Shown: positions 1 through 58,116 of the stretch, one piece after another
Position numbering within the stretch: position 1 is the stretch's first letter
Layout of the letters: every line of letters starts with the position of its first letter
Source: an uncultured Lachnospiraceae bacterium
GTDB taxonomy: Bacteria > Bacillota > Clostridia > Lachnospirales > Lachnospiraceae
Direction: 5' to 3'
Assembly (NCBI GenBank): GCA_947629565.1
Contig: CANREG010000010.1
Coordinates: 1-58,116 of the forward strand
Length of the DNA: 58,116 nt
Made by a program: the position numbers and the translations under genes
Notes under the pieces: model-generated
The model's input: the letters and a program-made list of their open reading frames with translations, nothing else
Database searches by the model: none
What the model was told of the DNA's origin: nothing

Positions 1-78
1 GGAGAGCCCGGCAGCAGGATTTCTTAAAACCGATGGCAGTGCGGGAAAATGGGAAAGGATTATCCCGGGGCGGTTTCA
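1..78. repeat. Partial copy of a dispersed long-palindrome element
   Basis: These bases align almost without gaps to 39645-39722, the outer part of the right arm of the large palindrome after pgsA. Only about ten substitutions are visible over 78 positions. The left part of this copy lies outside the window. It ends about 90 bases before rsmD. Shared landmarks are GGATTTCTTAAAACCGATGG and GGAAAGGATTATCC. Confidence 0.85.
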
Positions 79-122
79 AAAATATAAAATTTACGGATAA
101 TAGAAAGAAATGCAGCTACCTA

Positions 123-150
123 TTGACAAATCGGGGGATTTTACTAAAAT
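123..150 (+). promoter_or_regulatory. Candidate promoter for rsmD-coaD
   Basis: TTGACA (123-128), a 16-base spacer and TAAAAT (145-150). Transcription would start near 157, only about ten bases before the rsmD ATG, so part of the ribosome binding site would lie at the very 5' end. The match is good but the short leader is a reason for caution. Confidence 0.45.
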
Positions 151-166
151 AGAGAAGGGGTATTGT

Positions 167-739
167 ATGAGAGTCATTGCAGGAACGGCGAGACGATTAC
201 AGCTTAAGACGCCGAAGGGCATGGAAACCCGGCCAACTACAGACCGTATTAAGGAGACGTTGTTTAATATGATACAGGATGAAGTGTATGGAGTTTCCTT
301 TTTGGATCTGTTCAGCGGCAGCGGCGGTATCGGGATTGAAGCGTTAAGCCGGGGCGCAAAGAGGGCCTGTTTTGTGGACAGTAACCGGCAGGCGGCGGAG
401 ATTATCCGGGAGAATCTGGATTTTACCCGTCTTGCGGATCGGGCAGAGGTATTCAACTGTACTGCACTGACAGCGTTGTCACGTATGCAGGGTGGAGAAC
501 CCTTTCAGGTGGCGTTTATGGATCCACCATATGGCAGAGGACTTGAAAAGGACGTGCTTAGGAGCGAAAGCTTTTACAGGGTGTTATCGGACAAGGCGTT
601 AGTGATTATCGAGGCGGATTTAGAGACTGTTTTGTCTCCGGAGGAGACGAGCGGGTTTCGTATGCTGAAGGAGAAGATTTACAAGACCAACAAACACATT
701 TTTTTAGAGAAAGAGGAACAGACGGGGAGTAGACAGTGA
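167..739 (+). CDS. rsmD: 16S rRNA (guanine(966)-N2)-methyltransferase RsmD
   Basis: Methylates G966 of 16S rRNA in the small-subunit head using S-adenosylmethionine (family knowledge). The 190-residue product opens with [10 protein letters not shown] and has the SAM-binding stretch [15 protein letters not shown] and the catalytic NPPY-type motif DPPY at residues 119-122, all typical of RsmD; the length is usual. The ATG at 167 is preferred over an upstream in-frame ATG at 110 because GAAGGGG lies just before it and the family conserves this N-terminus. The stop overlaps the coaD start, so the pair is probably translationally coupled, as ylbH-ylbI are in B. subtilis. Confidence 0.93.
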
Positions 740-1215
740 GCAGAGCAATCTATCCGGGAAGCTTTGACCCGGTTACATATGGACATTTAGATATCATCAA
801 GCGTTCCGCCGAGATGTTTGATGAGGTGATTGTGGGCGTGCTGAATAACAGTGCGAAGAATCCATTATTTTCTGCACAGGAACGGCAGGAAATGTTGAGA
901 GAGGCAGTCAGGGAATTTGATAATGTGAAGGTAATCAGTTTTGAGGGCCTGTTGGTGGACTATATGGCGAAGAATGATATTTCCGTCATTATAAGAGGGC
1001 TTCGGGCGATAACGGATTTTGACTATGAATTACAGATTGCCCAGAGCAACCGGAAGGTAAGTGGGGACAGCATTGATACGGTGTTTTTGACCACCAGTAT
1101 CGAGTATGCCTATCTAAGCTCCAGCATTGTCAAGGAGTATGCCCGGTATGGTACAGATGTTACGGATTTTGTACCCGGATTTGTAGAGGAGAAACTCAGA
1201 AAACATTTTTCATAA
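736..1215 (+). CDS. coaD: Phosphopantetheine adenylyltransferase CoaD
   Basis: Transfers AMP from ATP to 4'-phosphopantetheine, the penultimate step of coenzyme A synthesis in the cytosol. The 159-residue product has the nucleotidyltransferase (T/H)xGH motif as TYGH (residues 14-17) after YPGSFDPVT, and the C-terminal [14 protein letters not shown] segment with the conserved SSS(I/T) phosphate-binding motif. The start is GTG in a GTGA overlap with the rsmD stop, indicating translational coupling. The length is normal for the family (about 160 residues). Confidence 0.96.
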
Positions 1216-1251
1216 AGCGAATCAAAGGATTAAGAAATGGAGGAAATGAAC

Positions 1252-2622
1252 GTGGCAAGGAGAAGTATTGAAGATGTAATGAATGAGATTGAGGATTTTT
1301 TAAACAGCTGCAAGACGACAGCGCTGTCCTCAAACAAGGTGGTTGTTCCAAGAGATGAATTTGATGAGCTTTTTGGAGACCTGAAGGTAAAAATTCCGGC
1401 AGAGATTGACCGTTGCAAGAAGATTATGCGGAACAAGGATGCCATTTTAATGGATGCCAGAAAGGCGGCTGACGGTATTCTTGCGGAGGCTACCGCCAAG
1501 GCCGAGCAGATGGTTTCAGAGACGGAGATTATGGCCCTTGCAAACCAGAGAGCCTATGAGACGGTGGAGATGGCAAGAGTGCAAGCCAACGATATATTAG
1601 CCCAAGCGTCTGCGGAGGCGAATGAATTGCGGTTAGGTTCCATGCAGTACACAAGCGACATGATGATGGGAATCCGCAGCTATGTGCAGGCGACCTTAGA
1701 GGCGGAACAGGCCAATTATGAGAATCTGATTACGGCCTTGAATAATGATTTTATGATTGCAGATGCAAACCTGAATGAGATACAGAACCAGATTGTTGAT
1801 TTTACCGGCAATCCGGACAGTGTGACAAAAGCGCCCCAGATGCGCACCGCAGCGAAAAAGACGGAAGCCCGGACGGATGCAAAGACAGAACAGCCGAAGG
1901 TTCGCTCTACGGTGGCCCAGCGGGTAAAGCAGGCAGTTACCGCAAAAGAGAAAGAGGCGGCAAAGAAAGAGGAGACGGCGCCTCAGGTAAATATTCCGGA
2001 TTTTATTACAGGAGGAGAATCCTCTGCTGCCAGTGAACCGGGAGCAAAAACTTCTGTCAAGCCGGCGGGAGCTAAGACGGCACCTTCCGGTCAGCCGGGA
2101 ATGAAAGCGGCACCTACCGGTCAGTCGGGAACAAAAACGGCGACAGGCGAAAAGCCGGAAGCAGCAAACCAGACTGGTGCAAAAACGGCAGCGGGCATGG
2201 CCAGACAGGCAGATGCGGAGATGACCGCAACGGCTGAAAAGACCGGAAATACTTCGGTTGAAAAAGCATCGGCAGGCGCCGGAGAACCGAGAAAGGTTAC
2301 GAAAAAAGTGGTACGAAAGAGAAACCCGGTACTGCATACGCCTCAGACTGCGCAGGAGACAGTGGCGAAGACCTTAGAGGCAGCGGCGGCAGTCAAAGGG
2401 GATAAGACTGTATATAAGGCTAACGGCGAGCAGGCAAGGGAAGTTCCGTCTCAGGAAGGCAGGGTAAAGAGAGGTCCGAGAGTAGGCAGGGGCATGGTTG
2501 AGGAAAACGCAGCAGCTCCGGCGGAGATGGAGATCACAGAACAGGAATTTGACACAGTACCCAACACACCGGGCAAATCCATGGGCGTGATAGATGATTT
2601 TTCCATGGAGGATAAAATCTGA
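1252..2622 (+). CDS. Coiled-coil protein of unknown function with Ala/Lys/Thr-rich tail
   Basis: I do not recognise a named family. Residues 1-190 are highly charged and predicted helical, with long runs resembling coiled-coil or V-ATPase peripheral-stalk proteins (for example AEATAKAEQMVSETEIMA). Residues 200-440 are low complexity, rich in Ala, Lys, Thr and Glu, with short imperfect repeats such as KTAPSGQPGMK and KAAPTGQSGTK. No membrane segment or signal peptide is visible. I chose the GTG at 1252 because GGAGG (1239-1243) stands eight bases before it; the ATGs at 1237 and 1246 lack a properly placed site. The gene lies 36 bases after coaD on the same strand and may be co-transcribed. A DivIVA-like or cell-envelope scaffold role is only a guess. 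Confidence 0.7.
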   Translation: MARRSIEDVMNEIEDFLNSCKTTALSSNKVVVPRDEFDELFGDLKVKIPAEIDRCKKIMRNKDAILMDARKAADGILAEATAKAEQMVSETEIMALANQRAYETVEMARVQANDILAQASAEANELRLGSMQYTSDMMMGIRSYVQATLEAEQANYENLITALNNDFMIADANLNEIQNQIVDFTGNPDSVTKAPQMRTAAKKTEARTDAKTEQPKVRSTVAQRVKQAVTAKEKEAAKKEETAPQVNIPDFITGGESSAASEPGAKTSVKPAGAKTAPSGQPGMKAAPTGQSGTKTATGEKPEAANQTGAKTAAGMARQADAEMTATAEKTGNTSVEKASAGAGEPRKVTKKVVRKRNPVLHTPQTAQETVAKTLEAAAAVKGDKTVYKANGEQAREVPSQEGRVKRGPRVGRGMVEENAAAPAEMEITEQEFDTVPNTPGKSMGVIDDFSMEDKI

Positions 2623-3504
2623 TTAACGGAAATTACAATAGAACCATATGATTAAGAAAGTACCTGCGGATAACACCAGCTTATCCAGCAGGTATTTTTT
2701 TATGCCCGCCTCCGGGAAGGTAAGAACGCCCCGAATCTGGAAGGCGCTGCAAAGTCCGCCGAAGGCGGAGAGGGCGCACAGGCAGGAAAGGCGCAGGGAA
2801 TCAGACAGGGGAAGGCTTTGCATCAGCTTTAAACCGGTGGTGATTTCCAGAAAGGATAATAAAAACCGGGAGGGCGTGTGAACACAAAAGGGCAGGAGAA
2901 TAGAGAGGAGAATGGAAAAGATGATAACGTACATTCCAATCATTACCATAGTCCGGACGGCGTGTAGGAATGTGTCTGTTATGCAGACGGAATGGGAGGA
3001 AGCGTGCGTTATTTTTACAGCATGATTTTCCCGGATTGTTTTCAAAAAAGGATAATAAAGGATAACCGGAAGGTATATGCTTAAGAGAAAAATCCAGAGG
3101 GGAAGCTGCTTTTGAATAATGTGAACGTAGACATAACCGATTAAAAACATGGGGCTGGCCTGACTGGATAAGGAAAGCAGACGATTGGCGTCCTCCGGAG
3201 TGATATAGCGATTGACAACAAAATCATTTAGTATTTTTCCGCCAATGGGATAGCCGCAGAGATTTCCCAAAAAGACTGCCATAATATGATATATCTTACC
3301 ATGAAAATGTTTTTCAAACTTAAGGGCGGCCGCCTGGTAGGCGTTGGTCTCTGACAGGGCATTCGTAACCAGAATAAAGGGCAGCAGGGAAGGAATTAAC
3401 ACCTGATACCAGAGAAGGAGCCCATTCTGGGTACCGGCAACGGTTTCTTCGTGAAAAATAAGCAGAAGAAATAAAAGGCTTAAAATAAAGATAAACTGTT
3501 TCAT
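2623..3504 (-). CDS. ylbJ: YlbJ-like sporulation integral membrane protein (nucleoside-recognition/Gate domain)
   Basis: A 293-residue protein with about eight hydrophobic segments and the conserved GNLCGYPIGGKI stretch near residues 80-91, typical of YlbJ and related Gate-domain membrane proteins. In B. subtilis YlbJ is made in the mother cell and is needed for spore resistance; its molecular activity is not settled. The gene lies 40 bases downstream of tmcAL on the same strand, so the two are likely one operon, matching the ylbJ-ylbM proximity in B. subtilis. Its stop codon abuts the stop of the convergent coiled-coil gene with zero bases between them, leaving no intergenic terminator. Confidence 0.75.
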   Translation of the reverse strand: MKQFIFILSLLFLLLIFHEETVAGTQNGLLLWYQVLIPSLLPFILVTNALSETNAYQAAALKFEKHFHGKIYHIMAVFLGNLCGYPIGGKILNDFVVNRYITPEDANRLLSLSSQASPMFLIGYVYVHIIQKQLPLWIFLLSIYLPVILYYPFLKTIRENHAVKITHASSHSVCITDTFLHAVRTMVMIGMYVIIFSILLSILLPFCVHTPSRFLLSFLEITTGLKLMQSLPLSDSLRLSCLCALSAFGGLCSAFQIRGVLTFPEAGIKKYLLDKLVLSAGTFLIIWFYCNFR

Positions 3505-3544
3505 AACTCAGCCACCGAAAAAGACCTTATTTCATTTTATGGCA

Positions 3545-4759
3545 TTATTCCTCAATTATGACGGACTGTTCATATTCTGCGGGCAGGATAATGGAATATT
3601 TATTGTAAAAGACCTGCCGGTACAGGTGGCTTTCCCATATGTCCTTTTGAAAACGCATAACGGCGGCTTTCGGTAAAATATTTTCCGCATCCGCAACCTT
3701 ATTGATGATCGGGAGAGGACAGGAGTCCTTCATCTCCTTAAGAAGCGGTCTGGCCGATTCCCGAAAGCCAAGCAGCCGCAGATAGGGGATATGCCGGGCA
3801 GCCTCCATTCCGGGCAGTTTCTGTTCCTGTAACAGGAGGTTAAGCAGGGCGCGCCGTAAACGGGTGTCCGTAATGTGTTTTCCTGAAAGCTTCTCTATCA
3901 GTTCTTCCAGGCTGGCGGGGTACAGACTGGTCCGGCTTAAGCGGTTAGAAAGGTCCTTTGACATTTCAAAATATTCATCATAGGAGGACCGGCTTAAGAG
4001 GGCGTATTGCAGAAATGGATAAAAATCCTGAAAAAACAGGGGTTTGGCGTAAGGGGATTTTGCTAATTCTTCATAGGCCGCGCCAGGCATAAAGGAACTG
4101 ATATCACGACCGCCCCCGGCAAGCGCCTTCCTTATGGCAGAGGCGGAGCAAAAAGCCTGTTTTGTCCCGGTATCATGATAACCGGCGCCAATCCGTTGGA
4201 TAATATGGGGGCGTATGGGAAACGCAAACCGCCGGATTGCTTTCATATATTCTATGGCAAGAATGTTGTTGGGTTTCCGGATAAGCTCCGCCGTATCTGA
4301 ATCCGGCAGGCAGGTGGAAAGCGCCTTGTCCCTTGCTTTGGGATAGGAGTCTCCCCTGCTTAGCGCTTCCTTTAAGGCGCTGCGGTAGTTATCCGGTTCC
4401 TGAAGCAGTATGTCCGCAATTGCCGAAAAGGCGGCAGGCGCATCATCTTCCGCCCCAAAACAGAGGGTATCCACAAGGCCGGTGGCAGACAGGGCCGACA
4501 GGGCGGCTGTTCCGAAATATTCGGCGCTGGCAAAGGAAAAGGGGGCGGGAAGTTCAAAGATGATATCTGCGCCGCAGCGAAGGGCGCATTTAGCCCGCAG
4601 ATGTTTGTGAAAGATTGCGGGTTCTCCTCTTTGTACGTAATCGCCGCTCATCATGACGATAATCTTTTTGTCCGGGAACTGCTCCCGAACTTGATTTAGC
4701 TGGTATAAATGTCCGTGGTGAAAGGGATTATATTCTGCGATAATTCCAATATGTTTCAT
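3545..4759 (-). CDS. tmcAL: tRNA(Met) cytidine acetate ligase TmcAL (YlbM)
   Basis: Uses acetate and ATP to acetylate the wobble cytidine of elongator tRNA-Met (N4-acetylcytidine 34), preventing misreading of Ile codons; this is the Gram-positive alternative to TmcA. The 404-residue protein has the nucleotidyltransferase motif HHGH at residues 14-17 in AEYNPFHHGHLYQL, followed by VMMSGDYVQRGEPA, both diagnostic of the family. The length is typical. On the minus strand ACGGAGAA precedes the ATG. It heads a two-gene unit with the ylbJ-like gene and is divergent from recA across a 355-bp AT-rich gap. Confidence 0.93.
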   Translation of the reverse strand: MKHIGIIAEYNPFHHGHLYQLNQVREQFPDKKIIVMMSGDYVQRGEPAIFHKHLRAKCALRCGADIIFELPAPFSFASAEYFGTAALSALSATGLVDTLCFGAEDDAPAAFSAIADILLQEPDNYRSALKEALSRGDSYPKARDKALSTCLPDSDTAELIRKPNNILAIEYMKAIRRFAFPIRPHIIQRIGAGYHDTGTKQAFCSASAIRKALAGGGRDISSFMPGAAYEELAKSPYAKPLFFQDFYPFLQYALLSRSSYDEYFEMSKDLSNRLSRTSLYPASLEELIEKLSGKHITDTRLRRALLNLLLQEQKLPGMEAARHIPYLRLLGFRESARPLLKEMKDSCPLPIINKVADAENILPKAAVMRFQKDIWESHLYRQVFYNKYSIILPAEYEQSVIIEE

Positions 4760-5027
4760 GGTAATTCTCCGTTAGTGATCTGTATTGTTTCATTGCTGCT
4801 GAAGTTATATTTCATTGCTGCTATAGTTATATTAAAAAATACGGTTGCTGCTTATAATTTTATAATTGCTGTCTATAATTTTATAATATTGTTTACAATT
4901 CGTAAAGAACATGATAAAGTTATTGTATCATTTTATCTTTGTTGTCACTTTTTTTCCAATTAAATTTAAATAATTGCATTGGTCTGTCCATGTCTTGTTG
5001 TATGATTGGCATAAGGAGGACCGTAAT
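4760..5027. repeat. AT-rich divergent intergenic region with two tandem-repeat pairs
   Basis: This part of the tmcAL-recA gap holds two short tandem duplications. A 22-bp unit beginning TTTCATTGCTGCT is at 4788-4809 and 4810-4831, differing only at two central bases. TATAATTTTATAAT is at 4853-4866 and 4874-4887, a 21-bp period. Both periods are about two helical turns. No gene is supported here; the open frames crossing the gap are low complexity and lack ribosome binding sites. Confidence 0.7.
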
Positions 5028-5041
5028 CGAAAATACATTCG
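5028..5041. promoter_or_regulatory. Second, weaker LexA-like box upstream of recA
   Basis: CGAAAATACATTCG is a 14-bp near-palindrome that fits the Gram-positive SOS box CGAACNNNNGTTCG except for a symmetrical change at the two inner positions. It lies just upstream of the recA -35 element, with its centre 59 bp from that of the strong box. Confidence 0.5.
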
Positions 5042-5049
5042 ATTTATTA

Positions 5050-5078
5050 TTGACAAGTTACCGTAAATATATTATGAT
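5050..5078 (+). promoter_or_regulatory. recA promoter
   Basis: TTGACA (5050-5055), a 17-base spacer and TATGAT (5073-5078), a near-consensus vegetative promoter. The predicted start near 5085 places the strong LexA box over the first transcribed bases. Confidence 0.85.
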
Positions 5079-5086
5079 TAGAAAAA

Positions 5087-5100
5087 CGAACAAATGTTCA
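5087..5100. promoter_or_regulatory. LexA (SOS) box of recA
   Basis: CGAACAAATGTTCA matches the Gram-positive LexA operator CGAACNNNNGTTCG at all but the last position. It directly follows the -10 element, where bound LexA would block initiation. Confidence 0.88.
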
Positions 5101-5114
5101 CGGAGGTTATTACA

Positions 5115-6167
5115 ATGGTTAATGAAGATAAGTTAAAGGCATTAGACGCAGCGCTGGCGAATATTGAGAAGCAGTTTGGCAAGGGCACGGTTATGAAGTT
5201 AGGGGACAGTGCCGCTAATATGAATGTGGAGGCAATTCCTACAGGTTCCTTAAGCCTGGATCTGGCGTTAGGCATCGGAGGCGTTCCCAAAGGAAGAATT
5301 ATTGAGATTTACGGACCGGAATCCAGCGGTAAGACCACAGTGGCACTGCATGTAGTGGCAGAGGTGCAAAGGAATGGCGGAATTGCAGGCTTTATCGATG
5401 CGGAGCACGCTTTAGATCCGGTATATGCCGGTAATATCGGAGTAGATATCAACAATCTCTATATTTCCCAGCCGGATAATGGGGAGCAGGCGTTAGAGAT
5501 TACGGAGACTATGGTGCGTTCCGGGGCCGTAGATGTGATTATTGTGGATTCTGTGGCCGCATTGGTACCCAAGGCGGAGATTGACGGGGAGATGGGAGAC
5601 GCCCATGTGGGCTTACAGGCAAGGCTTATGTCACAGGCATTGCGCAAGCTGACCGCAGTTATCAGCAAGTCCAATTGTGTGGTGATTTTTATCAACCAGC
5701 TTCGGGAGAAGGTAGGAGTTATGTTTGGCAATCCGGAGACGACAACCGGCGGGCGCGCGCTTAAGTTCTATTCCTCTGTCCGTTTAGACGTGCGTCGTAT
5801 TGAGACATTGAAGCAGAACGGAGAGGTAATCGGTAACCGTACCAGAGTGAAGGTGGTTAAGAATAAGGTAGCTCCGCCTTTCAGGGAAGCAGAATTTGAT
5901 ATTATGTTTGGCAAGGGTATTTCCAAGGTGGGAGATATTCTGGATTTGGCTGTCAAGGATAACATTGTGGTGAAGTCCGGCGCATGGTTTTCCTATAACG
6001 GAGAGAAGATTGGACAGGGCCGGGAGAATGCCAAGATATTCTTAGAGGAACACCCGGAGATTGCCGAGGAGGTAGAACGCAAGGTGCGTATCAATGCCGG
6101 ACTGACAGGGGAGGCAGAAGGCCCGACAGAACCGGCAGCTGCTGAGGCAGGCCGGGAGGATGAATAG
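5115..6167 (+). CDS. recA: Recombinase A
   Basis: Forms nucleoprotein filaments on single-stranded DNA, drives strand exchange and stimulates LexA self-cleavage. The 350-residue product has Walker [10 protein letters not shown] (residues 67-75), the [10 protein letters not shown] Walker B region, and the L1/L2 DNA-binding loops (EIDGEMGD and [22 protein letters not shown]). The ATG at 5115 is chosen because GGAGG stands at 5102-5106; an upstream in-frame start would begin inside the LexA box. A strong promoter and one or two LexA boxes indicate SOS control. recX follows after two bases. Confidence 0.99.
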
Positions 6168-6169
6168 GT

Positions 6170-6784
6170 ATGCTGATTACCCGAATCGAGAAATCAAAGA
6201 ATAAGAGATACAGAGTATACGGCGATGATACCTTTCTCTTTTCCCTGTATGGCAAAGAATTAAAGCGGTATGGAATTGAGGAGAAGGCAGAACTTTCTGA
6301 GGACGTTATAGAAGCTATTCGGGAGGAGATTTTAGTTAAGCGGGCTAGGGAACGGGCGCTGTATCTGTTGGAACGAAGACCCATGACAGTATATATGCTG
6401 CGCACGAAGCTTCGCGACAACGATTACACGGAAGATGTGATACATAGAACGATACAGTTTTTAGAGGAATATCACTATTTGGATGATGCAGAGTATGTCC
6501 GCATGTATGTGGCGGCATACGCCCATAAGAAGAGCAGACGGCAGATGGAATATGAGCTGCTGCGCAAGGGAGTTGACAGGGAGAGCATACAGGCCTTCTT
6601 TGACGAATATGAATTTTCGGAGCAGGAATGTCTGCTCCGACAGTTTGAAAAGTATACGAAGGGCAAGAATTTGCAGGATCCGATAGTCAGACAGAAGGTG
6701 TTCCGCTATTTTTACAGCAAGGGTTTTGACGTTTCCGTGCTGGAAAAGGTATGTAATCTTAATAATTTCCACAGATTTACTTGA
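6170..6784 (+). CDS. recX: Regulatory protein RecX
   Basis: RecX modulates RecA filament growth. The 204-residue, highly charged, all-helical product contains the repeated three-helix units of the family, for example RARERALYLLERRPMTVYML followed by LRTKL and DAEYVRMYVAAYAHKKSRRQ followed by MEYEL. It starts two bases after the recA stop, so it shares the SOS-controlled transcript. Its stop codon lies within the -35 element of the rny promoter. The length is typical. Confidence 0.93.
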   Translation: MLITRIEKSKNKRYRVYGDDTFLFSLYGKELKRYGIEEKAELSEDVIEAIREEILVKRARERALYLLERRPMTVYMLRTKLRDNDYTEDVIHRTIQFLEEYHYLDDAEYVRMYVAAYAHKKSRRQMEYELLRKGVDRESIQAFFDEYEFSEQECLLRQFEKYTKGKNLQDPIVRQKVFRYFYSKGFDVSVLEKVCNLNNFHRFT

Positions 6785-6809
6785 CATAATGCACAAAAAA
6801 AGATAAAAT
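6781..6809 (+). promoter_or_regulatory. rny promoter
   Basis: TTGACA (6781-6786) overlapping the recX stop codon, a 17-base spacer and TAAAAT (6804-6809). Start near 6816 gives a 46-base leader with AAGGAGGTG before the GTG start of rny. Confidence 0.8.
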
Positions 6810-6861
6810 CTAACTGTTGTACTTATGTTAAGTGCATATAACTGAATAAGGAGGTGCTCCT

Positions 6862-8412
6862 GTGGAAATAGGCAATCTTATTGTTTTTGCTATTATTTTA
6901 ATCGTAGCTGTGATTCTGACTTGTTTCCTGACACTTACATATCGTAAGAATGTAGTGGAGAAAAGGAATGCAGATGCAGAGGACAGGGCGAGAGAGATTA
7001 TAGATGAAGCCGTAAAGAGTGCTGAGGCCAAGAAGAAGGAAATTCTTTTAGAGGCAAAGGAAGAATCCATTAAGACAAAGAATGATCTTGATAAAGAGAT
7101 TAAGGATCGCCGGAATGAGGTTCAGAGAATGGAGAAGCGAATTCTTTCCCGTGAAGAGAATCTGGACCGTAAGACGGAAGCGATTGAGAAAAAGGAAGCA
7201 AACCTTGCATCTAGAGAACAGGCCTTAGAGAAGCAGAAAGCAAATGTAGAGACGCTGGAAGCAAAGAGACTGCAGGAACTGGAGAGAATCTCTGGATTAA
7301 CCTCTGAACAAGCAAAAGAATATTTATTAAAGACTGTTGAAGATGAAGTAAAGCATGAAACCGCAGTTCTGGTCAAAGAATTAGAGACCAGAGCAAAAGA
7401 AGAGGCAGGTAAGAAGGCAAAGGAATATGTGGTGACAGCCATTCAGAAGTGTGCTGTTGACCATGTTGCCGAGACTACGATTTCTTTGGTACAATTACCG
7501 AATGACGAGATGAAGGGAAGAATCATTGGACGAGAGGGACGGAACATCCGAACCTTAGAGACCATGACCGGCGTCGAATTAATCATTGACGATACGCCGG
7601 AAGCAGTTATTCTTTCCAGCTTTGATCCGGTAAGAAGAGAAGTGGCAAGAATTGCCCTTGAGAAATTAATTGTAGATGGAAGAATCCATCCTGCAAGAAT
7701 TGAAGAGATGGTAGAGAAAGCCCAGAAAGAAGTGGAACAGACTATGCGTGAGGAAGGAGAGAATGCCACCCTTGAAGTCGGTGTGCAGGGAATCCATCCC
7801 GAATTGGTTCGTCTGCTTGGAAAGATGAAGTTCAGGACAAGCTACGGACAGAACGCATTGAAGCACTCAATGGAAGTAGCCCAGTTAAGTGGTTTGCTGG
7901 CTGCGGAGATTGGTGTGGATGTTCGCATGGCGAAGCGAGCTGGTCTTTTACATGATATTGGTAAGTCTGTGGATCATGAGATAGAAGGCTCCCATATCCA
8001 GATAGGTGTGGACTTATGTAGAAAGTACAAAGAGTCCCCATTGGTTATCAATGCAGTGGAAGCGCACCATGGAGATGTTGAACCGGAATCCCTGATTGCC
8101 TGCATTGTACAGGCTGCAGATGCAATATCCGCCGCCCGCCCAGGTGCAAGGCGAGAAACATTGGAGACATATACCACCAGATTGAAGCAGTTAGAGGATA
8201 TTGCCAACAGTTTCAAAGGTGTTGATAAAACTTTTGCTATTCAGGCAGGTAGAGAGATTCGTATTATGGTAGTTCCCGAGCAGATTAGTGATTCTGATAT
8301 GGTACTTCTTGCAAGGGATATTTCCCAGCAGATTGAAAGCGAGCTGGAATATCCGGGACAGATTAAGGTGAATCTGATCCGCGAGTCCCGCGTTACGGAC
8401 TATGCAAAGTAA
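6862..8412 (+). CDS. rny: Ribonuclease Y (YmdA)
   Basis: Membrane-anchored endoribonuclease that initiates decay of many mRNAs in Firmicutes and anchors the degradosome-like complex. The 516-residue protein has an N-terminal membrane helix (about 3-25), a long charged coiled coil (35-205), a KH RNA-binding domain ([20 protein letters not shown], from about 214), and an HD phosphohydrolase domain whose metal-binding HD pair is H364-D365 in [17 protein letters not shown]. The start is GTG at 6862 with AAGGAGGTG upstream. It has its own promoter and a strong terminator, so it is probably monocistronic. Confidence 0.97.
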
Positions 8413-8442
8413 GTATTCATAGCGGTGTTGATACGAATGTGG

Positions 8443-8473
8443 AATCCGGAACCCTTGTGGGTTCCGGATTTTT
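8443..8473 (+). terminator. Rho-independent terminator of rny
   Basis: AATCCGGAACCC pairs perfectly with GGGTTCCGGATT around the loop TTGT, followed by a T run. The 12-bp stem starts 30 bases after the rny stop. Confidence 0.92.
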
Positions 8474-8532
8474 ATGTTTGATTTTTACCGGAATTTTTAT
8501 CTTCTTTTTACTCCTTTTATTCCTGTTGGCCG

Positions 8533-8560
8533 GTATAGTTTCAGGATTTCTTCATACATA
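8533..8560 (+). promoter_or_regulatory. Possible sigma-E-type promoter of spoIIM
   Basis: GTATAGT (8533-8539), a 13-base spacer and CATACATA (8553-8560). The -10 matches the B. subtilis sigma-E consensus CATA(C/A)(A/T)NT at 7 of 8 positions, while the -35 match is partial (5 of 7). It stands 86 bases before a gene identified independently as SpoIIM, which is a sigma-E gene in B. subtilis. Confidence 0.4.
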
Positions 8561-8645
8561 TATTAAGTAACGTGATGCAGAATCGATACCGGAAATTGCC
8601 TAAAGAGTATATTGCTTCAGGCCGCCGGAAGAACAGGAGGGTATC

Positions 8646-9233
8646 ATGAGAGAGGAAAGGCAGGAGAAAAGAATTTTTTATCTTACATATGGCATGGCTG
8701 TTGCGGGCATGGTAATAGGATGCCTGTTATATTTAGGCGACTTGTTATTTTTCCGTGCCGGATACTTTCGGCATGGCGTGGAGAATTATTCTCCCGAAGT
8801 GGTTATGGGGCTTCCTTTCAAACAGATTGCCGTGTATATTCTGAAGCGGCGCAGTGAACAGATGCTTTTGTTCGTCTTGGGAATGCTTCTTGCTTCCTGC
8901 GGGATTGTAACGGGCATATACAGTATGGTGTTTGGCGCTTTTTATGGAATTTCCGTGTGCGGTATTCTTGTCCAGTATGGAATGAAGGGATTGCCGTATG
9001 GACTGGCCTGTTTTCTTCCCCATTATCTTTTTTATTTCGTGGCAATGTACTATCTGGGAAAATGGTATTATGAGAAACAGGAGGGAAAGTACAAATATCA
9101 TCCGAATGTTAATTTTTTGCAGAGCTTTGTTAAATTTATCGTAATATTTATATTAATATTCTCAGCCCTTGTCTGGGAAATCCGATTTCAAAAAAATATT
9201 TTAAATTTTTTTTACCAATATCTAGTGCCATGA
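8646..9233 (+). CDS. spoIIM: Stage II sporulation protein M (SpoIIM) family
   Basis: SpoIIM is one of the mother-cell membrane proteins (with SpoIID and SpoIIP) that drive engulfment of the forespore. This 195-residue protein has an N-terminal membrane helix, a soluble segment near residues 40-65, and four further hydrophobic segments, the architecture of the DUF95/SpoIIM family. The identification rests on this shape, the length (about 200), the sporulating lineage, and the position just upstream of xerD, as near ripX in B. subtilis. A good ribosome binding site (AGGAGGG) precedes the ATG. Confidence 0.75.
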   Translation: MREERQEKRIFYLTYGMAVAGMVIGCLLYLGDLLFFRAGYFRHGVENYSPEVVMGLPFKQIAVYILKRRSEQMLLFVLGMLLASCGIVTGIYSMVFGAFYGISVCGILVQYGMKGLPYGLACFLPHYLFYFVAMYYLGKWYYEKQEGKYKYHPNVNFLQSFVKFIVIFILIFSALVWEIRFQKNILNFFYQYLVP

Positions 9234-9308
9234 TATTATGTTAATACCCGATTTGGTAGAAAACAACCAAATAGCGTGATTTATAAGGATTTTTCGGAAA
9301 AATAATGT

Positions 9309-9337
9309 TTGATTTTATGTAAATTAAACATTATAAT
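9309..9337 (+). promoter_or_regulatory. xerD promoter
   Basis: TTGATT (9309-9314), a 17-base spacer and TATAAT (9332-9337). Upstream, an inverted repeat ATTTGGT/ACCAAAT spans 9251-9272; with no T run it is more likely a binding site than a terminator. Confidence 0.7.
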
Positions 9338-9373
9338 AGAGATACTGATTATGAAATAATAAGGGGTTCGAGA

Positions 9374-10267
9374 ATGCTACAAAGGATTAATGAATTTGTT
9401 GAATATTTGACAAATGTAAAACGCGCCAGCAAGAATACGATTGCGTCTTACCGAAGAGATTTGGTAAAACTTAACAATTATTTAACAGATTCCGGTATTA
9501 AGGATTGGAATGAGGTAACTAGTACCAATCTGAACTCCTATGTATTAATGATTGAAAAGCAGGGAATGTCGTCTGCAACAGTATCCAGGAATATTGCTTC
9601 TACGAAGGCTTTCTTTTTATATCTGCTGAGACAGGGCGTGGTCGGGGAAGATCCCAGCGACATATTAAAACCGCCTAAGATTGAAAAGAAAGCGCCGACC
9701 ATTCTGACTATCGAAGAAGTGAATCTCTTGTTGGAACAGCCAAACGGGACAGCGCCTAAAGATATTCGGGACAAGGCTATGTTAGAGCTTTTATATGCAA
9801 CGGGAATGAGGGTATCGGAACTGATAGGCCTTAAAGTGCAGGATGTGAATCTGTCTATGAATTTTCTTCAATGCCATGACAACCATAAGGAGAGAACCAT
9901 TCCGTTTACTAATGAGACGAAGGAAGCTTTGGAATTATATCTTCATGATGCGAGAAAGGCATTGTGTACGGAGGATCAGGAATATTTGTTTACCAACTGC
10001 CAGGGAGCGCCTATGACGCGGCAGGGCTTTTGGAAGATTATCAAATATTATTCGGCGAAAGCGGGAATTAAGAAAGACATTACGCCTCACACAATCCGAC
10101 ATTCTTTTGCCATGCATTTGGTAAATAACGGAGCGGATTTGAAATCAGTGCAGGAGATGTTAGGACATTCGGATATTTCCACTACGCAGATTTATGCGAA
10201 GGCGAATGCCGATACGAAGCTGAAAGAGGTCTATGAAAAGGCGCATCCAAGGGCAAATGTATCATAA
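9374..10267 (+). CDS. xerD: Site-specific tyrosine recombinase XerD
   Basis: Resolves chromosome dimers at dif with its XerC-type partner or as a homomer, coordinated by FtsK, which is also in this window. The 297-residue protein has the SAM-like N-terminal core-binding domain (1-90) and the catalytic domain with R146 (TGMRVSEL), H239-x-x-R242 (HTIRHSF), H265 (LGHSD) and the nucleophile Tyr274 (TQIYAK). All expected active-site residues are present and the length is typical of XerD. The position after spoIIM supports a housekeeping Xer rather than a phage or transposon integrase. Confidence 0.93.
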   Translation: MLQRINEFVEYLTNVKRASKNTIASYRRDLVKLNNYLTDSGIKDWNEVTSTNLNSYVLMIEKQGMSSATVSRNIASTKAFFLYLLRQGVVGEDPSDILKPPKIEKKAPTILTIEEVNLLLEQPNGTAPKDIRDKAMLELLYATGMRVSELIGLKVQDVNLSMNFLQCHDNHKERTIPFTNETKEALELYLHDARKALCTEDQEYLFTNCQGAPMTRQGFWKIIKYYSAKAGIKKDITPHTIRHSFAMHLVNNGADLKSVQEMLGHSDISTTQIYAKANADTKLKEVYEKAHPRANVS

Positions 10268-10275
10268 AGGGGAGA

Positions 10276-10316
10276 GGGGACTGTGGCGTTAGGCACATGG
10301 TTCCTTTTCTTTATAA
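10276..10316 (+). terminator. Probable terminator of xerD
   Basis: GGGGACTGTG pairs imperfectly with CACATGGTTCC around GCGTTAGG, followed by TTTTCTTT. The stem contains G-T pairs and a bulge. Confidence 0.6.
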
Positions 10317-10343
10317 GTAGAGGGTAGTGATATGGAGGAGCTT

Positions 10344-11279
10344 ATGCTTGAGGTGAAAAATCTGACAATGTCATATGGAAAACGGGAGGTCTTAAAGGAT
10401 ATTTCCTTTCATCTTCCGGAGGGGAAAATTGTAGGGCTGTTAGGGGCGAACGGAGCCGGTAAAACGACAATTATGAATATATTGACCGGTTATCTGAAAC
10501 CCATACAGGGCGAGGTTTTTATTCAGGAGACTGATATGCGTAAAAACCCAAAACAAGCCAAGGGGCATATTGGGTATTTGCCGGAGGTGCCGCCTCTTTA
10601 CCGGGATATGCGGGTGCAGGAATATCTGCTGTTTGCCGCGGGCCTGAAAAATATAAAGGAAAAAAAGCAGGAGACAGAGCGCGTGCTGGAGCTGGTGCAT
10701 TTAGAAGACCGGAAGACGGACTATATTAAAAAGCTGTCAAAGGGTATGCAGCAGAGAGTCGGATTTGCCCAGGCGCTTTTGGGAAATCCGACGGTTTTAC
10801 TGTTAGACGAGCCGCTGACAGGGTTGGATCCCCAGGAATCAAAGCATATGCGGGAGCTTTTGCTGTCTCTTAAAAAAGAACATTGTATTATCATCAGCTC
10901 CCATATCCTGAAAGAGATTGAAGAGATGGCTGACGAAATATTAATCTTAAAGGACGGGCAGCTTGTCTTAGAGGACAGTACCAGGGCTGCAAAGCGGAGA
11001 GGCAACCGCAATGTGTACCGGCTGACGGTAAAGGGAGATAAGGACAGGATTAAGGAATATCTGGAAAAGTACGAGGGTCTGCGGGAAGTGAAGTATGTAA
11101 AGGAAAGAGAAGCCGGAGTGCATGAATTTATTGTCCAGGCAAGAAACACAAGAGATATCCGTGATAGCATTTTTGGATATCTGGTCAGCAAAAAATTAAA
11201 TGTGTATGGAATTGAGCGGTCGGAAACATCATTAGAAGACGTGTTTATTGAAATGAACAGTGAGGAGGAGAACTCATGA
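10344..11279 (+). CDS. ABC transporter ATP-binding protein (GldA/CcmA type)
   Basis: Cytosolic ATPase of an ABC-2 type exporter. From the ATG at 10344 the product is 311 residues. It has Walker A GANGAGKTT, the Q-loop region YLPEVPPLYRDM, the signature LSKGMQQR, Walker B VLLLDEPLTGLDP, and the switch histidine in IIISSHIL; a C-terminal regulatory extension of about 90 residues follows. GGAGGAG directly before 10344 and the conserved start MLEVKNLTMSYG favour this start over the ATG at 10332. Its stop overlaps the start of the permease fusion gene by four bases, so the two products are surely partners. The substrate is unknown. Confidence 0.9.
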   Translation: MLEVKNLTMSYGKREVLKDISFHLPEGKIVGLLGANGAGKTTIMNILTGYLKPIQGEVFIQETDMRKNPKQAKGHIGYLPEVPPLYRDMRVQEYLLFAAGLKNIKEKKQETERVLELVHLEDRKTDYIKKLSKGMQQRVGFAQALLGNPTVLLLDEPLTGLDPQESKHMRELLLSLKKEHCIIISSHILKEIEEMADEILILKDGQLVLEDSTRAAKRRGNRNVYRLTVKGDKDRIKEYLEKYEGLREVKYVKEREAGVHEFIVQARNTRDIRDSIFGYLVSKKLNVYGIERSETSLEDVFIEMNSEEENS

Positions 11280-14200
11280 TTGTTATACTGAAAAAAGAAT
11301 TAAAATCCTATGTTACCTCGCTGTCGGCTTATGTGTATTACGGCATGTTTTTTTTGATAACAGGAATTTTCTTTGCGGCAAGCTGTCTTACCACTTATAG
11401 CACACAGTTCGGCTATTATGTGCTGTCCCGTAGCTTTTATGTGCTCGTTGCCGTGATTCCTCTTTGTACCATGCGGCTGTTGTCCCAGGAGCGAAGGAAT
11501 AAGACGGATCAGCTATTGTTTACCGCTCCGGTATCCACCCTGTCCATATTGGCCGGTAAATACCTGGCAACTTTAATGTATGTTCTGCTGCCTGTGCTGT
11601 TAAGCGTAGTCTATCCCATAGTGATTGCAATGCATGGCGAGATGAGCGTGCGTTTTGTTGCTGCCGCCTACATTGGGGTTATACTGATGATTTTGGTATT
11701 GTTATCCATTGGAATGTTCATTTCTTCGCTAACCACCAATACCGTGTTAGCGGCCGTCCTGACCTATGCCGTGTATGTGCTGATTCTGATAGGCCGCGTT
11801 GTGGAAAGCGTAATCGGAAATCATGACAGGCTTTATAACCTGTTCCATGAGGTATCTGTATTGAATAAATATAACGATATGATTTCCGGCATTGTGAGGA
11901 GCGGCGACGTACTCTATCTGCTTTTATTAGCAGTCTGCTTTTTTATCCTGACGCTGTTGGTTTTAGAGAGCAGGCGGCAAAGCAGAGAGAAAATTGCCGG
12001 ATGCATGGCGGCGGCTGTGGCAGTGACATTAGCGCTTAGCGCTGTGTGTCTGCTGCACACAAAGGTGTATGATTTTACGGCGGAGAGGCTGCTTACCCTT
12101 TCTGATGAGACGAAAAAAGCCGTGGCAGAGATTGACCAGCCTACGGAAATATATTATATGGGATTGCGAAGCCGGGCAAACGCAACCTATCATGAGCTGT
12201 TAAAAGTGTATCAGGAGTTAAATGACAATATTACGGTAGAATATGTAGATGTGGAAAATGATATTTCCTTTTATCACCAGTATTTGAGTTATGTCGGCGC
12301 CGTGAAGGAGGGAAGCCTTTTGGTAAAGTGCGGGGAGAAATCCATTTATCTCAACGCAGATGATTATATTGTCACCACGCAGACGTCGGCGTATTCTTAC
12401 GATAGGATGTTAAAGATTGAAGAACAGTTGACCCGCGCCATTGTGTATGCCAATAACACGGAGGATGCGGAGAAACTGTGCGTACTGACAGGACATGGGG
12501 AGGAGACGCTGAACAGTGAATTTCAAAATCTGCTGAATTTGAATAATTATGAGACAGAGGAAGTGGATTTGGTATCGGCAGTAACCTCGATTGAAACCAT
12601 TATCCCGGATGACTGCCGGGCGGTTTTGATTAACGCTCCGCAGAATGATTATACGGATCACGAGATAAAGGTTTTAAAGGATTATTTGAAGACAGGGGGA
12701 AATCTGTTTGTGACGTTAGACCCGCTCAATGAGGATTTGGATAACTTCTATGCTTTTTTGAAGGAGTATGGCTTAGAAGTGGTGTCCGGCGTCGTTGTAG
12801 AACAGGAGACCGGAAGATATATTGAAGATACCCCGTATTATCTGATGCCCAAGATGGAAGATACGGATTATACAAAGGATGCGATTAAGGATAAGCTTAC
12901 CGTGCTTACAATGACCAGTAAAGGAATCAAAAAAAACGGCAAGGCCAACGGCTATGTGTCTGCGGATATTTTAACGACCGGTACGCAGGCGTTTTCCAAG
13001 GTCAGCAATTTTGATAGTGACCAGGTTACGGTAAAGTCGCAGGAAGATATTGCCGGACCGTTCAGCGTGGCGTCCTGCGCGGTCAACCCGAAGGAGGGAG
13101 CCTTGTTCCTGTTGACATCAAATATCTTTTTCAACGAGGAGGCCGATGCAGAATCCCAGGGAGGCAATAGGAGATTTTTTATAGAAATTATGAGCAAGCT
13201 TACCGGGGCCAACCCCGGCGTGTGGATTGAAGGAAAGGATGTGGGAAATCAGGTTGCCCTTTATCCGAACACGAGACAGGGTTTGATAAAGATTTTCACC
13301 ATTGCGGTCATACCGGTTCTCATTCTTTTGCTGGGCATACTGGTATTGGTTCTCCGGAAAAAGGGGATTTTACTTCTCGCGTTGATATTTGCGGGAGGCG
13401 TAATGTGCTGTAAACAGCCGGCGTTAGCGGACTGGGTGGAACAGCCCTCGGGACGCCAGTATGAAAAGGAAGATGGGGAATATGCCACAGGCTTTACCGA
13501 TATTGAAGGAAACCGGTATTATTTTGATGAAGACGGCATGTTGGTTACCGGAAAATTCAAGGTGCAGGAGGGCGACGCCACGTCTTATTACTACGCAGAT
13601 AAAAACGGCGTGGTTCAGGTAGGGCGCATTGATACAAAGAAAGCCGTCTATATGACAGATGAGGAGGGAAGAATCCTTACCGGATTTGTGGAGATAGACG
13701 GCGTAAAATATTATTATGACGAGAAGGCGGAGCCTGCCGCCGGTTGGTTTAAGAGTGAGGATAACTGGTACTATGCCGGTGATAAGGGCATGGTTATGAC
13801 CGGTTTTTTGGAGCTTGACGGGTACCGTTATTATCTGAATCCGGATGGAACCAGAGTAAGCGATACCGTTCTTCCTATTGATGGAACGACATATGTATTC
13901 AATTCCGACGGAACCATTGACGAGAATGCAACATTGATGTATCCGGTGTTAGAATATATCAATACCCTGCGGGCGCAAGAGGGAAATCCGCCTCTGGAAA
14001 TAAATTTCAAGGCGCAGTCCTGCGCCATGCTCCGGGCGGCAAGCCTCACGCAAGGGTACGGGGAAAGCCCTCAGACGATGGAAAGCCTGCTGGCAACCAG
14101 AGGCGTCCGGTGCAGCGGCGGTTATGAATTTTCCTATGGCGGGCTGCCGGATTATGGCGTTGACAGGCTGATACAAGATATGAAAAAAGACTCCAATATG

Positions 14201-14293
14201 AACCGGGTGCTGACAGAAAGCTTATCCCAGGTCGGTCTTGGAGTCTATGAACAGGACGGAATAAATTATTATGATATCATTCTGATCCGTTAA
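11276..14293 (+). CDS. ABC-2 permease - GldG-like - choline-binding-repeat - CAP domain fusion protein
   Basis: A 1005-residue multidomain membrane protein, partner of the preceding ATPase (ATGA overlap). Residues 1-240 are an ABC-2/GldF-like permease with about six membrane helices. A seventh helix at about 243-263 leads into a GldG-type extracytoplasmic domain (271-660, with VLINAPQNDYTDHEIKVLKD and LFVTLDPLNEDLDNF). Helices follow at 670-690 and 696-711; the second is shaped like a signal peptide ending ALA-DWVE at about 716. Residues 737-876 hold aromatic choline/cell-wall-binding repeats (GNRYYFDEDGMLVTGKF, GVKYYYDEKAEPAAGWF, GYRYYLNPDGT). Residues 883-1005 resemble a degenerate CAP/SCP domain (LEYINTLRAQEGNPPLEINF). 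Predicted topology puts GldG, repeats and CAP outside the cell. The frame is open throughout; the fusion could be real or a historical stop-codon loss. Confidence 0.85.
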   Translation: MIVILKKELKSYVTSLSAYVYYGMFFLITGIFFAASCLTTYSTQFGYYVLSRSFYVLVAVIPLCTMRLLSQERRNKTDQLLFTAPVSTLSILAGKYLATLMYVLLPVLLSVVYPIVIAMHGEMSVRFVAAAYIGVILMILVLLSIGMFISSLTTNTVLAAVLTYAVYVLILIGRVVESVIGNHDRLYNLFHEVSVLNKYNDMISGIVRSGDVLYLLLLAVCFFILTLLVLESRRQSREKIAGCMAAAVAVTLALSAVCLLHTKVYDFTAERLLTLSDETKKAVAEIDQPTEIYYMGLRSRANATYHELLKVYQELNDNITVEYVDVENDISFYHQYLSYVGAVKEGSLLVKCGEKSIYLNADDYIVTTQTSAYSYDRMLKIEEQLTRAIVYANNTEDAEKLCVLTGHGEETLNSEFQNLLNLNNYETEEVDLVSAVTSIETIIPDDCRAVLINAPQNDYTDHEIKVLKDYLKTGGNLFVTLDPLNEDLDNFYAFLKEYGLEVVSGVVVEQETGRYIEDTPYYLMPKMEDTDYTKDAIKDKLTVLTMTSKGIKKNGKANGYVSADILTTGTQAFSKVSNFDSDQVTVKSQEDIAGPFSVASCAVNPKEGALFLLTSNIFFNEEADAESQGGNRRFFIEIMSKLTGANPGVWIEGKDVGNQVALYPNTRQGLIKIFTIAVIPVLILLLGILVLVLRKKGILLLALIFAGGVMCCKQPALADWVEQPSGRQYEKEDGEYATGFTDIEGNRYYFDEDGMLVTGKFKVQEGDATSYYYADKNGVVQVGRIDTKKAVYMTDEEGRILTGFVEIDGVKYYYDEKAEPAAGWFKSEDNWYYAGDKGMVMTGFLELDGYRYYLNPDGTRVSDTVLPIDGTTYVFNSDGTIDENATLMYPVLEYINTLRAQEGNPPLEINFKAQSCAMLRAASLTQGYGESPQTMESLLATRGVRCSGGYEFSYGGLPDYGVDRLIQDMKKDSNMNRVLTESLSQVGLGVYEQDGINYYDIILIR

Positions 14294-14306
14294 CAAGGAT
14301 AGGAAT

Positions 14307-15410
14307 CTATTTTTTGTAAAACTGCTCGATTCCTTGCATGGTGGCCGTCATATTCAACAGTAAAGCGTCTAACAGGGTGATGGCTGCCATGGTTTCTACG
14401 ACAACCACGGCTCTCGGCACAATAACCGGATCGTGGCGTCCCTTAATGGAAATCTCTATGTTCTCATTGTCTTTATTTACCGTGCGTTGGTTTTTCAATA
14501 TGGAGGGGGTTGCCTTAAAGGAGGCCCGGAGGCGGATTTCCGATCCGTCGCTTAAGCCACCCAAAATGCCGCCGGCATGGTTGGAGGTCTTTAAAAGGGT
14601 TCCCTGCTCGTCAAACATAAATCCGTCATTGTCCTCGGAACCAGTCATGCGGGATACTTTAGCGCCGTCGCCAATCTCCACGCATTTCACGGCGCCAATG
14701 GACATGACAGCTTTCGCTAAATTGGCGACTAGTTTTTCAAAGACTGTGTCCCCAAGTCCGGCGGGAACGCCGTTAATTCTTGCCTCCACGCATCCCCCCA
14801 CAGAGTCGTGAGCCTTCGTCATCTCAACAATATATTCCCCGGCCTTGGCGGCAGCCTCGGCGTCCGGCATATACAGCTTGTTGTGAAAAATCTCTTTCCG
14901 GTCAAAGCGGGCCTCGTCAATCTCAATGTCCCCAATCGAGCGGGTAAAGGTGGTAAAGGTAATGCCGAGCTGGTTCAATATCTTCACGGCTACGGCTCCT
15001 GCGGCAACCCTTGCTGTGGTTTCCCTGCCGGAGGAACGCCCCCCGCCCCGGTAATCCCGGAAACCGTATTTGGCGTCAAAGGTATAGTCTGCATGGCCCG
15101 GACGGTAATAGGAGGCAATCTCGCTGTAATCCGCGGAGTGCTGGCTCTTATTATAGACAATCATGGAAATCGGGGTTCCGGTTGTCCTGCCCTCAAAGGT
15201 ACCGGAGAGTATCTCTACCGCGTCATCTTCCTTCCGGGGAGTGGAGTAGATGGATTGTCCCGGCTTTCTGCGGTTTAAAAAGGGCTGGATGTCCTCCTCG
15301 GATAAAGAAAGACCTGCCGGGCAGCCGTCTAAGACCACGCCGATTGCCTTTCCGTGGGACTCCCCCCAGGTTGTAATTCTGAATATGGTTCCAATTGTAG
15401 ATCCTGCCAT
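14307..15410 (-). CDS. aroC: Chorismate synthase
   Basis: Converts 5-enolpyruvylshikimate-3-phosphate to chorismate, the last shared step to the aromatic amino acids; needs reduced FMN. The 367-residue product has the signatures [43 protein letters not shown] and the C-terminal NGFMFDEQ-type and [15 protein letters not shown] stretches. AAGGAGG precedes the ATG on the minus strand. It is convergent with the permease fusion gene, 13 bases apart. A 7-bp palindrome AATCCTG/CAGGATT at 15425-15445 lies upstream of its start. No other shikimate gene is nearby. Confidence 0.97.
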
Positions 15411-15424
15411 GTCTGCCTCCTTAA

Positions 15425-15445
15425 AATCCTGTAAAAATCAGGATT
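15425..15445. promoter_or_regulatory. Palindrome upstream of aroC
   Basis: AATCCTG and CAGGATT separated by seven bases (TAAAAAT), in the aroC-rpsO divergent region, 15 bases upstream of the aroC start codon. It could be an operator or a 5' mRNA hairpin; no regulator can be named. Confidence 0.4.
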
Positions 15446-15481
15446 ATCATAGCATAGGGGGGAGATTTTTTCAACTTTATA

Positions 15482-15510
15482 TTTACAAAGGGGCGGTTTT
15501 GTGCTATGAT
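15482..15510 (+). promoter_or_regulatory. rpsO promoter
   Basis: TTTACA (15482-15487), a 17-base spacer and TATGAT (15505-15510). Start near 15517 gives an 80-base leader. Confidence 0.82.
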
Positions 15511-15524
15511 ACCCCAGTAATTAA

Positions 15525-15570
15525 CCGTTACTCAGCTTACGGACACTCCGGCCTTTGTCTGGGTAACCGG
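15525..15570 (+). promoter_or_regulatory. Structured rpsO leader, probable S15 autoregulatory element
   Basis: CCGTTACTCAG pairs with CTGGGTAACCGG over 11 pairs with one bulged base, enclosing a GC-rich inner part (GGACACTCC and a CCGG segment). It sits between the promoter and the AAGGAGG of rpsO. Leader RNAs that bind free S15 are known in several bacterial lineages; assigning that function here is inference from position and foldability. Confidence 0.55.
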
Positions 15571-15597
15571 CATTTTAGAATAAAGGAGGATGTTGTT

Positions 15598-15864
15598 ATG
15601 GTAACAGCACAGCAGAAGAAAGAGATTATTGAGAAGTATGGCCGCGGCGCCAACGACACCGGTTCACCGGAGGTGCAGATTGCACTGTTGACCGCAAGAA
15701 TTCTGGATTTACAGAATCATTTTGAGAACCACCCCAAGGATCATCATTCCAGACGGGGACTTCTGAAGTTAGTAGGTCAGAGAAGAAATATGCTGGCATA
15801 TCTTAAAAAGGTGGATATCGAGCGTTACAGAACCTTGATTGAGAGCTTAGGCTTAAGAAAATAA
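15598..15864 (+). CDS. rpsO: 30S ribosomal protein S15
   Basis: Binds the central domain of 16S rRNA early in small-subunit assembly. The 88-residue product contains the family signature [25 protein letters not shown] as [20 protein letters not shown] and MLAYLKK. The start is the ATG at 15598 with AAGGAGG upstream; the longer open frame to the left crosses the promoter. Downstream is a strong terminator rather than pnp, its usual neighbour. Confidence 0.98.
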
Positions 15865-15883
15865 TATTAGGGCAGAATGTGAG

Positions 15884-15925
15884 AAAGCTTTGTGCAGATG
15901 GAATCCATTTGTACGAAGCTTTTTT
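15884..15925 (+). terminator. Terminator of rpsO
   Basis: A long stem in which AAAGCTT pairs with AAGCTTT and TGTGCAGATGG pairs with CCATTTGTACG, around a three-base loop, then TTTTT. It ends the rpsO transcript 60 bases after the gene. Confidence 0.88.
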
Positions 15926-16169
15926 ATTGGCCGGGAATCGGATAACAGGGATTGATAATCAAGGGAAGAGAAAAGAAATTTTATGTAAACTTAAATTTTA
16001 AATCTGGGAAAAGTTAACTGCTCAAAAAGTTAAGTATTTTCAAAGATTTTTGTTGAAATATTATGAAAGTTATAGTAGAATAAAATATAATTATGTTAAT
16101 TTACGGTATATGAAATTATTATGGAGAATACATAGGTAAGTATGAGAGTGTATTAGGGAGGAATGCGTT
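15926..16169 (+). promoter_or_regulatory. AT-rich upstream region and promoter of the giant adhesin gene
   Basis: The region holds no gene. A promoter TTGAAA (16053-16058), 17 bases, TAGAAT (16076-16081) is the best fit and gives a leader of about 80 bases. Just upstream, AAAAGTTAA occurs twice (near 16009 and 16025), a possible regulator site. GGAGG lies eight bases before the adhesin ATG. Confidence 0.6.
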
Positions 16170-19100
16170 ATGTGGAGATGGATGAAGAAGAACCGTTGGC
16201 TGGCTTTAGGCTTGGTAGCTGTTATGCTGTTTACCTTACTGCCAACTAACTTGAACTGGGCGGATATTGCCATTGGTGAGCCGGAGCGGGCTTCGTCAGA
16301 GACACGCCCGACGGAAGATGAAAAAAGTGAGGAGACAACGACAGAGGCAGTAACGTCGGAGGTGACGGCGACAGAAGCTGTGACGTCTTCTGAGACGACG
16401 GAGACCGTTACCGAGACGGCAGATTCTACAACAGAGGCTGTGACGGTACAGGGTACCACAGCAGCGGATATGGAAGAGACGACAGAGACCATTACCGAGG
16501 CTTCTACTACAGAGATCGCAGCGAATGGGGAAGTTGCGGGCAGTACGACGGAGGCGAATACATCATCTTCTTCCAAGACAAGTGCAGCCGTTAAGAAAAC
16601 TTCAGGAAAGAGCGGAGAGAAGGTTGGCAGCAGCGCAAAGCCGGAGGTCAGCAAGGCAGGTAATACCAATCTTCCTTTGAATGTAGAAAGCGCTACTTTT
16701 GAAGTAAATGGACAGGAACTGAAAGATGGGGGTACTGTTACAGATGGAGATCAGATTGTAGTAGACGTTCACTTTCGGATAGATAACAGCGCCGATCAGA
16801 GAGATCCGTCTGATGTTTATGTGTATGATTTGAATGCGCAGGGCGTAGAGATTGGCGATGTAGAACGGGGAAATGTAAAGGATGGCGGAAGAGTTGTAGG
16901 TACCTATTGGGTAAAAGACGGCAAATTGTATGTACAGATTGACGATCCAACGGAATTGGCACAGAGTAATATAGTTGGTCACGTGGAATTAGAAGGCGTG
17001 ATTGACTTAGGTGAAGATAAAGTTGACGACGACAAAAAGGGGCGGGTTTCAGTAGGACCCAAACAGGTTACTGTAACCGTGAATCCGCGGGATCCGGGGC
17101 AGAGTCGTCTGGATGTGTCAAAACAGGCTGGCGGCAAGGAAAAGGATACAGATGGAAATTATACGATTCAGACGTTTACATTTACCATTAAGTCCACAGG
17201 GGAAAATAAGGATATTGAATTAGATGATATATTTGGCGATGCTCTTGAACTATATGAAGGTCCGACAATTAGCCCGGCCGGTAAGGGAACCATAACAAAA
17301 GACACGAACGGTAAATTCCATTATTCTATTGATTCCATGAAAGATGGCGATACCGTTACAGTTACGTACAAGATGAAGATTAAAAAGGATGCCTATGCAA
17401 CAAAAACAGATAGCGATGACATTCATAATCATCTGGAGTATACCTACGAGGACAGCAAGGGGAACAAGCAGACGCAGAATCCGTACTATCCTCCACAGGC
17501 GGACGCCAGTGTTTCCAAACCTGCCATTAATAAGAGCGGGTGGTATGATAAAGAAGAAGGAACAATTACCTGGACTATCACAGTGGATGGCAGGGATTTA
17601 ACTCTGAACGGTGCTACAATAAAGGATATATTAGGACAATACATTGAAGACGCAGATACCGGAGCAGAGTTAACGATAAAATGGTATAAAGAAAATGACT
17701 GGAGTGGAACGGCAATAACAGGTAAGACGCTTCAGGATTTGTTAAATGGACTTGAAATTACCAATTCTCCTTCTACTGACAAGATTGCCAGGTATGAGAT
17801 TCAATATACAACAAAGGTAGATTCTGATTATAAGAGCAGCCTGACAGAATCCTTTGCTACTAATAAGGCTCAGGTGACAGTAGATGGCAATATTTATGAG
17901 ACAGAGGCACGGGTAGGTATTGGAAAACAGAATTTATTGACGAAAACATGTACTACGAGTTCAGGTGCTTTGGAAGAAAAGTCAGAAGCACCTTATAAAC
18001 TTAAATGGAAATCTGAGATTACCGTACCTGCTAATACTACATTACATGGATTAGTCTACACGGATAAGGTTTATTCGGGGCATAAGATGGTAGATAATTC
18101 TGTTACGGTTACAGGGGCTAGCGGAACTTACAGTGTATCATACAATGGCAGTAAGGATGGATTCTCAGTTGATTTTGGGGATGTGACTAATTCCGGAAGC
18201 GGCGAGATAAAAATTGTGATCGAATATGAGACAGAGTGTGACAATATTACCTCGACATTATCAGATTACACTTATACTAACAGTGCAGAAATAACGGTAA
18301 AGGATGGCGACAATGATATCAAACAGTCTGCTTCAGCAGATTACCACTATCATAAAGACAGTATTCTTACAAAGGGACAGGATTGGAATGCTCTGCCTGT
18401 TGCCGGACCTGGGGAGGTAAAGTGGTCCTTAACGCTTAAGGTTTCTAAGAAAGATGATTATACAAACGGACTTGTTATCACAGATACGCTTCCCGAAGGA
18501 ATGCAGTATGTTGACGGCAGTTTGCGCGCGACGGTAAACGGATATGACTCCTATGATAATTTACCGGAAAACCCGGACGGCATTACAGTAGCTCAAGGAA
18601 CTAATGGAACATTTACAATAACGATTACAAAGGATGCATTGGATAAATTGCCTTCTTGGATGACCGATCTATATATTTACTATAGAACAGGATATTCCGA
18701 TCCCAAGGATGCTCTGGCTCACCAGAATTCAAGCGTTATCAACTCTGCTACTGTAACAGAACCGGGTAAGACGGATATCTTAGGAAGTTCTTCCGCTGAG
18801 GGATATGTAAAGCCCATTGGAGATTTGGTCTATAAGACATATAAATATGATAAGACTACAGATCCCTATGTAGAGTATACTATTGATATCAACAAAGAGG
18901 GAATGGACCTGATTCCCACGGAGGACACCTTAACAGTGACAGATGTAATGGGAAATGCTTTGTCATTAGTTCCATCCAGTCTTGTTGTGTATCAGGGAGA
19001 TGGCGTTACGCCTTTAGGAACGGATCAGTATACCGTAACATATGATGTTAAAACGAATAAGCTTGTGTTAGAGGTTCCGGATAGCACGCATCTGATTATA

Positions 19101-22100
19101 AAATATAGTGCAGAGATTAACCTGCCTGTTGGTACGGACTTAAATACGAGCGATACCAGCAATACAGTCACTTTATCAGGAGACTACGGGGACAAATCTC
19201 AAAGCACGACACAGTTACAGGGATCAGTGTTTAAAAGCGGTGCGGAGATTACCTCTGAAGTTGGCAGTATTACCCTTTGGAAATATAACCAGTCGCTTAC
19301 CAATAGGCTGGAGGGAGCTATATTTGAAGTTTGGATGATGGTAGAGGATGGCAAGGGAGGCTATCGGGAAGCCACATCAGCAGATAATATTTCGGGGTAT
19401 GACGGAAAAAAGACATTGAAAACAAAGGATAACGTGGAGAACGTTATCACAGGCTTGATTAAGGATCATATATATGCGATTCAGGAAGTAGCACCGCCGG
19501 CAGGATATAAATTAAAAGAGGACCAGAAGAATAAGGTGTTCTGGTTCATTCTTCCGGGGCATGACAATAAAACTTTGCCGAAAACATTACCGGCAGGTGT
19601 AGAACCCCTTGATCTGACAGGCAATGTTGCCTATATTGAAAATGAGGTTCGCACGGAGGGATATTTCAATATCGGAAAGAAAACTCAATTAGGAAACGGT
19701 ACTTCAGACCTTACTTATCTGCCCGGAGCAGAATTATCCTTGTATAAGGAAACTGCAGGCAGTTATGAGGCCACGCCTGCCCTGACCTTTACGACAGGAA
19801 AGACGACTACCTCTATTACCGTAGTACCAGCTACTGAAACTCCTAATAAGGATGCGATGGAGATTCAGGCGGGAAACTACAAATTAGTTGAGACCAAGAC
19901 ACCGGCCGGTTATAAAAAAGCGGCAGATATTACCTTTACGGTGGATGAGAAAGGAAATGTGACTGATGTTTCCGGAACTTCTGAACCGCTAGGTGCTAAC
20001 AATGAGCTTGTTATGGTAGATGATCAGGTCTCCATAAAGATTGCCAAAAAGGCAGGCTCTATAGTAAGTGGAGCTCCGCTGTCTGGCGCAGTTCTGGAAT
20101 TGATAAAACAGGATGGCAGCACAGAAACAGTTATTCAGACCATAACAACAGACGGAAAAGAAGTAGAAATAAAGGGGCTTGCTGCAGGAACCTATATTCT
20201 GCGGGAGAAAACTGCCCCGGCGGGATATGAGAAGGCAAAAGACATTATATTTACGGTTACTCCAGAAGGTAGTATTAAAGGTGAGGGTGATTATCAAACC
20301 TATATCGATTCCACAGAGAATGTTGTAACCATGGTGGATACGGAAAAAGAGACGGATATGTATGTCAGCAAGCAGGCTATTGGCGGCAGCAATGAGGTTC
20401 CGGGTGCATTACTTGCAATTTATGAGAAAGATGATACAACTCGGACAACACCGGTGTTAAGTTGGGAATCAGGTAATACATCTAAAAATTTGAAGGTACG
20501 TTTGACTGCAGATCCATCGAAAGACCAGATTGCGCCGGGAGATTATGTTCTGGTGGAAACTGCTGCGCCGGATGGATATGCATACAGTGAAGAAATTGCC
20601 TTTACCATTACAAAGGATGGTGAAGTGCTGGTTAATGGAGAACCTGCAGATAAGAATACGATTATTATGCAGGATAAGCCATTGGAAATCTATATATATA
20701 AGTATGATATTTCAACCGGGAATCCACTGGCAGGCGCAACATTTACATTGAAGGAAAAAGGCACTACTACTGTACTTTCCCAATGGACATCAACTGGAGA
20801 TGATGACGCCCCATGGGTAATTCCTGGGAGTTCTGGTGTAAAGCTTAAATGTGGTACGACATATGTAGTGGAAGAGACCATTGTGCCAACGGGAACAGGC
20901 GATATTGTCTACGACAAGATGGAGCCTTTTGAGTTTCAGATAGAGAAAAACGGAAATATTAAAATTACAAGTGCAAATAGAGAAGGCAAGGATATTTATC
21001 TGGACAGCCATACTCCGGAAAATGGCAAAATTAAAGACGTGATGAAATTATATAATATGGCTGCCTCTCCGGGAAACTTTGTAATCAGCAAGCAGGAAAA
21101 AACACTTGGAACTAAAGAGATTGTGGGAGTACAGTTTAACTTAGAATGTACAGATTCTGACACGGGTGGCATGCCTAAAACCTCATGGACGTGGACAACG
21201 GGAGCAACACCGAAGGTTTGCTGGGTATTTAATGATATGTCTGCCTTAAATAGTTTTGGTGCCGGAACGGACGATATTAAATTAATTGCTAACAAAACAT
21301 ATAAACTTACGGAAATTCAACAGGCATTTGGTTATAAGTCACATGCCACAAAGGAATGGACATTTATTCCTAAATTAGAGACGGTGTCAAGCAGTCAGGC
21401 TTATGTGACATTTGATTCTTTGACATCTGATGATAATATCGACTCCATTGAAAGGAAAACGACAACCGGTACCAGTGCAAAGAAGACATACGACCTTCGT
21501 GTGTATAATGAGATGCAGGAACTGACAATCAGTAAGACGGATATTACCGGTACTACTGAGGTTCAGGGTGCAAAACTTGCAATCTATAAGGTGGATCCGG
21601 CTACCAATAAGGAAACACTGGTGGAAAATTGGGTTTCCGACAACACAGCACAATCCTTCCGTTTGGATGAGTTAGGGCATGGAAAATTTGTATTAAGAGA
21701 AACGGGTGCACCGAATGGCTATGCCTATGCAGAGGTTATTAAATTCAGCATTAATGATAAGGGTGAAATCATCCCTGATACTAGCCCTTCAGACAGCATT
21801 GATGCTACAAATTATAAGATTACCATGAAAGATGAAGCGTTGGGCTTGAAAATCCTGAAGGTGTCAGATGATACACCGGGTACTCCATTAGCGGGCGCAA
21901 AGCTTCAGATTGAAGCAGCAGATGGAAGTGTAATTGTTGACGAATGGACTTCTGATTCGACAGCAAAAGAAATTAATGGAAATGACCTTAAAAAAATGAC
22001 AACAGAAACCGTCTATTATTTGGTAGAGACGACAGCGCCTGCTGGTTATGCGAAGGTGGCAAGAGTTCCATTTAAGTTTACTGAAAAGGGTCAGGTAGTT

Positions 22101-24914
22101 TTGATAGATGAAAGTGGAAATTCGTCGACCAGTTCCACAACAGCGACGGTAGATAATAATAATACGATTCAATTAACAAATAAGCCGCTTTCAATCACGA
22201 TCCGAAAAGTAGATACCAATAGTACTCTTATTGAAGGCGCTATTTTGGCAGTCTATGAGTACGAAAATGGCAAACAGGGGGACCAGATATGGACGAATTC
22301 AGGAGCTACAAGCGATACAGGAGAATATGAAATAAATGAAGGTTCTCTTGTAAGTGATAAACATCTGCATACGAACACGACATATCGTCTGGTGGAATTA
22401 AAAGCGCCTGATGGATTTGCAGTAGCTTCTTCCATTCTATTTACCATAAAGGATGACGGTACTATTGTGGATGTTAACGGTAAGACGTTAGACGGTAATG
22501 TGATAGAAATGGTGGATGAGCAGCCGGGTATCCGATTTATGAAAAAGAATCGGGATGGTTCCAGTATCGAAGGAGCTCGTCTTCGTGTGGAGGCATTGGA
22601 TCCCAGTGACAGCTTTAAGCCAGTGGAGTGGGATTCCGGCGATCAGGCTAAGAATATCACCGGTTTTACAGCAGGCAAACGTTATGTGTTTAGAGAGGTA
22701 ACAGCACCAGCAGGCTATGTATATGCGGAGCCAGTGCAATTTCTGTATACTTCCAGCGGGCAGATACAGCTGGTAAACGGCTCAGATCATGCAAGGCTTT
22801 TGAATCAGGTTGAACTCTGGATGTATGACGACAAACTGGAACTGCATTTTAGCAAGTGTGACCTGGGTGGAAAGGAATTATTTGGAGCAGAGATGGAAAT
22901 CCGTGACCAATACGGTAATGTGGTTGACAAGTGGACCTCTACTGTAATTCCTCATGATTGCGGCAGTAACCTGAAAACGGGTGCTAGCTATACGCTGGTC
23001 GAAACCGTTGCGCCAAAAGGCTATGCGGTAACTACGGAGGTTAAATTTGAAATTAAAACGGATGGTTCTATCACAGTTACCGGAATGAATGAATATCAGG
23101 GAAATTATGAGTTGACTTCTTATTCTACGACTGGTACGAAGAAGAACTGGTTAAAGCTTAAAGATGCGCCGTTGGAACTGAAAATTAATAAGGTAGATGA
23201 GAATGGCAACGCTTTACCCGGAGCTACTTTGCAGCTTTTAGATGAAACTAAAACTAAGGTGATTGACGAGTGGGAAAGCGACAAAGATTTGCATCAGGTT
23301 GATTACGGATTATTAACCGGCGGGCAGACATATATATTACGGGAAACAAAGACGCCTTCTGATGAATATGGCTACAGTGATGATATTACAATAACAATTG
23401 AACCAGACGGTACCATTAAGCAAGATGGAGAAGTGGTTAAGGACTGCACAGTTACCATGGTGGACTATGAAATCGGCGTACTGATTAACAAGGAGGACAT
23501 GGGAGGCAAGACGCTTCCAGGCGCTACTCTCCAGATTACTTCCGAGCAAGATACAGAATTTGCCAACTCTAACTGGAGTAAACCGTGGGTAAGTAGTGAA
23601 CATCCGAGAAATATTCCGCAGAGCGCATTGCAGCAGAATGTGGAATATGTACTGACCGAAACCACGGCGCCGGACGGCTATGCATGTGCAGAAAGCATTA
23701 CCTTTAAAATTGATGAAAATGGTAATGTGTATGTGAAAAACGGCGACATCTTTGAACTGGTAACCGATTCTACGGTAACCATGAAGGATAAGCCATTGGA
23801 GTTATATATCCAGAAATTCATTAAGGGTACAAATACCACGCTTGCCGGAGCTAAATTTGCAATATTGGATAAAGATACCAAGAAAGAAGTATATACATTT
23901 ACATCAGGCGAGCAGGCGGTGGCAGTTCCCAATACAGCATTGAAGGCGGGAACGAGCGAAGGCCGGAAGGAATTCATTTTGACAGAAAAAGAGGCACCGG
24001 AAGGATATGCATTGGCGCCGGACATCGAATTTGCGATTGACCGGGATGGTTCTATCTGGATGAAGGGAGCAGACGGCGCTTATACCCAGGCTGAGAATTA
24101 TACTCTGAATGTGTATGATGAAAAGGATTCCCTGATGATTAGTAAGCAGAACTTTGGCGGAGAAGAACTGGCAGGTTCAACCATTATCATTACTTCTGAG
24201 GAGGATCCGACATTTGTGCCAATCAGTTTTGTAAGTACGAATACGAAGACGCTGATTAAGTTAGATACATTTAAACGGAATGTCCACTATATTCTGACGG
24301 AGATAGGGGCGCCGGCTGGATATGCTTATGCTGACAGCATTATATTTACTCTTGACGAAGCTGGTAATGTGTATGTGAACGGGACTATGGTCAGCGACAA
24401 TACTTTGGTAATCAAGGATGGCGCAATCGACCTTAAGGTGGCGAAGAAGATAGACGGCAAGGATAAGTATCTTTCCAAGGCGAAACTTGCCATTATCGAT
24501 GAGACTTCCGGAGATACCGTATATTCATGGAAGACTAAGAAAAAGGCTGAACAGATACCGGGAGAGAAGGTAAAGGCAAGCACGGATACGGAGAAGTTTA
24601 TCTATATCCTGCGGGAGACAAAAGCGCCTAAGGGGTATGAAAAGGCAAAGGATATCCGTTTCTACATTGATAAGTACGGCAATATATACACCATAAACAA
24701 GAAAGGAAAGGAGACATTGGTATCCGATCATATCATTGTTATGAACGATAAGAAGTCAGATGAGGAGACCGACACCAAGACCGCAACTAAGACGGACAGC
24801 AAGAAGACCGGTGACTCTGCTCCGATTGCTCTGGCTGGAATCTTATTCTCCTTATCCCTTGCGGGTGCAGGCACAGCTTACGGCTTACGGCGCAAAAAAG
24901 CCGGAAAGAAGTAA
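16170..24914 (+). CDS. Giant cell-surface adhesin with 16 SpaA/Cna-B-type repeats
   Basis: A 2914-residue secreted wall protein, probably an adhesin or stalk. Residues 1-30 form a signal peptide (KKNRWLALGLVAVMLFTLLP). Residues 44-157 are Thr/Glu-rich (EAVTSEVTATEAVTS). Residues about 167-1025 are several larger isopeptide-type beta domains (for example KSGWYDKEEGTITWTITVDG, TDTLPEGMQYVDGS). Residues about 1030-2857 carry 16 prealbumin-like SpaA modules, each ending in a variant of ETxAPxGYxxAxxIxFxIxxxG; these normally form Lys-Asn/Asp isopeptide bonds assisted by the Glu. The C-terminus has KKTGD, a hydrophobic helix and RRKKAGKK, a sortase-type anchor in which the usual LPxTG is reduced to SKKTG. 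No sortase gene is in the window. The gene has its own promoter and terminator and lies between rpsO and pnp. Confidence 0.92.
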   Translation: MWRWMKKNRWLALGLVAVMLFTLLPTNLNWADIAIGEPERASSETRPTEDEKSEETTTEAVTSEVTATEAVTSSETTETVTETADSTTEAVTVQGTTAADMEETTETITEASTTEIAANGEVAGSTTEANTSSSSKTSAAVKKTSGKSGEKVGSSAKPEVSKAGNTNLPLNVESATFEVNGQELKDGGTVTDGDQIVVDVHFRIDNSADQRDPSDVYVYDLNAQGVEIGDVERGNVKDGGRVVGTYWVKDGKLYVQIDDPTELAQSNIVGHVELEGVIDLGEDKVDDDKKGRVSVGPKQVTVTVNPRDPGQSRLDVSKQAGGKEKDTDGNYTIQTFTFTIKSTGENKDIELDDIFGDALELYEGPTISPAGKGTITKDTNGKFHYSIDSMKDGDTVTVTYKMKIKKDAYATKTDSDDIHNHLEYTYEDSKGNKQTQNPYYPPQADASVSKPAINKSGWYDKEEGTITWTITVDGRDLTLNGATIKDILGQYIEDADTGAELTIKWYKENDWSGTAITGKTLQDLLNGLEITNSPSTDKIARYEIQYTTKVDSDYKSSLTESFATNKAQVTVDGNIYETEARVGIGKQNLLTKTCTTSSGALEEKSEAPYKLKWKSEITVPANTTLHGLVYTDKVYSGHKMVDNSVTVTGASGTYSVSYNGSKDGFSVDFGDVTNSGSGEIKIVIEYETECDNITSTLSDYTYTNSAEITVKDGDNDIKQSASADYHYHKDSILTKGQDWNALPVAGPGEVKWSLTLKVSKKDDYTNGLVITDTLPEGMQYVDGSLRATVNGYDSYDNLPENPDGITVAQGTNGTFTITITKDALDKLPSWMTDLYIYYRTGYSDPKDALAHQNSSVINSATVTEPGKTDILGSSSAEGYVKPIGDLVYKTYKYDKTTDPYVEYTIDINKEGMDLIPTEDTLTVTDVMGNALSLVPSSLVVYQGDGVTPLGTDQYTVTYDVKTNKLVLEVPDSTHLIIKYSAEINLPVGTDLNTSDTSNTVTLSGDYGDKSQSTTQLQGSVFKSGAEITSEVGSITLWKYNQSLTNRLEGAIFEVWMMVEDGKGGYREATSADNISGYDGKKTLKTKDNVENVITGLIKDHIYAIQEVAPPAGYKLKEDQKNKVFWFILPGHDNKTLPKTLPAGVEPLDLTGNVAYIENEVRTEGYFNIGKKTQLGNGTSDLTYLPGAELSLYKETAGSYEATPALTFTTGKTTTSITVVPATETPNKDAMEIQAGNYKLVETKTPAGYKKAADITFTVDEKGNVTDVSGTSEPLGANNELVMVDDQVSIKIAKKAGSIVSGAPLSGAVLELIKQDGSTETVIQTITTDGKEVEIKGLAAGTYILREKTAPAGYEKAKDIIFTVTPEGSIKGEGDYQTYIDSTENVVTMVDTEKETDMYVSKQAIGGSNEVPGALLAIYEKDDTTRTTPVLSWESGNTSKNLKVRLTADPSKDQIAPGDYVLVETAAPDGYAYSEEIAFTITKDGEVLVNGEPADKNTIIMQDKPLEIYIYKYDISTGNPLAGATFTLKEKGTTTVLSQWTSTGDDDAPWVIPGSSGVKLKCGTTYVVEETIVPTGTGDIVYDKMEPFEFQIEKNGNIKITSANREGKDIYLDSHTPENGKIKDVMKLYNMAASPGNFVISKQEKTLGTKEIVGVQFNLECTDSDTGGMPKTSWTWTTGATPKVCWVFNDMSALNSFGAGTDDIKLIANKTYKLTEIQQAFGYKSHATKEWTFIPKLETVSSSQAYVTFDSLTSDDNIDSIERKTTTGTSAKKTYDLRVYNEMQELTISKTDITGTTEVQGAKLAIYKVDPATNKETLVENWVSDNTAQSFRLDELGHGKFVLRETGAPNGYAYAEVIKFSINDKGEIIPDTSPSDSIDATNYKITMKDEALGLKILKVSDDTPGTPLAGAKLQIEAADGSVIVDEWTSDSTAKEINGNDLKKMTTETVYYLVETTAPAGYAKVARVPFKFTEKGQVVLIDESGNSSTSSTTATVDNNNTIQLTNKPLSITIRKVDTNSTLIEGAILAVYEYENGKQGDQIWTNSGATSDTGEYEINEGSLVSDKHLHTNTTYRLVELKAPDGFAVASSILFTIKDDGTIVDVNGKTLDGNVIEMVDEQPGIRFMKKNRDGSSIEGARLRVEALDPSDSFKPVEWDSGDQAKNITGFTAGKRYVFREVTAPAGYVYAEPVQFLYTSSGQIQLVNGSDHARLLNQVELWMYDDKLELHFSKCDLGGKELFGAEMEIRDQYGNVVDKWTSTVIPHDCGSNLKTGASYTLVETVAPKGYAVTTEVKFEIKTDGSITVTGMNEYQGNYELTSYSTTGTKKNWLKLKDAPLELKINKVDENGNALPGATLQLLDETKTKVIDEWESDKDLHQVDYGLLTGGQTYILRETKTPSDEYGYSDDITITIEPDGTIKQDGEVVKDCTVTMVDYEIGVLINKEDMGGKTLPGATLQITSEQDTEFANSNWSKPWVSSEHPRNIPQSALQQNVEYVLTETTAPDGYACAESITFKIDENGNVYVKNGDIFELVTDSTVTMKDKPLELYIQKFIKGTNTTLAGAKFAILDKDTKKEVYTFTSGEQAVAVPNTALKAGTSEGRKEFILTEKEAPEGYALAPDIEFAIDRDGSIWMKGADGAYTQAENYTLNVYDEKDSLMISKQNFGGEELAGSTIIITSEEDPTFVPISFVSTNTKTLIKLDTFKRNVHYILTEIGAPAGYAYADSIIFTLDEAGNVYVNGTMVSDNTLVIKDGAIDLKVAKKIDGKDKYLSKAKLAIIDETSGDTVYSWKTKKKAEQIPGEKVKASTDTEKFIYILRETKAPKGYEKAKDIRFYIDKYGNIYTINKKGKETLVSDHIIVMNDKKSDEETDTKTATKTDSKKTGDSAPIALAGILFSLSLAGAGTAYGLRRKKAGKK

Positions 24915-24953
24915 TGCCGGGATAGCAGGCTGACAGGGTAAATAAGCAAGATA

Positions 24954-25003
24954 AACAGACAGATTGTGTTTGGAAGAACATGGTCTGTCTGTTATTTTTT
25001 TCT
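24954..25003 (+). terminator. Terminator of the adhesin gene
   Basis: AACAGACAGA pairs with TCTGTCTGTT (10 bp) around a 20-base loop, followed by ATTTTTTT. It lies 40 bases after the adhesin stop. Confidence 0.85.
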
Positions 25004-25064
25004 TTTCAAACAGACCGGTCTATGGTATACTTATAGAGATTGTGATAAGGCGAAACCGGGACTT

Positions 25065-25096
25065 CTGACGTGGCGGCAGACTGGCGCTGCCGTCAG
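25065..25096 (+). promoter_or_regulatory. Hairpin in the pnp leader
   Basis: CGGCAG (25074-25079) pairs with CTGCCG (25087-25092) around seven bases, with flanking TGAC/GTCA extending the stem. It lies between a weak TATACT -10 near 25026 and the pnp start. In E. coli a pnp leader hairpin mediates autoregulation; a similar role here is only an analogy. Confidence 0.4.
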
Positions 25097-25146
25097 GTCA
25101 GTTGTTTCGGTGCCTTACCCAAAATATAATTAAAGGAGAACAGACT

Positions 25147-27237
25147 ATGTACAAGACTTATGAAATGGAACTTGCGGGCAGACCGCTTCGCGTGGAGATT
25201 GGACGGGTGGCAGCCCAGGCCAACGGCGCGGCATTTATGCACTATGGAGATACGGTTGTGTTGTCTACGGCGACAGCGTCAGACAAGCCGAGGGAGGGAA
25301 TTGACTTTTTCCCGTTAAGTGTGGAATATGAGGAAAAGCTTTACTCCGTTGGTAAGATTCCGGGAGGATTTAACAAGAGAGAGGGAAAGGCCAGTGAGAA
25401 TGCGATTCTGACCTCGCGTGTAATTGACCGTCCCATGCGTCCTTTATTCCCGAAGGATTACCGCAATGATGTAACACTTAACAATCTGGTTATGTCTGTG
25501 GATCCGGAGTGCTCACCGGAGCTTACCGCCATGCTTGGCTCCGCCATTGCAACGGCAATTTCCGACATTCCTTTTGACGGACCATGCGCAACAACCCAGG
25601 TGGGACTGATTGACGGTCAGTTTGTATTTAATCCAAATGAGGCTCAGAATGCGGTGTCCGACTTGAAATTGACGGTAGCTTCTACTGCCCAGAAAGTGAT
25701 TATGATTGAGGCCGGCGCCAATGAGGTTCCGGAGGATAAGATGATCGAGGCGATCTATGCAGCCCATGAACTGAACCAGAAGGTAATCGCTTTTATCAAC
25801 CAGATTGTGGCAGAGTGCGGCAAGCCCAAACATTCTTATACAAGCTGCGCCGTGCCGGAGGAGCTTTTTGCCGAGATGAAGAGATTGGTTCCGCCGGAAG
25901 AGATGGAAAAAGCGGTATTTACGGATGAAAAACAGGTAAGAGAAGAGAATATCCGTCAGATCACCGAGCGTTTACAGGAGGCTTTCGCTGACAATGAAGA
26001 TTGGTTGAATGTATTAGACGAGGCGGTATACCAGTATCAGAAAAAGACCGTCCGCAAGATGATCTTAGTAGACCACAAGAGACCAGACGGCCGGGCCATT
26101 TCCCAGATCCGTCCGTTAGCGGCAGAGGTAGATATTATTCCGAGAGTACATGGTTCCGCCATGTTTACCAGAGGACAGACACAGATTTGTAATGTAACGA
26201 CATTGGCTCCTCTTTCAGAGGCGCAGAGGATTGACGGGCTTAACCTGTTAGAGACCAGCAAGCGTTACATGCATCAGTACAATTTCCCGTCTTACTCTGT
26301 CGGCGAGACCAAGCCTTCCAGAGGACCGGGACGCCGGGAGATTGGACATGGCGCTTTGGCAGAGCGGGCACTTTTGCCGGTACTTCCTTCAGAAGAGGAA
26401 TTTCCGTATGCAATCCGTACCGTATCTGAGACCTTTGAGTCCAACGGTTCCACTTCCATGGCTTCTACCTGTGCTTCCTGTATGTCCTTAATGGCAGCCG
26501 GTGTTCCTATTAAGAAGATGGTAGCCGGTATTTCCTGTGGTCTCGTAACGGGAGAGACAGATGATGATTACATTGTCCTTACAGATATTCAGGGCTTGGA
26601 GGACTTCTTTGGAGATATGGACTTCAAGGTAACCGGAACGAAGGACGGTATCACTGCAATCCAGATGGATATCAAGATTCATGGTCTGACAAGGCCGATA
26701 GTGGAGGAAGCAATTCGCCGCACCAGAGAGGCCAGAATGTACATTATGGAAGAAGTTATGTCCAAGGCGATTTCAGCGCCAAGGCCTAATGTCAGCGCAC
26801 TGGCTCCGAAGATATGCCAGTTAAAGGTAGATCCGGAAAAGATTGGCGAGATTATCGGCCAGCGCGGCAAGACAATCAACGGCATTATCGAGGAGACCGG
26901 CGTTAAGATTGATATTGATGACGACGGAACGGTTGATGTATGCGGCATCGATCAGGAAGGCATTGACAAAGCGCTCAAGCTGATTCATGCCATTGTAGAC
27001 CCGATTGAGGTTGGCCGTATCTACGAGGGCAAGGTAGTCCGCATTATGAACTTTGGCGCATTTGTAGAATTAGCGCCCAATAAGGACGGTCTGATTCACA
27101 TTTCCAAGCTCTCCAAGGAGCGGGTTGCAAAGGTAGAGGATGTGGTGAACATCGGCGATACCGTGAAGGTAAAGGTGCTTGAGATTGACCGCATGGGCAA
27201 GATCAGCCTGAGCCTGAAGGACGCAGTTGAGGAATAA
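25147..27237 (+). CDS. pnp: Polyribonucleotide nucleotidyltransferase (PNPase)
   Basis: Trimeric 3'-to-5' phosphorolytic exoribonuclease. The 696-residue product has two RNase PH domains (about 1-225 and 310-540, the second with TSxxSxGE-type FPSYSVGETKPSRGPGRREIG and GSTSMASTCASCMSLMAAGV), an alpha-helical linker, a KH domain (IGEIIGQRGKTINGIIEETG) and a C-terminal S1 domain (GKVVRIMNFGAFVELAPNKD). The ATG at 25147 has AAAGGAG upstream; longer starts cross the leader hairpin. Together with RNase Y it covers mRNA decay functions in this window. Confidence 0.98.
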   Translation: MYKTYEMELAGRPLRVEIGRVAAQANGAAFMHYGDTVVLSTATASDKPREGIDFFPLSVEYEEKLYSVGKIPGGFNKREGKASENAILTSRVIDRPMRPLFPKDYRNDVTLNNLVMSVDPECSPELTAMLGSAIATAISDIPFDGPCATTQVGLIDGQFVFNPNEAQNAVSDLKLTVASTAQKVIMIEAGANEVPEDKMIEAIYAAHELNQKVIAFINQIVAECGKPKHSYTSCAVPEELFAEMKRLVPPEEMEKAVFTDEKQVREENIRQITERLQEAFADNEDWLNVLDEAVYQYQKKTVRKMILVDHKRPDGRAISQIRPLAAEVDIIPRVHGSAMFTRGQTQICNVTTLAPLSEAQRIDGLNLLETSKRYMHQYNFPSYSVGETKPSRGPGRREIGHGALAERALLPVLPSEEEFPYAIRTVSETFESNGSTSMASTCASCMSLMAAGVPIKKMVAGISCGLVTGETDDDYIVLTDIQGLEDFFGDMDFKVTGTKDGITAIQMDIKIHGLTRPIVEEAIRRTREARMYIMEEVMSKAISAPRPNVSALAPKICQLKVDPEKIGEIIGQRGKTINGIIEETGVKIDIDDDGTVDVCGIDQEGIDKALKLIHAIVDPIEVGRIYEGKVVRIMNFGAFVELAPNKDGLIHISKLSKERVAKVEDVVNIGDTVKVKVLEIDRMGKISLSLKDAVEE

Positions 27238-27244
27238 TAAAATA

Positions 27245-27312
27245 TGCGGAACCGTCCTACGGTTGGTATGGTTCAGCTATATACCGTTCATATACATTGG
27301 ATGGGTTCCGCA
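27245..27312 (+). promoter_or_regulatory. Multi-stem structured region between pnp and the GH94 gene
   Basis: Outer arms TGCGGAACC (27245-27253) and GGTTCCGCA (27304-27312) are perfectly complementary and close a 50-base interior. Inside are an alternative hairpin AACCG-TCCTA-CGGTT (27250-27264), which competes with the outer stem, and GGTAT/ATACC (27265-27269, 27281-27285). It ends 28 bases before the GH94 start codon. No T run follows. It resembles a switch-like leader but matches no riboswitch I can name; tRNA features (D and T loop motifs) are absent. Confidence 0.5.
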
Positions 27313-27340
27313 ATGAAAAGGGTTATGAAAGGAGAATCGT

Positions 27341-29740
27341 ATGCAATTTGGTTATTTTGATGAGGCAGCAAAAGAATATGTGATTACCCGGCCGGACACG
27401 CCCGCACCATGGGCAAACTACTTAGGATCACCGGCATACGGTGCGATTATCTCAAACAATGCCGGGGGGTACAGTTTTGAGAAGAGCGGCGCCAATGGGA
27501 GAATTATCCGTTATATTTTTAACCAGTTCGACCAGCCGGGAAGATATGTATATTTAAGGGATGATGACAATGGGGATTACTGGTCTGCTTCCTGGCAGCC
27601 GGTAGGAAAGCCGCTAGATGTGTATAAGAGCGAATGTCATCATGGAACCGGCTACACCAATATTCAGGCGGAGTATGCGGGAATCAAATCAGAGGTGTTA
27701 TATTATGTGCCGCTTAACAAGACCTATGAGGTCTGGAGGGTAAAGCTTACCAATCATTCAGATAAAAAGAGAAATCTGTCTGCTTTTGGCTACTGTGAGT
27801 TCACCAATGACTGTAACTATGAGCAGGATCAGGTGAATCTGCAGTATACCCTGTTTATCACCCGCACTTATTTTAAGGATAACAATAAGATTTACCAGAC
27901 GATTAACGAGAATATCCACAGCGAGGTGGACGGCAACCAGAACACCTCCCGTTTCTTCGGTCTTGCCGGAGCGAAGGTGGAGTCCTATAACGGGGATAAG
28001 GAAAGCTTTCTTGGCAATTATCATGGATACGGCAATCCGACGGCGGTGGAAAAGGGACAGTGCGACAACACATTAAATTATAATTCCAACGGCTGCGGCG
28101 CCCTTCATAGCAAGATAGAATTAGAGCCGGGCGAGAGCCGGGTGTTTACCTTTGTGCTGGGAATGAAATCCAACAATGAGGCCAATGAAATCCTTGCAGG
28201 CTATGAGAATGTGGAGGCTGCAACAGAGGCGGAGCTTAAGGAGCTGATTGATTACTGGCATGGACAGTTATCTCATTTACAGGTACACACGCCTTCCGAG
28301 AGTTTCAACAATATGATTAATACATGGAACGCCTACCAGTGCTTTATGACCTTTATCTGGTCAAGAGCCGCATCCTTTACTTACTGCGGACTGCGGAACG
28401 GTTACGGCTACCGGGATACCGTACAGGATATTCAGGGAATCATTCATCTGAATCCGGAGATGGCGCTGGACAAAATCCGCTTTATGCTTTCTGCGCAGGT
28501 GGATAACGGCGGCGGTCTGCCACTGGTTAAATTTGACCATAATGCGGGCCATGAGGACACGCCGGACGATCCTTCCTATGTAAAGGCTACCGGACATCCG
28601 GCATACCGGGCAGACGACGCCCTCTGGCTGTTCCCGACTGTCTATAAGTATATCGCAGAGTCCGGCAATGTGGATTTTATGGATGAGGTGATTGTCTTTG
28701 CCAATGGCGGCGAAGGTACGGTGTATGAGCATTTAAAACGGGCCATTGATTTTTCCATGAACCGTCTGGGACAGCATGGAATGCCTGCCGGACTGCACGC
28801 AGACTGGAATGACTGCCTCCGTCTCGGCAAGCAGGGAGAGTCTACTTTTGTGGCTATGCAGCTTTACTATGCCATGACTGTTCTCCGCGATTTTGCTAAA
28901 CGGAAAAACGATACGGAATATATCGCTTACTTGGATAAGGTACAGAAGGAATTAGGCGATACCATACAGAAATACTGCTGGGAGGAGGACCGTTTTGTCC
29001 GGGGATATAAGGAGGATGGCGAGCTGATTGGCTCTAAGCATCATCCGGAGGCCAATATGTGGTTAAATCCACAGTCATGGTCCGTGATTTCCGGCCTGGC
29101 AACGAAAGAGCAGGCGGAGCTTGCGTTGGAGTCTGTTCACAGAGAATTGAATACGCCTTATGGCGTCCGTTTGATGGCGCCTTCCTATGTCAATCATGCT
29201 TTTGACGGGGCGTTGATGCTGTTATTCAATAAATCAACCAAAGAGAACGGCGGAATCTTTTCCCAGCCACAGGGGTGGATTATCCTGGCGGAAAGCTTAA
29301 TGGGACATGGCAACCGGGCGTTTGAGTATTTTAATGAGAGTTCTCCGGCGTCAATGAACGATAAAGCGGAGATAAGGAAGCTAGAGCCTTACTGCCATGG
29401 ACAGTTTACGGAAAGCTCTGATTCTCCTTTTGAGGGCCGGGCGCATGTGCACTGGCTGACCGGAACCGCATCCACGGTTATGGTTGGCTGCGTGGAGGGA
29501 ATCTTAGGGCTTCGTCCTGATTTTGAAGGACTCCGCATCAGCCCGTCCATTTCCTCTGACTGGAAAGAGTTTACGATGGATAAGGATTTCCGGGGAAAGA
29601 AGCTTCATATTATTGTGAAGAACGATAACGGCAGGGAATCCGGCGTGACAAAGGTTACCCTGAATGGAAAGGAACTTCCCGACAATTATATCAAGGCAGA
29701 TGAATTGGCACAGACCAATGAGGTAGTAGTTGAGATGTAA
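27341..29740 (+). CDS. GH94 disaccharide phosphorylase (cellobiose/chitobiose phosphorylase family)
   Basis: Cytosolic inverting phosphorylase that splits a beta-linked disaccharide with phosphate to give a sugar 1-phosphate. The 799-residue protein opens with FGYFDEAAKEYVITRPDTPA, the GH94 N-terminus, has the GLRNGYGYRDTVQDIQGI stretch and the conserved ADWND motif (487-491) that carries the general acid. It lacks the insertion after ADWNDC that I recall from clostridial cellobiose phosphorylases, and its length is close to chitobiose phosphorylase, so the substrate is left open. AAAGGAG precedes the ATG. No sugar transporter or regulator is adjacent. It may read from the pnp transcript through the structured gap. 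Confidence 0.9.
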   Translation: MQFGYFDEAAKEYVITRPDTPAPWANYLGSPAYGAIISNNAGGYSFEKSGANGRIIRYIFNQFDQPGRYVYLRDDDNGDYWSASWQPVGKPLDVYKSECHHGTGYTNIQAEYAGIKSEVLYYVPLNKTYEVWRVKLTNHSDKKRNLSAFGYCEFTNDCNYEQDQVNLQYTLFITRTYFKDNNKIYQTINENIHSEVDGNQNTSRFFGLAGAKVESYNGDKESFLGNYHGYGNPTAVEKGQCDNTLNYNSNGCGALHSKIELEPGESRVFTFVLGMKSNNEANEILAGYENVEAATEAELKELIDYWHGQLSHLQVHTPSESFNNMINTWNAYQCFMTFIWSRAASFTYCGLRNGYGYRDTVQDIQGIIHLNPEMALDKIRFMLSAQVDNGGGLPLVKFDHNAGHEDTPDDPSYVKATGHPAYRADDALWLFPTVYKYIAESGNVDFMDEVIVFANGGEGTVYEHLKRAIDFSMNRLGQHGMPAGLHADWNDCLRLGKQGESTFVAMQLYYAMTVLRDFAKRKNDTEYIAYLDKVQKELGDTIQKYCWEEDRFVRGYKEDGELIGSKHHPEANMWLNPQSWSVISGLATKEQAELALESVHRELNTPYGVRLMAPSYVNHAFDGALMLLFNKSTKENGGIFSQPQGWIILAESLMGHGNRAFEYFNESSPASMNDKAEIRKLEPYCHGQFTESSDSPFEGRAHVHWLTGTASTVMVGCVEGILGLRPDFEGLRISPSISSDWKEFTMDKDFRGKKLHIIVKNDNGRESGVTKVTLNGKELPDNYIKADELAQTNEVVVEM

Positions 29741-29860
29741 TGAGAGGCCGGGAGTGCGTCCCGGCGGGATAAGACGGATTTGAGAGAGACCGGGAATGTT
29801 TGCCAGCGGAATAAGGTGGATTTGAGAGAGGCCGGGAGTGCGTTCCGTAAGGGAGGCAGA
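29741..29860 (+). repeat. Three degenerate ~42-bp tandem repeats after the GH94 gene
   Basis: Units begin at about 29741, 29781 and 29823, each starting TGAGAG(AG)RCCGGGA and continuing with GTGCGT-like and GGGATAAG-like segments. The first unit starts directly after the GH94 stop codon. The array ends before the ribosome binding site of the DUF212 gene. The opposite-strand open frame across it is only the translated repeat. Confidence 0.75.
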
Positions 29861-29896
29861 GCGTTTTGAGGGATTGGGAAAGTAAAGGAGAATGAT

Positions 29897-30373
29897 ATGG
29901 AAACCTTGCAGGTTTTGTTGCACAACAAGATGTTTATGGCACCGATTATGGGTTGGCTGACAGCGCAGATTCTAAAGACGATCATCCATTTTGCCATGAC
30001 AAAGGAATTTGTGACGGAGCGGTTAATCGGCAGCGGCGGGATGCCAAGCTCCCATTCCTCCACAGTGGTGGCGCTGATGTATGCCACAGCTTACTGCAAA
30101 GGGATTACCGGTTTTGAATTTCCCATGGCCACAGCTTTGGCAATCATTGTGATGTATGATGCCATGAATGTGCGGATGGAGACGGGAAAGCAGTCCATTA
30201 TCCTGAATCTGTTCTTAAAGAATGAAGAGATTGTAAAGCTTTTGCAAAACAGCGACAAAGGAGAATGGGCCAAGATTATCCTGAAGGAATATGTGGGACA
30301 CACGCCAACCCAGGTGTTAGGCGGAATTTTAGTGGGCGTTTTAGTCGGGTATCTGGTATGTCGCTTTCTTTAG
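29897..30373 (+). CDS. Divergent PAP2 family membrane protein (DUF212, YuiD-like)
   Basis: A 158-residue integral membrane protein with the DUF212 signatures GGMPSSHSSTVVAL (about 49-62) and GHTPTQVLGGILVGVLVGYL near the C-terminus, which correspond to split PAP2 phosphatase motifs. About four hydrophobic segments are visible. Relatives are proposed lipid phosphatases, but the substrate is not established. AAAGGAG precedes the ATG. A perfect terminator follows 29 bases after the stop, so the transcript ends here. Confidence 0.88.
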   Translation: METLQVLLHNKMFMAPIMGWLTAQILKTIIHFAMTKEFVTERLIGSGGMPSSHSSTVVALMYATAYCKGITGFEFPMATALAIIVMYDAMNVRMETGKQSIILNLFLKNEEIVKLLQNSDKGEWAKIILKEYVGHTPTQVLGGILVGVLVGYLVCRFL

Positions 30374-30402
30374 GATAAAAATTAATATTTATGCAATACT
30401 AA

Positions 30403-30429
30403 AGAGGAAGATGCGTCTTCCTCTTTTTT
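30403..30429 (+). terminator. Terminator after the DUF212 gene
   Basis: AGAGGAAGA pairs perfectly with TCTTCCTCT around the loop TGCG, followed by six T. Confidence 0.93.
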
Positions 30430-30629
30430 CTGTGGCCGCAAAAAGGCCGGAGATAAAAGGGCGGGACAAAGAAACTGGAGATAACAAAAGAGTTTTATAA
30501 TAGAAGACTGGCACAACAAAGGGATTGGATAACAGAAAGCCGGAATAAAAAAGGCAGGGGCCAAAGGTTGTATAAGAAAAGGAACCGGACAGGAATCAAA
30601 GATAGGAGTCTGCAGGAGGTGAGCCGCAT

Positions 30630-31310
30630 ATGGAACAGGAACAACGGGAAGAGATGGAAGAGACCGGACAGTTGGATTTACAGGGAAATTCCTATGGCTA
30701 TAAGATTCATTTATTGAATATTATCGGAGAGATAGAGGGGCACCAGTGCTTAGCGCCGGGAGCCAAGGCCACAAAATATGAACACATTCTGCCGGAATTG
30801 GCAAGGGTGGAGGAAAATAAGAATATTGACGGTCTGCTGGTACTGTTAAATACTGTAGGCGGTGATGTGGAGGCAGGGCTTGCCATTGCGGAGATGATTG
30901 CCTCCCTTTCCGTTCCGGTGGTGACGCTGCTGTTGGGAGGAGGACATTCTATCGGCGTACCCTTAAGCGTATGCGGGGATCATTCCTTTATTGTGCCAAC
31001 TGCCACCATGGTCGTGCATCCCATACGCATGAACGGAACGGTTCTGGGCGTAAAGCACAATTATGAATACATTGATAAAATGCAGGACCGGATTATCTCT
31101 TTTACATGCAAACATTCCGGAATTTCCGAAAAGGATTTTAAGCGGATTATGTTCAATACCAAGGAGCTGGCTAAGGATGTGGGCAGCGTCTTGGTGGGAC
31201 CGGAAGCCGTGGAGGAGGGGCTGATTGATGAGGTGGGAGGAATCCAGGATGCATTTTCCTGTCTTTACGACCTGATACGCCAGAAAAAGAAGAAGGGGAA
31301 TCGGAAATAG
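30630..31310 (+). CDS. tepA: ClpP-class serine protease TepA (YmfB)
   Basis: A 226-residue member of the ClpP/crotonase superfamily of the TepA type, linked in B. subtilis to processing of secretory proteins and signal peptides. The nucleophile is probably Ser107 in GGGHSIGVPLSV, and the ClpP-like NTVGGDVEAGLAIAEMI segment precedes it; a VVHPIRMNG segment supplies the histidine. AGGAGGTGA lies eight bases before the ATG. It stands upstream of ftsK, the same order as tepA-spoIIIE in B. subtilis. The final codons (LIRQKKKKG) are part of a 25-bp sequence repeated at 31956-31980, so the gene end lies at the border of an inserted cassette. Confidence 0.9.
   Translation: MEQEQREEMEETGQLDLQGNSYGYKIHLLNIIGEIEGHQCLAPGAKATKYEHILPELARVEENKNIDGLLVLLNTVGGDVEAGLAIAEMIASLSVPVVTLLLGGGHSIGVPLSVCGDHSFIVPTATMVVHPIRMNGTVLGVKHNYEYIDKMQDRIISFTCKHSGISEKDFKRIMFNTKELAKDVGSVLVGPEAVEEGLIDEVGGIQDAFSCLYDLIRQKKKKGNRK
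31273..31297. repeat. 25-bp direct repeat, left copy (inside tepA 3' end)
   Basis: Identical over 25 bases to 31956-31980. It begins TGATACGCCAGAAA and ends AAGAAGGG. This copy encodes the lysine-rich C-terminus of TepA. The two copies bracket the toxin-like cassette. Confidence 0.95.
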
Positions 31311-31364
31311 ATGTTGGGAAATTTGTTGCATTGTTTGTGAAATTGTGGTATATAATAATTAAGC

Positions 31365-31433
31365 AAAGGCCATTTCCTGCCCCCATTTGTCCCGATTCTA
31401 TGAATCGGTTGACCGGGCGGGAAGATGGCCTTT
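31365..31433 (-). terminator. Double-hairpin terminator of the toxin-like cassette
   Basis: AAAGGCCAT and the following TTCC...GCCC pair with GGGCGGGAAG and ATGGCCTTT to form a long outer stem. Inside, CCGATTC (31392-31398) and GAATCGG (31402-31408) form a second hairpin. On the minus strand it lies four bases after the stop of the cassette gene; it could also work on the plus strand, where TTTCTTTT follows. Confidence 0.75.
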
Positions 31434-31436
31434 CTT

Positions 31437-31916
31437 TTAGCGTTTATAGACATTTAATATCTGTTCCTTTTTTATTAATACAATTTTATCAACAAATCTT
31501 GTATGCCTTGAATAATAAATATTTTTTATCTGTCGTTCAATTTCATTATAAGATAACGGGCAACTTGTAAGATCAAAAATAAAATTTGACGATTGTTTTC
31601 TTTTTTTCGCCACCACATTGTAAAGCAGATTTTTTCCTTTTCCAGTTGGTGATTTCAAGTCAAACCGTTCGCCGTCAATCAGGTAGTCAGGAGTCTGTAT
31701 GCCTTGTGGGTACATTATTTGTGGAACAAGCTCTACTGTCTTGCCGTACTTCTTGCTCAAAATTTCTGCCACTTTCCTTTCCTGTTCAGAGGGCTTTAAT
31801 ACGACATGCATACCGTCTATGGAATAGGTTGTCCCGTCCACTGTATACGACGATTTTTCAATAACGGAACCTTTTTTCATTTGTGTTGTTGTTATCCAGT
31901 CTTTTGTAATCTTCAT
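31437..31916 (-). CDS. CdiA C-terminal tRNase-like small protein (probable toxin cassette)
   Basis: A 159-residue protein. The C-terminal two thirds (about 50-159: EQERKVAEILSKKYGKTVEL ... GIQTPDYLIDGERFDLKSPT ... NLLYNVVAKKRKQSSNFIFD) resembles the CdiA-CT tRNase domain and related stand-alone proteins; the DYLIDGERFDLKS stretch looks like a PD-(D/E)xK-type active site. I recall such small genes from conjugative elements and MuF-type phage proteins, but this is memory, not a search. No signal peptide is visible. The ATG at 31916 is preferred because the promoter lies across the longer frame; it would make the mRNA leaderless. The gene points against tepA and ftsK and has no visible immunity partner. 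Confidence 0.7.
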   Translation of the reverse strand: MKITKDWITTTQMKKGSVIEKSSYTVDGTTYSIDGMHVVLKPSEQERKVAEILSKKYGKTVELVPQIMYPQGIQTPDYLIDGERFDLKSPTGKGKNLLYNVVAKKRKQSSNFIFDLTSCPLSYNEIERQIKNIYYSRHTRFVDKIVLIKKEQILNVYKR

Positions 31917-31923
31917 AGGACAG

Positions 31924-31952
31924 ATTATAGCATTGCTCTGATTATTGTGCAA
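31924..31952 (-). promoter_or_regulatory. Promoter of the toxin-like cassette (leaderless transcript)
   Basis: On the minus strand TTGCAC (31952-31947), a 17-base spacer and TATAAT (31929-31924). The predicted start falls on or next to the A of the ATG at 31916, so the mRNA would have no 5' leader and no ribosome binding site. Confidence 0.72.
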
Positions 31953-31955
31953 TCT

Positions 31956-31980
31956 TGATACGCCAGAAAAAGAAGAAGGG
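31956..31980. repeat. 25-bp direct repeat, right copy
   Basis: Perfect copy of 31273-31297 from the 3' end of tepA. It lies four bases beyond the -35 element of the cassette promoter, so promoter, gene and terminator are all bracketed by the two copies (683 bp apart). Confidence 0.95.
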
Positions 31981-32022
31981 AAATAGGAACGGCTCTTTTT
32001 TTGTTTGTGTTGTCTTTATCAC

Positions 32023-32078
32023 TTGATTAATTGGGAAAAAAATAGTAGTATATACATATTGTGGTGTATTGTGCACAA
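32023..32078 (+). promoter_or_regulatory. ftsK promoter region with a palindrome
   Basis: TTGATT (32023-32028), a 17-base spacer and TAGTAT (32046-32051) form a plausible promoter. TTGTGCACAA (32069-32078), a perfect 10-bp palindrome, lies just downstream of the predicted start and could be an operator. AGGAGGG precedes the TTG start of ftsK. Confidence 0.5.
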
Positions 32079-32138
32079 ATATACAATCTGTCGTTGTGTG
32101 GGATTTATTGGCGGCAGGCGGAATAGGAGGGTATCAGC

Positions 32139-34748
32139 TTGGCTGGTAGTAAGAATCAGAGTAAAAAACAAACTTCAAATAATAAGGGTTCCAATTCAAA
32201 AGGCAAAGGGAGAGATACTAAGAAGGAAGAAGAATTGCAGGAAAATTCCTATGCGGCGGAAATCCGGGTGTGGCTGATATGCGGAATTATGCTGATTGTG
32301 GAACTGGGGAATTTTGGACTTTGCGGCATTATCAATTATGTAAGCAAGTTTTTCTTCGGCGTTTTCGGCGTGATTCAGTATGTGCTGCCTGTGGCCGTTA
32401 TGTTCGCGGCATTTTTTCTCCATGTCAACGATTATGGCAGACGGGCGGTTCAGAAGGTGGTGTTTGGCTCCGGGCTGTTGCTTTGTTTTGGCATGATTGC
32501 CCAGATGACGGTAGGTATCGGAGAATATAATTTTCCGGAATTGTTTTCTGAGGGCTTTAAGGAGCAGCTTGGCGGAGGCGTTCTCTGCGGCTCCCTTGCG
32601 TACCTTCTGCATACCGGCGTGGGCACGATTGGCACCTATATTATCATCATTTTAGCGATTATCGTCTGCGTGGTATTGTTTGCAGAATTTTCTGTCATTG
32701 ATTTTATCCGGGAAATGGCGGCGCGGGATCCGGAGGAAGAGGATGACGAGGAAGAAGAATGGGAGGAGGAACCCCAAAGGGAGCGGCAGCGCCGAAAAAG
32801 AAAGCCTTCGGCAAACCGGGAGATTGTGACAGAGGATACGCCGGGAGACCGGGATGAGATATTTACGGAGAGAAGGAAAAAACCGTCGGTTTTAGAGCGG
32901 ATTGCCATTCCGGCAGAGGAGACGGATACCAGTCTGTCCCCATCAGATAAAGCCAGAAAAAAAGAGGAAGTCCACGAGATTACGATGCAATATGACAGCA
33001 GCCTGTCAGGGGAAGATTTCAAAGGAAGCGCAGGCGGCGGACTATCCGGGGAAGAAACAAAAGCGAAGAAGAAACGGACTGCCAGAACGAAAAAAACAGC
33101 GGCAGCCGATTCCAAACCGCAGGATTTGGTGGCTGACAAGGAAGTCAGACAGACAGGAACCGTCGGCCAGGCTGCGGCAGGCCAGGCCGCTTTGACGGGG
33201 CAGTTGGAAAATAAGACTTCTCCGGCGGTGAAGAATGTGGACGCCAGGGAGGTGGGCAGCAGTACCGGGGATTACCGGTTTCCACCTTTAGAGCTGCTGC
33301 AAAGGAGCAAGTCCCAAGCGGTGGCAAAGGAAGATACAATCCGGCAGAACGCCCTGAAACTGCAGGAGGTATTAAAAAGCTTTGGCGTAAATGTGACGAT
33401 GACCAATTATAGCTGTGGCCCTTCCGTAACCCGGTATGAGATGGTACCGGAGCAGGGGGTTAAAGTAAGCAAGATTACCGGTCTTGCTGATGATATTATG
33501 ATGAATTTGGCAGCCCAGAGCATCCGGATTGAGGCGCCTATTCCCGGCAAATCCGCTGTGGGAATAGAGATTCCGAACGGCAAGCGGAGCGGAGTGGGAT
33601 TCAGGGAACTGATTGATACGGAGAAATTCATTAAGCATCCCTCCAAGCTGGCCTTTGCAGTGGGAAAGGACATTGAGGGTAATGTAGTGGTAGAGGATAT
33701 TGCCAAGATGCCTCATCTGCTCATTGCCGGGGCTACCGGCTCCGGTAAATCAGTGTGTACCAACACATTGATTATGAGTATTTTATATAAGGCCCGCCCG
33801 GATGAGGTCAAGCTTATTTTAGTGGATCCCAAACAGGTGGAGTTAAAGGTCTATAACGGAATACCCCATCTATTAACCCCTGTGGTGACAGATCCGAAAA
33901 AAGCGGCGGGCGCCCTGAACTGGGCGGTAGCGGAGATGACAAAGCGTTATCAGATGTTTTCCGAATGCAATGTCCGGAATATACAGGGCTATAACGACAG
34001 GGTAAAAGAGGTGGAAGAGACCGGAAAGGCGGATGAGGAGAAGTTAGAGAAGATGCCTCAGATTGTGATTATTGTGGATGAGTTAGCGGACCTGATGATG
34101 GTTGCCAAGGCCGAAGTGGAGGAGGCCATTGTCCGGCTGGCCCAGCTTGCCAGAGCGGCAGGAATCCATTTAGTCATTGCCACCCAGCGGCCTTCCGTAG
34201 ATGTGGTAACGGGCCTGATTAAGGCAAATGTGCCTTCCCGAATCGCCTTGTCCGTATCCTCCGGAGTGGATTCCAGAACAATTATCGACAGTGTCGGCGC
34301 GGAAAAGCTTTTGGGGAACGGCGATATGCTATTCTATCCCACCATGTATCCGAAGCCGGTCCGGGTGCAGGGCGCTTATATATCCGATGACGAAGTGGTT
34401 AATGTGGTGGAATTTTTAAAGGCGCAAAATGGCGAGAGTACATACAGTGACGAGGTGACGGATCAGATTGCCGCCTCTGTCTCCGGCGGCAGCGCCGCCA
34501 TAGCAGGGGGCGGAGAACAGGAGGACCGGGATGAATACTTTGTCCAGGCCGGAAGATTTATTATAGAAAAGGATAAAGCCTCCATTGGCATGCTGCAGAG
34601 AATGTTCAAGATTGGCTTTAACCGGGCGGCCAGGATTATGGACCAGCTTTTTGAAGCCGGGGTGGTTGGACCGGAGGAGGGAACCAAACCGCGGCAGGTA
34701 TTGATGAGTGAGGAACAGTTTGAAGAATATATTGACGAATATTTTTAG
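32139..34748 (+). CDS. ftsK: DNA translocase FtsK/SpoIIIE
   Basis: Membrane-anchored ATP-driven DNA pump that clears the chromosome from the division or sporulation septum. The 869-residue protein starts with TTG at 32139 (AGGAGGG upstream), has a basic N-terminus, four membrane helices (about 45-185), an acidic and Lys/Ala-rich linker (185-390), and the motor domain with Walker A GATGSGKS (531-538), Walker B IVIIVDELADLMM, and the QRPSVDVVTGLIKANVPSRI segment. The last 70 residues form the winged-helix gamma domain that reads orienting sequences. Position next to tepA matches spoIIIE. XerD, its usual partner at dif, is at 9.4 kb. Confidence 0.97.
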   Translation: MAGSKNQSKKQTSNNKGSNSKGKGRDTKKEEELQENSYAAEIRVWLICGIMLIVELGNFGLCGIINYVSKFFFGVFGVIQYVLPVAVMFAAFFLHVNDYGRRAVQKVVFGSGLLLCFGMIAQMTVGIGEYNFPELFSEGFKEQLGGGVLCGSLAYLLHTGVGTIGTYIIIILAIIVCVVLFAEFSVIDFIREMAARDPEEEDDEEEEWEEEPQRERQRRKRKPSANREIVTEDTPGDRDEIFTERRKKPSVLERIAIPAEETDTSLSPSDKARKKEEVHEITMQYDSSLSGEDFKGSAGGGLSGEETKAKKKRTARTKKTAAADSKPQDLVADKEVRQTGTVGQAAAGQAALTGQLENKTSPAVKNVDAREVGSSTGDYRFPPLELLQRSKSQAVAKEDTIRQNALKLQEVLKSFGVNVTMTNYSCGPSVTRYEMVPEQGVKVSKITGLADDIMMNLAAQSIRIEAPIPGKSAVGIEIPNGKRSGVGFRELIDTEKFIKHPSKLAFAVGKDIEGNVVVEDIAKMPHLLIAGATGSGKSVCTNTLIMSILYKARPDEVKLILVDPKQVELKVYNGIPHLLTPVVTDPKKAAGALNWAVAEMTKRYQMFSECNVRNIQGYNDRVKEVEETGKADEEKLEKMPQIVIIVDELADLMMVAKAEVEEAIVRLAQLARAAGIHLVIATQRPSVDVVTGLIKANVPSRIALSVSSGVDSRTIIDSVGAEKLLGNGDMLFYPTMYPKPVRVQGAYISDDEVVNVVEFLKAQNGESTYSDEVTDQIAASVSGGSAAIAGGGEQEDRDEYFVQAGRFIIEKDKASIGMLQRMFKIGFNRAARIMDQLFEAGVVGPEEGTKPRQVLMSEEQFEEYIDEYF

Positions 34749-34763
34749 TATATGGAGGAGCAT

Positions 34764-36431
34764 ATGAAGACAGACATTGAAATCGCGCAGGAAGCAGAGC
34801 TTGTACATATCAGGGAGATTGCCGGAAAGCTGGATATTTCCGAGGACGAACTGGAGCTTTATGGAAAATATAAGGCAAAATTGTCCGATGAACTGATCGA
34901 GCGGATTGAGAAGAATCCGGACGGAAAACTGGTGTTGGTGACGGCAATTAACCCTACCCCGGCAGGGGAGGGAAAGACTACGGTGACAGTCGGCTTGGGC
35001 CAGGCCTTTGGCAGAATGGGAAAGAAGGCTTCCATTGCCCTTCGGGAGCCGTCTCTTGGCCCCTGCTTTGGCATTAAGGGAGGGGCTGCCGGAGGGGGAT
35101 ATTCCCAGGTGGTGCCCATGGAGGATTTAAACCTTCATTTTACAGGGGATTTTCATGCCATTACCTCTGCCAACAATCTGTTAGCGGCTATGCTGGATAA
35201 CCATATCCAGCAGGGAAACGACCTGCAGATTGATACCCGGCAGATTGTGTGGAAACGGTGTCTGGATATGAATGACCGGGTGCTGCGGAATGTGGTAGTG
35301 GGCCTTGGCAGTAAGATGGACGGCTTTGTGCGGGAGGATCATTTTGTCATTTCGGTGGCCTCCGAGATTATGGCAATCCTCTGCCTTGCGACAGATATGG
35401 AGGATTTAAAGGATAGGCTGGGAAAGATTATTGTCGCCTATTCCACGGAGGGAAAGCCGGTAACTGCCGCAGATTTAAAGGCTGTGGGCGCTATGGCTGC
35501 CCTGCTTAAGGACGCTTTGAAACCGAACTTAATCCAGACATTAGAGCATACTCCGGCCTTTGTACATGGCGGTCCTTTTGCCAATATTGCTCATGGCTGC
35601 AATTCCGTCCGCGCGACGAAGCTTGCCATGAAACTTTCGGACATTGTGGTGACGGAGGCCGGGTTCGGAGCCGATTTGGGCGCGGAGAAATTCCTAGACA
35701 TCAAATGCCGCAAGGCGGGAATCGCACCGGACGCTATTGTGCTGGTAGCCACGATTCGCGCGTTGAAATATAACGGCGGCGTGGCAAAGAATGATTTGGG
35801 AAAAGAGAATTTAGAAGCCCTTAAGTCCGGTATTGTCAATCTGGAAAAGCATATAGAGAATTTACAGCAGTACGGAGTGCCGGTTGTCGTTACCCTGAAT
35901 CAGTTTGTTACGGACACAGAGGCGGAGCTTTCCTTTGTGCGGGATTTTGTAAAGGCAAAGGGCTGTGATTTTGCTCCCGCAAGAGTCTGGGAGGCTGGCG
36001 GCGAAGGCGGCATGGAGCTGGCGGAAAAAGTGCTGGAGGCGTTTCATAAAGGAACGCCCCGGTTTAAGCTGCTTTATGAGGATGATCTACCGTTGGAGGA
36101 TAAGATTAAGACCATTGCCACAAAAATTTACGGGGCGGACGGGGTAACCTTTACAGCCGAGGCGAAACGGCAGATGAATACCATTACCTCGCTTGGTTTT
36201 GGCAGCCTGCCGGTATGCATGGCAAAGACGCAGTATTCTTTGTCGGACGACCAGACTAAGCTTGGCAGGCCTTCCGGGTTTGACATAACCGTAAGGGAGA
36301 TGTATGTCAATGCGGGGGCGGGCTTTGTGGTGGCCATTACCGGCTCCATTATGACGATGCCGGGGCTTCCGAAAGTGCCTGCCGCTGAAAATATTGACGT
36401 GGTGGACGGACAAATTGTCGGCTTGTTCTGA
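34764..36431 (+). CDS. fhs: Formate-tetrahydrofolate ligase
   Basis: Makes 10-formyltetrahydrofolate from formate, ATP and tetrahydrofolate; feeds purine synthesis and, in acetogens, the methyl branch of the Wood-Ljungdahl pathway. The 555-residue product has the phosphate loop [39 protein letters not shown] and the FTGDFHAI segment. I use the ATG at 34764 because the GGAGGAG just before it is a better ribosome binding site than anything before 34752. ftsK ends 15 bases upstream. The stop lies inside the first unit of a 21-bp tandem repeat. Confidence 0.98.
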
Positions 36432-36472
36432 CGGATTGCCGGCTTGTTCTGACAGATTGCCGACTTGTCTGA
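36411..36472 (+). repeat. 21-bp tandem repeat covering the fhs stop codon
   Basis: Three units: 36411-36431, 36432-36452 and 36453-36472. The second reads CGGATTGCCGGCTTGTTCTG followed by A. Each copy ends in TTCTGA or TCTGA, and the TGA of the first is the fhs stop. The last unit has lost one T. It looks like duplication of the gene end into the 3' untranslated region. Confidence 0.85.
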
Positions 36473-36543
36473 CAGAGCGGTTTTGCAGGAATACAGCATG
36501 TTCTTATTAGCGGAATATATTTTATATGATAAGGAGGATGGTT

Positions 36544-37392
36544 ATGGCACAGATTATTGATGGGAAGAAAATCAGCCAGCAGATTAAGGACGAATTAAGG
36601 GAACAGGTAGCTGAATTGAAGGCTAACGGAAAAGAAATCGGCATGGCAGTAATTCAGGTAGGCAGCGATCCGGCGTCATCGGTGTATGTGGGGAATAAGA
36701 AAAAGGCGTGCGCCTACATCGGAATCCGCTCGGAAAGCTACGAGCTTCCGGAGGAGACGACAGAAGAGGAACTGCTTGCCTTGATTGAAAGGCTGAATAA
36801 AGACGAGCGGATTCATGGAATTTTAGTACAGCTTCCTGTTCCGGCGCATATCCATGAGAAAAAAGTGATTGAGGCCATTTCTCCGAAAAAGGATGTGGAC
36901 GGGTTCCATCCCCAAAGCGTAGGCGCTTTAAGCATTGGGCAAAAGGGGTTTGTCTCCTGTACTCCGGCGGGAATTATCCAGTTACTAAAACGCAGCGGCG
37001 TAGAAATCGAGGGGAAGGAATGTGTGGTAATCGGCAGAAGCAACATTGTAGGAAAGCCTATGGCTATGCTGCTTTTGCGGGAAAACGGCACCGTTACCGT
37101 AACCCATTCTAAGACAAAGAATTTAAAGGAAGTCTGCAAGCGGGCGGATATATTAATTGCAGCGGTCGGACGGCCTAAGATGATAGATGCTTCCTATGTG
37201 AAGGAGGGGGCGGTAGTCATTGATGTAGGCATCCATCGCAATGAGAATAACAAACTTTGTGGGGATGTGGATTTTGACAGCGTGGAGCCTATTGCATCTG
37301 CCATTACGCCGGTACCCGGCGGGGTTGGTCCCATGACCATTGCCATGCTGATGCACAACTGCGTAGAGTCGGCGGTGATGTTTGATGAGTAA
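36544..37392 (+). CDS. folD: Methylenetetrahydrofolate dehydrogenase/cyclohydrolase
   Basis: Bifunctional enzyme interconverting 5,10-methylene-, methenyl- and 10-formyltetrahydrofolate with NAD(P). The 282-residue product has the conserved SVYVGNKKKACAYIGI (catalytic Lys in the YxxxK-type context), LVQLPVPAH, KDVDGFHPQSVG, and IGRSNIVGKPMAMLL. The ATG at 36544 has AAGGAGG upstream. It follows fhs, forming a one-carbon folate pair, and its end overlaps the rimO start by eight bases, indicating one transcript. Confidence 0.97.
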   Translation: MAQIIDGKKISQQIKDELREQVAELKANGKEIGMAVIQVGSDPASSVYVGNKKKACAYIGIRSESYELPEETTEEELLALIERLNKDERIHGILVQLPVPAHIHEKKVIEAISPKKDVDGFHPQSVGALSIGQKGFVSCTPAGIIQLLKRSGVEIEGKECVVIGRSNIVGKPMAMLLLRENGTVTVTHSKTKNLKEVCKRADILIAAVGRPKMIDASYVKEGAVVIDVGIHRNENNKLCGDVDFDSVEPIASAITPVPGGVGPMTIAMLMHNCVESAVMFDE

Positions 37393-38725
37393 AATTCTGT
37401 TTGTATCCCTTGGCTGTGATAAGAATTTAGTGGACAGCGAGGTTATGCTGGGCATTTTGCAGGAGCATGGCTACACCATTACCAATGAGGAAACCGAAGC
37501 GGATGCGGCGGTTGTCAATACCTGCTGTTTTATCCATGACGCCAAAGAGGAGAGCATTGAAAATATAGTAGAGCTTGGCAAGCTGAAAAAGACCGGTAAG
37601 TTAAAGGCGCTGATTGTTACCGGCTGCCTTGCACAGCGGTATCGCGAGGAGATTCGGAGGGAGCTGCCGGAGGTGGATGCGATTCTCGGCACCATGAGTA
37701 TTCATTCCATTGTGGAGGCGGTGGAACAGACTTTGGCAGGAAATTCCTATGAGCATTTTGAGGATATTAACCACCTGCCCGAAAGCCGGGAAGCCAGGGT
37801 ATTGTCCTCCGGTTCCGGCACAGGCTATTTGAAGATTGCGGAAGGCTGCGACAAACACTGTACTTACTGTGTCATTCCCAAGGTCCGGGGCAATTACCGC
37901 AGCGTACCCATGGAGGATTTATTAAAGCAGGCGGCCTATCTGGTAAACAACGGCGTGCGGGAATTAATCCTTGTCGCCCAGGAGACCACCCTTTACGGCA
38001 AAGATTTGTATGGGGAAAAAAGGCTGCCGGAGCTACTACACAGACTGGCGGAATTTGAGGATTTGGAATGGATTCGCCTGTTATACTGCTATCCGGAGGA
38101 AATTACAGAGGAGCTGGTGGCGGAGATAAAAAATAATCCGAAGGTGTGCCATTACATTGATATGCCAATCCAGCACTGCGAGGATTCCGTATTAAAGCGG
38201 ATGGGGCGAAAGACTACAAAAGAGGAGATAAAGCGGATAATCGGTTATCTCCGGGAGGAGATACCGGATATTGTGATTCGGACGACTCTGATTACAGGAT
38301 TTCCGGGAGAGAGCAGAGAGGAGCATCATGCCCTGCTTGACTTTGTGGAGGAAATGCATTTTGACCGGTTAGGCGTGTTCCCCTATTCCAGAGAGGAGGA
38401 TACCCCGGCGGCAGAATTTCACCACCAGATATCAACCCATGTGAAGGAGAAACGAAAAAATGAGATTATGTCGCTCCAGCAGAAGATTTCCGCAGAGAAA
38501 AACGCCTCTCTGGTCGGCAAGACCTTTAAGGTTATGGCGGAAGGCTATCTGTATCAGGATGAGATGTATATGTGCCGTTCCTATATGGATGCGCCGGACA
38601 TTGACGGATATGTGTTTGCGGCCTCGGAGGAAGAACTGCTTTCCGGTGATTTCATTGAGGTGAAGATTACGGATTATAATGAATATGATTTAATAGGAGA
38701 GAGATGCGATGAATTTACCGAATAA
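37385..38725 (+). CDS. rimO: Ribosomal protein S12 methylthiotransferase RimO
   Basis: Radical-SAM enzyme that adds a methylthio group to the conserved Asp of ribosomal protein S12. The 446-residue protein has the N-terminal UPF0004 domain with cysteines in SLGCDKNLVDSE, NTCCFIHDAKEESI and VTGCLAQRY for one cluster, the radical-SAM motif CDKHCTYC for the second, and a C-terminal TRAM domain ending near residue 440. The ATG at 37385 overlaps folD; the ribosome binding site is weak, in keeping with translational coupling. Its last 17 bases overlap pgsA. Confidence 0.96.
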   Translation: MSKILFVSLGCDKNLVDSEVMLGILQEHGYTITNEETEADAAVVNTCCFIHDAKEESIENIVELGKLKKTGKLKALIVTGCLAQRYREEIRRELPEVDAILGTMSIHSIVEAVEQTLAGNSYEHFEDINHLPESREARVLSSGSGTGYLKIAEGCDKHCTYCVIPKVRGNYRSVPMEDLLKQAAYLVNNGVRELILVAQETTLYGKDLYGEKRLPELLHRLAEFEDLEWIRLLYCYPEEITEELVAEIKNNPKVCHYIDMPIQHCEDSVLKRMGRKTTKEEIKRIIGYLREEIPDIVIRTTLITGFPGESREEHHALLDFVEEMHFDRLGVFPYSREEDTPAAEFHHQISTHVKEKRKNEIMSLQQKISAEKNASLVGKTFKVMAEGYLYQDEMYMCRSYMDAPDIDGYVFAASEEELLSGDFIEVKITDYNEYDLIGERCDEFTE

Positions 38726-39269
38726 ATTAACAATACTGCGTACCATATTGATTCCCTTTTTTCTGGTGGCCCTGCTGTGGGAGCGGGTTCCCTATGGCAA
38801 CTGGATTGCCCTGTTTATCTTTGCGGTGGCCTCCATCACCGACATGCTGGACGGCAAGATTGCCAGAAAATATAATCTGGTAACAAATTTTGGGAAATTT
38901 ATGGACCCTTTGGCGGACAAACTTCTGGTATCCTCTGCTATGATCGCCTTTGTAGAGCTTGGACGGATTCCCTGCTGGATCGTAATCGTGATTATTGCCA
39001 GAGAATTTATTATAAGCGGGTTCCGGCTGGTGGCAGCAGATAACGGAATTGTCATTGCTGCCGGTATCTGGGGGAAGATTAAGACTGCGGAACAAATGGT
39101 CATGATCTGTATTCTCATAGCAGATTTTGGAAGCATTTTCCCATCTGCTGTCCAGACCATTTCCATTTTTGAAAACATTTTAATCTATGCAGCCTTAATC
39201 CTCACCATAGTTTCCCTGCTAGATTACCTTCTCCACAACAAGGGCGTACTTTCAGAAACCACCAAATAA
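38709..39269 (+). CDS. pgsA: CDP-diacylglycerol-glycerol-3-phosphate 3-phosphatidyltransferase
   Basis: Committed step of phosphatidylglycerol synthesis in the membrane. The 186-residue protein has several membrane helices and the CDP-alcohol phosphotransferase motif D-x2-DG-x2-AR-x8-G-x3-D-x3-D, visible from TDMLDGKIARKYNLVTNFG through KFMDPLADK. It starts inside rimO (AGGAGAG upstream) and is the last gene of the fhs-folD-rimO-pgsA block. The ~500-bp palindrome begins at its stop codon and a terminator follows only at 39799, so the palindrome is probably transcribed as its 3' untranslated region. Confidence 0.95.
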   Translation: MNLPNKLTILRTILIPFFLVALLWERVPYGNWIALFIFAVASITDMLDGKIARKYNLVTNFGKFMDPLADKLLVSSAMIAFVELGRIPCWIVIVIIAREFIISGFRLVAADNGIVIAAGIWGKIKTAEQMVMICILIADFGSIFPSAVQTISIFENILIYAALILTIVSLLDYLLHNKGVLSETTK

Positions 39270-39775
39270 AAAGTGCCGCACCTCCGGCGGCTGCCATTCC
39301 CTTACTCGCCGTAATATTGGTAAATGCCGCCCCAAGGTAATCCTTTTCCCGGTTTTCCCGACACGCGGTTTTTTAGAAATCCCCTGCCGGTTTCTCCTGC
39401 ATATTGCACGTGCGAAGAAGTGTCTGAGTACCGGGTTTGGGGTGCTGGGCAAACATTTTGCAGCCACGCTTGCGCTCTGTCGAAAACGCAGCGGTACATA
39501 AGCGAAGGCCCCTCTAATCATGCACTTAATGGCTGATATTACAGGGCCTTCGCAAGTACCGGCGTTTTCAAAGGGGCTGCAAATGTTTCCCAGCCACCCC
39601 TTCCCGGTGCGAGTTCTTCGTAAGCACGTGCAATCTAATATGCAGGAGGAACCGGCAGAAGGATTTCTTAAAACCGATGGCAGTGCGGGAAAACGGGAAA
39701 GGATTATCCTGGGGCGGCTTCACAAATGAAAGTCGGCGGGTAAGGGAAAGGGAGCCGTCGGAGGCGGAAGATATT
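39267..39775. repeat. ~500-bp imperfect palindrome (long inverted repeat), member of a dispersed family
   Basis: Reverse-complementing the right half reproduces the left half in order. Matching landmarks include CCGCCCCAAGGTAATCC and CCGCCCCAGGATAATCC, CTCCTGCATATT (both arms), GCACGTGC, AAACATTTTGCAGCC and AAACATTTGCAGCC, and GCGAAGGCCC next to the centre (~39528). Arms are about 240 bp, roughly three quarters identical, with small indels. Part of the right arm recurs at 1-78. The element has no convincing gene: the open frames in it are mirror images of each other and lack ribosome binding sites. As RNA it would fold into a very long hairpin. I do not recognise the family. Confidence 0.88.
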
Positions 39776-39798
39776 ATGTAGGAGGGGTGAATAATATT

Positions 39799-39839
39799 AA
39801 GGGGGACGGTTAAAATGTTTAACAGTTTCCCTTATTTTT
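39799..39839 (+). terminator. Terminator downstream of the palindrome
   Basis: AAGGGGGACGGTTAAA pairs with TTTAACAGTTTCCCTT around ATG, with two small mismatches, then ATTTTTG. It probably ends the pgsA transcript together with the palindrome. Confidence 0.7.
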
Positions 39840-39853
39840 GTGGAAAAATTTGC

Positions 39854-39882
39854 TTGAAATCGCAGGATAAAAGTTATAAAAT
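39854..39882 (+). promoter_or_regulatory. Promoter of the carboxyltransferase/Na+ pump operon
   Basis: TTGAAA (39854-39859), a 17-base spacer and TAAAAT (39877-39882), about 57 bases before the first gene. Confidence 0.65.
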
Positions 39883-39945
39883 ATAATTGGCTAAAATTTG
39901 GTTTACGAAGTAAGCCTTATAATAAATTCAAACGGAGGGCTAAAA

Positions 39946-41373
39946 ATGAGCAATAAACTTACGTTGTCAGCAAGCGACAGAATAACAGCGTTGCTTGATG
40001 ACTCAAGTTTTGTTGAAATCGGTTCCTATGTGACAGCCAGAACTACCGATTTTAACACACAGGATCATGAGACTCCTAAAGATGGCGTCGTAACAGGTTA
40101 CGGTACCATTGAGGGAAGACTGGTGTATGTGTACAGCCAGGACGCCAAAGTATTAGGCGGTTCTGTCGGCGAGATGCATGCAGCTAAGATTGCAAAAATC
40201 TATGATATGGCACTGAAGATGGGTGCCCCAGTAATCGGACTGGTAGATTGTGCAGGATTGAGATTACAGGAGGCAACCGATTCTTTAAATGCTTTTGGCA
40301 GCATATATTTAAAGCAGTCAGTAGCTTCCGGAGTGATTCCGCAGATTACGGGAGTTTTCGGCGTATGCGGCGGCGGAAACGCAGTGATTCCGGGATTATC
40401 CGATTTGACGTTTATGGTAAAAGATCAGGGAAGGTTATTTGTGAACAGTCCCAATGCCTTGGATAACAATTATGCGGAGAAGTTAGACACAGCCAGTGCT
40501 TCTTATCAGGAGAGCAGTTCTGCTTTAGTGGACGAGGTGTTAGAGGATGACGCTGCTGTACTTGGCAGAATCCGTCAGGTAATCGGTATGCTTCCTTCTA
40601 ATAATGAGGATGATTCCAATTTTGTTGACTGCGTTGACGATTTGAACCGGGAGATTCCGAATTTAGAGGGCCTTGCAGATGATGCAAGAGCCGTACTGAC
40701 TCACATTTCAGACAGCAATGTGTTTGTGGAGCTTAAGAGGGAATATGCCAAAGATATGGTTATCGGCCTGATTAAATTAGGCGGGACAACTGTTGGCTGC
40801 GTAGCCAATCAGGTAAAGGACGGCGGCGATGTGCTGTCTGTTAATGGCGCTTATATCGCAGCGGAATTTGTGAATTTCTTAGATGCGTTTAATATTCCGA
40901 TATTGACGCTTACCAATGTGAAAGGATTTAAGGCAACAGTGGCAGAAGAAGCGGGAATGGCCAAGGCGGTTGCCAAGCTTACTTATGCCTTCGCCAGTGC
41001 AACGACGCCGAAGATTAATCTGGTAATGGGAGACGCCTTTGGCAGCGCTTATCTGGCAATGAATTCCAAGTCTGTGGGCGCAGATATCGAGTATGCATGG
41101 AAGACGGCTAAGATCGGAACCATGGAACCGGAGCAGGCAGTCAAGATTATGTATGCAGATGAATTGGAAAAAGATGGCTTTGACAAGAATCAGTTAGCGA
41201 AAGTCAAGGCGGAATACAGTGAGAAGATGTCCAGCGCCATGGCGGCTGCCAAGCGGGGCTATGTGGATGACATTATCGACGGCGCAGCAACTAGAAAACG
41301 CTTGATTGCCGCTTATGAGATGTTATACACCAAGCGGGAAGACAGACCAATTAAAAAGCATGGTGCAGTATAG
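39946..41373 (+). CDS. mmdA: CoA-dependent carboxyltransferase (MmdA/12S transcarboxylase type)
   Basis: A 475-residue carboxyltransferase of the crotonase-like family that moves the carboxyl group of methylmalonyl-CoA or a similar acyl-CoA to or from biotin. Two crotonase-type halves are visible, with YVYSQDAKVLGGSVGEMHAAKI and the oxyanion-hole region GVCGGGNAVIPGLSD in the first and LTNVKGFKATVAEEAGMAKA with MGDAFGSAYLAM in the second. It is shorter than typical MmdA (about 510). ACGGAGGG precedes the ATG at 39946. It opens a five-gene operon with gaps of 15-44 bases. Its true acyl-CoA (malonyl-, methylmalonyl- or glutaconyl-type) cannot be read from sequence alone. Confidence 0.88.
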   Translation: MSNKLTLSASDRITALLDDSSFVEIGSYVTARTTDFNTQDHETPKDGVVTGYGTIEGRLVYVYSQDAKVLGGSVGEMHAAKIAKIYDMALKMGAPVIGLVDCAGLRLQEATDSLNAFGSIYLKQSVASGVIPQITGVFGVCGGGNAVIPGLSDLTFMVKDQGRLFVNSPNALDNNYAEKLDTASASYQESSSALVDEVLEDDAAVLGRIRQVIGMLPSNNEDDSNFVDCVDDLNREIPNLEGLADDARAVLTHISDSNVFVELKREYAKDMVIGLIKLGGTTVGCVANQVKDGGDVLSVNGAYIAAEFVNFLDAFNIPILTLTNVKGFKATVAEEAGMAKAVAKLTYAFASATTPKINLVMGDAFGSAYLAMNSKSVGADIEYAWKTAKIGTMEPEQAVKIMYADELEKDGFDKNQLAKVKAEYSEKMSSAMAAAKRGYVDDIIDGAATRKRLIAAYEMLYTKREDRPIKKHGAV

Positions 41374-41388
41374 AGAGGGGATAACCAT

Positions 41389-42318
41389 ATGAAAATGAAA
41401 AAGACGATTTTATTATTTTCTATGATTGCTGTTTTTTTCTCTCTGACAGCCTGCAGCAGCGGACAGAAGGAAGTAACCTTTAATTATACCCAGGCGGATA
41501 TTGTAAGCTCGGCTTTGACGCAGGCATATCAGCTTCAAAGCGCCAATGGCGCCCTGAAGGCATATCTTGAAGATTATGCAGAGGAGTCTGAGGAAGCGGA
41601 GATACTTCTGACCGGACTTAATAATTTTACTACGGTACAGGAGGAATGTGGTGACTTTTTAGGTTACTGTTCCAGAGAGGACGGAAACACAATTCAATTT
41701 GATTTTTCTACCCTGAATGCAGAGACGGAAGATGAATATGTGGAGGCAATGACCGCGTATAATGAATTTTTAAGCCGTGTGGATGCAGTGGTGGAAGAAG
41801 AGGAAGATACAGTAGTTGTTACCATTGGCGCTGTATATTCTGACCGTAAGGTAGATTACAGTTTTGTCTATGAAGAAAATCCGGCGGCAGCTTATTCCTA
41901 TGAGCTGACCGGACAGAATGCAACGGCCTATAAGATCAAGGAGATTAATGTTACGCCGGAATACACATTTTCTGAGAAGATGGGAAAGGCCGGGTCTAAC
42001 ACTTTAGTCGGCATGGGAACCGTATTTGTCGTGTTGATTTTTATTTCCCTGATCATCGCTCAGTTAGAGAAGGTGGCAAAGGCCATTACCGGTGTTGCCA
42101 ACGCAATCGGCAGGAAGAAAGGAAACCAGGAGGAAGAGACAGCCGCAGTCGCAGCCGTTTCCAATTCCGGAGCCGCACCGGCGGCAGTTTCTACCGCCAG
42201 CCCAATGGATGATAAGCAGTTAGTGGCAGTAATCACAGCGGCGGTTATGGCTGCCAATGTGGCGGACGGCGGCAGTGACAAATTAGTTGTTCGTTCAATC
42301 AGAAAAGCAAAGAGATAA
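41389..42318 (+). CDS. OadG-type gamma subunit with an extracytoplasmic lipoprotein domain
   Basis: Small membrane subunit of biotin-dependent Na+-pumping decarboxylases, here enlarged. The 309-residue protein begins with a lipoprotein signal (SLTACSS, lipid-modified Cys22), continues with an acidic domain of about 180 residues outside the membrane, then has the OadG membrane helix (NTLVGMGTVFVVLIFISLII, about 202-221), a charged region and an Ala-rich linker before the C-terminal segment (DKQLVAVITAAVMAAN). Standard OadG is about 80-100 residues, so the N-terminal domain is an addition. A GAGGGG site precedes the ATG. Confidence 0.8.
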   Translation: MKMKKTILLFSMIAVFFSLTACSSGQKEVTFNYTQADIVSSALTQAYQLQSANGALKAYLEDYAEESEEAEILLTGLNNFTTVQEECGDFLGYCSREDGNTIQFDFSTLNAETEDEYVEAMTAYNEFLSRVDAVVEEEEDTVVVTIGAVYSDRKVDYSFVYEENPAAAYSYELTGQNATAYKIKEINVTPEYTFSEKMGKAGSNTLVGMGTVFVVLIFISLIIAQLEKVAKAITGVANAIGRKKGNQEEETAAVAAVSNSGAAPAAVSTASPMDDKQLVAVITAAVMAANVADGGSDKLVVRSIRKAKR

Positions 42319-42338
42319 TAGATAGGAGGAATTTCAGA

Positions 42339-42716
42339 ATGAAGAATTATAGAATTACAGTGAATGGTACAGCTTATGATGTAGCAGTAGAAGAGTTAGG
42401 TGCAGGCGCAGCGCCGGCTACACCGGCTCCGGTGGCAGCCGCACCGGCAGCTCCGGCCCCGGCGGCAGCAGCTCCGGCTCCCGCAGCAAGCGGCGCAGAG
42501 GGCGCTGTTAAGATTGCCGCTCCTATGCCGGGCAAGATTTTAGCAATCAAGGCTAACATCGGCCAGGCGGTTAAGAAGGGAGATGTGGTAATGATCTTAG
42601 AGGCCATGAAGATGGAAAATGAGATTACGGCTCCTCAGGATGGTACAGTGGCAGGAATCAATGTTGCAGTAGGCGACAGCGTAGAGTCCGGCGATACACT
42701 TGCTTCATTGAACTAA
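42339..42716 (+). CDS. Biotin carboxyl carrier protein (biotinyl domain subunit)
   Basis: The 125-residue carrier shuttles carboxybiotin between the carboxyltransferases and the membrane pump. It has a short N-terminal strand region, an Ala/Pro hinge (residues about 25-52, APVAAAPAAPAPAAAAP) and a biotinyl domain with the biotinylation site EAMKMEN (Lys91) and hinge-side PMPGKI. It corresponds to MmdC or the 1.3S transcarboxylase subunit. TAGGAGG precedes the ATG. No biotin ligase gene is in the window. Confidence 0.96.
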   Translation: MKNYRITVNGTAYDVAVEELGAGAAPATPAPVAAAPAAPAPAAAAPAPAASGAEGAVKIAAPMPGKILAIKANIGQAVKKGDVVMILEAMKMENEITAPQDGTVAGINVAVGDSVESGDTLASLN

Positions 42717-42757
42717 TGGTTTGGCAAGATATCATATTTTACAGGAGGCAAGCGTAG

Positions 42758-43888
42758 ATGGATTATATATGGAATACAATCCAGAATTTAGGTGCACAGA
42801 CGGCATTTGCAAACCTGTACTGGGGCAACTTTGTAATGATTTTGGTTGCCTGTGTGTTCCTGGTTCTGGCAATTAAGTTTGGTTTTGAACCCCTTTTGTT
42901 AGTTCCCATTTCCTTTGGTATGCTGCTGGCGAATATGTTCCCCGGTATCATAGCAGAGGGCGGGTTGTTACATTACTTTTATATGTTGGATGAGTGGAGT
43001 ATCTTACCTTCCCTGATTTTCTTAGGCGTGGGCGCGATGACGGATTTTGGTCCGTTAATTGCCAATCCTAAGAGCTTCCTGTTAGGGGCGGCGGCACAGT
43101 TTGGTATATATTCCGCATACTTTTTAGCAATTTTGTTTGGCTTCAGTGATAAGGCAGCAGCAGCTATTTCTATTATCGGCGGTGCGGACGGACCGACCTC
43201 CATTTTCTTAGCAGGTAAGCTGGGTATGGGCGGTACTTTGATGGGACCGATTGCTGTGGCAGCTTATTCCTATATGGCGTTAGTGCCGGTTATTCAGCCG
43301 CCGGTCATGAAGTTACTGACGACAGAAAAAGAGAGGAAGATTAAGATGGAGCAGTTAAGACCGGTATCCAAGTTAGAGAGAATCCTCTTCCCTGTCGTGG
43401 TTACGATTGTGGTTGTGCTGATTCTGCCGACAACTGCGCCTTTGGTTGGTATGCTGATGTTAGGCAACCTGTTCCGGGAATCCGGCGTGGTAAAGCAGTT
43501 GACAGAGACCGCTTCTAACGCTTTAATGTATATCGTAGTTATTCTGCTGGGAACCTCAGTCGGGGCAACCACAACGGCCCAGTCCTTCCTGAAGGTATCC
43601 ACCCTGCAGATTGTGGTATTAGGTCTGGTGGCATTTATTGTCGGTACTGCGGCAGGCGTAATTTTCGGCAAGATTATGTGCTGGGCAACTAAGGGCAAGG
43701 TCAATCCGTTAATCGGCTCCGCCGGCGTATCCGCCGTTCCTATGGCGGCCAGGGTTTCCCAGAAGGTTGGTGCGGAGGCTGATCCGACGAACTTCCTTTT
43801 GATGCATGCCATGGGACCGAATGTGGCAGGCGTAATCGGTACCGCGGTAGCAGCCGGAACCTTTATGGCGATTTTTGGCGTAATGTAA
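42758..43888 (+). CDS. oadB: Na+-translocating decarboxylase beta subunit (OadB/MmdB)
   Basis: Integral membrane subunit that decarboxylates carboxybiotin and couples this to Na+ export. The 376-residue protein has about nine to ten membrane segments and the family motif [10 protein letters not shown] (near residues 142-151), which contains the Asp implicated in Na+ and proton transfer, and a second conserved [14 protein letters not shown] region. AGGAGG lies before the ATG. Placed between the biotin carrier and the second carboxyltransferase. Confidence 0.96.
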
Positions 43889-43932
43889 GAGCAATATGAT
43901 TAGGAATATATACTAAAATGGAGGATTAGAAC

Positions 43933-45354
43933 ATGGCAAATCAAGCAGCAAAGCCGGTAAAGATTACCGAGACCGTTTTGCGGGATGCACATCAGTCATT
44001 GATTGCTACCCGTATGACAACAGAGCAGATGCTTCCCATCGTGGATAAGATGGATAAGGTTGGTTATCATTCTGTAGAGTGCTGGGGTGGCGCAACCTTT
44101 GATGCGTGTCTTCGATTTTTAAAAGAAGATCCCTGGGAGAGACTCAGAAAGTTAAAAGACGGTTTTAAGAATACAAAGTTACAGATGTTATTCAGGGGAC
44201 AGAATATTCTTGGTTACAGCCCGTATGCGGATGATGTAGTAGAATATTTTGTGCAGAAATCCATTGCAAACGGAATTGATATTATCCGTATTTTTGACTG
44301 TCTCAATGATATAAGGAATTTACAGACAGCCGTTAAGGCGGCCAATAAGGAAAAGGGCCACGCGCAGGTGGCGCTGTCCTATACGCTTGGCGACGCCTAT
44401 ACTATGGATTACTGGAAGGATATGGCAAAGAAGATTGAGGATATGGGCGCAGATTCTATCTGTATCAAGGATATGGCAGGACTTTTAGTGCCGACGGCTG
44501 CAACCGAGTTAGTGCAGGCGTTAAAGGAAGGAACCAATCTGCCGATTCAGCTTCACACCCACTATACTTCCGGTGTGGCGGCTATGACTTATATGAAGGC
44601 AGTTGAGGCAGGCTGTGATATTATAGATACGGCAATGTCGCCTCTTTCCATGGGAACTTCCCAGCCGGCAACAGAGGTTATGGCTAAGGCGTTTGAGGGT
44701 ACGGATTATGATCCGGGATTTGACCAGAATCTCCTGGCAGAGATTGCCGACTACTTCCGTCCAATGCGTGAGGAGTGGTTAGAGTCCGGTCTGTTAAGCC
44801 CTAAGGTAATGGGCGTAAATATTAAAACCTTGCTTTATCAGGTTCCGGGTGGAATGTTAAGTAATTTGGTGTCCCAGTTAAAGGAGATGAAGCAGGAGGA
44901 TAAATTTGACGAGGTGTTAGAGGAAGTGCCCCGCGTCCGCAAGGATTTTGGCGAGCCGCCTCTTGTTACCCCTTCTTCCCAGATTGTGGGTACCCAGGCA
45001 GTGCTAAATGTGGTTATGGGCGAGCGCTATAAGCAGATGACCAAGGAATCCAGAGACCTTTTGGTTGGCAAATACGGCCAGACCGTTAAGCCGATGAATC
45101 CGGAAGTACAGAAGAAGGCGTTGGATGCGCTGGGTATGGATAAGCCGATTACCTACCGTCCCGCTGATGACATTAAACCGCAGTTAGAGACTTTGGAAAA
45201 AGAGGTAGAGCAGTACAAGCAGCAGGATGAAGATGTTCTTTCCTATGCGTTGTTCCCGCAGGTAGCAACCGAATTTTTCAAGTATCGAGAGGCTCAACAG
45301 ACAAAGGTAGACGCTTCTGTGGCAGACAAGGAAAACGGCGTATATCCGGTATAA
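43933..45354 (+). CDS. oadA: Oxaloacetate decarboxylase/transcarboxylase 5S-type carboxyltransferase subunit
   Basis: HMGL-like TIM-barrel carboxyltransferase that transfers a carboxyl group between oxaloacetate/pyruvate and biotin. The 473-residue protein has the N-terminal ETVLRDAHQSLIATRM with the metal-binding Asp, the carbamylated-Lys region CIKDMAGLL, the metal-binding HTHYTSG and the conserved carboxylase domain at about 300-430. It ends without a biotinyl domain, as in the 5S subunit; the biotin carrier is a separate gene in the operon. GGAGG precedes the ATG. Confidence 0.93.
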   Translation: MANQAAKPVKITETVLRDAHQSLIATRMTTEQMLPIVDKMDKVGYHSVECWGGATFDACLRFLKEDPWERLRKLKDGFKNTKLQMLFRGQNILGYSPYADDVVEYFVQKSIANGIDIIRIFDCLNDIRNLQTAVKAANKEKGHAQVALSYTLGDAYTMDYWKDMAKKIEDMGADSICIKDMAGLLVPTAATELVQALKEGTNLPIQLHTHYTSGVAAMTYMKAVEAGCDIIDTAMSPLSMGTSQPATEVMAKAFEGTDYDPGFDQNLLAEIADYFRPMREEWLESGLLSPKVMGVNIKTLLYQVPGGMLSNLVSQLKEMKQEDKFDEVLEEVPRVRKDFGEPPLVTPSSQIVGTQAVLNVVMGERYKQMTKESRDLLVGKYGQTVKPMNPEVQKKALDALGMDKPITYRPADDIKPQLETLEKEVEQYKQQDEDVLSYALFPQVATEFFKYREAQQTKVDASVADKENGVYPV

Positions 45355-45378
45355 TTTAAAAAAAGTGAGATAAAAGAA

Positions 45379-45413
45379 AGCAGCCTGCCGGGTGGAACCG
45401 GCGGGCTGTTGCT
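45379..45413 (+). terminator. Hairpin after oadA, probable operon terminator
   Basis: AGCAGCCTGCCGG pairs with CCGGCGGGCTGTTGCT around GTGGAA, with a small bulge. Only a weak T-rich stretch follows, so efficiency is uncertain. Confidence 0.6.
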
Positions 45414-45469
45414 GTTCATACAGATAACAGGCGTAGTTTGTATCATATGAAAAAATTTAATGAAACGAA

Positions 45470-45494
45470 TTTGTGACAACACTGTTGTCACAAA
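45470..45494. promoter_or_regulatory. Perfect 11-bp palindrome upstream of the PIN toxin-antitoxin operon
   Basis: TTTGTGACAAC and its exact complement GTTGTCACAAA flank the three bases ACT. It is 13 bases upstream of the operon -35. The lack of a T run on the plus strand and the position argue for a repressor operator, possibly for the antitoxin complex, rather than a terminator. Confidence 0.6.
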
Positions 45495-45507
45495 AAGGAA
45501 TTTGCAA

Positions 45508-45536
45508 TTGTATAGTTGACAGTATTTGTGTATAAT
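45508..45536 (+). promoter_or_regulatory. Promoter of the toxin-antitoxin operon
   Basis: TTGTAT (45508-45513), a 17-base spacer and TATAAT (45531-45536). Start near 45543, about 42 bases before the antitoxin ATG. Confidence 0.7.
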
Positions 45537-45584
45537 ATGCTTAGACAGGGCAGTTGATTTTATGAAGGAAAGGCGGTGTTGTAT

Positions 45585-45818
45585 ATGTCAGTATTGCAGG
45601 ATCAGGTTCTCCAAAAAGTTAAAGGACTTTCAGAAGATAATCTACAGTTTTTGCTAGAGATGATAGATCGTTTTATGCAACCCGAAGTTAAAGAAAACAA
45701 GAATATGGTAATCACAAAGAGAATTGGGATTGCCAGAGGGCAGAACTTATATGATGACGATTATGATTTTGACGAGATGAACCCTGAAATTGCTAAAATG
45801 TTTGGAGTGGTGGAATGA
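45585..45818 (+). CDS. Antitoxin partner of the PIN toxin
   Basis: A 77-residue acidic protein directly upstream of a PIN toxin, overlapping it by four bases, the standard antitoxin arrangement. The N-terminal half (LQKVKGLSEDNLQFLLEMID) is helical, as in DUF2281-like or Phd-like antitoxins; the C-terminal half (YDDDYDFDEMNPEIAKMFG) is acidic and likely disordered until it wraps the toxin. The ATG at 45585 follows AAAGGCGG at the right distance. The exact antitoxin family is not certain. Confidence 0.75.
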   Translation: MSVLQDQVLQKVKGLSEDNLQFLLEMIDRFMQPEVKENKNMVITKRIGIARGQNLYDDDYDFDEMNPEIAKMFGVVE

Positions 45819-46219
45819 AGCTGTTATTAGATACGCATATTATTTTATGGGCATTGGATGACAACCCCAAATTGTCGGAACCGGCGAAAGCTTTGATTAT
45901 GGATGCGAATAATGATGTTTATTATAGTGCTGCCGCTGTGTGGGAGACGACAATAAAATATATGGCAAAGCCAGATAAAATTCGGCTCAGTGGTTCTAAA
46001 TTGTCAGAATTGTGCAGGCAAATGGGATATCAGATGCTACCGATTACAGATAAGCATGTAGAGGTACTGGAAACGCTGGTATTCCATAGTGAGCATCAGG
46101 AGCATAATGATCCCTTTGACCGGATTATGATTGCTCAGGCGAAAGCCGATGGAATGAAGTTTGTTACACATGATTTTAAGATTCCATTTTATAATGAATC
46201 CTGTGTAATAGCAGTATAA
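45815..46219 (+). CDS. vapC: PIN-domain toxin (VapC-like ribonuclease)
   Basis: A 134-residue PIN-domain protein, a predicted Mg2+-dependent endoribonuclease toxin. The acidic active site is visible as Asp6 in LLLDTHIILWAL, the glutamate in AAAVWETTIK (about residue 44), and the aspartates in HNDPFDRIMIAQA and FVTHD near the C-terminus. The length and motif order are those of the PIN toxins usually paired with DUF2281- or Phd-type antitoxins. The ATG overlaps the antitoxin stop (ATGA). Confidence 0.92.
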   Translation: MKLLLDTHIILWALDDNPKLSEPAKALIMDANNDVYYSAAAVWETTIKYMAKPDKIRLSGSKLSELCRQMGYQMLPITDKHVEVLETLVFHSEHQEHNDPFDRIMIAQAKADGMKFVTHDFKIPFYNESCVIAV

Positions 46220-46223
46220 AAGT

Positions 46224-46280
46224 AAACGGTAATAAGATTGTTGTTCTGCTTGATATAATCTTTTCCAACAAACAAATATT
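46224..46280 (+). pseudogene. Fragment duplicating the N-terminal coding part of the gene at 46694
   Basis: About 57 bases starting AAACGGTAATAAGATTGTTG are nearly identical to 46723-46780, which encode NGNKIVVLPDIIFSNKQN of the small gene downstream. This copy has no start codon or ribosome binding site and continues for only a few more codons. It begins five bases after the vapC stop and lies on the other side of the type I toxin-like locus, forming a direct repeat around it. Confidence 0.8.
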
Positions 46281-46304
46281 TGAAAAAGGAAAAATTAAAG
46301 CAGA

Positions 46305-46333
46305 TTGACAGAAAAGCAATCCACTGATAGAAT
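46305..46333 (+). promoter_or_regulatory. Promoter of the 25-codon small ORF
   Basis: TTGACA (46305-46310), a 17-base spacer and TAGAAT (46328-46333). Start near 46340. The first transcribed bases form a hairpin (TGTCC at 46339-46343, GGACA at 46350-46354). Confidence 0.8.
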
Positions 46334-46357
46334 AAAACTGTCCTTTATGGGACAAGG

Positions 46358-46556
46358 AGGCGCTGCATAGCGGCAGGCGGTTGGCTGATATCCCTCGAAA
46401 GGGGGTGAGGCTTATGCGAATTACGTTACATATCGGTAAATTTACCGTTACGATAATTGTAAAGAGCAACAACCGCCACTCGGCTAAGTGAACGGTTGTT
46501 TAGATAAGTAATTATTTAACTTCTTGCACAGAAGCCAACCGCTTGTCGCAGCGCTT
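46358..46556. repeat. Inverted repeat bracketing the small ORF
   Basis: AGGCGCTGC (46358-46366) and GCGGTTGGCT (46377-46386) in the 5' leader are complementary to GCAGCGC(TT) (46548-46556) and AGCCAACCGC (46533-46542) after the ORF. The ends of a full-length mRNA could therefore pair with each other, as in translationally inert type I toxin mRNAs. Confidence 0.75.
46414..46491 (+). CDS. 25-residue peptide, candidate type I toxin
   Basis: The peptide begins MRITLHIGKFTVTIIVKSNN and ends RHSAK. A short amphipathic, beta-prone hydrophobic stretch is followed by a basic tail. A very strong ribosome binding site (AAAGGGGGTGA, 46398-46407) lies six bases before the ATG and may be masked by pairing with CCCTC just upstream. 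The gene has a consensus-like promoter, a 5' hairpin, long-range complementarity between leader and 3' region, and a convergent consensus promoter downstream. I believe similar small ORFs occur in other Clostridia, but cannot check. No family name is assigned; a toxin role is inference from the architecture. Confidence 0.6.
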   Translation: MRITLHIGKFTVTIIVKSNNRHSAK

Positions 46557-46563
46557 CTTTATG
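46460..46563 (-). ncRNA. Predicted antisense RNA overlapping the small ORF 3' half
   Basis: A perfect consensus promoter on the minus strand (next entry) would start an RNA near 46563 running leftwards over the 3' region and last two thirds of the small ORF. It would end at a hairpin in which AACAACCG pairs with CGGTTGTT and CACT with AGTG (46468-46500), followed on the minus strand by GCTCTTT. The RNA would be about 100 bases and fully complementary to the small-ORF mRNA, the layout of a type I antitoxin. Confidence 0.6.
46526..46561 (+). terminator. Probable terminator of the small-ORF mRNA
   Basis: AGAAGC pairs with GCTTCT, with an inner CGC/GCG stretch and loop TTGTC, followed by TTAT. 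It ends where the convergent antisense RNA would begin. Confidence 0.5.
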
Positions 46564-46569
46564 TCTATA

Positions 46570-46598
46570 ATTATAAGCAGGAATCGGTTAAATGTCAA
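46570..46598 (-). promoter_or_regulatory. Consensus minus-strand promoter of the antisense RNA
   Basis: On the minus strand TTGACA (46598-46593), exactly 17 bases, TATAAT (46575-46570). Both hexamers are perfect consensus. No minus-strand open reading frame with a ribosome binding site follows it, which supports a non-coding product. Confidence 0.85.
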
Positions 46599-46636
46599 CT
46601 CCAACTTCATTGAATGTCGAAAGTTTGTATTGATGC

Positions 46637-46665
46637 TTGTACCTGTCCTATGTACGTGTTACAAT
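46637..46665 (+). promoter_or_regulatory. Promoter of the remnant nuclease-like gene
   Basis: TTGTAC (46637-46642), a 17-base spacer and TACAAT (46660-46665), 29 bases before the ATG at 46694; GGGAG lies between. Confidence 0.7.
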
Positions 46666-46693
46666 ATTTTCAATACTACCGGGAGAAAATGTT

Positions 46694-46873
46694 ATGGGAA
46701 CACTGGAAATTCTATTGGATGAAAACGGTAATAAGATTGTTGTTTTGCCTGATATAATCTTTTCCAACAAACAGAATATTGACTGGAATGAGGTGGGGAA
46801 TTATAATATTTATTCCGGTTGTCTGGTGGATATAAAAAAAGAAGCGAGTAACCCACTCAGGACTAACGGGTAG
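46694..46873 (+). pseudogene. Internally deleted small nuclease-like (MuF-C/PBECR-type) gene
   Basis: The 59-residue open frame starts MGTLEILLDENGNKIVVLPD and ends DIKKEASNPLRTNG. As I recall it, both ends match a family of about 170-residue stand-alone proteins from mobile elements related to PBECR/MuF-C nucleases, with the middle missing: the N-terminal part stops at IDWNEV and jumps to NYNIYSGCLV, then again to DIKKEASNPL. Promoter, ribosome binding site and terminator are intact, so the deletions look recent. It is listed as a remnant; a genuine short gene cannot be excluded. The family identification is from memory. Confidence 0.5.
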
Positions 46874-46901
46874 TCAAGTGGTACAAAACCGCTTCTCTTT
46901 G
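46841..46901 (+). terminator. Three-tier hairpin overlapping the end of the remnant gene
   Basis: GAAGCG pairs with CGCTTC, CCACT with AGTGG and GACTA with TAGTC, nested around ACGGG, then TCTTTG. The 5' arm encodes the KEASNP part of the product and the stop codon lies in the inner stem, so coding sequence and terminator share bases. Confidence 0.75.
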
Positions 46902-46951
46902 ATTAAAAGAATATCACCAGATGGAAGGAATGTCAATCTTTTTTATAGTCT

Positions 46952-46980
46952 TTGAAAGAAAGCAAATTGTAGTGTAATAT
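46952..46980 (+). promoter_or_regulatory. Promoter of the BaiN-like flavoprotein gene
   Basis: TTGAAA (46952-46957), a 17-base spacer and TAATAT (46975-46980), 36 bases before the ATG. Confidence 0.6.
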
Positions 46981-47015
46981 AGATGATATAAAACATAGGG
47001 GAACCGAGATAAAAA

Positions 47016-48239
47016 ATGTCTGAAATAATTGTGGCAGGCGGAGGCGCCGCCGGTATGATAGCGGCCATATTTGCCGCCAGAAACGGAAAACAGGTAACGA
47101 TAATCGAACAAAATGAAAAGCTGGGAAAAAAGCTGTTTATTACGGGTAAGGGAAGATGTAATTTTACCAATGCCTGCGATGTGGAAGAGCTTTTTTCAAG
47201 CGTTGTTTCCAACCCCAAATTTCTATACAGCGCCTTTTATTCCTTTTCCAATCAGATGGTCATGGATTTTTTTGAGGAACTGGGACTTTCCTGGAAGGTT
47301 GAGCGGGGAAACCGGGTGTTTCCGGTATCTGACCATTCCTCGGATGTGATCAAAGCGTTAGAGCGGGAACTGCGCAGATTAAAGGTTACAATACGCCTGA
47401 ATACAAAGGTAAAAAGCCTGTTCCTTGAAAATAACATCTGTAAGGGCGTTATCCTGCCGGATAACAGTAAGCTATTGGCAGACAGTGTGATTGTCGCCAC
47501 AGGCGGCATTTCCTATCCGAGAACCGGCGCCTGCGGCGACGGCTATGTCTTTGCTAAGGAGGCGGGGCATAACATCATAAAGCCCCAACCTTCATTGGTG
47601 CCCTTTGAACTGGCGGATTCTTCTTGTCAGGAATTAATGGGAGTCGCCCTTAAAAATGTGTCCGTTTCCATATATGCAGATGGAAAGAAAATTTATTCGG
47701 ATTTTGGGGAAATGCTCTTTACCCATTTTGGCGTCAGTGGTCCGATAATATTAAAGGGCAGCGCCTATATCCACAGGTATCTGGATAAAAACCTTATGCT
47801 TTATCTGGATTTAAAACCGGCTTTGACGGAAAAACAGTTGGATGACCGGGTACTCCGGGACTTTAAACTTTTCCAGAACAGGCAGTTAAATAACAGTCTC
47901 GATAAGCTCCTGTTAAAAGCGCTGATTCCGGTTGTTCTGAAAAAGGCAGACCTTGACGGGGAGAAAAAAATCAATGAACTGACAAAAGAGGAACGGCATA
48001 GGCTGGTTGCCACGATAAAGAGCCTTCCTTTTCAGATTACGGGGCTTCGAGGCTTTGACGAGGCAATTATCACCAAGGGCGGCATTTCCGTAAAGGAGGT
48101 TGATCCCTCAACCATGGAGTCCAAACTTACCGGCGGCCTGTATTTTGCCGGTGAAGTCTTAGATTTAGACGCCTTGACAGGGGGCTTTAATTTGCAGATT
48201 GCATGGTCAACAGGGTATCTGGCAGGAATTTCCTGTTGA
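47016..48239 (+). CDS. HI0933/BaiN-like NAD(P)/FAD-dependent oxidoreductase
   Basis: A 407-residue flavoprotein. The N-terminus has the dinucleotide-binding motif VAGGGAAGMIAAIFAARNG and the family signature LGKKLFITGKGRCNFTN; the C-terminus has the FAD-binding GGLYFAGEVLDLDALTGGFN and LQIAWSTGYLAG. The physiological reaction of this broad family is mostly unknown; some gut clostridial members reduce bile-acid intermediates, which is not implied here. It stands 35 bases upstream of cmk and ispH-rpsA, a gene order I recall from many Clostridia. The ribosome binding site is weak. Confidence 0.92.
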   Translation: MSEIIVAGGGAAGMIAAIFAARNGKQVTIIEQNEKLGKKLFITGKGRCNFTNACDVEELFSSVVSNPKFLYSAFYSFSNQMVMDFFEELGLSWKVERGNRVFPVSDHSSDVIKALERELRRLKVTIRLNTKVKSLFLENNICKGVILPDNSKLLADSVIVATGGISYPRTGACGDGYVFAKEAGHNIIKPQPSLVPFELADSSCQELMGVALKNVSVSIYADGKKIYSDFGEMLFTHFGVSGPIILKGSAYIHRYLDKNLMLYLDLKPALTEKQLDDRVLRDFKLFQNRQLNNSLDKLLLKALIPVVLKKADLDGEKKINELTKEERHRLVATIKSLPFQITGLRGFDEAIITKGGISVKEVDPSTMESKLTGGLYFAGEVLDLDALTGGFNLQIAWSTGYLAGISC

Positions 48240-48273
48240 AAATATTCATTTCATGATAGGAAGGAGAACCAAT

Positions 48274-48936
48274 ATGGCAAGTATTGCGATTGACGGTCCG
48301 GCGGGAGCCGGAAAAAGTACCATTGCAAAGGCAGTGGCAAAGAAGTTAGATTATATTTATGTGGACACCGGCGCTATGTACCGGGCGATTGCCCATTATC
48401 TGGTGACGAATCATATTGATATCGAGGATGAAAAGGCTTTAGCGGAGGCCTGTAATCAGGTTACTGTAGAAATCCAGTATGAGAAGGGACAGCAGCAGGT
48501 ATATCTGAACGGGGAAAATGTAACCCCGTATCTGCGCACCGAGGAGACCGGCAACATGGCTTCTAAATCCTCTGCCAAAGCGCCGGTGCGGGCGGCCCTT
48601 CTTGATTTGCAGCGGAATATGGCAAAGCAGTACAATGTGGTGATGGATGGCAGGGATATCGGAACCAATGTACTGCCGGAGGCGGAGGTTAAGATTTACC
48701 TTACCGCATCTTCTAAGGAGCGGGCGAATCGCCGCTATAAGGAGCTTATAGAAAAGGGAGAACAGCCGGATTTTGACAAAATCGAGGCGGATATCATCGA
48801 GCGGGATAAGCGGGATATGAACCGGGCGATTGCCCCCTTAAAGCAGGCGGAGGACGCCGTTTTGATTGACAGCTCTGACATGAGTATTGACGAGGTGGTG
48901 GATAAGATTTTATCCGTTGCGCAGACCGTACTTTAA
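48274..48936 (+). CDS. cmk: Cytidylate kinase
   Basis: Phosphorylates CMP and dCMP with ATP. The 220-residue product begins MASIAIDGPAGAGKSTIAKA with the phosphate loop, followed by YVDTGAMYRAI, the substrate-binding MDGRDIGTNVLP and the lid region RANRRYKEL. The ATG at 48274 has GAAGGAG upstream; the longer frame overlaps the preceding gene without a site. It is 78 bases before ispH-rpsA. Confidence 0.97.
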   Translation: MASIAIDGPAGAGKSTIAKAVAKKLDYIYVDTGAMYRAIAHYLVTNHIDIEDEKALAEACNQVTVEIQYEKGQQQVYLNGENVTPYLRTEETGNMASKSSAKAPVRAALLDLQRNMAKQYNVVMDGRDIGTNVLPEAEVKIYLTASSKERANRRYKELIEKGEQPDFDKIEADIIERDKRDMNRAIAPLKQAEDAVLIDSSDMSIDEVVDKILSVAQTVL

Positions 48937-49014
48937 GAATAGGCAATGTGCCGGAAAAATATAATTTCCGGTACAAAAAAACGGCAGAAGAGTTGATGAA
49001 TGAGGTAATGTATT

Positions 49015-51066
49015 ATGGAAGTATTGTTGGCAAAAACAGCAGGTTTTTGTTTTGGAGTAAAAAGAGCTGTAGATACGGTGTATGAGCAGGTGGGAAAGGG
49101 AAATGTCTATACATACGGCCCCATTATCCACAACGAGGAAGTGGTCCGGGATTTAGAGGAAAAGGGCGTCCGGATTGTCGAGGGAGAGGAAGCCCTTCGG
49201 CAGATTACCGCAGGGACTGTGGTAATCCGTTCTCATGGCGTGGAGCGTAAGATATACGATATGATTAGGGAGCAGTCCTTAGAACTTGTGGACGCCACCT
49301 GTCCTTTTGTTAAGAAAATCCATAAAATTGTCGATAAAGATAGTAGCGAGGGGAAACAGATTATTATCGTGGGCAACCGGCAACATCCGGAAGTTATGGG
49401 AATTGTTGGCTGGTGCAATACGGAGCCCATTGTGTTAGAATCAGAGGAGGAAGCAGAGAATTTATCCATTTCCGGCGATAAGGAGCTGAGTCTGGTTTCC
49501 CAGACCACATTTAATCATAAGAAATTCAATTCAATAGTTGAAATCTTTCAAAAAAAAGGTTATAATATAACCGTTTATAACACCATATGCAATGCGACAG
49601 AGGAGAGGCAGAAAGAAGCCGCTTCCATTGCAAGGCAGGTAGATGCAATGATTGTAATTGGTGGGAGGAACAGCTCTAATACACAAAAGCTATATGACAT
49701 TAGCAAAAAAGAATGTGCAAATACTTACTATATACAGACACTCGTTGATTTGGATTTAGCTGCTTTTGAATCCGTTGGTAGGGTAGGTATTACTGCAGGG
49801 GCATCTACCCCTAATCAAATTATTAAGGAGGTTCATGGTAGCATGGCGGAAGATTTTGGAACAATGTTTGAAGCTAGTCTGGCAGAGGAGAGCAGAATTA
49901 GCTTGGGGAAAATTGTAAAGGGGACAGTCCTTGATGTGAAGGATAACGAGATTATTCTGAACATCAATTATAAGGCGGATGGTATCATCACGAAGAATGA
50001 GTACTCCAACGACATGAATATTTCCCTCAAAGATAAGGTACAGGTTGGAGAGACCATTGAGGCCAAGGTAATTAAGACGAATGACGGCGACGGTCAGGTG
50101 CTTTTATCTGTGAAGCGCGTTGCGGCAGAGAAAGCCAATGAGAAGTTAGAGGAAGCCTATAACAATGACGAGATATTAAAGGGTGTTGTCACCCAGGTAT
50201 TAGACGGCGGCTTAAGCGTTACTGTGGAAGAGGCAAGGGTATTCATTCCCGCAAGCCTGGTATCCGATACCTATGAGAAGGATTTGACCAAATATAAGGG
50301 GCAGGAGATTGAGTTTAAGATTACCGAGTTCAACCCGCGCAAACGGAGAATCATTGGTAACCGCAAGATGCTGATTGAGGCAGAGAAGAAGGCTGCCAAG
50401 GAAGCATTATTTGCAAGGATTCATGTTGGCGATGTGGTAGAAGGCAAGGTAAAGAATGTAACGGATTTTGGCGCATTTATAGATTTAGGAGGAGCAGACG
50501 GACTTCTTCATATTTCTGAAATGTCATGGGGACGGGTAGATAATCCCAAGAAGATTTTCTCTGTGGGACAGGAAGTTAAGGCGTTAATCAAGGATATTCA
50601 GGGTGAAAAGATTGCCTTAAGCCTTAAGTTTGAAGATACAAATCCGTGGCTTACGGCAGATGAGAAATATGCCATTGGCAATGTCGTGAAGGGCAGAGTT
50701 GCCAGAATGACAGATTTTGGTGCTTTTGTCGAGTTAGAGCCGGGCGTGGATGCGTTGCTCCATGTATCACAGATTGCCAGAGAGCATATTGATAAACCGT
50801 CGAGTGTATTATCTATTGGACAGGAGATCGAGGCTAAGGTGGTTGACTGCCGGTTAGAGGAGAAGAAGATCAGCTTAAGCATGAAGGTATTACTCCCTGA
50901 GGAACCTGAGGCGGTAGAGGATGTACAGGAGGAGCCGGCGGAAGAGCCTGTTGTGCCTGAGACGGCAGGAGAACCGGTCGAAGAGGTGACAGAAGAACCG
51001 GTTGAGGAGACGACAGAGGAACCGGAGATAGCAGAAGAACCGGCTGAGGAGACGACAGAAGAATAA
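49015..51066 (+). CDS. ispH: Bifunctional 4-hydroxy-3-methylbut-2-enyl diphosphate reductase / ribosomal protein S1
   Basis: A 683-residue fusion found in Clostridia. Residues 1-280 are IspH, the last enzyme of the MEP isoprenoid pathway, with the three iron-sulfur ligands Cys12 (TAGFCFGVKRA), Cys96 (DATCPF) and Cys192 (NTICNATEERQ). Residues about 290-626 carry four S1 RNA-binding domains (starts near 296, 387, 470, 552; for example VTDFGAFIDLGGADGLLHIS). The C-terminus (627-683) is an acidic Glu/Pro/Thr repeat tail such as EEPVEETTEEPEIAEEPAEE. Whether the S1 part serves initiation on ribosomes or another RNA role is not settled. A strong terminator follows. Confidence 0.97.
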   Translation: MEVLLAKTAGFCFGVKRAVDTVYEQVGKGNVYTYGPIIHNEEVVRDLEEKGVRIVEGEEALRQITAGTVVIRSHGVERKIYDMIREQSLELVDATCPFVKKIHKIVDKDSSEGKQIIIVGNRQHPEVMGIVGWCNTEPIVLESEEEAENLSISGDKELSLVSQTTFNHKKFNSIVEIFQKKGYNITVYNTICNATEERQKEAASIARQVDAMIVIGGRNSSNTQKLYDISKKECANTYYIQTLVDLDLAAFESVGRVGITAGASTPNQIIKEVHGSMAEDFGTMFEASLAEESRISLGKIVKGTVLDVKDNEIILNINYKADGIITKNEYSNDMNISLKDKVQVGETIEAKVIKTNDGDGQVLLSVKRVAAEKANEKLEEAYNNDEILKGVVTQVLDGGLSVTVEEARVFIPASLVSDTYEKDLTKYKGQEIEFKITEFNPRKRRIIGNRKMLIEAEKKAAKEALFARIHVGDVVEGKVKNVTDFGAFIDLGGADGLLHISEMSWGRVDNPKKIFSVGQEVKALIKDIQGEKIALSLKFEDTNPWLTADEKYAIGNVVKGRVARMTDFGAFVELEPGVDALLHVSQIAREHIDKPSSVLSIGQEIEAKVVDCRLEEKKISLSMKVLLPEEPEAVEDVQEEPAEEPVVPETAGEPVEEVTEEPVEETTEEPEIAEEPAEETTEE

Positions 51067-51077
51067 GATTCTTAGTA

Positions 51078-51109
51078 CCCCGCTTTAGAACAGCTAGAGC
51101 GGGGTTTTT
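51078..51109 (+). terminator. Terminator of ispH-rpsA
   Basis: CCCCGCTTTAG pairs with CTAGAGCGGGG (one G-T pair) around AACAG, followed by TTTTT. It ends only 30 bases before the cheR start. Confidence 0.92.
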
Positions 51110-51138
51110 ATGAGATTATGCGGGGAAGGAGCGACAGC

Positions 51139-51924
51139 GTGGAATACGATTACGAAAATTTCAAAAAAGATATATATGGACTGACGAATATTAATTTGTC
51201 TTTATATAAAGAGCGGCAGATGAAACGGCGGATTGAGTCTTTGATGAAGAGGAAAGGATACCATAATTTTCAGGATTATTATCATGCCATGAAACAAAAT
51301 CAGGAGCTGCTCCGTGGTTTTGTCAGCTATCTAACCATTAACGTTTCGGAATTTTACCGCAATCCCAAGCAGTGGGAGGTTTTTGAAAATATCATGATTC
51401 CCATTTTAAAAAAGCAGTTTGGCAGTTCGATCAACATATGGAGCGCCGCCTGCTCCACAGGGGATGAGCCGTACACGATTGCCATGCTTTTAGCAAAGCA
51501 TTATCCCATGAACCAGATTAAGATTTTGGCTACGGATATTGATGATGATGTGCTGCATTTTGCAAAGGAAGGCTTTTATTTAAACCGGAGTTTAGAGGGG
51601 CTCCCCAAGGAGCTTTTAGACAAGCATTTTATCAAGAAGGATAATGGCTATCAGATTAAGGATGATATCAAGGCTTGCGTGGAATTTAAGAAACACAATC
51701 TGTTAGAAGATTTGTACCCTATGGGTATGCATATGATTGTCTGCCGCAATGTGGTAATCTATTTTACCGATGAGGCCAAAGAAGGGGTGTACCGGAATTT
51801 TTACAAAAGCCTGCAACCCAGGGGGTTTTTGTTCATTGGAAGCACAGAGCAGATTATTCATGCCAAGGAATTAGGGTTTGAATCTGTAGATTCCTTTTTT
51901 TATCAGAAGACGTCCCGGTGTTGA
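51139..51924 (+). CDS. cheR: CheR-family chemotaxis protein methyltransferase
   Basis: Transfers methyl groups from S-adenosylmethionine to glutamates of chemoreceptors. The 261-residue product has the helical N-terminal domain (LYKERQMKRRIESLMKRKG), the FYRNPKQWE motif, the SAM-binding site IWSAACSTGDEPYTIAMLL, LATDIDDDVLHFAKEG and MIVCRNVVIYF. I use the GTG at 51139, with GGAAGGAG seven bases upstream, instead of the ATG at 51118, which has no site. No other chemotaxis or flagellar gene is in the window, so it stands alone here. Confidence 0.9.
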   Translation: MEYDYENFKKDIYGLTNINLSLYKERQMKRRIESLMKRKGYHNFQDYYHAMKQNQELLRGFVSYLTINVSEFYRNPKQWEVFENIMIPILKKQFGSSINIWSAACSTGDEPYTIAMLLAKHYPMNQIKILATDIDDDVLHFAKEGFYLNRSLEGLPKELLDKHFIKKDNGYQIKDDIKACVEFKKHNLLEDLYPMGMHMIVCRNVVIYFTDEAKEGVYRNFYKSLQPRGFLFIGSTEQIIHAKELGFESVDSFFYQKTSRC

Positions 51925-51971
51925 AACTACTGTAAGCAGGTGCATCAGAAAGGTTTTGGTGCCGGCAGATG

Positions 51972-53060
51972 TTACAGCAGCCGGCGAAGGGTGGACTGGA
52001 TGTATTCTGCCTGTAATTCACAGGTTCCCGCTGTCAGACTGTCAAGCGTCATGTAGCCGGTTTTGTCTTTTGGCGACATTTGAAAAAGTTCCGGATAGCC
52101 GGAGATGGGACAGGGAAGGAAAGCATCTGTTTTTTTTACATAACAGGTGCTTTTTGTTGCCTTTTCCCGGTTTTCCGGCTCCACATAGGCGGCCACGCTT
52201 TTATGGATGGCCATATCCTCTATTGGGAGATAATAATAGTTCTGGTAATCAGGGTAAAAATGCCGGAGGGTGTCGTTTGTTATGGGTATCTGCAAAAGGC
52301 CCTCCTTCTGGAAGGCGTTTAAGTATACTCCCTCTTTTGTCGTAATCAGCCGTCTCGGAAGGGCGGCGTAATCCGCCATGCGGAAATGAAGGGTAAGAAA
52401 TCCGTTTTCTTCTTTGCAGAATATGTCCTCCGGCTGAGCCTGCTCCATAAACGCCTTGTAATGAAGAATCTGGCTAATCTGCGGCATACCAAGCAAATCG
52501 TCATGGTTGTGCAGCAAAAGCACATGTTTGCGTATATCATCCGGCTTTGCCACATACCGCTGATAAATGTTAATGAGTTCGCCGCCGTTATAGGCGTCTT
52601 GCCGCTTTATGCCAAGAAACTGTTCAAGAGTAACCTGTTTCATATTATCTAAACCGAATAATTTTTTGTAAGGACGGATTTCTTTCAGGATATCAAGCTG
52701 GGTAAGCTCTGTGTCTAAGGTAAAAGGAATATCCAGCATATCTGCTTTCTGCCGGAGATAGGGAAGGTCGAAGCCGGAACCGTTAAAATGTACCAGATGC
52801 GTGAAATGGCTGCCAAATTCCTGAAAGGCATGAATCAGCTCCCGTTCGCTATATCCGTCTTCGTTAAACCACTGGCGTATGTATGGTTTCCCGTCTTCGT
52901 ACCAGAGTACTCCGATTAGGTAAAGCGTGGTATTTTTAGCAGCAAAGCCTGTAGTTTCAATGTCAAAGAATAAAAGCCGGGCGTCTTTATAGTAATGCCG
53001 GTAATAGTCCGGCAGGGCATATTCTTTTGCAAATTCCTCATCGTAATTTACTGTTTTCAT
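51972..53060 (-). CDS. YprB-like ribonuclease H-fold exonuclease domain protein
   Basis: A 362-residue protein with a DEDD-type 3'-5' exonuclease core: FDIETTG (first Asp and Glu, about residues 32-38), HFNGSGFDLPYLR (second Asp) and HNHDDLLGM (final His/Asp). This matches the YprB family, predicted nucleases of unknown substrate; residues about 230-362 form an extra domain without recognised motifs. It is alone on the minus strand between cheR and the kinase insert. It is convergent with cheR, 47 bases apart, and has no clear terminator there. Confidence 0.82.
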   Translation of the reverse strand: MKTVNYDEEFAKEYALPDYYRHYYKDARLLFFDIETTGFAAKNTTLYLIGVLWYEDGKPYIRQWFNEDGYSERELIHAFQEFGSHFTHLVHFNGSGFDLPYLRQKADMLDIPFTLDTELTQLDILKEIRPYKKLFGLDNMKQVTLEQFLGIKRQDAYNGGELINIYQRYVAKPDDIRKHVLLLHNHDDLLGMPQISQILHYKAFMEQAQPEDIFCKEENGFLTLHFRMADYAALPRRLITTKEGVYLNAFQKEGLLQIPITNDTLRHFYPDYQNYYYLPIEDMAIHKSVAAYVEPENREKATKSTCYVKKTDAFLPCPISGYPELFQMSPKDKTGYMTLDSLTAGTCELQAEYIQSTLRRLL

Positions 53061-53125
53061 GCGGATATCCTTTCTTTTTGATTTACGGCCTTCTGCTAAA
53101 TTTATAGCTTATATTATAACATAAT

Positions 53126-53142
53126 GTGGAAGAATGTGCTAT
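53126..53142. repeat. 17-bp direct repeat, left copy
   Basis: GTGGAAGAATGTGCTAT, identical to 56992-57008. The two copies bracket the histidine kinase and solute-binding protein genes (3.87 kb apart). Confidence 0.9.
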
Positions 53143-53209
53143 GAGAATAGTCAAGGACAGTGAGTTTCTCCAGGCAAAGTAACTTTAGGAGAAGGAGGGT
53201 TACAGGCTG

Positions 53210-53238
53210 TTGACAAATAAAGTATTATATGTTCTAAT
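53210..53238 (+). promoter_or_regulatory. Promoter of the kinase/binding-protein genes
   Basis: TTGACA (53210-53215), a 17-base spacer and TCTAAT (53233-53238), about 70 bases before the chosen kinase start. Confidence 0.65.
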
Positions 53239-53308
53239 AGAAACAGTTACCAATATGATCTGAAAACATACGCATATGTGCAGTATATTATTAGAAAGTT
53301 GTGAATTT

Positions 53309-55519
53309 ATGAAACGATCAAAAAGCAAACGTTTCTATGCATTATTTATATTTTTTATAATAATAGTAATTTTTTTAGCGATATATGTATATTCAATTGT
53401 GACAGGAAATATTCTCGAAGATGCGGCAGTCAACAACATCAGGGAAGTTGCTGTGCATGATCGTAATACAATTACTATGTTTATTGAATATAATTGGAAA
53501 AACCAACAACGCATAGGCGAAAGGCTGAAACGTAACAGCCAGAATCTTAAAACGGTAAGTCAAATCAACGAATATCTGGGACTTGAATCGTATGAATCAA
53601 CATTCGATAAAGTCTATCTGCTTATGGAAGACGGCTCCTATTATACCGATATTACTTACAGAAAAGGCAGCGAAGATCCGGATTATTATCCGTATATGGA
53701 TTTGTTCGCAAATACTGACAGTTACAAAGTCATCGGTTATGATTCGCTTCCTGTAATGGGCTCCGATAAAGTTGTAATTTACGGTTATAGATTGCCGGAC
53801 AATCCACAAGATGAAGTATTATCTGGTATAAAAATAGGCGAAGATCAAAAAGAGGTTTATGCCGTGATAGGAGTTTGCAAGAGGTCTTCTATTGTGGACG
53901 GTCTTGTAATTGAAAATTATGTTGATGATTCAGGCAATACACAAGGCTACAGTTCAGTAGTCAACAAAAACGGCGAATATGTTGTGGACAGAAAAGATGC
54001 GGCAAGTTCTGTTCCTGAGAATTTATTTGATATCATTAAACACTGTGACAGTTCTGACCTTACGTCCTCCGATGTACAGGAAAAAATGCTTGCGGGTGAA
54101 GAATTTTGGTTTTATATGGAAAAAAACGGCGTTCGTGAACTGAACTACTGTACTCCGTTAAACAGCAGCAGTGTTAATTGGTATTTTATCATGTCGGTAA
54201 ACAATAGGGTAGTGAAAGACCAGACAGAATTATTTGTTTTGCTTATCATTGCAGCAATGAGCGCTGCGATCATTGTCATCATCATTGCATTCGTATTGAC
54301 CCTTATCATGCAAAGAAAAACTCAGCTAGCTCACGCTCAGGAAAAAGCACAAAGCGAATTTTTGTCCAATATGAGCCACGAGATCCGCACGCCATTGAAT
54401 GGTATTGTCGGATTAAATTACCTGATGATGAATGCAATTGATATTCCGGAGAAACATCTTCAAATAAAAGAGTGGCTGAAAAAATCGCAGAATACAGCGG
54501 AATATCTGCTTGCACTCATAAACGATGTGTTGGATATATCCAAACTTCAGGCGGGGAAAGTGGAAGTTGCCCGTGCTCCGATGCTTGTCGAAACAATGTC
54601 GGAGTCTGTTTGTTCAATGCAGTACGATAATATTACAGGACGTGGAGTTGAATTTATAAAAGATCTCCATATCACTGTCCCATGCATACAGTGTGATGAG
54701 GTACATATAAAACAGGTACTTATGAACATTGTCGGCAATGCGGCAAAATTTACTCCGGCAGGAGGATCTATAAAATTTTCGGTAAATCAAAGCATGATCG
54801 ACGAAAATCACGTTATGACTACATTTGTCTGTGAGGATACAGGCTGCGGAATGAGTAGGGAATTTCTGGATGAAATATTTAATAAATTTACCCAGGATCG
54901 CAGCAGCACCTCCAACTCCACCAAAGGTACAGGCTTAGGAATGGCTATAAGCAAGCTGCTTGTAAATGCAATGGGAGGAGATATAATTGTAGAGAGCGAA
55001 TTAAACAAAGGCAGTACGTTTACGGTTAAAATTCCTGCTGAAATTTGTGAAATTCCCGACTATCTGAAGATAAATTCGGATGATGCTAAAAAAACAACTG
55101 ATAAATCCGATAACGGCGTCAAGTCAATGAAAATTCTTGTTGCCGAAGATAACGGACTGAATGCAGAAATACTGATGGAGATACTAAGCCAGTTCGGATT
55201 TGTTCCTGTACACGCTCAGAACGGCCAGGAGGCTGTGGAGATCTTTGAGAGATCAAAGATAAACGAGTTCGGAATTATCCTAATGGATATGCGTATGCCT
55301 GTCTTAGACGGCTGTGAGGCATCGTCAAGGATCAGGAACCTTGACCGTGAAGACGCCAAAACTGTTACCATATTTGCCTGTACCGCAAACAGTTTTCAGG
55401 AGGACAGGGACAAGGCTTTAGGCAGTGGAATGAACGACTTTTTAACAAAGCCGATAGATATCAATACCCTGCTCAGTAAAATGGAGAAAATAGATCGTGA
55501 AAAACATAACGTTCAATAA
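53309..55519 (+). CDS. Hybrid sensor histidine kinase with C-terminal receiver domain
   Basis: A 736-residue membrane sensor. Helix 1 (about 9-32), a Cache-like extracytoplasmic sensor domain (33-300), helix 2 (about 311-336), HisKA with phospho-acceptor His357 (FLSNMSHEIRTPLNG), HATPase with N box (NIVGNAAKFTPAGG) and G boxes (DTGCGMSREF, GTGLGMAISKLL), then a receiver domain with acceptor Asp660 (IILMDMRMPVLDG), the Thr of FACTAN and the Lys of FLTKPI. No DNA-binding output or HPt domain is attached, so a partner must be elsewhere. The ATG at 53309 fits a normal signal anchor; its ribosome binding site is weak. Codon use is more AT-biased than in neighbouring genes. Confidence 0.92.
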   Translation: MKRSKSKRFYALFIFFIIIVIFLAIYVYSIVTGNILEDAAVNNIREVAVHDRNTITMFIEYNWKNQQRIGERLKRNSQNLKTVSQINEYLGLESYESTFDKVYLLMEDGSYYTDITYRKGSEDPDYYPYMDLFANTDSYKVIGYDSLPVMGSDKVVIYGYRLPDNPQDEVLSGIKIGEDQKEVYAVIGVCKRSSIVDGLVIENYVDDSGNTQGYSSVVNKNGEYVVDRKDAASSVPENLFDIIKHCDSSDLTSSDVQEKMLAGEEFWFYMEKNGVRELNYCTPLNSSSVNWYFIMSVNNRVVKDQTELFVLLIIAAMSAAIIVIIIAFVLTLIMQRKTQLAHAQEKAQSEFLSNMSHEIRTPLNGIVGLNYLMMNAIDIPEKHLQIKEWLKKSQNTAEYLLALINDVLDISKLQAGKVEVARAPMLVETMSESVCSMQYDNITGRGVEFIKDLHITVPCIQCDEVHIKQVLMNIVGNAAKFTPAGGSIKFSVNQSMIDENHVMTTFVCEDTGCGMSREFLDEIFNKFTQDRSSTSNSTKGTGLGMAISKLLVNAMGGDIIVESELNKGSTFTVKIPAEICEIPDYLKINSDDAKKTTDKSDNGVKSMKILVAEDNGLNAEILMEILSQFGFVPVHAQNGQEAVEIFERSKINEFGIILMDMRMPVLDGCEASSRIRNLDREDAKTVTIFACTANSFQEDRDKALGSGMNDFLTKPIDINTLLSKMEKIDREKHNVQ

Positions 55520-55532
55520 GGAGACCAGAAAA

Positions 55533-56924
55533 ATGGAAAAAAGAATTACTGCATTTTTATTGCAGATCATCATAGCAGTGTCATTTGTATTCTGCCTTTC
55601 CGGTTGTTCTGAACAAAAAGAACCAGAAAAAGAAATTATTATAAAAGTACCTCATACCAGTACTATGAATTGTATTTCTAATGAAAATATAAAAAATGTC
55701 CGTACTCTTCTTGAACTCGCAAGCGAGGATTTTATAGCGCAATATGACAAAAAAGTTAAAATAAAAGTTGTAGAATTTGAAGGCGGCGAGGAAACGAAAG
55801 CAATCACAAATTCTTTTGGAAAAAGCGATGCGGCAGATATATTATATGACGGATTTTTTAATATGAGCTCGTTTATCCATACAGGAAAAGTTGTTCCTAT
55901 AGACGATATCCTTACACAAGAGATGAAAGAGGATATATCTCCTGCTTACCTGGAACACGGTCGATTTGATAATAAGCTCTATATGATGCCCTATATGAGT
56001 TCTGAGAACATTCTTATATATAACAGGGAAATGCTTGAAAAGTATGGCTTGGGTGAATATATTGACGAGGGCGAAGTAATTTCAAACTGGAGCATGGAGG
56101 ACTGGACAAAGATACTGAATACACTTGCGGACGAATTTGCAAAAGAGGGCAGAGGGAAAGTCCCTATGATGATGTACGCAAAGGATAATCAGGGCGATAC
56201 TCATATAATGACAATGCTGCGTGCTTTCGGCAGCGAACTGTTTGACAGCAGCAATAATTTTGATCTTGCTGATGATCCCGATGTTATTTCTGCGCTCAGG
56301 TGGCTTCAGAACGGTGTGGATTCAGGTTGGTATCTGCCTGTTCCATATGATAAAACAATGTCCGATAACAGCAGTAAATTCAAAATGGACGAGCTTACTT
56401 TTTATAACTTTAATCTGGGAAGTTCGACGTACAGCAGAGTTAAGGAAGATTACAATGCGGAAACAAAAACTTTTAAAAAATATGGCTTTGTTAATTACCC
56501 CGGTAATCACTGTACGATCTTCAACGAAGGATTTGAGATTTTTGATAACGGCGACAACGAAAAAATAGAAATAGCTAAAGATTTCATAAGATATTTCTAT
56601 GAAACCGATAAATGGCTTGAATGTTCCGCCGGAAGTATCCCCGTAAGCAAAAAAGTCATGGAAAAATACAAAGATGATATATTGCTTTTGGAGGCGTTCT
56701 CACATAATACCGTAAATTCAGTTGATTATACACATAATCTCCCGAACTGGCAGGGAAGTGAAAATTCTGTCAGAAGTGTATTTTACAAAGAAATAGCGTT
56801 GCTTATGACCAAAGATGCAAACGGTAATTTTGCGGTTACGCCTGAACAATGCGCAAGTAATTTACAGGAAAAATTAAATACAGCTATATCTGAAGGACGC
56901 AAAAACAGCACACTTCATGAGTAA
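55533..56924 (+). CDS. Extracellular solute-binding lipoprotein (family 1 type)
   Basis: A 463-residue lipoprotein with signal peptide and lipobox LSGC (Cys25), followed by a sugar-binding-protein-like fold: KVKIKVVEFEGGEETKA, ADILYDGFFNMSSFI, YMMPYMSSENILIYNREML and PVSKKVMEKY are typical of family 1 ABC binding proteins. The ATG at 55533 follows AAGGAGA. It starts 13 bases after the kinase stop. No permease or ATPase accompanies it, so it more likely presents a ligand to the kinase than feeds a transporter; that is inference. It shares the AT-biased codon use of the kinase gene. Confidence 0.85.
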   Translation: MEKRITAFLLQIIIAVSFVFCLSGCSEQKEPEKEIIIKVPHTSTMNCISNENIKNVRTLLELASEDFIAQYDKKVKIKVVEFEGGEETKAITNSFGKSDAADILYDGFFNMSSFIHTGKVVPIDDILTQEMKEDISPAYLEHGRFDNKLYMMPYMSSENILIYNREMLEKYGLGEYIDEGEVISNWSMEDWTKILNTLADEFAKEGRGKVPMMMYAKDNQGDTHIMTMLRAFGSELFDSSNNFDLADDPDVISALRWLQNGVDSGWYLPVPYDKTMSDNSSKFKMDELTFYNFNLGSSTYSRVKEDYNAETKTFKKYGFVNYPGNHCTIFNEGFEIFDNGDNEKIEIAKDFIRYFYETDKWLECSAGSIPVSKKVMEKYKDDILLLEAFSHNTVNSVDYTHNLPNWQGSENSVRSVFYKEIALLMTKDANGNFAVTPEQCASNLQEKLNTAISEGRKNSTLHE

Positions 56925-56991
56925 GAGCCTGTTCGGTATCTTTTTTAGGTTAAATCCAAATACTTTTTTACAAGATACTTGCTAGTATAAG

Positions 56992-57008
56992 GTGGAAGAA
57001 TGTGCTAT
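56992..57008. repeat. 17-bp direct repeat, right copy, at the ruvA promoter
   Basis: Identical to 53126-53142. Here the repeat runs into TATAAT (57006-57011), a probable -10 element of ruvA; no good -35 lies at the proper distance. In the left copy the hexamer has become TATGAG. Confidence 0.85.
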
Positions 57009-57061
57009 AATCAGAAAAGCAAGTGAAAGATTATCCGGGAAATTAGGGCAGGACGAAAAAT

Positions 57062-57673
57062 ATGATTGGATATATAAAGGGCAGGGTCGAGGAGATTTCC
57101 AGCGACAGCCTGATTTTGGAGAATAATGGAATAGGATACCGGATTTATACATCGGGAATGGTATTAGGCGGCATACCCGGTCTTCATGGAGAAATGAAAC
57201 TGTTTACCTATCTGTATGTCAGGGAGGATGAACTGTCCCTTTTTGGTTTTCCGACAGAAGAGGAACTGAATACCTTCCAATTGTTGTTAGGCGTGAACGG
57301 CATCGGCCCCAAGGCGGCGCTTTCCATTCTGACGGTACTTTCCGTAAAGGATTTGGCTTTTGCAGTGATGACGAACGATACCAAGGCGATTACCAGAGCC
57401 AACGGAGTGGGAGCTAAGGGCGCCGGACGGATTATTATGGAATTAAAGGACAAGCTGGCATTTGAGGAATTATATGGCGGCGACGAGGGCAGCTATGACG
57501 TTTCAGCGTCTGTCTCCGGCAGTCCGGGGGACAGTGTCCAGGATACCATATTGGCGCTGGTCAGCTTGGGATATTCAGAGCCCGAGGCAGTAAAGGCGAT
57601 TAAGCAGATTCCGGCTGCGGACACCTATGCGTCGGAAGAATTGTTAAAAGCAGCCCTAAAGAAGCTGTTTTAA
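57062..57673 (+). CDS. ruvA: Holliday junction branch migration protein RuvA
   Basis: Tetrameric protein that binds Holliday junctions and loads the RuvB motor. The 203-residue product has the OB-fold N-terminus (MIGYIKGRVEEISSDSLILE), the helix-hairpin-helix region (LGVNGIGPKAALSIL and ITRANGVGAKGAGRIIMELK) and the C-terminal three-helix RuvB-binding domain (DTILALVSLGYSEPEAVKAI). No LexA box was seen upstream. ruvB follows after 30 bases. Confidence 0.97.
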   Translation: MIGYIKGRVEEISSDSLILENNGIGYRIYTSGMVLGGIPGLHGEMKLFTYLYVREDELSLFGFPTEEELNTFQLLLGVNGIGPKAALSILTVLSVKDLAFAVMTNDTKAITRANGVGAKGAGRIIMELKDKLAFEELYGGDEGSYDVSASVSGSPGDSVQDTILALVSLGYSEPEAVKAIKQIPAADTYASEELLKAALKKLF

Positions 57674-57703
57674 CGGAATAAAATGAGAGTGTAACAGGGA
57701 TTT

Positions 57704-58116
57704 ATGACAGACAGGATGATCAGTACCGAGATATTGCCGGAGGATGTGAAGCTGGAGAATAACCTCAGACCGGAGCGGCTTTCGGAGTATATCGGGCAGG
57801 AAAAGGCAAAGAATAATTTAAAGGTATTTATTGAAGCGGCGAAGAACCGGGGAGAGGCATTAGACCATGTGCTGCTTTACGGACCGCCGGGACTTGGAAA
57901 GACTACCATGGCGGCTATTATTGCCAACGAGATGGGAAGCCATCTGCGGATTACGTCGGGACCGGCTATTGAAAAGCCAGGAGAATTAGCGGCAATCCTT
58001 AACAGCCTGAATGAGCAGGATATTTTGTTTATCGACGAAATCCACAGGCTTAACCGTCAGGTGGAGGAGGTGCTTTACCCGGCTATGGAGGATTTTGCCA
58101 TTGATGTGATGATTGG
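57704..58116 (+). CDS. ruvB: Holliday junction ATP-dependent DNA helicase RuvB (partial, runs off the window)
   Basis: Hexameric AAA+ motor that drives branch migration with RuvA. Only the first 137 codons are present. Translating them gives the conserved N-terminus [20 protein letters not shown], Walker [26 protein letters not shown] and Walker [15 protein letters not shown]. The ATG at 57704 is preceded by AGGG. The frame is open to the last base, so the 3' part lies beyond the window. Confidence 0.96.

Follow-up and report, generated by a model that had tools for sequence, protein, structure and literature searches.

A probable new family of type I toxin-antitoxin-like loci in gut Clostridia, built on a known RNA scaffold

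The locus and its genomic setting

The window, by which we mean the whole 58,116-nucleotide stretch of Lachnospiraceae DNA analysed here, contains a small open reading frame (ORF) with two promoters that face each other and a set of complementary segments. All elements of the locus lie within 300 bases:

46305..46333, plus strand: promoter of the candidate toxin mRNA, TTGACA (46305-46310), 17-nt spacer, TAGAAT (46328-46333), read from the sequence
46340..46353, plus strand: hairpin at the mRNA 5' end, GTCCTTTATGGGAC, with GTCC/GGAC, from sequence and RNA folding
46340..46563, plus strand: predicted toxin mRNA, about 224 nt, its ends placed by the promoter position and by a conserved 3' helix that leads into a T-rich run
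46357..46386, plus strand: leader, forming the 5' arm of a long-distance helix, from pairing across relatives
46392..46405, plus strand: local hairpin CCCTC-GAAA-GGGGG that holds the Shine-Dalgarno sequence, from pairing across relatives
46414..46491, plus strand: 25-codon ORF with an ATG start, MRITLHIGKFTVTIIVKSNNRHSAK, under purifying selection among 387 relatives
46468..46501, minus strand: hairpin over the last codons and the stop, followed on the minus strand by GCTCTTTA and read as the antisense RNA terminator from its pairing, wobble bias and low pS; the window copy has an imperfect T run
46533..46557, plus strand: 3' arm of the long-distance helix, from complementarity and pairing across relatives
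46570..46598, minus strand: promoter of the antisense RNA, a perfect TTGACA-17-TATAAT (TTGACA at plus-strand positions 46598-46593, TATAAT at 46575-46570)
46460..46563, minus strand: predicted antisense RNA, about 104 nt, its ends placed by the positions of the promoter and hairpin, both of which are retained in relics

In the ORF list for the window, the 25-codon frame appears solely with its start at an upstream TTG (46381); we use instead the ATG at 46414, which is conserved among relatives and is preceded by a strong Shine-Dalgarno (SD) sequence, GGGGGTGA. The minus-strand promoter is the sole perfect TTGACA-17-TATAAT found when both strands of the window are scanned, and the antisense RNA predicted from it would be complementary to the end of the ORF and to the 3' part of the mRNA. 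The inverted repeat of 46370-46386 and 46533-46549 is 17 nt long and 88% complementary, and it reaches about 46357-46386 and 46533-46557 once relatives are aligned. Folding of the plus-strand RNA at 46335-46575 gives an energy of -92.6 kcal/mol (z -7.0), which none of 200 dinucleotide shuffles equalled. An earlier note on this DNA had pointed out the 25-codon ORF, both promoters, the inverted repeat and the hairpins, and all of them are present where it placed them.

The window comes from a 2.6-Mb assembly (G000). A DNA search matched four of 60 genomes: this one, a second genome of the same genus (G020), and two (G051 and G053) in which the matches are short stretches that proved to be Hol_Tox-like loci. 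The pattern of leader and SD occurs in 5 of 299 family genomes, again with the window's own included, and gave no control matches. In one scan of species genome contigs, a peptide profile recognised 387 relatives among 479 pattern-matched stretches. Of the best 80 of these 387, most carry the labels Lachnospiraceae, Oscillospiraceae or Oscillibacter; Clostridium, Roseburia, Blautia, Dysosmobacter and unplaced bacteria account for some others, and a single Gastranaerophilales label may be a binning error. Isolates with copies include Oscillibacter sp. MSJ-31, O. valericigenes An907 and Clostridium porci. On viral contigs, a relative is encoded in 12 of 42 pattern-matched stretches; the phages collection gave no match, and the plasmids collection gave one record, from Vescimonas fastidiosa, at three places, with no gene beneath the match in its incomplete gene table.

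No neighbour recurs beside the locus. The 121 flanking ORFs nearest to it fall into 112 Pfam families, none of them common to more than three, and no defence gene recurs among the listed neighbour families; the nearest neighbours lie on both strands and up to about 1.2 kb away. Whereas a short ORF and alternative RNA structures near genes would suit a cis-regulatory leader peptide or attenuator of a neighbouring gene, this variety of neighbours, strands and distances makes such a function exceedingly improbable.

Several further features surround the window copy. Directly upstream, 45576-46219 encodes a PIN-domain protein (Pfam E 1.1e-13) with a small overlapping ORF before it, a pair that resembles a type II toxin-antitoxin system. 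A 60-nt direct repeat (90%) lies on either side of the locus, at 46224-46283 and 46723-46782; the second copy falls within a small ORF and is the only one in the aligned stretch of the decayed G020 site. On the minus strand, 46831-46936 forms a second sRNA-like unit, with TTGACA-17-TATTCT, a stem closed by GAAGCG/CGCTTC and seven T, which is also present in G020 (L008).

Conservation of the peptide, the promoters and the RNA structure

We tabulated 97 loci, 92 of them with full flanks, and retained 72 after dropping those with at least 90% identity over 300 nt. Five of the 72 have ORFs of other lengths and were left out of the selection analysis; for the 67 ORFs of exactly 25 amino acids, pN/pS from pooled pairwise counts, which are not tree-corrected, is 0.161 over the whole ORF, 0.109 in codons 2-16 and 0.416 in codons 17-25. 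These ratios show purifying selection on the peptide, and the value for codons 2-16 provides the conservation against non-synonymous change on which the earlier note had made its reading depend. The drop of pS from 0.617 to 0.246 in codons 17-25 is as expected, because the RNA hairpin overlaps those codons. In 66 of the 67 loci, a GG[AG]GG motif lies within the 22 nt that precede the ATG. This motif and the low pN/pS of codons 2-16, which lie outside the helices tested for covariation, argue that the ORF is not incidental and make it very improbable that the family is a selfish repeat or an RNA-only element, even though its patchy distribution, tandem copies and strongly conserved RNA structure are of the kind that such an element would have.

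The peptide has no match in NCBIfam, Pfam or PHROGs, as the earlier note anticipated in finding no type I family to name for it; the window peptide reaches no Pfam family at E 10, Hol_Tox (PF16935) included, and does not match NCBIfam PepG1. Its letters are also absent from the PMC full-text library, the scope of which leaves out subscription papers, supplements and databases such as T1TAdb. Judged by family libraries and a non-exhaustive literature search, the family appears to be undescribed.

For comparison we used 58 Hol_Tox-like peptides, a set in which at least one is mis-sorted. The 41 distinct peptides of the window family have a larger moment at 170 degrees over residues 2-8 (0.86 versus 0.23), a lower mean best 17-residue KD hydropathy (0.94 versus 2.31) and a higher net charge (+5.2 versus +1.6). 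By these sequence measures, the peptide is weakly hydrophobic, cationic and patterned like an amphipathic beta strand; the beta reading comes from the periodicity only, because the Chou-Fasman beta means of the two sets are nearly equal (1.26 and 1.23). Excerpts of one source describe an alpha-helical transmembrane domain in membrane-associated type I toxins, and a legend there also marks some beta-sheet (PMC8309996). As far as hydropathy and periodicity indicate, our peptide has no such transmembrane domain and differs from the known membrane type I toxins in lacking a hydrophobic helix.

The antisense promoter scores at least 11.5 of 12.5 in 63 of the 72 loci and is perfect in 31, with a mean of 11.81 as against 8.36 in simple shuffles; within a fixed range of positions, it falls below 10 in six. 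Loss of this promoter from homologues would have spoken against the earlier note's reading, and most homologues retain it. The toxin promoter, with its -35 element starting 89-127 nt before the ATG, reaches at least 10 of 12.5 in 51 of the 72 and stays below that in 21 (mean 10.19 versus 7.92 in shuffles). The antisense promoter has the higher score in 57 loci, an equal score in eight and the lower score in seven, and at a cut-off of 10 it occurs alone in 18 loci and the toxin promoter alone in three (McNemar p 0.0015). Of those three, L047 is the G132:C48 case described below, L087 has its promoter outside the range tested, and L092 is a real exception, in which the toxin promoter is present and the ORF extended but a good antisense promoter is missing. 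Neither promoter reaches 10 in L026, L065 and L078, the last of which has an intact ORF of 25 codons.

In the antisense stretch behind the minus-strand promoter, no stop-closed ORF exists at 35 of 67 loci, and those at the other loci are at most 21 amino acids long, ORFs that run out of the stretch being left out of this count; no closed ORF is conserved there in the 67 loci. The locus thus has the parts expected of a type I pair: a small conserved ORF that is subject to purifying selection and has a promoter of its own and a strong SD, and a promoter that faces the mRNA with no conserved closed ORF behind it, from which an antisense transcript is predicted.

The RNA structure was assessed on an alignment of 67 loci (A4). 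The RNAalifold prediction contains the outer long-distance helix, the stop hairpin and short local helices within codons 2-16; in it, the inner 3' arm has the SD region and not the leader as its partner. The structure in which the leader is paired accounts for 93.9% of 2608 cells, with double changes in 27 of 39 pairs; slid versions of it pair 31-50%, and none of 500 shuffles reaches the observed value on any of five measures, a result that is supportive and not a p value, since the alignment shuffles ignore relatedness. Long-distance helices 1 and 2 have 91.1% and 92.9% of cells paired (double changes in 19 of 25 pairs), the SD hairpin (helix 3, three pairs) 93.0% and the stop-codon hairpin 98.1%. 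The helix between the leader and the 3' end is kept by compensatory changes. The alternative, in which the 3' arm pairs with the SD, is weaker: 84.7% of cells are paired, and double changes occur in 3 of 10 pairs, a count reached by 115 of 500 shuffles; in percentage paired, cells changed and covariation score, none of the 500 is as high. This pairing may be a transient state. Many relatives, inspected by eye, have a 5'-end hairpin of other sequence at the same place. A search of Rfam gave seven matches (E 0.55-7.3), all under the gathering scores.

The two classes of helix differ in their wobble pairs. With two near-invariant G-U column pairs omitted, we count 96 G-U and 29 A-C in the long-distance helices as against 2 G-U and 10 A-C in the stop hairpin, the latter a small count that coding constraint and relatedness could bias. 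A G-U pair holds only in the plus-strand RNA, and an A-C pair in the plus strand is a G-U pair in the minus strand; the changes in the stop hairpin therefore fit pairing of the minus strand. This pattern suggests that selection acts on the long-distance helix in the mRNA and on the stop hairpin in the antisense RNA, where it would serve as a terminator.

Solitary antisense genes and a scaffold shared with Hol_Tox-like loci

Separate models of the toxin half and the antisense half were run on the same 397 family genomes with a cut of 50 bits; this set shares some genomes with the 72 loci, and the two are not independent. Above the cut lie 34 antisense halves and 26 toxin halves. Ten of the 34 lack a toxin half above 50 bits, and five of these have a deletion of the ORF or of its start, with antisense promoters that score 12.5 (G071:C52), 11.5 (G000:C24), 12.5 (G130:C35), 12.5 (G132:C26) and 12.5 (the second unit of G132:C48). 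The retained part begins within about codons 8-13 in G071:C52, G000:C24 and G130:C35, relics that keep the antisense promoter and hairpin together, and remnants of the toxin promoter or leader are retained in G071:C52 and G132:C26. Other antisense-only loci have lost the leader, SD and ATG (G315:C29), are frameshifted (G102:C5) or have an open toxin ORF behind a replaced leader (G130:C65); at G130:C27 the ORF is open and its ATG kept, the leader is replaced, the SD is lost and the antisense promoter scores only 9. G130:C41 is antisense-only by the cut-off, its ORF being intact but divergent (toxin half 42.4 bits).

The second copy in the window's genome, G000:C24, has lost the promoter, leader and first part of the ORF and keeps everything from the hairpin to the antisense promoter, and G020 carries an intact copy at that site. 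In G020, the site that corresponds to the window's copy no longer has the ORF; what remains there is the antisense promoter and the 5' half, 97% identical.

The reverse arrangement is rare. Two of the 26 toxin halves lack an antisense half: G317:C82 is cut by a contig end, and G157:C5 has its start codon and ORF destroyed. Across the 397 genomes, every toxin half that exceeds 50 bits and has an intact ORF is accompanied by its antisense half, the one cut by the contig end excepted; below 50 bits, the toxin half of G102:C30 (42.8 bits) is truncated and has no antisense. At G132:C48 (L268), an intact toxin has a decayed antisense promoter, and a solo antisense unit with a perfect promoter lies directly downstream. 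Relics often keep the antisense gene after the toxin ORF is lost, a toxin-first decay.

A covariance model built from A4 alone (R1) matches 40 of 246 order genomes (E 0.01) and 45 of 397 family genomes (E 0.001), the window's own included in both, and many of these matches encode hydrophobic Hol_Tox-like peptides and not the window peptide. Across 49 Hol_Tox-like matches, 94.0% of cells are paired and double changes occur in 31 of 39 pairs, in an alignment that is fitted to the model and has letters for the stop hairpin in only about eight rows. Two of the Hol_Tox-like peptides compared with Pfam Hol_Tox gave E 0.032 and 1.3e-4 (14.5 and 22.2 bits, cut-off 23.3). The Hol_Tox (PF16935) / PepG1-TxpA-like type I loci of Firmicutes have the same scaffold as the window family, with a GCGGTTGG leader, a GAAAGGGGGTGA ribosome site, the same 3' arm AACCGCTT and a facing minus-strand promoter, a likeness that the earlier note had missed. 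Their peptides are hydrophobic, whereas those of the window family are cationic with beta-type periodicity. TxpA itself presumably belongs to the Hol_Tox/PepG1-like kind. Six weak protein matches (E 0.19-1.6) were set aside; five were inspected by eye, and none of these five shows such a scaffold.

Proposed mechanism and related systems

The best explanation of the locus, and one that we hold to be quite probable, is a type I toxin-antitoxin-like module, as the earlier note had proposed; the conserved ORF and the retained minus-strand promoter support it. The relatives probably make up a type I-like toxin family that is new and widespread and uses a known RNA scaffold; both transcripts, the antisense repression, the toxicity and the target of the peptide are predictions. 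We propose that a weak-to-moderate plus-strand promoter would give the mRNA of about 224 nt that encodes the 25-residue cationic peptide, with the SD of this mRNA held in a local hairpin and the leader paired with the mRNA's own 3' end. The usually stronger facing promoter would give a non-coding RNA, about 104 nt long, whose start coincides with the end of the mRNA and whose terminator is the last-codon hairpin; its pairing with the mRNA would cover the 3' part, the last stretch of the ORF included. This antisense RNA would block translation, trigger decay of the mRNA, or both, and the peptide, probably growth-inhibiting, would be produced only once the antisense RNA had been lost or outrun. 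An activation step in which loss of the 3' end releases the SD finds no support in folding, the mean unpaired probability of the SD being 0.085 at full length and 0.062 when truncated (66 loci).

It is also conceivable, though we think it unlikely, that the antisense-controlled peptide is not toxic and acts as a small regulator or membrane-surface peptide that is silent until needed. The anatomy is silent on toxicity, this peptide is unlike a typical type I toxin, and G130:C27, L078 and L092 combine an open ORF with a poor antisense promoter. An addiction-type module is nevertheless a better fit than a cellular regulator to the loss of the toxin ORF with retention of the antisense gene, and likewise to the patchy, neighbour-free distribution; moreover, the same scaffold elsewhere carries holin-like peptides.

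Should the toxin-antitoxin reading hold, gut Clostridia would carry a common antisense-controlled toxin family that is missing from NCBIfam, Pfam and PHROGs, and the pattern by which membrane type I toxins are transmembrane helices would be broken. Type I RNA scaffolds could then exchange their toxin, and the solitary antisense genes would supply natural material for anti-addiction tests.

Several described systems offer parallels. In AapA/IsoA of Helicobacter and in hok/Sok, excerpts of the source describe toxin mRNAs with a 5'-3' long-distance helix (LDI) and SD hairpins (PMC6733600), features that the window family would have in common with them by description. The predicted double lock on translation, a local SD hairpin combined with a long-distance helix, resembles the aapA3 LDI model as outlined there (PMC6733600). 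Unlike those systems, the window family has its antisense gene opposite the 3' part of the mRNA, with a presumed terminator hairpin encoded by the last codons of the toxin. Orphan antisense genes have a precedent in zor-orz of E. coli, where, in the portion of the source consulted, orz-only loci are given for over 30% of E. coli genomes (PMC11264685); peptide, RNA and phylum are different there, and orphan expression is shown there and predicted here. The CD2517.1-RCd8 type systems of C. difficile have, according to excerpts of their description, convergent and overlapping toxin and antisense genes in Clostridia, as the window family has, and toxins of 34-59 amino acids with a transmembrane domain (PMC6563280), whereas the window peptide has 25 amino acids and no plausible transmembrane domain.

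A broader proposal has a real but somewhat less than even chance of being right, and we offer it tentatively: that a single conserved RNA scaffold of Clostridia with two promoters carries swapped inserts, either Hol_Tox-like toxins with a transmembrane helix or a cationic, beta-hairpin-like peptide whose last codons double as the antisense terminator, that the latter would be a beta-based type I toxin family, and that solo antisense genes would neutralise incoming copies in an anti-addiction role.

Separately, the genome of the window itself has weak scaffold matches at G000:C38 (L118, E 0.046) and G000:C9 (L119, E 0.22), both with Hol_Tox-like hydrophobic peptides. At a further locus, L188 (G297:C14), both promoters on the scaffold score 11.5 and the ORF is replaced by an unrelated stretch.
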